Source: an uncultured Alphaproteobacteria bacterium
Lineage (GTDB): Bacteria; Pseudomonadota; Alphaproteobacteria; Puniceispirillales; Marisalimonadaceae
Direction of reading: 5' to 3'
DNA length: 35,036 nucleotides
Assembly (NCBI GenBank): GCA_937142855.1
Contig: CAKZQZ010000008.1
Location: 1-35,036 of the forward strand
Part shown: in pieces, positions 1 through 35,036 of the stretch
How the letters are laid out: the number at the start of each line of letters is the position of its first letter
Position numbering within the stretch: position 1 is the stretch's first letter
Notes under the pieces: generated by a model
What the model was told of the DNA's origin: nothing
Seen by the model: only the letters and a program-made list of their open reading frames with translations
Database searches by the model: none
Made by a program: the position numbers and the translations under genes

Positions 1-324
1 ATATTTAGGATTCCTGTTTTGCTTACTTCAAATCAGAACATTACAGAAAAAACTCATTTATCAATGCAAGGTGGGGTATTTGCGAGTAACATTCTTGAAG
101 ATTCTTACGAATACTTAGATAAAATTGAAAAAACTGAATTTGACAAATGGACATTAGGAGTGCAATCTAGAATTGGACTTTCTTATGACATTAGGACATT
201 CTCATCGGTAGGATTCGGTTACAATTTGCAATACAACTTTTCTGAATTTGGTTCGAGACAAGAATCGGTTAATTCAAGAATGAGCTCGAATTCTTTTGAA
301 ATTAATTTAAAATTCAAGATTTAA
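1..324 (+). CDS. C-terminal end of an outer-membrane beta-barrel protein (partial)
   Basis: The reading frame is open from the left edge, so only the last 107 or so residues are present. They show alternating polar/hydrophobic strands (GVFASNIL, WTLGVQSRIGLSYDI, VGFGYNLQYNF, SNSFEINLKFKI), which is typical of amphipathic outer-membrane beta strands. The final strand ends in F-K-I, like a barrel C-terminal signal. No specific family can be named from this piece; a porin, an LPS-assembly-type barrel or a surface-layer barrel are all possible. An in-frame TTG at 19 is probably not a start because the frame continues to the edge. A strong hairpin terminator follows the stop codon. Confidence 0.6.
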   Translation: MFRIPVLLTSNQNITEKTHLSMQGGVFASNILEDSYEYLDKIEKTEFDKWTLGVQSRIGLSYDIRTFSSVGFGYNLQYNFSEFGSRQESVNSRMSSNSFEINLKFKI

Positions 325-357
325 GCATTGCTAAAGAAAATTTGCATGTGTTGAAAC

Positions 358-385
358 AAATAGCCTTCATTCGTGAAGGCTATTT
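358..385 (+). terminator. Rho-independent terminator with UUCG tetraloop
   Basis: A perfect 12-bp stem (AAATAGCCTTCA / TGAAGGCTATTT) closes a TTCG loop and is followed by AATTTTAAT. It lies 33 bases after the barrel gene's stop codon and would terminate it. Just past this hairpin the base composition changes abruptly to the foreign AT-rich segment. Confidence 0.85.
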
Positions 386-1810
386 AATTTTAATAATGAT
401 AATGAATATTATAACAATATATCGTTAAATTATTTTCCAATTGTTAGTGGATTTAGATTTGAAATTTTACATAATGATAGGACTGTGTTGTTTGGGAATA
501 TAGAAGATGTAAAAAACACAAATATAATATATATATATGTATTATCTGTAAAACCAATTCCTAATAAAAATAAACAAAAAATTATAATACTATTATATAA
601 TAAAAATGATTATTCTCTACTTTTTAAGTGGAGTATTGAACGAAATATCGTTAATAATGATAATGATAAATTAATTTTGCCTTACTCTTATATACTAACT
701 AGTAATAAAAGATATAATAATAATTGCTTAAATGATATTAAATTAGATAGATTTACAATTATTGATGGTGGTATTGATTATGACAGTATTGATTATTATA
801 TTGGTAAAATAAAGACAAATATATATGATAGTATTATTAATAATATTGAATATTCTGGATTTCTATTTAATAAAGTAATTTTTCAAATAAATAATACAGA
901 CCATTTAGATTTAAAAGACATATCTATTTTTAAATATCAAGATAAAAAAATTATCAATTTAGCTTCACTTGATCATGTTAATGAAAATGATATTTTTTTT
1001 AATAGTAAAAAATATAAGGCTAAGGATATAAAAAGGTTGATTTACTATTGGAACCCAAAAAATATATTAATAAACAATGGTTATGGAATACATACATATG
1101 ATAATTATGATAAAAATGATTATTCTGAATATGATAATTTTAATATTGTCTTTAAAACATTACATAATATTGATGATATTATTTCTATTGACATTTTAAA
1201 TACAACATATTCAAATATAAAATATAGATTATCTAAAGTATTAGAAAAAATTATATTCATAAATACAAATACAAATGCTGAAAAACATATTTTTATACAG
1301 AATAAACAAAAAAATATTAAAGCGTTTGATATAGGTGCAAATGATAGGTATATTTTTTATAATGAAAAATATGCTACATCAGATTATATATCACAATTAA
1401 CAAAAGATAATAAGATTTTTGCTAAATCTATTGAATTTCGTATTAAACCTGGTAATTATCAATTATCTTTACCATCAACTAGTGAAAATACAATTAAATC
1501 ATTTAATAATACAAATTCTCTATTAATAGATTCTTCTTCTGATAACTTTTATAGAGCTGTTAATATTACAGAAGACCTAGAAACTAAATTATTAGATTTT
1601 GAATTCAAAATTTATTTTCATACTAATTGTTTATTAGACAATTTAGAAGATAATGTTGGATTTTTATTTGATTATGGTAATTTTTCTGTTAATAATCCAT
1701 TTTTAGGTATATTATATAATAAAGACCATCCATATTTAAATGATGAACATAAAGGTAAATTAATATTATTGAACCAAGAAGCTTATAATAATAGTAATAA
1801 TTATAAATCA
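386..1810 (+). other. Foreign, very AT-rich coding segment, truncated at both ends
   Basis: The frame that becomes the 842-residue reading frame (GTG at 485) is already open without a stop from 377. Its upstream codons read like real protein (…FPIVSGFRFEILHND…), so the true N-terminus is missing and GTG 485 is probably not a start. About 440 residues follow, rich in Asn, Asp, Ile, Tyr and Lys, with almost no G or C in third positions. A sample 60-base line (1081-1140) has 10 G/C, against 23 in 2521-2580. I recognise no domain. Low-complexity protein of this kind is common in AT-rich viruses and protists. Around 1800-1811 it changes without a stop into monooxygenase sequence. A chimeric assembly join or a recombination replacement are the leading explanations. 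Confidence 0.6.
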
Positions 1811-3013
1811 AAATTTTTAATTGCTGCAGTTGGCTGTTTATCAAATACAAATACTCCAAACATTAAAGGATTAAATGATTTTAATGGTCAATATTATCAC
1901 ACTGGAAACTGGCCGCAAAATGGTGTGAATTTTCAAAATAAAAAAGTAGGTCAAATTGGAACCGGTTCAACAGGAATACAGGCCGTTCCTGTTATTGCAG
2001 CTGAAGCCCAACACTTAACAGTTTTTCAAAGAACGGCTAATTACAGTATCCCAGCCAGAAATAAACCCTTGACTGACCAGTTTAAAAAACATGTTAGAGA
2101 AAATTTTAACTTTTATAAAGAGCTTATCAAAAAAACACCTAATGGACATCCATTCGAAATATCGGAAAGACTAGTTTCTGATGTTACAGAAAAAGAAATG
2201 AATGAAATTTACGAGAAAGCTTGGGAGAAAGGTGGGTTGCAATTTCGAGCAACATTTAATGACTTAATAACTAATCTTGAAGCTAACAAAACAGCTTCTG
2301 ATTTTATCAAAAATAAAATTATTCAAACAGTAAAAAACAAAAAATTTGCTAAAATTTTATCAGATATTGATCACCCCTATGCTGGTAAAAGGCCACCAAT
2401 AGATAGTCATTATTTCGAAGCCTACAATAGAGACAATATTGATCTTGTAGATTTAAAAGCTGATCCAATTGAGCATGTAGATAAAAATGGTATCAAAACC
2501 CTTAAGAATTATTTTGACTTAGATATTATAGTTTTTGCTACAGGGTATGACGCCATGACTGGACCTCTTCTAAACATGAATGTTACTGGAAAAAATAACT
2601 TAACATTAAAAGAAGTCTGGGAAGAAGGTCCTAAAACATACTTGGGAATTCAAGTTCCAGGATTTCCTAATTTATTTACTGTTACCGGACCTGGAAGCCC
2701 ATCTGTTTTAACAAACATGCCTATGGCCATTGAACAACATGTTGAATGGATAAGAGATTGTATTCAATTCATGCTTCAAAAAAATTACAATACTATAGAA
2801 GCAAGTAAAAAAGATTCTGAAAAATGGGGAGAAGAAGTTAACAAAGTTGCTAATAGGACATTACTACCTACTGTCAAACACTCATGGTATTTAGGCGCTA
2901 ATATACCAGGAAAACCTCAAGTTTTTATGCCCTATGCTGGTGGTCTACCAAGGTACAGTGAGATTTGCGATGATATCAAAAAAGAAAATTACAAAGGTTT
3001 CATTTTAGCATAA
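1811..3013 (+). pseudogene. Baeyer-Villiger flavin monooxygenase, C-terminal ~400 residues only
   Basis: From about residue 443 of the fused frame the protein is a clear cyclohexanone/phenylacetone-type Baeyer-Villiger monooxygenase. It has the fingerprint FNGQYYHTGNWP (FxGxxxHxxxWP), the NADPH-binding motif GQIGTGSTGIQ, VFQRTANYSIPARN, and the late FATGYDAMTG motif. Such enzymes insert one oxygen atom into ketones using FAD and NADPH. Family members are about 540-600 residues and begin with an FAD-binding GxGxxG Rossmann fold. Those first ~170-180 residues are absent and are replaced by the unrelated AT-rich sequence. As it stands the product could not bind FAD normally. It may be intact in the organism if the join is an assembly artefact. 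It ends 3 bases from the convergent cNMP-domain gene. Confidence 0.85.
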
Positions 3014-3016
3014 TAA

Positions 3017-3493
3017 TTAAATATCTATATTTTGCTGCATCTTACTTATATTTGTTCTTATTTTTTTGATTCTTTCTTCAAGTATATTCTTCTTGGAAGA
3101 TTGCTTAGAAGATAACTGATCCAGCAACAAGGACATTTCATTTGCTAATTCGCTACTTTGTTTGTTTGAATCAATAAGTCTTATTTGCGTTTTTCTTAAA
3201 AGAGCACCAAGTATGACATTTGATTTCATCATTTTCGTAAAATAAGATTTTTGAATTTTTTTCGCGACTAATTTTTGAGTGCAAACTCTTGCCGTCACAG
3301 TTCTTGGAATATTCAGTAAAATAGAGCTTTCACCAAATATTTCACCTGTTCCCAGTCTATTTAGTTTCAAGCCATCTGTAGTTTCTAAATTTACGTAGCC
3401 TTCTAAAATAAGATAAGCCTCTTTAGGTATGCTACCAGCCTTATATATAACTTCACCAGGTTCCCAAATTGCTGAATTACCATTATCTATCAT
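3017..3493 (-). CDS. Cyclic-nucleotide-binding domain protein (no output domain)
   Basis: 158 residues. Residues about 10-100 form a cNMP-binding/CRP-type beta roll: WEPGEVIYKAGSIPKEAYLILEG, then GTGEIFGESSILLNIPRTVTARV, which matches the phosphate-binding cassette consensus (GE…L…R.A). The remainder is helical and lysine-rich with no helix-turn-helix, so it is not a CRP-like transcription factor by itself. It is the last gene of the minus-strand series that starts with DUF4149-pobA-pcaHG and converges on the monooxygenase. Ligand and partner are unknown. It may act as a stand-alone sensor or bind a protein partner. Confidence 0.75.
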   Translation of the reverse strand: MIDNGNSAIWEPGEVIYKAGSIPKEAYLILEGYVNLETTDGLKLNRLGTGEIFGESSILLNIPRTVTARVCTQKLVAKKIQKSYFTKMMKSNVILGALLRKTQIRLIDSNKQSSELANEMSLLLDQLSSKQSSKKNILEERIKKIRTNISKMQQNIDI

Positions 3494-3527
3494 TTAATAT
3501 AATTCCTTGGAATTAGGTTTCATAATC

Positions 3528-3728
3528 TCAGCCGGTAGGAATAGATAGGGGTTCCATATAAAAAATATAACCATAAAAAACTAGATAACAATAAAACAGC
3601 AAGTAAGCCCACCATTTCTTAGGTTTAAACTTTTTACTTTCTTCATTAACAATATCCAATTCTTCTTTATAGTTTTTGTAATACCTGATCATAAAGTTTG
3701 ATCTACCCACTAAAATCTCCATCTTCAT
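3528..3728 (-). CDS. Small single-pass membrane protein, unknown function
   Basis: 66 residues with a charged N-terminal half (KNYKEELDIVNEESKKFKPKK) and one hydrophobic segment near residues 39-60 (WWAYLLFYCYLVFYGYIFYM). Starts are possible at Met1, Met3 (3722) or Met12 (3695); no strong ribosome binding site decides between them. It begins 9 bases after the pcaG stop and is likely co-transcribed with it. No family is recognised. Confidence 0.5.
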   Translation of the reverse strand: MKMEILVGRSNFMIRYYKNYKEELDIVNEESKKFKPKKWWAYLLFYCYLVFYGYIFYMEPLSIPTG

Positions 3729-3737
3729 TTTTTAAAG

Positions 3738-4319
3738 TTATAAATTTAAAAAAATCGTTTCTGCATCACCTTGAAGGAAAACATTAAATAAATAATTTTT
3801 TTTATCAATTTTTTTAGCTACCAAAGAACTTTCATCATTATGATTTTCTATAATGAATGATATTAGAGGATCATTTTTTAAATTATCATCATCAAAATAT
3901 ATTCTTGTATTAAGAGACATGTTAAGTCCTCTAGATGAGATAGATAACAAAATGTGAGGGCTCTGAAGTTTACCATCGAAATTCTTAACTGGACCAGGTT
4001 TTAAGGTAAAAAGACTAAACTTTTTTGTAATTTTATCAGGAACAAATCTTGCAAAACCAAAAACGTCAGAATATTTTCCATTCTCATCACTCTGCCATGT
4101 CTCTAATAAAACATCATCAAGAGCTTCTCCTTTCCCATCAAATATAGAGCCTGTTATTTTTATTAAATCTTCACTTTGTTTATTAGGAAAAGGATTTGTC
4201 CCAATATCACTATTGTAAATTCCTTCTATACCGACAGAATTTGGCATGCATCCAATGTGAAGGAAAGGTCCTGCCGTTTGAAATGGTGTCTCTTTATATA
4301 CTTTATTTATATTCTCCAT
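3738..4319 (-). CDS. pcaG: Protocatechuate 3,4-dioxygenase alpha subunit
   Basis: 193 residues from ATG 4319. It carries the intradiol dioxygenase alpha-subunit pattern: TPFQTAGPFLHIGC near the N-terminus, then GSIFDGKGEALDDVLLETWQSDENGKYSD, GFARFVP, FTLKPGPV and SPHILLSISSRGLN. As expected for PcaG, the iron-ligand Tyr/His set is absent; the beta subunit supplies it. The frame extends upstream to 4364, but ATG 4319 follows an AAGGAGG sequence and lies 1 base after the pcaH stop codon, so this start is preferred. With PcaH it forms the enzyme that opens the protocatechuate ring between the two hydroxyls to give 3-carboxy-cis,cis-muconate. Confidence 0.9.
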   Translation of the reverse strand: MENINKVYKETPFQTAGPFLHIGCMPNSVGIEGIYNSDIGTNPFPNKQSEDLIKITGSIFDGKGEALDDVLLETWQSDENGKYSDVFGFARFVPDKITKKFSLFTLKPGPVKNFDGKLQSPHILLSISSRGLNMSLNTRIYFDDDNLKNDPLISFIIENHNDESSLVAKKIDKKNYLFNVFLQGDAETIFLNL

Positions 4320-4320
4320 C

Positions 4321-5046
4321 TCAAAGACCCTCCTTTTTATTCTCAAAATATGTCTGGTTTGCACCCCTTAAAATAATATCAAATTTATAAGCTAGTATAT
4401 TATGTGAACTTGATTTTGATGTATCTAGTAATCCAATTAAACTATTAATTGCTTTCTCATCTGGAATTGAATTTACCATTGGGCATAACTTAATTAGGGG
4501 ATCACCTTCAAAGTACATTTGTGTGATTAACCTTTGCCCAAAACTTTTACCAAATATTGAAAAATGAATATGCATAGGCCTCCACTCTATTCCACGGTTG
4601 GGATAAGGGTATGGTCCTGGTTGAATTGTTAAAAACTCATAATATCCATCTGATGCTGAAATATATCTTCCACAACCTGCAAAGTTGGGGTCTATAGGTG
4701 TGGGGGTTGTATCATTTGGATGTAAGTATTTACCAGAGGCATTGGCTTGCCATATCTCTATAAGAGCTCCTTCAATTGGATTTAAAAATTGATCTTTTAA
4801 GGTGCCATAAACAAGTATTTTATGACCTAATGGGCTATTATTATTTTTTGAAAAATTTAAGGTTAGATCATTATCATTTTTACCAAGAATATCGGTTGTA
4901 AAAACTGGTCCAGAAACTTCAGATAAAGTTGATGGGAAAGAAATTTTTTCTTTTGAAGGAGCTCTCAAAATACTTGATTTATAATCAGGGAAATTTATTC
5001 GAGGTTGAAAATTATAGTTTCTTTCAAGGAGTGATTTTTTTTTCAT
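4321..5046 (-). CDS. pcaH: Protocatechuate 3,4-dioxygenase beta subunit
   Basis: 241 residues from ATG 5046 (an upstream in-frame TTG at 5058 is less likely). The four Fe(III) ligands of the family are all visible: Tyr107 in SGKYLHPND, Tyr146 in QPGPYPYPN, and His159/His161 in RPMHIHFS. DPNFAGCGRYISASDGYYEF is the conserved core between them. It should be the catalytic subunit of the soluble PcaGH complex. It sits between pobA (35 bases upstream) and pcaG (1-base gap), in the order of the pathway. No strong Shine-Dalgarno is visible before ATG 5046. Confidence 0.93.
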   Translation of the reverse strand: MKKKSLLERNYNFQPRINFPDYKSSILRAPSKEKISFPSTLSEVSGPVFTTDILGKNDNDLTLNFSKNNNSPLGHKILVYGTLKDQFLNPIEGALIEIWQANASGKYLHPNDTTPTPIDPNFAGCGRYISASDGYYEFLTIQPGPYPYPNRGIEWRPMHIHFSIFGKSFGQRLITQMYFEGDPLIKLCPMVNSIPDEKAINSLIGLLDTSKSSSHNILAYKFDIILRGANQTYFENKKEGL

Positions 5047-5081
5047 ACAAATACCCAAACATCTAATTACTATTTATTAAA

Positions 5082-6251
5082 TTAAAAAGGCAATCCCACA
5101 TAATTTTCAGCTAAAACAGTTTGAGATGCAATCGAATTTTCTAGATACGCCAATTCAGAATCTTGTATACATTGATCAAAATCAGTTTGCTCTGGAAACT
5201 TATGAAAAGTTGTTGTCATCCACCAACTAAACCTTATAGCCTTCCAAACTCTTGACAAAGCAATTTGCGAGTAAAGTTTTAAATCATTGTCAATATTCAA
5301 TAAATAATGTTTCTTCAATCCATTGTACAAATAATAAACATCTGAAACAGCTAAATTGAGGCCTTTAGCTCCTGTTGGAGGAACAATGTGTGCTGCGTCA
5401 CCAACTAAGAATAATTTTTGCCAACTCATTGGTTCACAAACAAATGATCTTAAAGGAGCTATCGATTTTTCAATAGATTTACCCGTAATAAGAGTATCTG
5501 CTGCATGCGTAGGAAGGCGCTTTTTTAGCTCTTCCCAGAATTTCTTATCAGTCCAATTCTCTATTTTATCAGTTATCGGTGTTTGTATATAGTACCTACT
5601 TAAGTTGCTATTCCTCATAGAAGCTAAAGCAAAGCCATTCCCATGATTTGCATAAATTAACTCATCACTAACTGGCGGCGTTTCTGATAAAATGCCTAAC
5701 CAACCAAATGGATAAACTTTCTCATAAATTTTAGTTAAATTTTGAGGAATAACTTGTCTACTTATACCATGGTAACCATCACAACCAGCTACAAAATCAC
5801 ATTTTATTTTATTTTCTACACCATCTTTTTTGAATGTAACAAAGGGGTTTTTTTGGTCTAAGTCTTGAGGCAACACATCATCAACATTATTGATAATATT
5901 GTTGTTTTCTTTTTCTATTTTTTCATACAAATCCTTAGTGACTTCGGTTTGGCCATATACAGTGACATGTTTATTAGTTAGTTTTTTAAGGTCTATTCTA
6001 AAACCATGGTTTTTAAATGATAATTGAATACCATCATGTACAAAACCTTCTTTATTTAATCTACCTGAAACACCAGCTTTTTGAAGCATTTTTGTTGTCC
6101 CACTTTCTAAAACACCTGCCCTGATTCTTCCAATCACGTGTGATTTAGATTGTTTTTCTAGAACAATGTTATCAATTCCATCTAAGGACAAAAATCTAGA
6201 TAATAAGAGACCTGATGGACCACCTCCAATGATAACAACTTTGGTCCTCAT
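5082..6251 (-). CDS. pobA: 4-hydroxybenzoate 3-monooxygenase
   Basis: 389 residues from ATG 6251, with GGAAA just upstream. Class A flavoprotein hydroxylase: FAD-binding VVIIGGGPSGLLLSRFL at the N-terminus, RIRAGVLESGT (a PobA-specific stretch), DG motif CDFVAGCDGYHG, and GD motif LFLVGDAAHIVPPTGAKGLN. Length matches the Pseudomonas enzyme (394). It hydroxylates 4-hydroxybenzoate to protocatechuate with NAD(P)H and O2, supplying the substrate of the adjacent PcaHG. It lies 28 bases after the DUF4149 gene and is probably in one transcript with it. No PobR-type regulator is adjacent. The later steps (pcaB, C, D) are not in this window. Confidence 0.96.
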   Translation of the reverse strand: MRTKVVIIGGGPSGLLLSRFLSLDGIDNIVLEKQSKSHVIGRIRAGVLESGTTKMLQKAGVSGRLNKEGFVHDGIQLSFKNHGFRIDLKKLTNKHVTVYGQTEVTKDLYEKIEKENNNIINNVDDVLPQDLDQKNPFVTFKKDGVENKIKCDFVAGCDGYHGISRQVIPQNLTKIYEKVYPFGWLGILSETPPVSDELIYANHGNGFALASMRNSNLSRYYIQTPITDKIENWTDKKFWEELKKRLPTHAADTLITGKSIEKSIAPLRSFVCEPMSWQKLFLVGDAAHIVPPTGAKGLNLAVSDVYYLYNGLKKHYLLNIDNDLKLYSQIALSRVWKAIRFSWWMTTTFHKFPEQTDFDQCIQDSELAYLENSIASQTVLAENYVGLPF

Positions 6252-6279
6252 CAATAATTTCCTTTAATAACTATATGGT

Positions 6280-6669
6280 TCATTTCAAATACATAACCAA
6301 CAAAACAACACAGGAAATTATTTGTAATAAATTAATAAAAACAGATAATTTATGAAGTTTATTAAATTTAATTTCTTTAGATTCATCTTTGGCTTTATTA
6401 ATCATTGGCATTAGTATTTGTTTTGAAAAAATAAAGCTTAAGGATATGAAAATGAAAAAAAACAATGATATTTTATCTTGTTTTAAAATAGATGTTAACA
6501 GACCCAAACAACTCAAAATAAAGCCAAACAAATAATATTTAGGGAAAAATATTCTTAAAAATTTAGACGATGCTTTTTCATCTAAAACTTTAAATACAGA
6601 AGTAGCAACAACGGCTGGAAAAAATATCATAAAGCTTAATATTGCTGCAGTTATTAATATTAACAACAC
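6280..6669 (-). CDS. DUF4149 membrane protein
   Basis: About 129 residues with four hydrophobic segments (roughly 3-23, 44-62, 67-84, 106-127). The pattern FFPAVVATSVFKVLDEKASSKFLRIFFPKYYLFG matches the DUF4149 (TMEM205-like) family consensus. The likely start is GTG 6669 or TTG 6666; AGGAG lies just upstream and the spacing suits TTG slightly better. Function is unknown in the family. It is the first gene of the run leading to pobA and is divergent from hpt. Confidence 0.75.
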   Translation of the reverse strand: MLLILITAAILSFMIFFPAVVATSVFKVLDEKASSKFLRIFFPKYYLFGFILSCLGLLTSILKQDKISLFFFIFISLSFIFSKQILMPMINKAKDESKEIKFNKLHKLSVFINLLQIISCVVLLVMYLK

Positions 6670-6772
6670 CCACTCCTAAAAATAAATAATGAATTTTAAA
6701 ATTTTGTCCCCTAAGTTATATTATAACACATACTTTGAATTGTTTTAATAAAAGAATAACTTGGAGATTAAG

Positions 6773-7315
6773 ATGAATGAAAATAATATTTCCTACAAAG
6801 TGGAAAGTTTAATTTCTGAACAAGAAATACAAAAACGTATCTCCGAACTTTGTAAAGAAATTAATAAGTTTTATAGTAAAACTAATAAGCTACTAGTAGT
6901 TGGGTTATTAAGAGGTTCGTTTATATTCATTGCCGATTTAGTCCGAGAGTTACAAATCCCTGTAGAAGTTGATTTTATGACTGCCTCCAGTTATGGAAAT
7001 TCTATGGAGTCTTCTCATAATATTAGAATACTTACTGACTTAAATACTGATATTAAAAATTTAGATGTATTATTAGTTGAGGACATAATTGATACAGGTC
7101 ATACCCTTAATCAAGTGATTAAATTACTCAAAAACCGAAAACCAAAAAGTTTAGAAGTTTGCTGTTTACTTAATAAATTTTCTCGACGTGAAACAAATAT
7201 AGAGAGCAAATGGATAGGCTTTGATATTCCCGATGAATTTGTTGTTGGATATGGGATTGACTATGCTCAAGATAATAGGCATTTACCTTTTATAGGAAAA
7301 GTAGTTAATCAATAG
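6773..7315 (+). CDS. hpt: Hypoxanthine phosphoribosyltransferase
   Basis: 180 residues from ATG 6773, which has TGGAG six to seven bases upstream; the in-frame TTG at 6761 is before that site and is rejected. Type I phosphoribosyltransferase: [33 protein letters not shown], and the PRPP loop [14 protein letters not shown]-terminal [29 protein letters not shown] is the purine-pocket region typical of Hpt. It makes IMP or GMP from hypoxanthine or guanine plus PRPP in purine salvage. It is a single gene, divergent from the DUF4149-pobA run. Confidence 0.95.
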
Positions 7316-7347
7316 TTAAATTGATATAAAATTCTCCATCAATTCTA

Positions 7348-7668
7348 TTATCCTATTTTTGTAAAATCTTCTAAATTGATTTCTGACGAATATTCTACTT
7401 CACACTCCCCTTCTAAACCAGAGACTGTTCCCCCCATTTCTCGAATATCTTGCCAAAATTGATTAGTCCAAGATGATCTCGTTTTATTTACATATTCTTT
7501 ATTTTTAAAAACATGAAAAATCTCAATTGAGTTTTCTGTGACATTCATGAAACATCTTAAAATCATGCCTTCATTAAACATAGAAGCACTTTTACTTTTC
7601 AAAGCATTAAGTATAGCTTCTTTTGCAAGTTTATTTTGAAATTTAATTGATTTAGTTACAGCAAACAT
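7348..7668 (-). CDS. Hypothetical protein, possible small alpha/beta-barrel fold
   Basis: 106 soluble residues with ATG preceded by a weak GGAGA site. Alternating strand/helix segments (SIEIFHVFKNKEYVNKTRSSW…FWQDIREMGG…GECEVEYSSE) resemble small ferredoxin-like/ABM-type dimeric barrel proteins, but no diagnostic motif is present. It is downstream of the alcohol dehydrogenase (53-base gap) in the same direction and convergent with hpt. Confidence 0.5.
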   Translation of the reverse strand: MFAVTKSIKFQNKLAKEAILNALKSKSASMFNEGMILRCFMNVTENSIEIFHVFKNKEYVNKTRSSWTNQFWQDIREMGGTVSGLEGECEVEYSSEINLEDFTKIG

Positions 7669-7720
7669 TTTTTCTCCATTAGATTATTGAAATCAAAAAT
7701 TAATTTAAGTTAATTAAACT

Positions 7721-8860
7721 TTAGCTCCAAGGCCTAATAACAATTTTAATAGCATCATCAATTCTTTCTCTTGCATATTTTAAAGCTGTAGGAAGATCCT
7801 TTAAATTAAATGTATGAGTATGTACTAGTTTAGCATCAAACCTTTTCTCTTTCATAAACTCCATGGCTCTGTGTGTGGCGCTTTTGCCTTCACCTCTAAT
7901 CCCAAACATATAAATATTATTTATAACCATATGCGGAATATTAATTTTAACTGGTTCATGAGGGAAAGCTGCAAGACAAATTTTACCCCCCCTATTAGTC
8001 ATCATTATAGCATCATTCAGAGCTTGCTCAGTTCCTGCACATTCGACAACATAGTCTACTCCCTTTTTACCAACAATAGACTTGACTGCCTCGACTATAT
8101 TCTTCTCAGTTTTTACATTTAAGGTGTGGTCTGCTCCAAGTTGTTTTCCTATTTCTAAACGACTGTCTCTAGTACCAATCAGTATAACAGGTCCTGCACC
8201 TAATGCCTTGGCAACAGCGACACCTAACAATCCTATTGGACCGGGTCCTATGACAACCAAACTTTCACCAGCTATTAACCCCCCTAATTCAGTAAGTCCA
8301 TACATAGTTGTTCCTGCAGTTACAACTAAAGTAGCTTCTTCGTCAGACATTTCATTAGGCACTTTTATTAAGGTATTTATATTGTTAACTGCAAATTGCT
8401 TGAAACCACCATCTGTTGTAAAACCATTGGCTCGGTGTCCTTTATTAACATCACCATAATTAAGACCATAATTGTGACAAGAAGTATACATGCCCATACG
8501 ACACCTTTTACATTGCCCACATCCGGAGTGGATTTCTACAGTCACCCTATCACCAATATCAAACTCATCAACTGAAGGCCCTAAAGCAACAACAGTTCCC
8601 ATATACTCATGTCCTGGAGTAAAATTCTTATTAAATGGTAATCCCCCTTCAATCAAAGCAGGAGGACCATGACTAATTACATCAAGATCTGTAGCACAAA
8701 TCGCTACTGCATCAATTTTAACCAAAACTTCAGATTTTCCAGGCATCTCTACTGGTTTATCTATTAATAAAATTTCATTAGGATCCCCTAAAACCCAGGC
8801 TTTCATAGTTTCCGGGATAGGAAATTTAGTAGAGGTTTTTCCTGAAAATTCTTTTGACAT
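7721..8860 (-). CDS. Zinc-dependent alcohol dehydrogenase, MDR family
   Basis: 379 residues; ATG 8860 has GAGG seven bases upstream. Medium-chain dehydrogenase with catalytic zinc residues Cys55 (ICATDLD) and His84-Glu85 (GHEYMG), structural zinc cysteines at 114, 117, 120 and 128 (GCGQCKRCRMGMYTSC), and the NAD(P)-binding VVIGPGPIGLLGVAVAKALGAG around 202-224. It resembles the threonine/sorbitol dehydrogenase branch. The substrate cannot be read from sequence. It is followed in the same direction by the 106-residue hypothetical gene. Confidence 0.88.
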   Translation of the reverse strand: MSKEFSGKTSTKFPIPETMKAWVLGDPNEILLIDKPVEMPGKSEVLVKIDAVAICATDLDVISHGPPALIEGGLPFNKNFTPGHEYMGTVVALGPSVDEFDIGDRVTVEIHSGCGQCKRCRMGMYTSCHNYGLNYGDVNKGHRANGFTTDGGFKQFAVNNINTLIKVPNEMSDEEATLVVTAGTTMYGLTELGGLIAGESLVVIGPGPIGLLGVAVAKALGAGPVILIGTRDSRLEIGKQLGADHTLNVKTEKNIVEAVKSIVGKKGVDYVVECAGTEQALNDAIMMTNRGGKICLAAFPHEPVKINIPHMVINNIYMFGIRGEGKSATHRAMEFMKEKRFDAKLVHTHTFNLKDLPTALKYARERIDDAIKIVIRPWS

Positions 8861-8923
8861 AATTTAGCCTCACAAAACTTAATGAATCCATTTTATATAT
8901 TATTTGTCAAATAAGTTTGTTTA

Positions 8924-9796
8924 TTAAATAGGATGTTTTTTTATATATTCTCGCCAAGCGGTAAAAAGTCCTGCGCCAATGACTATGGTGACACCTACAA
9001 CTATCATTAAATCAATGCTTTCTGAAAAAATTGTTACACCTATTATGGAACCAAAAACTAGCTGAAGATATGAAAATGGTTGAATAACTGAAGCCTCTGC
9101 AACCTGTAATGTTTTGACCATCATAAAATGTGAGCTAGCGCTTAACACACACATAATTAGAAGCCAGAGGAAATCTTCTTTTAGAATATTTTCCCAAATA
9201 AAAAAACTGATGATAGTCATTGTAACAGATCCTCCGATACCTGCCCAAAAAAAACTTGTAATGGCTTTGTCAAGCCTGGAGACATAACGAGTAAGAATTA
9301 AGTATACCGCAAACATGATTGCCCCAACTAGAGCATATATAGCCCCTTCAGAAATCACATTGGTTGTTGGCCTTAATATGATTATAACACCAACAAAGCC
9401 GATAAAAATAGCTGTCCATCTTCGCCAACCAAACTTTTCACCTAGAAAAGGAACTGATAAACCGGCTACTATTAAAGGATAGCATGCTATAATTGCATGG
9501 GTTTCAACCAACCCTAATAATGTGAAAGTGTAAACTACCAAACAATTATTTAAAGATAAAATGAGACCTCTTGAAAATTGAGTAAATGGCTGTTTAGTGT
9601 ACAAAATCTTTTGAAAGCTATCCTTAACAAACAAACAGGTTATTGCCATGACTATGGCAATAAACCAGTAGCGCATTGTAACCAAGGTAAACACATTATT
9701 GTTCTCTGCCAAATATCTTGAAACGCCATCCATAGTCGAAAACATAAAAGTTGTAACCACCATTAGACCAATTCCTAAAAGGACATTATTTTGCAT
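8924..9796 (-). CDS. DMT-superfamily (EamA) membrane transporter
   Basis: 290 residues with about ten hydrophobic segments in two five-helix repeats, each EamA-like (MVVTTFMFSTMDGVSRYLA… and GAIYALVGAIMFAVYLILTRYVSR). PLIVAGLSVPFLGEKFGWRRW and LQLVFGSIIGVTIFSESID are the conserved ends of the two repeats. Inner-membrane metabolite exporter or uptake carrier; substrate unknown. It lies between the terminator of the dapA-like operon and the alcohol dehydrogenase gene, 63 bases upstream of the latter. Confidence 0.88.
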   Translation of the reverse strand: MQNNVLLGIGLMVVTTFMFSTMDGVSRYLAENNNVFTLVTMRYWFIAIVMAITCLFVKDSFQKILYTKQPFTQFSRGLILSLNNCLVVYTFTLLGLVETHAIIACYPLIVAGLSVPFLGEKFGWRRWTAIFIGFVGVIIILRPTTNVISEGAIYALVGAIMFAVYLILTRYVSRLDKAITSFFWAGIGGSVTMTIISFFIWENILKEDFLWLLIMCVLSASSHFMMVKTLQVAEASVIQPFSYLQLVFGSIIGVTIFSESIDLMIVVGVTIVIGAGLFTAWREYIKKHPI

Positions 9797-9861
9797 TTAA
9801 AAAAAACTCTATTTTAGAAGTGAAGTGGCATTATATATCTTTAGTTAAAACTAACAATCAA

Positions 9862-9889
9862 TAAAAAAATAGAGGCCAATGGCCTCTAT
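9862..9889 (-). terminator. Rho-independent terminator of the csaA/dapA-like operon
   Basis: An inverted repeat ATAGAGGCC-AAT-GGCCTCTAT (9869-9889) is followed on the minus strand by seven T residues (9862-9868). It is 63 bases past the stop of the dapA-like gene and upstream of the transporter gene. Confidence 0.85.
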
Positions 9890-9951
9890 ATAATTTGGGG
9901 AAATTTTGTAATTTACTTTCTATAATATATTACGTCATCAAGTTAAAATGT

Positions 9952-10875
9952 TTAATTATTTAATAAATTATTCTGCAATTTAAAAATTTTGTTTATATGA
10001 CTTTCTGCTTCATCATTTTGAAATTTATCAAAATCCTTTATAGGTGACCTGCAAAAATTAGTTGCAAAGATTTCTTCTTTTACCCTTAAGGTTTTATAAA
10101 ATTTGATTGAAATATCAATATGCTGGTGAGCAAATGATAATGTTGGCAGCATTTCATAAAAAAGGTTTTTTGCTTCTTCAAATTTATTTGCAACAAAAAG
10201 ATTATAAATCTTATTGTACAATATTTCCATCGTAGATGGAATGAAAGCATGAACACCCCTATGAAGAGCCTCCATCATTCCCATTATTGCCCAACCACCA
10301 CTTAGATGTATTTCGTTATTTGTAGCTTCCAAAACTCTGGTATATTTTGGACCAGAGTTTAGTACTTCAATTTTTAACCCCTTAAATTTTTTGATTTTAT
10401 TATACAACATTAAAATATCTTCATCTCTCATTCCATTGTCAGTCCAGGACAAATCCTGAATCATCAGATATTTTGGACCCACTTCAGCAATTTGTTGAAA
10501 ACACTCTAAAAGTTCATCCCCATAAACATTATCTGGAACTTGGCACAAAATCCATTCAGCTCCAGCTTCTTTTGCTAAAATAGATAAGGCAATTCTGTCT
10601 TTTTGCTCTTTTGCGCTACAGCTTACAATTGTAGGTATCCTATTTCCATTATATCTAATAGATTCCTTTATTATCAGTTTCTTTTCATTAATAGATAAAC
10701 TTGAGTTTTCTCCAGCAACAGCCCCTACTAACATCCCAGCACACCCAGTGGAAATAGTATGATCAATTAGTTTTTTCAGACTGTATAAATCAATTTTATT
10801 ATCTTTAGAAAAAGGCGTATGAAGACTAGGAATAATTCCTCTCATACTAGTAATAATGTTATTTTCCTTAGCCAA
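9952..10875 (-). CDS. Dihydrodipicolinate synthase-family aldolase/lyase (DapA-like)
   Basis: 307 residues from TTG 10875, which has GGAA six bases upstream and overlaps the preceding gene's stop by 8 bases; ATG 10845 (MRGIIPSLHTPF) is an alternative that matches the family's usual start. (beta/alpha)8 enzyme: GIIPSLHTPF, the GAVAGE segment where DapA has the substrate-binding GTTGE, IVSCSAKEQKDRI, and Lys in FKGLKIEV as the probable Schiff-base lysine. The MIQD segment replaces the LYNVP segment of true DapA, so this is one of the sugar-acid or hydroxy-acid lyase relatives rather than the lysine-pathway enzyme. It is coupled to the CsaA-like gene. Confidence 0.8.
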   Translation of the reverse strand: MAKENNIITSMRGIIPSLHTPFSKDNKIDLYSLKKLIDHTISTGCAGMLVGAVAGENSSLSINEKKLIIKESIRYNGNRIPTIVSCSAKEQKDRIALSILAKEAGAEWILCQVPDNVYGDELLECFQQIAEVGPKYLMIQDLSWTDNGMRDEDILMLYNKIKKFKGLKIEVLNSGPKYTRVLEATNNEIHLSGGWAIMGMMEALHRGVHAFIPSTMEILYNKIYNLFVANKFEEAKNLFYEMLPTLSFAHQHIDISIKFYKTLRVKEEIFATNFCRSPIKDFDKFQNDEAESHINKIFKLQNNLLNN

Positions 10876-11215
10876 TTAAAGTTCCATTTTCAAGAGTTAT
10901 GTCTGTACGTAATAAGTGGACATCTTTTCCTGAAATAGCTCCTAAAACTAAAACTTCAGATGTAAAGCCTGCTACTTTTTTTGAAGGTAAATTACAGACA
11001 GCTATAACCTGTCTTCCAATTAATTCACTCGTAGAATAATTAGTGACTTGTGCAGATGTGGATTTCATACCCAATTCATTACCAAAATCTATTTTTAAAA
11101 TATAAGCAGGGTTTTTTGCTTTTATGTTAGGTCTTGCTTCAACAATTGTTCCTAATACAATATTGAGTTTTGTAAAATCACTGATAGAAACTTCTTCTTT
11201 ATTTAATGATTTCAT
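10868..11215 (-). CDS. CsaA-like tRNA-binding domain protein
   Basis: 115 residues forming one OB-fold of the EMAP/CsaA/MetG C-terminal type: LNIVLGTIVEARPNIKAKNPAYILKIDFG, STSAQVTNYSTSELIGRQVIAVCNLPSKKVAGFTSEVLVLG. Length and motifs fit CsaA, a tRNA-binding/secretion-chaperone family protein of uncertain role. Its stop codon overlaps the TTG of the dapA-like gene by 8 bases, so the two are translationally coupled. Confidence 0.85.
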   Translation of the reverse strand: MKSLNKEEVSISDFTKLNIVLGTIVEARPNIKAKNPAYILKIDFGNELGMKSTSAQVTNYSTSELIGRQVIAVCNLPSKKVAGFTSEVLVLGAISGKDVHLLRTDITLENGTLIG

Positions 11216-11241
11216 TATTAAAATATCTCATTACTTTAAGT

Positions 11242-11568
11242 TTATTTTTCTAGCTTTGACATGTTTTGAACCATTTGTGATTTCAATAATCCACCTGAGT
11301 CAATTACAATATTACGATACATAACATCGCCATCAACTACGCCTGTTGATTTCAAATGTAAGTTTTCAGTCTGTATATCTGCATTAATTTCACCTTCAAC
11401 AACAATGTTTTGAGCGGAAACAAAACCTACAAGAATACCTGATTTTTTGATATGTAAATTGGTAACGTTAAGTGAACCTTCAAAACTTCCATGCAACTCT
11501 AAGTCACCTGAACCTGAATAGGTGCCTTTAAAAAAAGAATCTTCTTTAATTTTAATTGCCTGCTTCAA
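11242..11568 (-). CDS. Bactofilin (DUF583) cytoskeletal protein
   Basis: 108 residues of a right-handed beta-helix with hydrophobic six-residue rungs: FKGTYSGSGDLELHGSFEGSLNVTNLHIKKSGILVGFVSAQNIVVEGEINADI. This is the bactofilin core, which self-assembles into filaments on the inner membrane. Flanks are very short. The start is TTG 11568, supported by AGGAA five bases upstream; no ATG fits. It lies 26 bases upstream of the CsaA-like gene in the same direction. Confidence 0.88.
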   Translation of the reverse strand: MKQAIKIKEDSFFKGTYSGSGDLELHGSFEGSLNVTNLHIKKSGILVGFVSAQNIVVEGEINADIQTENLHLKSTGVVDGDVMYRNIVIDSGGLLKSQMVQNMSKLEK

Positions 11569-11633
11569 ATAAATTCCTATGAATAATTACGTTTAATCAA
11601 GATTATGTTATTTAATAAACTCTTAAGAGATTT

Positions 11634-11993
11634 TTATTCGTTATTCCCAACACATTTCAAGATAAATTCATTAGCATATATCTCATTATAGCTACTTTTA
11701 ACTGACCTGAAAATAGAATTAAACACTAATGTGTTATCCTTAATAATAAATATGTAATTAAGAATAGGATCGTTTTCATCTGATGCTTTTTTAATTGCCA
11801 TTAAATTTATCTCAGAATTATCAATAATCTTATATTCTTGCACCAAGCCTCTGTCATTTATATATGTCAGCAACTCATCTTTAATAGATATTTTTGACAA
11901 ACGACTGTATTTTTTATCAACACAAGAGTATTCTGATCCGTATGATGACAAAGAGTAAAAACAGAGAAAAAGAATTGTATATAAAATTCTCAT
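11634..11993 (-). CDS. Small secreted/periplasmic protein, unknown
   Basis: 119 residues; ATG 11993 follows AGGA. A signal peptide is evident (MRILYTILFLCFYSLSSYGS, likely cleavage after YGS). The mature part is about 100 residues with a cysteine near each end (YSCVDKK and FILKCVG), which could form a disulfide. No family is recognised. It precedes the bactofilin gene with a 65-base gap. Confidence 0.6.
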   Translation of the reverse strand: MRILYTILFLCFYSLSSYGSEYSCVDKKYSRLSKISIKDELLTYINDRGLVQEYKIIDNSEINLMAIKKASDENDPILNYIFIIKDNTLVFNSIFRSVKSSYNEIYANEFILKCVGNNE

Positions 11994-12070
11994 TATAAAT
12001 CCTTTTTTTAAAAAATTTTAGCTTCATATGTTTTAATATATATTTAAATAACAATTAACAAATTTTAATT

Positions 12071-12208
12071 ATGAAAAAACAAACCAATACTTTATTTATT
12101 TTTTGGGGTTTAGCTTTTATTTTAGTTGCTTGTCTACTTCCTTTTATGGCTAGAGAAAATAATTTTCTTAACCAATTTTTATCCTATTGTATAACATTTA
12201 TAAAATAG
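12071..12208 (+). CDS. 45-residue single-pass membrane protein
   Basis: A short frame from ATG to TAG: MKKQTNTLFIFWGLAF…, with a hydrophobic helix around residues 8-26 and then a polar loop and a second weakly hydrophobic tail ending in CITFIK. The positive N-terminus and single helix are typical of small membrane proteins. No clear Shine-Dalgarno is visible. It sits 51 bases upstream of the SCO1 gene in the same direction, so a link with cytochrome oxidase assembly is possible but only inferred from position. Confidence 0.45.
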   Translation: MKKQTNTLFIFWGLAFILVACLLPFMARENNFLNQFLSYCITFIK

Positions 12209-12259
12209 TTATATCTTGAAATTTTAACAAAATCACATAAATCTCGGACATTAAATTTT

Positions 12260-12865
12260 ATGTTATATCAAACAAAGAAAAAATTAATTCTAGTATCAAT
12301 TATATTGTCATTTGCGGTTATTTTGGTAGCAACCTTTCTTTTCGCTGAACATTTATCTCGACAAAACTCTCCAAAAAAAATGTCAGATATTCTTAATAAG
12401 GTTATCTTAAAAGATCATAATGGTAATCGTTTTAAAGAACAAAGTTTAAATAACAATCCATCTTTATTATTTTTTGGCTTTACACACTGCCCTGAAATAT
12501 GCCCAACAACACTTACAGAGTTGTCTACAATTATAGGAAACCTGAAAAACAAAATTAAACCCACAAATATAATTTTTGTTACACTTGACCCCCAAAGGGA
12601 TACACAAGAATATTTAAAAGACTATATTCAGTATTTTAACGGTAACATCATAGCTGTAACTGGAGAAGATATAGAAATTAAAAAATTAGCTGACAATTGG
12701 AACGTTTTTTTTGAAAGAGTAAATACTTCAGATAATGACTACACATTTAATCATACAGCAACTGTATTTATGCTAGATCAAAAAGGTATTTTTAGAGGAA
12801 CTATTGCTTGGGGAGAGAACCCAAACTCTATAAGTCAAAAAATTATTAACCTTAATAAGCACTAA
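12260..12865 (+). CDS. SCO1/SenC/PrrC copper chaperone-like protein
   Basis: 201 residues: an N-terminal membrane anchor (about 9-29) and a thioredoxin-like domain. Copper-binding Cys-x3-Cys is present in FTHCPEICPTTL and the distal histidine in FNHTATVFML; VTLDPQRDT is the conserved loop. SCO proteins deliver copper to, or reduce, the CuA site of cytochrome c oxidase from the periplasmic face. No oxidase genes are in the window. The last 4 bases overlap the stop of modA on the other strand. Confidence 0.92.
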   Translation: MLYQTKKKLILVSIILSFAVILVATFLFAEHLSRQNSPKKMSDILNKVILKDHNGNRFKEQSLNNNPSLLFFGFTHCPEICPTTLTELSTIIGNLKNKIKPTNIIFVTLDPQRDTQEYLKDYIQYFNGNIIAVTGEDIEIKKLADNWNVFFERVNTSDNDYTFNHTATVFMLDQKGIFRGTIAWGENPNSISQKIINLNKH

Positions 12866-13644
12866 TTGAAAACGTAACCAAATTTTTTTAATTTTTCCCT
12901 AACATGCTCTGAAGCAAGAAAACTTAGAAAGTCTATAGCTTCCTTTTTATGTTTTCCATTATTAAGCAAAATAGCATCTTGTTTAATTGGGGAATATAAA
13001 CTTTGAGGCACTTCCCAAACTTTTCCTTTTTGGTTTTTGATTATAAAGTCAGACTTCGATATAAAACCTAAATCTAAATTGCCAAAATAACTCATAATGA
13101 ATACTTGATTAACATTTTTGCTTAAAATTAACCTTGGTAATAATTTGTCAAACACATTTAGAGAGCGTAAAACTTGCTGAGCTGCATTCCCATAAGGTAC
13201 GTATTTAGGGTTTCCAATTCCTATATATTTAATATTATTAGATGTTAAAACTTGAGGAAAGTTTTTATCGAAAAGAAATTTGTTAGTAGTAAATATAAGT
13301 AATTTTCCTGTAGCATAGGTGAAACGACTTCCTTTAATCCCTTTTTGAGAGAACTCTATTTTTTTAGGTAATTTTTGATCGCCTGACAAAAAAATATCCA
13401 GAGGTGCACCATTGATGATTTGAGAATAAAGACTTCCACTTGAGCCACTTGAAATAAATATTTTAGTTTTATTTTGAGTTTCAAAAGATTTTTTTAAACT
13501 ATTTAATGGTGTTAAGAAATTTGAAGCCACTGCTATATAAATATCATCTGCTAATATTTTATTTAATGGCAACCCTATTTGTAAAAAAAATATAATTGAA
13601 ACGTAAAATAAGTTGTTTCGTATTTTAAATAACTTGAGAAACAT
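12862..13644 (-). CDS. modA: Molybdate ABC transporter substrate-binding protein (ModA-like)
   Basis: 260 residues with a signal peptide (hydrophobic stretch about 14-31, then ADDIYIAVASNF). ModA family hallmarks: AVASNFLTPLNSLKKSFE, ISSGSSGSLYSQIINGAPLDIFLSGD (oxyanion-contacting serines), GNPKYVPYGNAAQQVL, and DLGFISKSD. It is a periplasmic binding protein for molybdate or tungstate. The permease and ATPase genes (modB, modC) are not next to it. The next two upstream genes in the same direction are a small membrane protein and a MOSC-domain protein, which also concerns molybdenum cofactor. Confidence 0.88.
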   Translation of the reverse strand: MFLKLFKIRNNLFYVSIIFFLQIGLPLNKILADDIYIAVASNFLTPLNSLKKSFETQNKTKIFISSGSSGSLYSQIINGAPLDIFLSGDQKLPKKIEFSQKGIKGSRFTYATGKLLIFTTNKFLFDKNFPQVLTSNNIKYIGIGNPKYVPYGNAAQQVLRSLNVFDKLLPRLILSKNVNQVFIMSYFGNLDLGFISKSDFIIKNQKGKVWEVPQSLYSPIKQDAILLNNGKHKKEAIDFLSFLASEHVREKLKKFGYVFN

Positions 13645-13650
13645 AATTTA

Positions 13651-13929
13651 TTAACTGAAAAACGAAATTATATAATTATACAAAAAATATATTACTACTA
13701 TTAAAGAGATAAAAATAATTATTAATGTTTGAATATAATCTTTTATAAGCACTAGTATAAATTCTTTTGTTTGATTAGGGCCTAGAAAGACTAATAAATA
13801 AATCAAAGAAAAGGGAAACGTAATAAAAAATATAGATGAAACAAGCCAAAATTTTACAAATCCCATTTGTTCAAATTTATTTTTTTGCTTCTCTAAATTA
13901 TTCATTCTAACACTATATGAATCTATCAT
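13651..13929 (-). CDS. Small two-helix membrane protein, unknown
   Basis: 92 residues with two hydrophobic segments (about 28-48 and 62-86: FWLVSSIFFITFPFSLIYLLVF and TLIIIFISLIVVIYFL). Met9 is an alternative start. It is placed tightly between modA (6 bases) and the MOSC gene (26 bases), so probably in one transcript. I cannot assign it to ModB: it is too short and lacks the permease loop. Confidence 0.5.
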   Translation of the reverse strand: MIDSYSVRMNNLEKQKNKFEQMGFVKFWLVSSIFFITFPFSLIYLLVFLGPNQTKEFILVLIKDYIQTLIIIFISLIVVIYFLYNYIISFFS

Positions 13930-13955
13930 TTTAGGATGAAAAAATATGATAAATT

Positions 13956-14732
13956 TTATATTATCTCCAAACGGTCATTAATAGAAACCAAACCACCTTT
14001 AATAACTTGTGCATACACTCCTAAATCAAAATGCCCATAATTATTTTTGATTTCATTTGGGATATTTATATCTCTTTCAGCATTTTCAGGATTCACGTTA
14101 GTAGCACCACATCTTTGAGTTCTTTTAAAAACTTTTAAAATACTACTACCCAAAGCTATTTTTTTTCCAATCCAATCAAACTCCTCCCACGGTTCATTTC
14201 CATCAATTAAAAAATTAGCACGAAACCTGGTTGGAGAAATTTGTCTATCTAATTTACTTTCAAAGTCTTGGATTGACTTTAAATTGATAATTGAAATCAC
14301 TTTATCTGGTAAATCTGAGAAGGAGTGTTTTAGACGACTTGTCTTATTTTCCATGCCTCTTACTAGCATTGGTTTTTCTTCATGGCTTAAATTTAAATAT
14401 TTTTGAAAAAAATATTCTACATTACTAATGTTTTCTTGATTGATTAACTTTTCATTTAAAACTATTTGGTTATCAATTTTAATTTTTAGTTGTTGAGATG
14501 AACTATTAAATTCTGTTTTAAGTTTAGCTAATTTTTCTTCCTTAACTAATGCTAAAAAATTTGTTTTCTTTAGATAAACTGGATTCTCAGGGTCATAATT
14601 GACATTTGATCTTGCAAATGCAAATTCACGATCCCCTGGCAGGACTTGATTTGTCTGTAAAAAAACATTCTCAAGACTTTCTCCTGAAAGCCCCTTAATT
14701 GGGTATTTTGTAATGTGTTTAATAATATTCAT
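13956..14732 (-). CDS. MOSC-domain protein (molybdenum cofactor-binding, YcbX/mARC-like)
   Basis: 258 residues. N-terminal MOSC_N beta barrel (ITKYPIKGLSGESLENVFLQTNQVLPGDREFAFAR) is followed by the MOSC domain with SPTRFRANFLIDG, EFDWIGKKIALGSSILKVFKRTQRCGATNVNPENAERD. The conserved Cys in RCGATN is the expected molybdenum ligand. Members of this group reduce N-hydroxylated compounds or carry sulfurated Moco. It is in the same run as modA, consistent with molybdenum use. Confidence 0.88.
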   Translation of the reverse strand: MNIIKHITKYPIKGLSGESLENVFLQTNQVLPGDREFAFARSNVNYDPENPVYLKKTNFLALVKEEKLAKLKTEFNSSSQQLKIKIDNQIVLNEKLINQENISNVEYFFQKYLNLSHEEKPMLVRGMENKTSRLKHSFSDLPDKVISIINLKSIQDFESKLDRQISPTRFRANFLIDGNEPWEEFDWIGKKIALGSSILKVFKRTQRCGATNVNPENAERDINIPNEIKNNYGHFDLGVYAQVIKGGLVSINDRLEII

Positions 14733-14811
14733 TTTTAAAAAATTTTATTTAAGAGCATTTGTGTAGTATATGTCTATTAAAAATTTTTAATATAAAAATT
14801 TGGAGGTAAAA

Positions 14812-15468
14812 CTGAATTTAAATTTTTTAAAACCTTTACCAGACTTTTTAATTAAACGATATTATGGTTGGAAAGCCACCACATTTGTAAATAGCAAAAG
14901 CTGGTATCATAAATTAGCTGAAGATGGTCAACACCCCAGAGCAATGATTATATCCTGTTGTGACAGTAGAGTTCATGTCACTTCTATTTTTGGCTCAGAT
15001 GCTGGAGAGTTTTTTATTCATAGAAATATAGCTAATTTAATTCCTCCATTTAAAAAAGACGAAGATTACCATGGTACTTCAGCTGCTATAGAGTATGCGG
15101 TTAAAAGCTTAAAAATCCCTCATATAATTATACTTGGGCATTCCACATGTGGAGGGGTAAAAGCTAGTTATGATTATTTTTCAGGCCGTAACAAAGAATT
15201 AAAAGAAAATAGTAATTTTGTTGCCTCATGGTTAGAGATCCTTAGACCTAGTTTTAATGATCTTAAAGAGGACGTTAAAGAGGAAGAAAAAATAAAGTCC
15301 TTAGAAAAAGGAGCTATTCTAACCTCAATAAAGAATCTAACCACCTTTCCGTTTGTAAAAGAAGCCTTAGATAATGGATCTTTGAGTATTCATGGCTTAT
15401 GGCATAACATAGGCACAGGCGAATTAATGTCTTATGACAGCAAATCTAAAAAATTTATTTTTGTATAA
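14812..15468 (+). CDS. Beta-class carbonic anhydrase, apparent CTG start
   Basis: Zinc ligands Cys49 (CCDSR), His110 and Cys113 (GHSTCGG), with the Asp51-Arg53 dyad; GEFFIHRNIANLIPP and GTSAAIEYAVKSL complete the family pattern. It interconverts CO2 and bicarbonate. Start: GGAGG at 14802-14806 lies five bases before CTG 14812. No ATG, GTG or TTG follows closely. The only standard alternative, TTG 14800, precedes and overlaps that site and has no site of its own. CTG would give a 218-residue protein beginning close to the usual family start (…LKPLPDFLIKRY). It is divergent from the MOSC gene. Confidence 0.92.
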   Translation: MNLNFLKPLPDFLIKRYYGWKATTFVNSKSWYHKLAEDGQHPRAMIISCCDSRVHVTSIFGSDAGEFFIHRNIANLIPPFKKDEDYHGTSAAIEYAVKSLKIPHIIILGHSTCGGVKASYDYFSGRNKELKENSNFVASWLEILRPSFNDLKEDVKEEEKIKSLEKGAILTSIKNLTTFPFVKEALDNGSLSIHGLWHNIGTGELMSYDSKSKKFIFV

Positions 15469-15476
15469 ATTAATAG

Positions 15477-15899
15477 TTAAGAAGCCACTTCAAATAAGAC
15501 ATCTGGGTTTGACATAGTTTTGATTTCTAAGACATTGCCATTTGGATCCTCTACAAAGAAAGTTTCTTGTTCAAATTGTGAACCTATAAATCTTCTGTAT
15601 GGTTTATCAAAATAGTCTATGTCACTAGCTTCAATTCTTTTCTTTACTTCTTCAAAGTCTCTTGCTTCTAGGTGAACACCAAAATGAGGAACACAAACAT
15701 CACCCATATCTACATCGTGCCTCTCTCTAAACTGTTTAGACTTAGTTTCATGGAGAGTGAGCTCATTACCCCAAAAATTTATATCTATCCATCTACCTTC
15801 TTCTTGGTTGCCAGTTGAACAACCTAAAATATCACAGTAAAAACCTAAGGCTGTTTTAATATCCCCTGCCGGTATAGCTAAATGAAAGCAATTAGTCAT
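15477..15899 (-). CDS. VOC (glyoxalase/dioxygenase superfamily) protein
   Basis: 140 residues with the vicinal-oxygen-chelate fold: CFHLAIPAGDIKTALGFYCDILGC at the start (metal-ligand His6), PHFGVHLEARDFEEVKKRIE in the middle, and ETFFVEDPNGNVLEIKTM at the end (Glu ligand). It is a metal-dependent lyase or dioxygenase of unknown substrate. It converges with the carbonic anhydrase (8-base gap) and is divergent from the alpha/beta hydrolase. Confidence 0.85.
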   Translation of the reverse strand: MTNCFHLAIPAGDIKTALGFYCDILGCSTGNQEEGRWIDINFWGNELTLHETKSKQFRERHDVDMGDVCVPHFGVHLEARDFEEVKKRIEASDIDYFDKPYRRFIGSQFEQETFFVEDPNGNVLEIKTMSNPDVLFEVAS

Positions 15900-16028
15900 A
15901 TTTAAATCCTTTTTTAAAAATATAATTATATATGTTTTAAGAACTTACTCAATTTGATTTTTTATAAAATATATAAATGTTAATATAACAAGATTGAATA
16001 TTAAATATTTATTTAGGAGGCTTTCTAA

Positions 16029-16841
16029 TTGCAAGAGATTAAATACATTGAACAAGGAAATGAGGAAAACTGTTTATTTTTAATACATGGCTTTTGCAGT
16101 GGTCCAGAAGATTGGATTAATCAAATTAATTTTTTCAGTCAACACTTTACTGTTATCGCGCCTACTCTTAGAGGGCACGATGGGAAAAATATTAATAGTC
16201 GTCCAATGAGTATTGAACAACTGTCAAATGATTGCGTAGAAATTATAAAAGAAAGAAAATTTAAAAAAATTATACTGGCTGGTCACAGCATGGGAACTAG
16301 AGTGGCTATAGACATGGCTAGCAAAATCAAAAATCTCTATGGTTTAATTCTTGTTGATGGAAGCAGATTTAGTAATTATGAAACTTATTTTGATGAACTG
16401 AGTTCTTTTGAAAATTCATTAAATGGTCAAGATTATGAAACCATCTTAAGACAAATGTTTTCATCCATGTTTTTTTCTCCTAAATATGATCATCATAAAA
16501 GAAGAATTGTCACTCGAGCTATCAATGTGCCTAAGAATTATTCCTTAACTCTTAGACGAAATACTATTTGGTATGATAGTCATTGCGTAGAAAATTACTT
16601 AAAAGCTTTAAACACGCCTATCTTATTACTTCATAGTACTAAAATAGATAAACAAAATGGTAGGGTTCCTATCAAAAATTTAGATGATATACCCTACATT
16701 AATTTTATTAAATTATGGACAGAAAATACAAGATTGAAAATTTTTGAAGAAACTGGACATTATATTACAATAGAAGAACCAGAAATAGTTAATAAGCAAA
16801 TCACTGAATGGTTAGAAAGTTTAAAAATCCATCTCAGATAA
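16029..16841 (+). CDS. Alpha/beta hydrolase
   Basis: 270 residues from TTG 16029, which is supported by AGGAGG about nine bases upstream. Oxyanion motif LIHGFCSGPEDW, nucleophile elbow GHSMGTRVA (Ser near residue 87), and the catalytic His in EETGHYITIEEPE; PTLRGHDGK is the usual second-strand motif. Esterase, lactonase or ring-cleavage-product hydrolase are all possible. Its last 21 bases overlap the end of the DUF4387 gene on the other strand. Confidence 0.85.
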   Translation: MQEIKYIEQGNEENCLFLIHGFCSGPEDWINQINFFSQHFTVIAPTLRGHDGKNINSRPMSIEQLSNDCVEIIKERKFKKIILAGHSMGTRVAIDMASKIKNLYGLILVDGSRFSNYETYFDELSSFENSLNGQDYETILRQMFSSMFFSPKYDHHKRRIVTRAINVPKNYSLTLRRNTIWYDSHCVENYLKALNTPILLLHSTKIDKQNGRVPIKNLDDIPYINFIKLWTENTRLKIFEETGHYITIEEPEIVNKQITEWLESLKIHLR

Positions 16842-17120
16842 TAGAACTGCCATTTGAGCACCATGCATGTCTCTATCCAGAACATGACCTTGAGGTATTT
16901 TTCTCGGGAAAGAAAATTTAATAACATTTAACTTTTCAATCTCAAACCTCTTTAGATCTTGGCCTTTTACCTTTAATAAATCAGCTACTTTTTGATTATG
17001 TAAATTCAAACAAATATCCTTATAAACATCTATACTTCCACAAAAAATGTCAATTGTTATCCAGAAAGGGCCTGCATTTTTAGACCTTATTCTGGAAACT
17101 TTTTTACCTAATGTAGACAC
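16821..17120 (-). CDS. DUF4387 protein, partner of AtuA-family protein
   Basis: 99 residues beginning at GTG 17120 with AGAGG five bases upstream, directly abutting the AtuA stop codon. The pattern RIRSKNAGPFWITIDIFCG … FSFPRKIPQGHVLDRDMHGAQMAVLL is that of DUF4387. This small domain is often encoded immediately after an AtuA/DUF1446 protein or fused to it, so the two likely work as a complex. Catalytic role unknown. Confidence 0.85.
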   Translation of the reverse strand: MSTLGKKVSRIRSKNAGPFWITIDIFCGSIDVYKDICLNLHNQKVADLLKVKGQDLKRFEIEKLNVIKFSFPRKIPQGHVLDRDMHGAQMAVLLSEMDF

Positions 17121-18479
17121 TTAAACCTCTGATATTTTAATTCGAAATGCTTCCATGGGGTGATTTAATTCTAACGTATGATTTAAAACAAACTCGTAAA
17201 CACACCCTCTGTCAGAATGAACAGGTGAATATGGAAAGGCAAAAGTAGGTAATTCTTCATTATCAGTTAAGGGATAATGTAATAAAAATGGATTAATTAA
17301 TTTTGCAATTTCGTTCGAGATAGAGGTTTTTTTTGAAGTAATAATACATAGAACTCCAACTTCTGTTGGTTCACTAACTTTTGTTTCTAATTCTCCTAAT
17401 GTTCCATTAACCCCTATAAGTCTAAATTCTAAAGAGTACAAGGGAGTGTCTAATTCCATTTTTTCTTTAATTTGTTTTTTCAAAAAATTAGATAATTTAC
17501 TAACCCATGTTTTTGCATTTTCTACATAGTTTTGATCCCTTAACAATACCAAAAGAGATGTTTGATATCCTGTAATCTTGGCTCCTTCTAACTTTACGTT
17601 ATATGTTCCTGACTTTAACCAATTGGCACCATCCACTCTAACCTTGCCATTTTTTTCTAAACGGTAATTAGCATTTGTTACGTCCATGTAACCACCTGGC
17701 TCATATAAAATAAAAGGATCTGCGTTTTCATAAAGCATATGAGCGGCAACGCTCTCTGGTGTACAAGATGCATTAGAGGCCATAGCCTCAACTGTAAAAC
17801 CACTTTTATCAAATTCTACTAAAACAACACCCGATGTTGGGTTGTTCGAACATAAAGCTCCACATTCAGCAATTTTGGCGCCATGCCATGATCCTCCAGG
17901 GTCAGCTCCTTTCATCAATGGCAAAGCTGAGATTATGGCAGTATCTGTTGTTCGACCAGCAAGAATAATATCGGCGCCAGTTTTAATACATTCTTGAATT
18001 TGCTCTGCACCTGCGAGAGCTACAATGTGTGACATATCATGAATAATATCAGCATCAAGTTTTGGAGATGGATCTAATGAAGATATTTTTTGTTTTTTAA
18101 AAGACGTTTTAATAAATTCTTTGTTTTGTTCACAATATAACTTAGTGATTTTTATGGATTGTCCCATCTCTTCAGCTAACTCAATTGTAATATCTTCCAT
18201 CCAATCGACCATTTCGTCAGTTCCACAAGTTCCAGAGCTTCCAATTAAAAGTGGAATTTTAGCTTCTTCTCTTGCTTTCATCAGTATTTTCCACTCAGAT
18301 TTTATTGCAGACCTGGAATATTTAGATGTGCCAGAACCCAGAGAATATGGGCCACTATCGGTGGAACCACCATCAATACTAATGATATCAGGTTTCCTGT
18401 TAAGGCCATTTTTTAATGCCTCAATATCAAAACCCAATCCCAACACACCAGATGGCACAAGTACTTTTGAACAAATCAT
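17121..18479 (-). CDS. AtuA-family (DUF1446) protein
   Basis: 452 residues. Family patterns: ISIDGGSTDSGPYSLGSG near residue 33, LLIGSSGTCGTDEMVDWM, ADIILAGRTTDTAIISALPLMKGADPGGSWHGAKIAECGALCS, and the C-terminal FRLIGVNGTLGE. The family was named for acyclic terpene (citronellol) utilisation in Pseudomonas, but homologues occur widely beside CoA-transferases and hydrolases, so the substrate here is not known. It is co-directional and abutting with DUF4387. No AtuC/AtuF carboxylase genes are visible nearby, which argues against a complete Atu pathway at this locus. Confidence 0.85.
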   Translation of the reverse strand: MICSKVLVPSGVLGLGFDIEALKNGLNRKPDIISIDGGSTDSGPYSLGSGTSKYSRSAIKSEWKILMKAREEAKIPLLIGSSGTCGTDEMVDWMEDITIELAEEMGQSIKITKLYCEQNKEFIKTSFKKQKISSLDPSPKLDADIIHDMSHIVALAGAEQIQECIKTGADIILAGRTTDTAIISALPLMKGADPGGSWHGAKIAECGALCSNNPTSGVVLVEFDKSGFTVEAMASNASCTPESVAAHMLYENADPFILYEPGGYMDVTNANYRLEKNGKVRVDGANWLKSGTYNVKLEGAKITGYQTSLLVLLRDQNYVENAKTWVSKLSNFLKKQIKEKMELDTPLYSLEFRLIGVNGTLGELETKVSEPTEVGVLCIITSKKTSISNEIAKLINPFLLHYPLTDNEELPTFAFPYSPVHSDRGCVYEFVLNHTLELNHPMEAFRIKISEV

Positions 18480-18536
18480 TTATTATCTTTTAGTTAAGTT
18501 TTTTTAAATATAACCTATTAATTTATATTAAAAAAG

Positions 18537-18550
18537 TTTCTCATGAGAAA
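18537..18550 (-). terminator. Possible weak terminator hairpin
   Basis: The palindrome TTTCTCATGAGAAA lies just after the stop of the helix-turn-helix gene and is followed on the minus strand by CTTTTTTAAT. The stem is only 5 bp, so termination would be inefficient. Confidence 0.35.
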
Positions 18551-18556
18551 TGAGTA

Positions 18557-19507
18557 TTAACCTACGCAATATACCCAATTCTTGATGTTAAGCTTCTCTC
18601 CTGCAAATAAATATGGCTGTCCACCTATTTGTTCGGCATATTCAATCAAATCAATTGTTGCGCTAGACCTCATATTAAAATTTTCTTGTTTATCTGTGCC
18701 CTTTGATCCTACTAAAACTACAAACTCAGAGGATATATCAACTAGACTGCTCTTGGTTTGTCTAGGAGTTAATATTTTTTTAAAATTATATCCCCATGAA
18801 TCTAAGGCTTTTATTCCTATGTCAATATCTTTGCCTTTAACTTTAATAAGACAAATTTGACAAATATTTTTATCTTTATTCTCTAGACTTCTAATTGAAT
18901 AATCAGAATTAATATCTCCTTCAAGCCCATTTTGTCTCCAGTGTTTTAACTGTTCTTCTAATGGAACAACAATAATAGTGTTAAAAAATAATTTTGATTT
19001 TATTAAAACGGCTAGTTTGATCTCAGATTGATTTTTTATAATTTTACTAAATTGTTGATCTTTACTATCTAAATATTTAGTTTTTTTTGTTTTTTGTTTT
19101 ATTTTATCTTTATGTAGTTTTAAAATTTTATTTATATCGTCTCTTTGTGATAGAGGAGTGATAAAATTATTTTTAAAAAGGTCTAAAAATTTTTTATGCC
19201 CTTCTCTGTCACCATAGAATTTATTGTATTGTTTTTCTAAAGAGCTAAGCTGATACAATGAATCAAAAGTTTCCGGCACTGACTGTTTCATATTCATCAA
19301 ACTTTGGTTAGTGCCTATTGCAATCCATTTTGAAAGAGTACCTCTAGACATACCTAATTGTTCAGCTAAATCTTTTTGCCTGTCTTCTAACTGAAAAACT
19401 GCATTAGTAATAGCTTCAGCCATTTCAAATATACTATTTTTAACTCTGCTCTTGGCAAGGTTAATTTTTTTTACATGATCCTCAAGGGACATTATATTTG
19501 GAAGCAT
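18557..19507 (-). CDS. Helix-turn-helix protein fused to a degenerate MT-A70-like domain
   Basis: 316 residues from ATG 19507 (a TTG at 19513 and ATG 19492 are alternatives). The N-terminal half has a KorB/ParB-like helix-turn-helix, DLAEQLGMSRGTLSKWIAIG (about residues 46-65), then a helical, lysine-rich linker. The C-terminal half resembles MT-A70 adenine methyltransferases: ALDSWGYNFKKIL (about 234-246), SEFVVLVGSKG (about 260-270) and a closing PYLFAGEKLNIKNWVYCVG. Where the family has its catalytic DPPW there is VVPLEEQLKHW, so methylation activity is probably lost. I infer a DNA-binding regulator that uses the dead domain for ligand or DNA recognition. It is last in the AzlCD / MazG-like run. 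Confidence 0.65.
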   Translation of the reverse strand: MLPNIMSLEDHVKKINLAKSRVKNSIFEMAEAITNAVFQLEDRQKDLAEQLGMSRGTLSKWIAIGTNQSLMNMKQSVPETFDSLYQLSSLEKQYNKFYGDREGHKKFLDLFKNNFITPLSQRDDINKILKLHKDKIKQKTKKTKYLDSKDQQFSKIIKNQSEIKLAVLIKSKLFFNTIIVVPLEEQLKHWRQNGLEGDINSDYSIRSLENKDKNICQICLIKVKGKDIDIGIKALDSWGYNFKKILTPRQTKSSLVDISSEFVVLVGSKGTDKQENFNMRSSATIDLIEYAEQIGGQPYLFAGEKLNIKNWVYCVG

Positions 19508-19553
19508 TGGCAAATATTTCTCTAAAGTTTTGTGGTTATATTAAAAAATTTTA

Positions 19554-19922
19554 TTAAAACTTTTTACCACCTTCTTTAAGCCGGTTTTTTCTTTTATGGT
19601 CGGCTCTATTTTTATTATACTCTAATTTTTCATATATAGTCTCACCTAAATTGAAATTCTTAGATTCTGCAAGGTCAAAAATACGAATTATGGCATCAGC
19701 TAATTCAACTTCCATCATTGACCTATGCTTTAAATGATTATCCATCAACCCTTTTCTTGCCCCTTCCATAGCTTCACTAATTTCTGAGTGAATTAAGCAC
19801 AAAAGTTCGCCTACATTCCTATCTTTTTTAATACCATTGGCATCATGCCACCAACCACCTTTTACTGCAGCCTCATGGCAATCTTTTGCACAACGATTCA
19901 CACCTAGAATATTTTGCTTCAT
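19554..19922 (-). CDS. MazG-like nucleotide pyrophosphohydrolase
   Basis: 122 residues from ATG 19922, which has GGAGA seven bases upstream; TTG 19934 is rejected. All-alpha NTP-pyrophosphohydrolase with the metal-binding helices visible: LIHSEISEAMEGARKG and EVELADAIIRIFDLAE (the ExxE…ExxD pattern). It would hydrolyse non-canonical nucleotide triphosphates to the monophosphate. The gap after azlD is 16 bases, so it is probably in the same transcript. Confidence 0.8.
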   Translation of the reverse strand: MKQNILGVNRCAKDCHEAAVKGGWWHDANGIKKDRNVGELLCLIHSEISEAMEGARKGLMDNHLKHRSMMEVELADAIIRIFDLAESKNFNLGETIYEKLEYNKNRADHKRKNRLKEGGKKF

Positions 19923-19938
19923 TAATTTCTCCAAATGA

Positions 19939-20259
19939 TCATAAAAAAATATTTAAATTCGACATAACTAAAAAACTTGTCATACCTAAGATTATAGTCG
20001 CAAGAATATTACTTGAGATTATAGCTACAACAGTAGCAATAATAGCGGCATATAATTTATAATTATCCAATAAGTAAAAATTATTATTTTGGATAATTGA
20101 TAGGTCATTAACTATTATGGGCGTTAGAACAGCTAGGGGAATATATTTAAATGAGTTTTTAAGTAAAGGAGATAATTCTCGTGATAACATTCCTGAAAGA
20201 GGTATAAACCTAATCAAGAAAGTAATTAGTCCACATAAAATAATTGTACTCCAAATCAT
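19939..20259 (-). CDS. azlD: Branched-chain amino acid exporter small subunit, AzlD family
   Basis: 106 residues with about four hydrophobic helices; IWSTIILCGLITFLIRFIPL and LLKNSFKYIPLAVLTPIIV match the AzlD family (compare RxxPL…KYxPxAVL). It works as the small partner of AzlC in the inner membrane. Its ATG overlaps the azlC stop (ATGA, 4 bases), so the pair is translationally coupled. Confidence 0.9.
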   Translation of the reverse strand: MIWSTIILCGLITFLIRFIPLSGMLSRELSPLLKNSFKYIPLAVLTPIIVNDLSIIQNNNFYLLDNYKLYAAIIATVVAIISSNILATIILGMTSFLVMSNLNIFL

Positions 20260-20945
20260 CTTTTACTATCCATTTTACTGGTCAAAATACCAAAAATAAT
20301 TCCTACAACAGCTGAAAGAATGATCCAAAAATTAATATCTAAATTTTTGCAAATCAATGCTGTAACTGCAGAGCTTAGTACAACAAATAATGTAGAAACA
20401 GATTTTATCATGGGTATGATAATGGCAATAAATGTAAGTGGTATTATAAATTGTAAATCTAAAAATTCTGGAAGATCACCCCCTAATAAAATTCCAGTCA
20501 AAGTAGATAATTGCCATGATAAAAATAGAGTAATGCCTGTTCCTAATAAATGAAAATGAAGAAATAGTTTATTTGGCTCATTCATAAATTTTCTTATTGA
20601 TACAGCATATGCCTCATCAGTTAACAAATATCCTAAAATTATTCTCCATTTCAAAGATAATTTTTTTAAAAACTCTAACATAGATAAACTATATAAAAAA
20701 TGTCTTGAATTGATAGCACCGACAGAAGTTACTAGTACAGCCATTGATGAACCACTAGAAAATAATTGAAGAAAAACTATCTGACTAGCACCCCCAAATA
20801 TAATAGAAGACATTAAAAAGGCTTGCAAAGGGGTCAATCCTGTTTCAATAGCCATTATACCATATATTATGCCAAATGGAAAAACACCTACTTGTAAAGG
20901 TAATTCTTCGAAAACACCCTCTTTGAAAACTTTCCACTTTGTCAT
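20256..20945 (-). CDS. azlC: Branched-chain amino acid exporter large subunit, AzlC family
   Basis: 229 residues with about seven hydrophobic segments. Family motifs are FPFGIIYGIMAIETGLTPLQAFLMSSIIFGGASQIVFLQLFSSG and INSRHFLYSLSMLEFLKKLS, followed by GYLLTDEAYAVS. With AzlD it exports branched-chain amino acids or related compounds. It is the first gene of a four-gene minus-strand run and is divergent from the endonuclease III gene; no Lrp-type regulator is adjacent. Confidence 0.92.
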   Translation of the reverse strand: MTKWKVFKEGVFEELPLQVGVFPFGIIYGIMAIETGLTPLQAFLMSSIIFGGASQIVFLQLFSSGSSMAVLVTSVGAINSRHFLYSLSMLEFLKKLSLKWRIILGYLLTDEAYAVSIRKFMNEPNKLFLHFHLLGTGITLFLSWQLSTLTGILLGGDLPEFLDLQFIIPLTFIAIIIPMIKSVSTLFVVLSSAVTALICKNLDINFWIILSAVVGIIFGILTSKMDSKR

Positions 20946-21060
20946 GTTTTATATTTTAAACTTCTTATGATTAATAAAAAATTATTATATATAGTATTCT
21001 CAATTTTTTGAATTGATTATTATCAATATTCATAACATACAAAACTCAGAGGATTTAAAT

Positions 21061-21714
21061 TTGTTAAAAGCAGAAAGAGCAAAGTTCATCATGGATTTCT
21101 TAGAAAGAAGTTATCCTGAGACACCTGTGCCACTTAATAATAATAATATATTTGAATTACTTGTCGCCGTATTATTAAGTGCGCAATGTACTGATGAAAG
21201 GGTCAATAAAATTACCCCAACCCTTTTTAAAATTGCTAATAATCCATTTGATATGGAAAAAATTCCAGTTGAAAAAATCTATAATATTATAAGGCCATGT
21301 GGTTTAGCTCCTCAAAAATCAAAAGCTATTTCAAATTTGTCAAAAATATTAGTAAATAAATTTAATGGAATTGTCCCTAATGATATTAAAGAATTAGAAA
21401 AACTCCCTGGCGTAGGTCATAAAACAGCAAGCGTAGTGATTTCTCAGGGATTTGGCGTTCCTGCATTCCCAGTTGACACTCATATTCATAGACTTGCTCA
21501 AAGGTGGGGATTAACAAATGGGAAAAACGTAAAAACAACTGAAAAGGACTTAAAAAAACTTTTTCCTCCAGAAAAATGGAATAAGCTTCATCTCCAGATT
21601 ATATTTTATGGACGAGAATTTTGTTCAGCTTGGGCATGTGATGGAACAGTCTGTAATATATGTACTACTTGTTATCCAAATAGAAAAAAACCAGTAAAAA
21701 CTAAAAAGCCATAA
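21061..21714 (+). CDS. nth: Endonuclease III (DNA glycosylase/AP lyase)
   Basis: 217 residues from TTG 21061, chosen because CAGAGGA lies seven bases upstream and the resulting N-terminus (MLKAERAKFIMDFLERSYPE) matches the family length; TTG 21013 has no site. Helix-hairpin-helix LEKLPGVGHKTASVVI with the catalytic Lys (GHK) and the catalytic Asp in PVDTHIHRLAQRWGL. It removes oxidised pyrimidines and nicks the abasic site. The iron-sulfur region at the end, CSAWACDGTVCNICTTC, has five cysteines in a spacing unlike the E. coli C-x6-C-x2-C-x5-C pattern. It ends exactly where the convergent photolyase gene ends. Confidence 0.93.
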   Translation: MLKAERAKFIMDFLERSYPETPVPLNNNNIFELLVAVLLSAQCTDERVNKITPTLFKIANNPFDMEKIPVEKIYNIIRPCGLAPQKSKAISNLSKILVNKFNGIVPNDIKELEKLPGVGHKTASVVISQGFGVPAFPVDTHIHRLAQRWGLTNGKNVKTTEKDLKKLFPPEKWNKLHLQIIFYGREFCSAWACDGTVCNICTTCYPNRKKPVKTKKP

Positions 21715-23235
21715 CTATAATAACTTTAATTGCTTATTGGGTAAAACTTCTCTTTTTTTCCTTCGACTACCTAGTTTTGTAAAAATAAATTTTGATTTTT
21801 CATTATACCCTTCTTTTTTCATAATTTTTGTAAATTGAGACTTTGCTTTTTTAATGGCTTCAGAATGAACAATAATTTTGTGTGGATAATCTTTACCTAT
21901 AATGCATTTAGAACTTTTTTGAGTATTTAAACTCATCTTCCAAGGTTCATGTATCCATGCTTCAGGGACATTCTTTAGTTCAGGGACCCATTTTTTTATA
22001 AACTCTCCATTTGGATCCTGGTCATATGACTGCTTTATCGGATTATAAATCCTAAGTGTATTTATACCCGTAACCCCGGACTGCATTTGTAATTGACTAT
22101 AATGAATACCGGGTTCGTAATCAGTAAACATTTGAGCTAAATGGTAGCCAATTTTTCTCCAATCCAACCAAAGGTCATAACTAGCAAAACTGACAAGCAT
22201 TGCTCGCATTCTAAATGTTATCCACCCATTATAATTTAAAAATCTCATACAAGCATCTACAAATGGGTATCCCGTTTGACCATTTTTCCAAGCAGAATAG
22301 AATTTTAAATTAACTTGTTTTTCCCTAAGACCTTCATAATAAGGATGCATGCACTTAAACTCAATTGATGGCTGGGATTCTAATTTTTGAATAAAATGAC
22401 ACCTCCAAGTTAATCGTGAAAGTAATGCAGAAATATTTTTTTTCCAAATTTTTCTCTCAACCTCATGTAAACTATTAATTTTAATACTTGTCATATTGAT
22501 TATTTCTTTAGAAGAGATCGTACCCCAGGTCAAATGAGGGGAAATTCTTGAGCAACTATTTTCAGATTTTCCTGGCTTAGAAATATTATAAATATAATTT
22601 TTTCCTCTAATTTGGAGGAAACTATTTATTGTTTTTAAAGCTTGGCTTCTGCCACCTTTTTGAACCTTTCCTCGAAAATTATTAATAAAAATATTATCTG
22701 TTTTTGGAGGAATAGGGCTTCCATTTATAGCTTTAAAAGGAATTATATTATTTGGAGTAGGGATTATATTTTCTTTCATTCTAAAATTTCTAATTTTAGA
22801 CCATTCGTTACGATCTTTTAAACATCTAACCACACCATTTGCAGGAAATTCCTTATAATTAATTTTACTATTAGCAAACGAACTCCTAACCTTAATATCT
22901 CTTTTAAAAGTCCAGTCATTACCACTTTCTTCATGGGCAAAGACGTAATTTATTTTGTATTTTTTAGATAAATCTTTAAAAACTTTTTCAACAGAACCAA
23001 TTTGGATTATTAGTTTTTGGTTAATAGTATTCAGATCTCTAGATAACTCCACCAAACTGTCATGGATAAAGGACCAATGTCTTCTGTTAGCAAAGGGTTC
23101 TGACCAATAATCTGTTTCGACGATATAGAGCATTAACGTTGGAGTAGAATTTTTAGACGCCTCATAAATAGGCTTGTGGTCTGTTATTCTGAGATCTCTT
23201 TTAAACCAAACAATTTGAATTTCAGATTTTTTCAT
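21715..23235 (-). CDS. Deoxyribodipyrimidine photolyase / cryptochrome family protein
   Basis: 506 residues. N-terminal antenna domain IVWFKRDLRITDHKPIYEA, and a C-terminal FAD domain with SRISPHLTWGTISSKE, SRLTWRCHFIQKLES, GQTGYPFVDACMRFLNYNGWITFRMRAMLVSF and LDWRKIGYHLAQMFTDYEPGIHYSQLQMQSG (FAD/active-site helices). It would repair cyclobutane pyrimidine dimers by light-driven electron transfer, or act as a light sensor. The start codon lies inside the preceding TIGR03643 gene (14-base overlap). Family proteins of this branch are commonly accompanied by DUF2256 and TIGR03643 proteins, as here. Confidence 0.92.
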   Translation of the reverse strand: MKKSEIQIVWFKRDLRITDHKPIYEASKNSTPTLMLYIVETDYWSEPFANRRHWSFIHDSLVELSRDLNTINQKLIIQIGSVEKVFKDLSKKYKINYVFAHEESGNDWTFKRDIKVRSSFANSKINYKEFPANGVVRCLKDRNEWSKIRNFRMKENIIPTPNNIIPFKAINGSPIPPKTDNIFINNFRGKVQKGGRSQALKTINSFLQIRGKNYIYNISKPGKSENSCSRISPHLTWGTISSKEIINMTSIKINSLHEVERKIWKKNISALLSRLTWRCHFIQKLESQPSIEFKCMHPYYEGLREKQVNLKFYSAWKNGQTGYPFVDACMRFLNYNGWITFRMRAMLVSFASYDLWLDWRKIGYHLAQMFTDYEPGIHYSQLQMQSGVTGINTLRIYNPIKQSYDQDPNGEFIKKWVPELKNVPEAWIHEPWKMSLNTQKSSKCIIGKDYPHKIIVHSEAIKKAKSQFTKIMKKEGYNEKSKFIFTKLGSRRKKREVLPNKQLKLL

Positions 23236-23428
23236 GCTTGGCTTTACGACCGTAGACTCTTTCTCGCCACACCTTAAAAGAAGCTTTTTTTAAACTTGAT
23301 CTCATAATTTTAATTACCTCTTTTTCAGATAATCCCGTCTGCATTTTTATGCTATCAAAGCTTGTTTTATCACACCAAGCCATTTCTATCACGTTATCAA
23401 TATCAAAATTATATTTAACTATTTTCAA
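23222..23428 (-). CDS. TIGR03643/DUF2805 family protein
   Basis: 68 residues: NVIEMAWCDKTSFDSIKMQTGLSEKEVIKIMRSSLKKASFKVWRERVYGRKAKHE, a full match in pattern to the TIGR03643 family, a small helical (possibly nucleic-acid-binding) domain. The start is TTG 23428, inside the end of the DUF2256 gene (14-base overlap); its own end overlaps the photolyase start by 14 bases. Both overlaps imply coupled translation. Confidence 0.85.
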   Translation of the reverse strand: MKIVKYNFDIDNVIEMAWCDKTSFDSIKMQTGLSEKEVIKIMRSSLKKASFKVWRERVYGRKAKHEKI

Positions 23429-23570
23429 TATTTAATACCACTTTGTTTCTTTTACATTTTTGACTACAGTACTTAACTTGATCCCAAACCTTTTTCCATT
23501 TTTTTCTCCATGTAAAAGGTCTTTTACAAATTACACAAATTTTTGAAGGTAGGTTTTCTTTTTTAATCAT
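23415..23570 (-). CDS. DUF2256 small zinc-ribbon-like protein
   Basis: 51 residues, ATG 23570 to TAA 23415. The sequence has KKENLPSKICVICKRPFTWR, then KKWKKVWDQVKYCSQKCKRN: two Cys-x2/3-Cys pairs around an aromatic/basic centre, which is the DUF2256 pattern. Probably binds zinc. It is the first gene of the DUF2256 / TIGR03643 / photolyase overlapping set. Confidence 0.88.
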   Translation of the reverse strand: MIKKENLPSKICVICKRPFTWRKKWKKVWDQVKYCSQKCKRNKVVLNIENS

Positions 23571-23587
23571 GTTATTCAAAATATTAC

Positions 23588-24016
23588 TTAGTTTATATTA
23601 GTTGTTGAAGTTAATACTGCTGTATGAAGTCCAGATGCTGCTACTTTACCCGAAGAGGTAAAAAGTTTTCCTTCAACAGACACAATTTGCTTTCCTAATT
23701 TTATAATTTTTGCAGTACCAGTAACCTTTCCTAACAACAAAGGTCTATGAAAAGTAATATGTATATCTGTTGAACTTGGTAAGTATTTATCCTCAGTTAG
23801 TATATTGACACTAATAGACGTTATTTCATCTATAGCAGATGCAATCATACCACCTTGAACCGTTTTAAAAGGGTTTAAACATTCCTTAGAAAATTCTAAC
23901 TCATACTTATATGTATATGTATCCTTATCAAGCCCAATATATTTAGTGTTTAGAAAGTGAAAAGTGTGTCCAGAACGAGCTCTTTCAATGGATTTATTGA
24001 TATTTTTGACTTCCAT
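23588..24016 (-). CDS. PaaI-family hotdog thioesterase
   Basis: 142 residues of a single hotdog fold: LNPFKTVQGGMIASAIDEITSISV (the central helix with the QGG / D-E catalytic region), TDIHITFHRPLLLGKVTGTAKIIKLGKQIVSVEGKLF, and SGKVAASGLHTAVL. PaaI-type enzymes hydrolyse acyl-CoA or aryl-CoA thioesters. The acyl group is not predictable. It is upstream of the DUF2256 gene by 17 bases in the same direction and divergent from the DUF1330 gene. Confidence 0.85.
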   Translation of the reverse strand: MEVKNINKSIERARSGHTFHFLNTKYIGLDKDTYTYKYELEFSKECLNPFKTVQGGMIASAIDEITSISVNILTEDKYLPSSTDIHITFHRPLLLGKVTGTAKIIKLGKQIVSVEGKLFTSSGKVAASGLHTAVLTSTTNIN

Positions 24017-24105
24017 TTATGACCGCCTTTCTGCTAATATATTTATAAATAAAAATTAACTTAACTAGATCTTATAATTATAAATTATATATGAATGGAG
24101 TTTTT

Positions 24106-24399
24106 ATGCCTAAAGGTTATTTTTTAAGTGCTCATCGCTCCCCGGCAAATCCAGAAAAAAGGAATGCTTATTTAGCATTAGCGGCTCCTGCAATTGAAAA
24201 AAGTAAAGGTAAAATCTTAGCTAGTACCAATATTGTAGACGCTCACGAAAATGGTGTAGCAGAACAAACAGTGCTTGTAGAATTTGATAGTTTAGAAAAG
24301 GCTAAAACTTTTTATTATAGTCAGGAATATCAATCTGCACTTAAAGCACTTGATGGAGGCGCTGATAGAGATATCAGAATATTTGAGGGTAAAGAATAA
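24106..24399 (+). CDS. DUF1330 protein
   Basis: 97 residues from ATG 24106, which has GGAG five bases upstream; ATG 24091 is before the site and is rejected. Ferredoxin-like dimeric barrel: GYFLSAHRSPANPEKRNAYLALAAPAIEKSKGKIL, then TVLVEFDSLEKAKTFYYSQEYQSALKAL, the DUF1330 hallmark. Function unknown, soluble. Confidence 0.88.
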   Translation: MPKGYFLSAHRSPANPEKRNAYLALAAPAIEKSKGKILASTNIVDAHENGVAEQTVLVEFDSLEKAKTFYYSQEYQSALKALDGGADRDIRIFEGKE

Positions 24400-24418
24400 T
24401 AAGACTTATTCAAATAAA

Positions 24419-25315
24419 CTATTTTTGATTTGTTATCCTGTCATATGTTTTGAAGAGTGATTGATTACCATTTTTCCCCTCATTATGAGCTTTTGCTTCT
24501 AAATATAAAGACTGTACCAGAGCCAATCCTGGTAGGGGTATCCCACTTTCGAACGCAGCTTCGCTTGCTAATTTTAAATCCTTGAGTTGCAGGTCTATTC
24601 TAAAGCCAGCCTTATCATTTTTATCTATCACTAAGTCTCCTAAATTTTCAAGTAACCAAGAGTTGGCCGCCCCACCCATCAGAGTGTCTTTAAGCAATTT
24701 TAAATCTCCACCTTTTGACTTACATAAAGCAAAAGCTTCACACATTGACTGAATATGCGTTCCAACCATAATCTGATTGCACATTTTAAAAATCTGCCCC
24801 ATGCCAAGTTTGCCAGCATAAACAATATTTTTACCCATAGAGTTAAGAATATATAAAGATTTTTTAAAAGTATCCTTTTTGCCTCCAACCATGATTGATA
24901 GATTAGCGTCGATCGCACCTTTAACACCGCCACTTACTGGTGCATCAAGAAACTCTATTTGAGCTTTTTGTAATTCTTTTCCTATCTCAATAGATGAAGA
25001 AGAGGATATGGTACTCATCTCAATAACTATTGTGCCTGGTTTTAAATACTGATTTATACCAGTCTTACTATTAAAAACACTTTCAACATCGGAAGTGTCT
25101 GGAAGAATAGATATAATGAAATTGTTATTGGCTATTGCTCTTAAATTATTGACAGTTTTGACCCTGTCTTTCTCAATTTTTTTTGTGATTTTAGGGTTTT
25201 TATCATAAACCATAACATTAAACCCTGACTTAATTAAATTTTTTAACATTGGCAAACCCATGTTGCCAGCACCAATAAATCCAATTGACGTATTACTTAT
25301 AGTTTTAGCCTTCAT
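24419..25315 (-). CDS. 3-hydroxyisobutyrate-dehydrogenase-family NAD(P) oxidoreductase
   Basis: 298 residues. Rossmann start SIGFIGAGNMGLPMLKNLIKSGFNVMVYD; ISILPDTSDV; substrate motif EFLDAPVSGGVKGAIDANLSIMVGG; and the catalytic Lys in GMGQIFKMCNQIMVG (GxxxxxKxxxN). It oxidises a beta-hydroxyacid such as 3-hydroxyisobutyrate, tartronate semialdehyde or a sulfonate analogue; substrate not decided. It converges with DUF1330. Confidence 0.88.
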   Translation of the reverse strand: MKAKTISNTSIGFIGAGNMGLPMLKNLIKSGFNVMVYDKNPKITKKIEKDRVKTVNNLRAIANNNFIISILPDTSDVESVFNSKTGINQYLKPGTIVIEMSTISSSSSIEIGKELQKAQIEFLDAPVSGGVKGAIDANLSIMVGGKKDTFKKSLYILNSMGKNIVYAGKLGMGQIFKMCNQIMVGTHIQSMCEAFALCKSKGGDLKLLKDTLMGGAANSWLLENLGDLVIDKNDKAGFRIDLQLKDLKLASEAAFESGIPLPGLALVQSLYLEAKAHNEGKNGNQSLFKTYDRITNQK

Positions 25316-25582
25316 TTTATATTTCCAAAATTAATTTAGAATTACATTTAATTGATTAACTATCTACTTTAACAAAATTAAATTATAATTAATTGAAAAA
25401 TTGGGTTATAAATTAGGCTGAAAACTATATCTATTCAAGTTTTAATATGAAACTATAATCTTTAATTAATATTAGTGTTAACAATTATTTTTAAATTTTA
25501 GTGTACTTTAATATTATTTTTAAACAACAACACAACATAATAATATTTGTTAATTTTATAATATGTAAAGGTGTCTAAAAAA
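25316..25582. other. AT-rich intergenic region, nothing recognised
   Basis: 267 bases between the end of the epimerase gene and the start of the 3-hydroxyisobutyrate-dehydrogenase-like gene. It is almost entirely A/T, with no convincing frame, hairpin terminator or riboswitch-like structure. It probably holds the promoter of the downstream gene. Confidence 0.4.
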
Positions 25583-26485
25583 CTAAATAATATTTGAAAA
25601 ATAATCTTTAATACCTTGTTTAATTGAATATTTAGGTTCCCAATCAATTTCATTTTTTATTTTTTCAATACTAAAAAGTTTTCTTTCATCAAAAGAGTTT
25701 TTATTTGAAAATGTAACTTGTGAATTTTCAACGTACAAATTAATTTGTTCTAAAATCTCTTGATAAGAAGGAAAATCAGGACCGGAAACATTGTAATCAT
25801 AAGAATGTTTTTTACTATGTATCAAACATTTTTCTATACAAGAAACGACATCCTTAACATAAACATAGGGCCAACATAAATCTTTCTTAAATGGTAAATT
25901 AATTGTCCTATTATTTATTGCTGAATTTATCATATCGTTAATAAAGCAACTTGTAGATCTTCTATAACCGTAAACGGTTGATAGCCTTAAAGACATAATA
26001 TCCAGTCCATAATTTTGTGCATACATTTTTAAGAGCATATCGCATGATGCTTTAGTTGCACCATATAAATTTTCTGGGGCCATTCTATATTCTTCATTAG
26101 TGTTACTCTCATTCAACTTTCCATATGCTGAGATAGATGAACAAAAGATAAATCTTTTTATTTTGCCGTAAATTCTTGAGGCCTCTATTAGCCGCATTGT
26201 AAATATAACATTATTCTGCACAATTAAATCTGGTTTATCATTATAAAGCATTGGCCCAGAAACCCCACCAACATGTATAATTTTAGAAATGTTATATTTT
26301 GTTAATAATTTAACAATATCAGATACATCTTGGTTTATATCCGTTAGATGTTTGTAATTTTGTTGAAGGTCTTTATGGACAGGGTCAACCCCAACAATAA
26401 AATTGACTTTATTTAATAATTTTTTTACTAGAGGGGATCCGATTAAACCTGATGCGCCCGTTATAAGAACATTGTCTAAATTCAT
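25583..26485 (-). CDS. NAD-dependent epimerase/dehydratase (extended SDR)
   Basis: 300 residues. NAD-binding NVLITGASGLIGSPLVKKLL, FIFCSSISAYG (catalytic Ser), and the active-site YGATK (Tyr-x3-Lys) followed by RLSTVYGYRR. The C-terminal part resembles nucleotide-sugar or uronate-type SDR enzymes (VKDVVSCIEKCL, DYNVSGPDFPSYQEI). Substrate unknown. It follows the PhyH-type dioxygenase by 42 bases in the same direction, so they may act on the same compound. Confidence 0.85.
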   Translation of the reverse strand: MNLDNVLITGASGLIGSPLVKKLLNKVNFIVGVDPVHKDLQQNYKHLTDINQDVSDIVKLLTKYNISKIIHVGGVSGPMLYNDKPDLIVQNNVIFTMRLIEASRIYGKIKRFIFCSSISAYGKLNESNTNEEYRMAPENLYGATKASCDMLLKMYAQNYGLDIMSLRLSTVYGYRRSTSCFINDMINSAINNRTINLPFKKDLCWPYVYVKDVVSCIEKCLIHSKKHSYDYNVSGPDFPSYQEILEQINLYVENSQVTFSNKNSFDERKLFSIEKIKNEIDWEPKYSIKQGIKDYFSNII

Positions 26486-26527
26486 TTTTTGGCTTCTTTA
26501 ACCCCTATAATTTATAAATTTTATTAT

Positions 26528-27379
26528 TTAATATCGCTTTCCTTTTGTCGAATCCACACCACTATATAGAACTTTTCTTTTGATTTCAGCATCGCGGCTA
26601 CAAAGCTCAAAATCTTGGTTATTTAAACGACCATTTGGCCTATCCGAAATAGTGAAATGACCATAATTATCTACTCCACTAACAAGTGTTACCAAAGAAA
26701 GATCTCCTGTTAATTGTTTCATTGAAGGCTTAATATAACGAATTGCACATCCTATCCTTCTATCATTCGTCTTGTTGGGACCTGAGGCATGAAATAGGTG
26801 TCCATGATGCATAGATGCTTGACCTGCCTCTAACTCTATTAGCACTGATTTTTTTTCATCAACCTCTACTGAAATTTCCTGCCCCCTGGAAAGCAAATTA
26901 TTATCGTCAAAAGTATCAAGGTGAGGTACGATTTTTTCTTTATGACTTCCAGGTATAAATTTCATACATCCGCTTGCTTCATTAGCTTTAGATAGAGCAA
27001 CCCAGCATGTTGTTTCTTCCTCATCATCTAGTCCCCAATAGGTTAAGTCCTGATGCCAAGTTACAATTTTTGGAGAATTAGCCTCTTTTATAAACATACC
27101 AGAACTCCAAACCATCAAATCTGGGCCTAAGATAGTTGAGGCGGCAGCAATAAGATTTTCATTTCGAATTAGCCTATCAAATGATGGTAATAGATTAGCC
27201 GGATAAGACCTTAGTAAACTTAGACGTTTAGGGTCATCACTCAGTTCAGCTTCTGCTAATTCAAAATCTTTCCTTATTATATTTATTTCATCAGCCCCAA
27301 CAGCATCGATAGGAAATAAAAAACCTGTTTCTTCATAGTTGTTGGAATCATATTTTTTAATGTAATTTTCTGAAATCAT
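26528..27379 (-). CDS. Phytanoyl-CoA dioxygenase (PhyH) family Fe(II)/2-oxoglutarate oxygenase
   Basis: 283 residues. The iron facial triad is visible: His-x-Asp in TWHQDLTYWGL and the distal His in LFHASGPNKTNDRRIG; the Arg in DRRIG is the likely 2-oxoglutarate contact. CWVALSKANEASGCMKFIPGSHK is the family signature. Marine alphaproteobacteria carry many PhyH-family members with diverse small-molecule substrates; this one cannot be assigned. It may form an operon with the epimerase. Confidence 0.88.
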   Translation of the reverse strand: MISENYIKKYDSNNYEETGFLFPIDAVGADEINIIRKDFELAEAELSDDPKRLSLLRSYPANLLPSFDRLIRNENLIAAASTILGPDLMVWSSGMFIKEANSPKIVTWHQDLTYWGLDDEEETTCWVALSKANEASGCMKFIPGSHKEKIVPHLDTFDDNNLLSRGQEISVEVDEKKSVLIELEAGQASMHHGHLFHASGPNKTNDRRIGCAIRYIKPSMKQLTGDLSLVTLVSGVDNYGHFTISDRPNGRLNNQDFELCSRDAEIKRKVLYSGVDSTKGKRY

Positions 27380-27456
27380 TATTTTACCTTATAAACTAAT
27401 TGTAAATAGAATGAATTATTTTGACAAAATCTTCAAATGATCTTTGAATCACTTAC

Positions 27457-27747
27457 ATGGAAGATTTTATTTTTAAAATATTTATATTTTGTATGTTTAT
27501 CATTATGGGAGTTCTACTTTTAGGATTTTTTAAATACTTATTTAAATATTTTAAACTATTTCTTTTAAATCCTTCATGGGTGATTAAAACGTTTTCTATT
27601 TTCCCTTCTTTGTGTCTTATTGGAATTAATTATTTGATATTTTTAAAATTGTTAGAATATAATAAAATTGAACTAATATTCGCAATTTTAACTGGCATTA
27701 TAGGGTCTTACTTTATATTCAAAGATCATGAAATTAATAATGAATAA
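27457..27747 (+). CDS. Small three-helix membrane protein, unknown
   Basis: 96 residues with hydrophobic segments at about 5-28, 44-63 and 70-87. No family recognised. It is upstream of the methyltransferase gene (35-base gap) in the same direction and divergent from the PhyH gene. Confidence 0.5.
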   Translation: MEDFIFKIFIFCMFIIMGVLLLGFFKYLFKYFKLFLLNPSWVIKTFSIFPSLCLIGINYLIFLKLLEYNKIELIFAILTGIIGSYFIFKDHEINNE

Positions 27748-27782
27748 TAGAAAAATTCAAAAGTTTTTAATAGGATTAGAAA

Positions 27783-28553
27783 TTGCAATTTGATAACAAA
27801 ATAGGTTCTATACAACAAATTCTTACTGCAACTAATGTAGGCGTTCTTAGAAGGCAAGCAATTTTAAAAGAATTAAATCTCAAAAAAAACCAACAAATTA
27901 TAGATATTGGTTGTGGTGGTGGACATCTCGTAGAAGAAATTTCTATGAGCATCGGACCGTCAGGTAAAGCAATTGGTGTTGATCCAAGTGAATTTCAAAT
28001 AAAGACTGCTAAAGAAAGATGTAAACACCTACCTAACGTTCAATTTTTATGCAGTAATGCAAATGACATAAATATCGAACACAATTCCTGCGATGCTGTT
28101 ACTTTTACACAAACACTTGAATATATAGATAACGTTGATGAAGCTCTTTTTGCAGCAAAAAAACTACAAAAGCCTATGTCTATTTTTGTAAATGTCTCTA
28201 CTCTTTGGGATTTTTTTGGATTTCATGGTCCAGAAAAAGAATTAAATGATATGATGCATCAAATTTATAGAGGGCAAAAACACCCAATGCTTCCAACACA
28301 ATTGAATGGTAAATTAGAAAAGCTAGGTTATACGAATATTAAAACACAGGAAATACCATTTTTTATTACTAATAAAGATGAAAACTCATTTCCTAAATTT
28401 CATGAAATATTAATGGTTAATGCTGCAATCAAAAAAGGTGTTTCTGAAGATCTTGTTTATAAATGGCAAAATCAACTTCATGAAGCAGAAAAAAATGGTA
28501 AATTTGCATTCACTGTTATCAGTATTCTCACATCTGCTTTTTCAAATTCATAA
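27783..28553 (+). CDS. SAM-dependent class I methyltransferase
   Basis: 256 residues from TTG 27783 with AGGA about eight bases upstream. Motif I IIDIGCGGGHLVEEIS, motif post-I AIGVDPSEFQIKTAKERC, and motif IV CDAVTFTQTLEYIDNVDEAL fit the Ubi/Cai/arsenite-methyltransferase-like group. The acceptor is unknown. Confidence 0.85.
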   Translation: MQFDNKIGSIQQILTATNVGVLRRQAILKELNLKKNQQIIDIGCGGGHLVEEISMSIGPSGKAIGVDPSEFQIKTAKERCKHLPNVQFLCSNANDINIEHNSCDAVTFTQTLEYIDNVDEALFAAKKLQKPMSIFVNVSTLWDFFGFHGPEKELNDMMHQIYRGQKHPMLPTQLNGKLEKLGYTNIKTQEIPFFITNKDENSFPKFHEILMVNAAIKKGVSEDLVYKWQNQLHEAEKNGKFAFTVISILTSAFSNS

Positions 28554-28645
28554 GGTAATCTATCTATAATATTTTAATAAAATTTGTTATTTGATTAATA
28601 AATTATTAACTGTTCAACAACCAAACATATTAGGTAAAAAAATTA

Positions 28646-28738
28646 ATGAATAAATGGGGAATGATATTAATATTAGTTTTTATTCTATTTGTTTTCTTTC
28701 CCACTTTATCATATTGGATTGAAGTTTGGAGTGCTTAA
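28646..28738 (+). CDS. 30-residue hydrophobic small protein
   Basis: ATG to TAA frame with MNKWGMILILVF… followed by FFPTLSYWIEVWSA: one membrane helix (about 6-18) after a positive N-terminus. An AGG lies about 11 bases upstream. Its size and pattern resemble small accessory membrane peptides, but I cannot assign it. Confidence 0.35.
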   Translation: MNKWGMILILVFILFVFFPTLSYWIEVWSA

Positions 28739-28778
28739 AATTGTATAAATTGAATAATATTTATTACGAATGCATGAT

Positions 28779-28798
28779 TCCACATAAAATTATGTGGA
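28779..28798. repeat. Inverted repeat, 9-bp stem
   Basis: TCCACATAA and TTATGTGGA are separated by two A residues. No T-run follows on either strand, so it is not a standard terminator. It lies between the small hydrophobic gene and the half-tRNA attachment site. Confidence 0.5.
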
Positions 28799-28850
28799 GT
28801 TGTAAAAAACACATTAGAGAAAAAAATTTGACTTATTTTTATTGAATAGT

Positions 28851-28901
28851 TGGTTGCGGGGGTAGGATTTGAACCTACGACCTTCAGGTTATGAGCCTGA
28901 C
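28851..28901 (-). mobile_element. Attachment-site copy 1: 3' half of initiator tRNA-Met gene
   Basis: On the minus strand this reads from the anticodon stem (GTCAGGCTCATAACCTGAAGG) through the T-arm (GTAGGTTCAAATCCTAC) to CCCGCAACCA. It has anticodon CAT, the A72 of initiator tRNAs and an encoded CCA. The 5' half (acceptor, D-arm) is absent: upstream of the anticodon stem is unrelated GCAAAAAT. A precise break at the anticodon stem is what a tyrosine recombinase leaves when an element integrates in a tRNA gene. The surrounding 66 bases (28844-28909) recur at 34863-34928 with three differences, all G in this copy and A in the other on the plus strand. Confidence 0.85.
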
Positions 28902-28922
28902 ATTTTTGCCCTAAAAATGAGG

Positions 28923-28995
28923 GTATATATAGGTTAATAGTTTCCATTAATCACTTTATTAATCACTTAATTTTAAAATAATTTAATTAATCACT
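28923..28995 (+). repeat. Conserved TATATATAGG box and three arm-type repeats beside copy 1
   Basis: GTATATATAGG at 28923-28933 is followed by three identical decamers ATTAATCACT at 28946, 28958 and 28986. Spacing is 12 and 28 bases. Short direct repeats beside a tRNA core are the usual form of arm-type integrase binding sites. The same geometry is seen at 34942-35015. Confidence 0.7.
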
Positions 28996-29087
28996 AATGT
29001 TTACTCAAAATAAGAAAGGGGTATTCGTATATAACTGCGATAAACCTTAAATTAATTATGATATTTAATTAATTTTTGGAACTCTTA

Positions 29088-30419
29088 ATGAATCTTTTTA
29101 GCTTGTTAAATAGTAGATCAAAACCAATAACGATAGGAATAATTGGTGCCGGTAAATTTGCTACAATGTTTTTTTCTCAAGCACTTAAAATACCTTCTAT
29201 TCATATTGTGGGCGTGGTTGATATACATCCTGAAAATGCTAAATCAAATATGCAGATGGTAGGCTGGGACCCATCTGCTTTTGAAACTTCTAATCTATCG
29301 GATGCATTTTCATGTGGTAAAACATTTATTTCTGATAATTGGGAGGCACTTGTCTCCCATGAGTCAATTGAAATTATTGTTGAATGTACAGGAAACCCAA
29401 TTGCAGCTATAGAACATTGTCTTTCAGCATTTAAAAATAAAAAAAATGTTATTAATGTAACCGTTGAAGCTGATGCATTTTGTGGATTTGCTTTGTCACA
29501 AAAAGCTAATGATGCTGGCGTCATATATAGTATGGCATATGGAGATCAACCAGCCCTTACATGTGAGCTGGTTGATTGGGCAAGAACGTGTGGATTTAAT
29601 GTTGTAGCTGCCGGTAGAGGTCATAAGTGGCTTAAGCATTATCAAAAATCCACTCCTGATACAGTTTGGGACCATTGGGGATTAACCAAAGAACAAGCTG
29701 AAAGAGGTAGACTAAATCCTAAAATGTTTAATGCCTTTCTAGATGGTTCTAAACCATCAATTGAAAGTGTGGCTATAGCGAACACAGCAAACTTGTTATC
29801 TCCCTCAAATGGATTAATTTTTCCTGCTGGTGGAATAGATGATATCCCGACTTTAATGAGACCTATGTCGGAAGGTGGTATATTAGAGAAAAAAGGTATA
29901 GTTGATGTCGTTTCATGCCTAACACCTGATGGAAAACAAATCCCATATGATATTAGAAAAGGTGTATGGGTAGTTTTTGAGGCTGATACTGAATATTTAA
30001 AAAATTGTTTTGAAGAATATAAAGTAGTTACAGATCCTTCTGGCAAATATATGTCATTATACAAAAGATGGCATTTGATTGGATTAGAACTTGCAATTTC
30101 AATTGCTTCTATTGGTATAAGAAAAGAAGCAACAGGAGCATCAACCTGTTTTAATGCAGATTGTGTTGCTATAGCTAAACGTAATCTAAAGGCTGGTGAA
30201 ATTTTAGATGGAGAAGGTGGCTATACTGTTTCTGGTGGAATTAGACCAGCATTAAAATCTATTAAAAACAATTACTTGCCACTTGGTCTTGCTCACAATA
30301 TTTCCTTACAAAAACCGATCAATGATGGACAAGTCTTAACTTGGGATGATGTGAAGGCAGACACTAACCTTATTGCGCACAAACTTCGAAAAGAAATGGA
30401 ATCTAACTTTAGTGAGTAA
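29088..30419 (+). CDS. NAD(P)-dependent oxidoreductase with C-terminal SAF domain
   Basis: 443 residues from ATG 29088 (GGAAC seven bases upstream). N-terminal Rossmann fold ITIGIIGAGKFATMFFSQAL with VVDIHPENA; then EIIVECTGNPIAAIEHCLSAF and VINVTVEADAF, as in Gfo/Idh/homoserine-dehydrogenase-like proteins; the last ~80 residues (ADCVAIAKRNLKAGEILDGEGGYTVSG) look like a SAF domain. Homologues are annotated as SAF-domain or FlgA-like oxidoreductases with sugar-acid or polyol roles. It is the first gene inside the island and overlaps the GMC gene by 8 bases, suggesting a two-step oxidation of one substrate. Confidence 0.8.
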   Translation: MNLFSLLNSRSKPITIGIIGAGKFATMFFSQALKIPSIHIVGVVDIHPENAKSNMQMVGWDPSAFETSNLSDAFSCGKTFISDNWEALVSHESIEIIVECTGNPIAAIEHCLSAFKNKKNVINVTVEADAFCGFALSQKANDAGVIYSMAYGDQPALTCELVDWARTCGFNVVAAGRGHKWLKHYQKSTPDTVWDHWGLTKEQAERGRLNPKMFNAFLDGSKPSIESVAIANTANLLSPSNGLIFPAGGIDDIPTLMRPMSEGGILEKKGIVDVVSCLTPDGKQIPYDIRKGVWVVFEADTEYLKNCFEEYKVVTDPSGKYMSLYKRWHLIGLELAISIASIGIRKEATGASTCFNADCVAIAKRNLKAGEILDGEGGYTVSGGIRPALKSIKNNYLPLGLAHNISLQKPINDGQVLTWDDVKADTNLIAHKLRKEMESNFSE

Positions 30420-32025
30420 TAGTGGCGATATATTTGATTATATTATTATTGGAGGAGGCAGTTCAGGTTCTATTTTAACTAATAGGTTGAGCTCGAATGG
30501 CTCAACTGTTTGTCTTATAGAAGCTGGCCCCAAAGATACTAACCCATATATTCATATTCCTGCTGGATATATAAAGAATATTTTTTCAAAAAAGCTTACA
30601 TGGAATTTTTTTTCAGAACCATCTCCTCATACAAACTTTCGATCATTTTCTTTACCACAAGGTCGCGTTCTTGGTGGATCAAGCTCAATAAACGGCCTTA
30701 ATTACGTTAGAGGACAAAAATATGATTATGATAATTGGGAAAAATTAGGGAATATTGGTTGGGGTTATAAAGATATACTTCCTTATTTTATTAAATCTGA
30801 AAATAGAATATCAACTAAAATTTTTGATAATAGAGGAACTAAGGGTGAGTTACCCATAACTGATCTAGATCTTATTCACCCTCTTTGTGAAGCATTTTTA
30901 AAGGGCACTGACTCATTAGGTATACCTCGAAACGAGGATTACAATAGCGGTAATCAATATGGATCTGGATATTTTCAAAGAGCAATATTTAATGGTTTAC
31001 GATATAGTTCTTCAAAAGCTTTTTTGAAACCTATTCAAAATAAAAAAAATGTTGAATTAAAAGTAAACGCACAAGTTACCTCAATTATTCTTAAAAATAA
31101 CAAAGCTATTGGGGTCAATTACATTTATAAAAATTCAGATACATTAAAGGTTTTAAGGGCAAATAAAGAAATAATACTTTGCGCAGGAGCTATTAATACA
31201 CCCAAAATACTTCAACTATCAGGAATTGGCCCCGCTTCTTTATTATCTGAGAAAGGTATTGAAGTAGTAAATGACTTAAAGGGTGTTGGAAATAATTTAA
31301 GAGATCATTATGGGGTTAGAATGGTCTCTTACTTACAAAATATCAAAACTTTTAATTCTATTGTTCGAGGGCCACCACTTTTATACGAAATATTTAAATG
31401 GATTATCAAGAGACCAAGTGTCTTGTCAGTAAGTCCTTCATTAGTTCACGTTTTTGCTAAATCATCATCAAAACTAGAAATTCCGGATCTTGAATACGTG
31501 ATGTCACCTGCAAGTTTTAAAGAAGGAACTGTTGGTCTTTTGGATAGAATTTCTGGAATGACCTTAGGTGTTTGGCAAACAAGACCTAAAAGTAATGGTT
31601 ATGTTAAAATCAATTCTAAAAACATACATGAACCACCAATAATAAATCCTAATTATTTATCTGATCCCTATGATGTTGACGTATTATTGAAATCTATAAG
31701 AATTGGAAGAAATTTTTTGTCAACTTCTTCGCTTCAACCTTACTTGAATGGTCAAGCAAACCCTTCTAATGATCTTCAAACTGATGATGAACTTTTATCT
31801 TGGGCAAGAAATGAAGGAATTACTGTATACCATATGATAGGGACCGCAAAGATGGGGCACAAATCTGATAAATTGGCAGTAGTGAATAACAAATTACAAG
31901 TTAGAGGTATAGAGTCTTTGAGGATCGCTGATGCTTCAATAATGCCTACCATGCCTTCTGGTAATACTAATGCCCCCACGATGATGATCGCAGAAAAAGC
32001 ATCAGACATGATTTTAGGTAAATAG
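30412..32025 (+). CDS. GMC-family FAD oxidoreductase (choline/alcohol dehydrogenase-like)
   Basis: 537 residues from GTG 30412, which overlaps the previous stop by 8 bases and has GGAA ten bases upstream; TTG 30373 is less likely. FAD-binding IIIGGGSSGSILTNRL (residues 11-26), GMC signature 1 GRVLGGSSSINGLNYVRG, signature 2 GAINTPKILQLSGIGP, catalytic His about 474 in YHMIGTAKMG and Asn about 520 in GNTNAPTMM. It oxidises an alcohol (choline, polyethylene glycol or hydroxy-acid type) to an aldehyde. It is translationally coupled to the SAF-domain oxidoreductase. Confidence 0.9.
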   Translation: MSNSGDIFDYIIIGGGSSGSILTNRLSSNGSTVCLIEAGPKDTNPYIHIPAGYIKNIFSKKLTWNFFSEPSPHTNFRSFSLPQGRVLGGSSSINGLNYVRGQKYDYDNWEKLGNIGWGYKDILPYFIKSENRISTKIFDNRGTKGELPITDLDLIHPLCEAFLKGTDSLGIPRNEDYNSGNQYGSGYFQRAIFNGLRYSSSKAFLKPIQNKKNVELKVNAQVTSIILKNNKAIGVNYIYKNSDTLKVLRANKEIILCAGAINTPKILQLSGIGPASLLSEKGIEVVNDLKGVGNNLRDHYGVRMVSYLQNIKTFNSIVRGPPLLYEIFKWIIKRPSVLSVSPSLVHVFAKSSSKLEIPDLEYVMSPASFKEGTVGLLDRISGMTLGVWQTRPKSNGYVKINSKNIHEPPIINPNYLSDPYDVDVLLKSIRIGRNFLSTSSLQPYLNGQANPSNDLQTDDELLSWARNEGITVYHMIGTAKMGHKSDKLAVVNNKLQVRGIESLRIADASIMPTMPSGNTNAPTMMIAEKASDMILGK

Positions 32026-32030
32026 TTACA

Positions 32031-32915
32031 TTAACTAATTAAGTGATTGAGTAATAACGCTCCTGCTTTACCAATACTATCATCATTTTTAATTGCAATT
32101 TTAATTGATCTTTCAGCCCAATTTTCATCAATGTTAATTGTTTTTAATTTCGAAGATTTTAAATAAGGTTTAATAGCGCCAATCGGAAGTACAGCAATAC
32201 CTAAACCAGCTTCTACCATTCCTCTGATACCTTCAAAACTAACTGTTTCTAATTTTTTCTTAATTTTTAAATTTTGTTTCTGAACTTGTTTATCAATCAT
32301 TGCTTGTAATGAACTACCTTTTTCTAGACCAACCATTTCAAATTCAATGAAATCTTTAATTTTTACAGTTAAATTTGAAACTAGTGGATGATATTCAGGA
32401 ACAACTAAAACTAGAGTATCATTCTTATAATCAATAATTCTAAGTCTTTCAGTATTTTCAACATGCTCTGAAAAAACACCTATATCAGATAAACTTTCTT
32501 TTACAGACGATATTACCTCACTAGAAGTTTTTTCTTTTAACTTTATTTTTATTTTTGGAAACTTTTTAGAAAAAGTTGCTAAGTCTTCTGGTAAAAATTG
32601 TGTGATAGATGATGAATTAGCGGTTACTCTTACAATTCCACTACTTATCAAAGAATATTCTTTAATACTTTCATCCATTTTATTTATTGAATTAAAAATT
32701 TCAGTACAATGTTTTTGCATTTCTAATCCAGCTGGCGTTAATTCAACACCAGACTTTTTCCGATAGAAAAGATTAACACCAACAGATTTTTCCAAATCTA
32801 AAATACGTTTGCTTACAGCAGAAACCACAATGTTTTTTTCTTTTGCGGCTTTTACAAGACTTTTATTTTTTGATGCACATAAAAATAAATCTAAAGTTAT
32901 TAAGTTATATCTCAT
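32031..32915 (-). CDS. LysR-family transcriptional regulator
   Basis: 294 residues. N-terminal winged helix-turn-helix LDLFLCASKNKSLVKAAKEKNIVVSAVSKRILDLEKSVGVNLFYRKKSGVELTPAG, then a periplasmic-binding-like effector domain (VRVTANSSSITQFLPEDLATFSKKFPKIKIKL; GMVEAGLGIAVLPIGAI). It converges on the GMC gene with a 5-base gap and lies downstream of the acyl-CoA dehydrogenase. It probably controls the island's catabolic genes; inducer unknown. Confidence 0.9.
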   Translation of the reverse strand: MRYNLITLDLFLCASKNKSLVKAAKEKNIVVSAVSKRILDLEKSVGVNLFYRKKSGVELTPAGLEMQKHCTEIFNSINKMDESIKEYSLISSGIVRVTANSSSITQFLPEDLATFSKKFPKIKIKLKEKTSSEVISSVKESLSDIGVFSEHVENTERLRIIDYKNDTLVLVVPEYHPLVSNLTVKIKDFIEFEMVGLEKGSSLQAMIDKQVQKQNLKIKKKLETVSFEGIRGMVEAGLGIAVLPIGAIKPYLKSSKLKTINIDENWAERSIKIAIKNDDSIGKAGALLLNHLIS

Positions 32916-32977
32916 GAAAGCTTTTCTTTTAATTTAAAGTATCGAAAATTTAAAAAACGCCAAACTTAAACATTTAA

Positions 32978-34645
32978 TTATAGATATTCATTTACCAGTT
33001 TATAATCTATCTCATTTCTCTGAAGTGGGTTATTTTCATTTATTTTATATTTTATAATTAATTCACTAATTTTTTTCCTGTGATATAAAGAGGCACAGTA
33101 ATAACTTTCAGCATTTAAAAAAACAGCTGAACATAAATAATACAATAAAGAAGTTATTTGTCTTGAAGAAGCTTCGTAATCATCTTTAATTTCTTGAAAA
33201 ACAAAATTAAAGACTTCATCGATAGTAGATAATAAAACTTTCTCATTCTCTTTTATCGATCTTTCGTGCACCATATTAATTAAGAAAGTTTTTAAAACAT
33301 GAAGATTATCAGCTTTTTTTAATGCTCTTATAGTATCAAGAGATATTATATTACTTGTTCCTTCCCAAATTGAACCAAGATGTGCATCTCTTAGGATTTT
33401 AGGATCCATCCACTCTTCAATATAACCAGAACCACCTCTAATTTCCATCGCATCACCAGCGATTTTTCTAACATCTCTACAAGCTCTAAATTTGATTAAT
33501 GGCGTTATAATCCTAAATATTTTTTGAGCTTCCGTATCTCCCTTATCTGCTTTTTCTAATATATCAGCTGCCTTAAAAACCATTGTTCTTGATGCTTCTG
33601 TTATAATAAGCATTTTTAAAAGCTGTTTTCTTATCAAAGGTAAATTAATTATTTTTTCATTAAAGGCAGATCTCGTTTTTGCTATAAACAAACTTTCTTG
33701 AAGACATCTTTGCATCATACCAGAGGCTCTAACACCATTGGATAATCTTGACATATTTATCATGTCTGTCATTTGTTTAAAGCCTTCTTTTTTTTCACCC
33801 ACAATATAAGCAAAGGCCTTATTTAATCTAATTTCACCACTAGCAAATGATCTTCCGCCTAATTTATCTTTTAATCTAATAATTTCGTAGTTGTTATGTT
33901 GTCCATTTTCTAATTTTTTTGGCAAAAGAAATAAAGAAAGTCCTTTTGTACCTTTTGTTTTTTTATCATATCTAGCTAAAACCATTGCTAAATCAGCATC
34001 AGGGTTTGAACAAAACCACTTATCTCCTGTTAAATACCATTGCCCATTAATATTTTCAGCGAACGTATCAATCGAACCAACATCAGATCCAGCATGTTGT
34101 TCTGTCATAAACATTGCACCCTGAAAAAGCTCGTCTAAATCTTGTGAAGTTAATTGATCAAAAAACTTATTAATTAATCTTTCATCACCAAATTTTTTTA
34201 GTGTTCTAGTAAGTGAGTCTGTCATACTAACTGGACAACACAACCCAAATTCATTTTGAACAAATAAGAAGGTCAAACCATATTTAATTATCGGAGGAAG
34301 AATGTTTTGCATTTCAAAAACACCAGACCTATGGGACATAGCTGCCAAGCCAAACTTTTCAAATGCTATTTTCTCAAGCTTTATAAAATCAGGATGTTTT
34401 TGTACTGTGTTGCTTGAAGACCCATCTCTCAATCTTTTGACAAGTTTTGGAGGATGTTTGTCAGCAGATAGGGCTAAATCCTCTACTTCAGACCCTACAC
34501 ACTCTCCTAATTCTAAAAACTTATCTTCTATTTGATTTAATAAATCTTTACCCACATAAAATTCGAGTAATTTTGAAAAATATTTATCCCTTGTATATGC
34601 GTTTATTCCCCTACTATCAGGTATATTATTTACTAAATTATTCAA
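32978..34645 (-). CDS. AidB-like acyl-CoA dehydrogenase
   Basis: 555 residues from TTG 34645, supported by AAGGTG five to six bases upstream. FAD/acyl-CoA dehydrogenase core: MTEQHAGSDVGSIDT, WYLTGDKWFCSNPDADLAMVLARYD, KLGGRSFASGEIRLN, SRLSNGVRASGMMQRCLQES, and IRGGSGYIEEWMDPKILRDAHLGSIWEGTSNI. The long N-terminal helical region and the C-terminal extension (total 555, compared with about 380-400 for standard enzymes) place it in the AidB-like branch. It likely oxidises an acyl-CoA, substrate unknown; some AidB proteins have DNA-protective roles. It is the last complete gene inside the island, read toward LysR. Confidence 0.85.
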   Translation of the reverse strand: MNNLVNNIPDSRGINAYTRDKYFSKLLEFYVGKDLLNQIEDKFLELGECVGSEVEDLALSADKHPPKLVKRLRDGSSSNTVQKHPDFIKLEKIAFEKFGLAAMSHRSGVFEMQNILPPIIKYGLTFLFVQNEFGLCCPVSMTDSLTRTLKKFGDERLINKFFDQLTSQDLDELFQGAMFMTEQHAGSDVGSIDTFAENINGQWYLTGDKWFCSNPDADLAMVLARYDKKTKGTKGLSLFLLPKKLENGQHNNYEIIRLKDKLGGRSFASGEIRLNKAFAYIVGEKKEGFKQMTDMINMSRLSNGVRASGMMQRCLQESLFIAKTRSAFNEKIINLPLIRKQLLKMLIITEASRTMVFKAADILEKADKGDTEAQKIFRIITPLIKFRACRDVRKIAGDAMEIRGGSGYIEEWMDPKILRDAHLGSIWEGTSNIISLDTIRALKKADNLHVLKTFLINMVHERSIKENEKVLLSTIDEVFNFVFQEIKDDYEASSRQITSLLYYLCSAVFLNAESYYCASLYHRKKISELIIKYKINENNPLQRNEIDYKLVNEYL

Positions 34646-34862
34646 ATTAGCACCTTAATTACAGTATATTTACTAAACTTAAATTAATAAATTTACCAAA
34701 TCAAAGATATTAAAATTAATTTTTTATTTATAATTTTATTACTAAAAAAAACAAAAATAAACCTGACGACTGTAAACCACTCTGTAATTGTTATCATGCT
34801 TAATATGCAAAAAAATATCAAAAACCGGAATCTTTGAGGTTGTTTAACATTGTGATTTTATC
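34646..34862. other. AT-rich intergenic region before attachment-site copy 2
   Basis: No frame or clear terminator is visible. GTAAACCACT at 34772-34781 matches seven of ten positions of the arm repeat ATTAGCCACT; it might be a weak arm site on the other side of the core, but this is not secure. Confidence 0.3.
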
Positions 34863-34869
34863 GAATAGT

Positions 34870-34920
34870 TGGTTGCGGAGATAGGATTTAAACCTACGAC
34901 CTTCAGGTTATGAGCCTGAC
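34870..34920 (-). mobile_element. Attachment-site copy 2: 3' half of initiator tRNA-Met gene
   Basis: Same 51-base half-tRNA as at 28851-28901, reading GTCAGGCTCATAACCTGAAGG, a T-arm and TCTCCGCAACCA on the minus strand. Relative to copy 1 it has three transitions, all C to T on the tRNA strand, which weaken the T-stem and acceptor pairing. It is therefore a non-functional relic or element-derived copy. Identity with copy 1 runs from 34863 to 34928, then resumes at 34942 (TATATATAGG) with exactly the same offset. Confidence 0.85.
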
Positions 34921-34941
34921 ATTTTTGCTCCATTTTTGGCA

Positions 34942-35015
34942 GTATATATAGGATTGTATTTTCTGTTAGCCATAGAATTAGCCAGTAATTTCCATTATCA
35001 AAAAGATTAGCCACT
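34942..35015 (+). repeat. Conserved TATATATAGG box and three arm-type repeats beside copy 2
   Basis: GTATATATAGG at 34942 is followed by GTTAGCCATA at 34965, ATTAGCCAGT at 34977 and ATTAGCCACT at 35006. Offsets from the box are 23, 35 and 64 bases, against 23, 35 and 63 at copy 1. The repeat sequence has shifted from ATTAATCACT to ATTAGCCACT-like. Confidence 0.65.
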
Positions 35016-35036
35016 TTTTTTAATGATCTAAATTTA

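Follow-up and report, generated by a model that had tools for sequence, protein, structure and literature searches.

An in-frame monooxygenase fusion at the left end of an alphaproteobacterial contig is very probably a chimeric extension

Interspecies chimeric contigs are the closest described counterpart of the arrangement considered here, at the left end of contig G000:C8. As in such contigs, the composition changes abruptly at the contig end, the join falls where the sequences are briefly alike, the rest of the locus turns up at an end of a second contig (C73), and the donor at that second end comes from another bacterial lineage. C8 differs in that the searches gave no donor for its AT-rich piece and that its join falls in low-complexity DNA rather than in a conserved motif. 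A second point of comparison is the Baeyer-Villiger/FMO monooxygenases (PF00743, PF13738), as the sequence beyond the join corresponds to the C-terminal three quarters of an orthologue that is intact in the genus, whereas the N-terminal Rossmann part is off C8 and C73 carries approximately the first 57 codons. A third and more general likeness is to giant viruses (Nucleocytoviricota) and protist organelle DNA, in which long, very AT-rich frames that are rich in Asn, Ile and Lys are familiar. AT-rich, possibly non-bacterial DNA occurs in the same bin (the right part of contig C44, and contig C57), but pattern scans of IMG/VR, whose reach is close relatives, gave no virus match for the segment on C8, and its synonymous codon use is unlike that of the AT-rich part of C44.

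The window, that is, the whole stretch of DNA that was analyzed, covers contig C8 from end to end (35,036 bp), in a genome of 2.32 Mb and 122 contigs, and the fusion therefore sits at the left end of the contig. The parts of this end are as follows.

1 to 324, plus strand: open reading frame for the C-terminal 107 residues of a protein, beta-barrel-like by eye, open at the left end of the contig.
358 to 385, plus strand: hairpin resembling an intrinsic terminator (12 pairs, loop of 4), followed by a T-rich tail.
386 to 1775, plus strand: AT-rich coding segment, foreign by composition, an internal protein fragment without its own start or stop (no stops in 466 codons, third-position GC 0.087).
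1776 to 1811, plus strand: junction zone, AT-rich and of low complexity, partly similar to the host sequence of the related genome G028 (blastn, ungapped comparison).
1799 to 3013, plus strand: C-terminal 404 residues of the host flavin monooxygenase (Baeyer-Villiger/FMO type), by similarity to the orthologues of the genus.
3017 to 3493, minus strand: host neighbor, presumably CRP-like, with 74-86% identity to the gene that adjoins the monooxygenase in the loci of nine relatives.

An earlier note on this DNA had described a terminator at 358-385, a fall in composition just after it and a recovery near position 1800. The hairpin has the structure expected, and the GC contents of consecutive 400-bp windows, counted from base 1, are 0.30, 0.19, 0.17, 0.20 and 0.26, in agreement with that description. 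The values of 0.17-0.20 for the windows in the AT-rich segment are at or beyond the edge of the range for interior 400-bp windows of the same genome (0.195-0.448; n = 1273). From 386 to about 1780 the GC content is ~19%, and one plus-strand frame stays open for 466 codons. No stop occurs in that frame between 386 and 1785, against 25-112 in each of the other five, and 2000 Markov simulations of equal composition gave no stop-free run longer than 135; 386-1785 is therefore a genuine coding frame. GC at its codon positions 1, 2 and 3 is 0.279, 0.205 and 0.087, and the third-position value is below that of every host stop-free frame with 300 codons or more (n = 251; minimum third-position GC 0.138, minimum total GC 0.214). 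A k-mer comparison, which had been proposed as a check, gave the same picture, as the 3-mer distance of the segment from the host was equalled by none of 2000 host stretches of 1400 bp.

The long Asn/Ile/Lys-rich frame of the segment has neither a beginning nor an end of its own. An in-frame TGA in the terminator stem precedes its opening, its first ATG, GTG or TTG is the GTG at 485, and it passes into the monooxygenase frame without a stop, to end at 3013. The stop and start scan and the composition thus agree with the earlier view of a foreign AT-rich frame that is open at both ends, is already open upstream of any start codon and is fused in frame to the monooxygenase, although the open frame before the join measures ~466-470 codons rather than the 440 residues first given. 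Single-sequence structure prediction for the AT-rich protein gave a mean pLDDT of 31.2 and no usable fold.

On the other side of the junction the sequence is readily placed. Similarity to the loci of 19 relatives begins in blastn between 1776 and 1811, depending on the relative, and an ungapped comparison with seven relatives puts the join within an AT-rich, low-complexity stretch that is rich in Asn codons. The host part is 88% identical to G028:C7 2096-3304, in the nearest relative, and 75-80% identical to 29 other orthologues in the genus, and the FMO-like and Pyr_redox_3 matches of this remainder are under the curated Pfam cut-offs. Because the protein of the nearest relative has 538 amino acids, of which 404 align here, ~134 residues are missing at the N-terminus, fewer than the ~170-180 estimated before. 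The full N-terminal FAD-binding part is not on C8, and the proteins of the relatives are complete. Beside the monooxygenase, at 3738-6254 of the window, there are three frames that perhaps form an aromatic-degradation cluster of the host part; we take two of them to be intradiol-dioxygenase-like and one to be 4-hydroxybenzoate-hydroxylase-like.

Orthologues of at least 75% identity were found in 30 of the 36 same-genus genomes searched (the other six had no such match), and all 30 are intact frames of 537-555 codons in which the fusion is absent. The occurrence of the same fusion in an independent genome, which would speak against a chimeric join, was looked for, and the AT-rich protein was found in none of the 39 other genomes of the genus; the collection has one genome per species, and these 39 hold no second genome of this species. 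Gene order is continuous in the nine relatives whose flanks were read, and the genes, under names that we assume for the neighbors, are MmgE/PrpD-like, hydrolase-like (membrane-hydrolase-like), the N-terminal and then the C-terminal part of the monooxygenase, and CRP-like, with the outermost gene truncated by the contig start in G028 and G016. The window holds only the last two parts of this order, the C-terminal part of the monooxygenase and the CRP-like gene.

Where, then, is the rest of the gene? When the genome itself was searched with G028:C7 1-2140 as the query, 1-1863 matched G000:C73 29195-31055 at 83% and 2070-2140 matched C8 1776-1846 at 86%, and between both matches only a paralogue on C66 was found (G028 1805-1945, 73%). 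The host locus is thus split over two contigs, with one gene in two pieces. Its true continuation, the upstream half, is elsewhere in the assembly at C73:29195-31055, and the gap between the host parts of C73 and C8 is ~206 bp (G028 1864-2069, in G028 coordinates). Past 31055, another 792 bp take C73 to its end at 31847 with the monooxygenase frame kept, at a GC content of 0.46-0.58 versus ~0.30 before, so that the contig leaves the host early in the gene. This end carries one feature.

C73:31056-31847, right contig end: monooxygenase, OM182-like and presumably gammaproteobacterial, joined in frame to the start (~57 codons) of the host gene.

For the last 263 residues encoded on C73, identity is 95% with a Pseudomonadales MAG and 90% with the OM182 MED-G155 MAG, both of which we take to be gammaproteobacterial, and the DNA past the break is foreign. 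The join lies around a coding stretch for the conserved GTWYWNRYPGA, where the DNA of the host relative, of OM182 and of the contig is highly similar. Each side of C73 matches a different genome, namely host relatives on one side and the MAGs on the other, and the C73 join is thus shown from the donor side as well. On C8 the host side matches relatives and the 386-1780 side, foreign by composition, had no donor match in the searches made. Two contigs of one genome therefore break in the same gene, and each then runs into non-host-like DNA.

The same kind of fault is present at the right end of C1, where GC jumps inside etfA to 0.44-0.51 and the frame is kept. Contig C90 (1-810) opens within an etfA and has a GC content of mostly 0.31-0.41, with one 90-bp block of 0.56. 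Compared in the same register, the two contigs share 258 of 270 bases up to the jump and 331 of 540 beyond it. By this alignment C90 carries the host continuation of C1, and the level of agreement in the overlap suggests mixed strains rather than one cell.

Taken with the composition of the segment, the sequences at these contig ends make it very probable that C8 was wrongly extended at its left end, and that bases 1 to ~1800 of the window are chimeric and not part of the chromosome of the bacterium as drawn. Host sequence would stop inside the monooxygenase gene, and the contig would have been prolonged into another AT-rich genome (386 to ~1780) by way of a brief AT-rich sequence similar to the host gene. 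The intact locus most likely encodes an ordinary flavin monooxygenase of ~538 residues, with its 5' part on C73 across the ~206-bp gap. The joins were most likely made by the metagenome assembler, at stretches common to several organisms, rather than by amplification. An assembler may join in frame when two organisms share a stretch at least as long as the overlap or k-mer length, and the joins at C73 and C1, which are in frame and at homologous conserved positions, are what is expected of assembly across shared sequence. The C8 join in the Asn-codon-rich AT stretch may be a low-complexity version of the same thing. The preference of the earlier note for a chimeric join has gained from the finding of the other half of the gene on the chimeric end of C73 and from the C1/C90 fault. 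What the note called a replacement, not a simple insertion, is better seen as a contig that leaves the host genome.

A less likely route to the same artefact, though one to be taken seriously, is a physical one, in which template switching during phi29 MDA or library preparation joined DNA from co-sampled organisms. This alternative concerns the step of origin only, and the likelihood we allow it is contained in that of a chimeric extension as a whole. The position of the C8 junction in a short AT-rich stretch is in its favor, as is the priming of MDA chimeras at 2-21 nt of complementarity in more than 70% of junctions (PMC1855051). The same paper describes MDA rearrangements as more than 85% inverted, with intramolecular joins favored (PMC1855051), which fits less well, since the joins at C73 and C1 are direct, keep the frame and connect homologous positions within the same gene. 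The mixed strains suggested by the 258 of 270 bases alike in the C1/C90 overlap, as opposed to a single cell, also weigh against amplification and leave the assembler as the preferred source of the chimeric ends.

The terminal 385 bp deserve separate mention, as their origin bears on whether a real event could have taken place. The protein encoded by bases 1-324 had no match in the 39 other genomes of the genus and a single, distant one among 397 further genomes of the phylum (E 9.8e-4, 73 residues aligned, 27% identical). A pattern scan of IMG/VR, which reaches close relatives, found none, and there was no Pfam match at the cut-off (best Dit_N, E 0.024) and none in NCBIfam. The GC content is host-like, and the 3-mer composition of the left end is compatible with the host, in that 14% of host stretches deviate equally. 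Judged from these comparisons, bases 1-385 would belong either to a third source or to another part of the host genome, and their compatibility with the host would leave some small residual chance to a host-foreign-host arrangement.

A real event, in which foreign AT-rich DNA recombined into the chromosome, removed the 5' part of the monooxygenase and created the fusion, is nonetheless very unlikely. The host-like composition of bases 1-385 and the preservation of the frame across the junction would suit such an event, but the supposedly removed 5' part is still in the genome, on C73, together with its usual upstream neighbors, and the C73 end is itself chimeric and stops ~206 bp (in G028 coordinates) short of the host part of C8. 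Moreover, the foreign frame offers no start codon before 485, and none of the 30 orthologues has the fusion. Still less probable is the particular case in which part of a viral or protist gene, very rich in AT, was really and recently captured by a probably marine bacterium, in frame with the monooxygenase, in one strain of a mixed population. It is equally hard to credit that the segment is a gene of the host lineage with an odd composition, for instance one for a fast-changing surface protein. Host interior windows do reach down to a GC content of 0.195, but the third-position GC of 0.087 is below the host minimum of 0.138 in 251 frames, the 3-mer distance was reached by none of the 2000 host stretches of 1400 bp, the protein is missing from all 39 other genomes of the genus, and the segment has no beginning or end of its own.

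As for the source of the AT-rich segment, a giant virus or protist origin of 386-1780 is possible, in line with the viral or eukaryotic source that the earlier note suggested. The AT-rich protein had no Pfam or NCBIfam family, no match among PDB sequences, and none in four IMG/VR pattern scans with different parts of it or in one pattern scan of GTDB genome contigs, scans whose reach is close relatives. These searches covered protein-family, bacterial, phage, IMG/VR and PDB sets. A phage gene was considered and set aside, given a best PHROG E value of 0.74 and an empty tblastn search of 50,697 phage records (E up to 10). A mobile-element origin was likewise dropped, as there is no tRNA in the window and no repeat with copies at both boundaries of the segment; the repeats of at least 18 nt within 1-3100 are short and imperfect (direct repeats of up to 43 nt, inverted repeats of up to 28 nt). 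A few short matches (20-49 bases) of the segment to the remaining contigs of the assembly were put down to chance in low-complexity sequence. A single donor for the segment and the AT-rich part of C44 was unsupported, with a synonymous-codon distance of 7.09 versus 7.47 to the host and an AGA share of arginine codons of 0.45 against 0.95 in the comparison of the segment with the C44 part.

The fusion protein should not count as a gene of this organism, and the main worth of the finding is as a warning. The genome is listed as 100% complete and 1.83% contaminated, yet some of its contig ends run into other DNA. As the frame is kept at C8, C73 and C1, the joins mimic gene fusions or horizontal transfer, and claims of fusion or lateral transfer that draw on the contig ends of this assembly are untrustworthy without reads.

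Other contig ends of the assembly bear similar marks. Seventy of the 122 contigs were examined, whole or at one or both ends, and with 13 that had more than 10% N left out, 57 contigs contributed 99 of the 244 contig ends in the genome. An end was counted as an outlier when its terminal 400 bp fell outside the central 99% of interior GC. Seven of the 99 ends were outliers, with ~1 expected, and among control left ends there were 1 of 20 in G013 and 0 of 20 in G014; the excess rests on small numbers. The left end of C8 is not counted among these, since GC is host-like over its outermost 385 bp. The right end of C1 (GC-rich etfA and its neighbors) and the right end of C73 (the OM182-like gene) are among the seven. 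GC is abruptly higher at three more, namely the right end of C31 (a terminase small subunit), the right end of C26 (a GntR regulator) and the left end of C32 (a frame without a Pfam match, phage-like by eye). The left end of C1 is a 16S rRNA end and is probably genuine. At the right end of C3, a gene of ~50% GC, which we presume to be EF-Tu-like, lies near tRNA genes at the contig end, and this end may be native.

Two contigs also carry AT-rich DNA. On C44, near 3900-4000, genes of 36-42% GC (an aminotransferase and an MFS transporter) give way to a block of 18-31% GC that has genes of the ManC, GDP-fucose-synthase and GDP-mannose-dehydratase types, as well as a LAGLIDADG-like stretch that falls short of the Pfam cut-off. 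The fucose-synthase-type protein has one relative in IMG/VR, at 37%, and the block is possibly giant-virus DNA. C57 carries an AT-rich gene of NADH-dehydrogenase-subunit type, presumably nad4-like, in which three TGA codons are read as Trp under table 4, as in protist mitochondria. The gene probably represents mitochondrial DNA of a protist that ended up in the bin and may be joined to bacterial DNA, and the content of C44 and C57 together indicates that AT-rich, possibly non-bacterial DNA is present in the bin.
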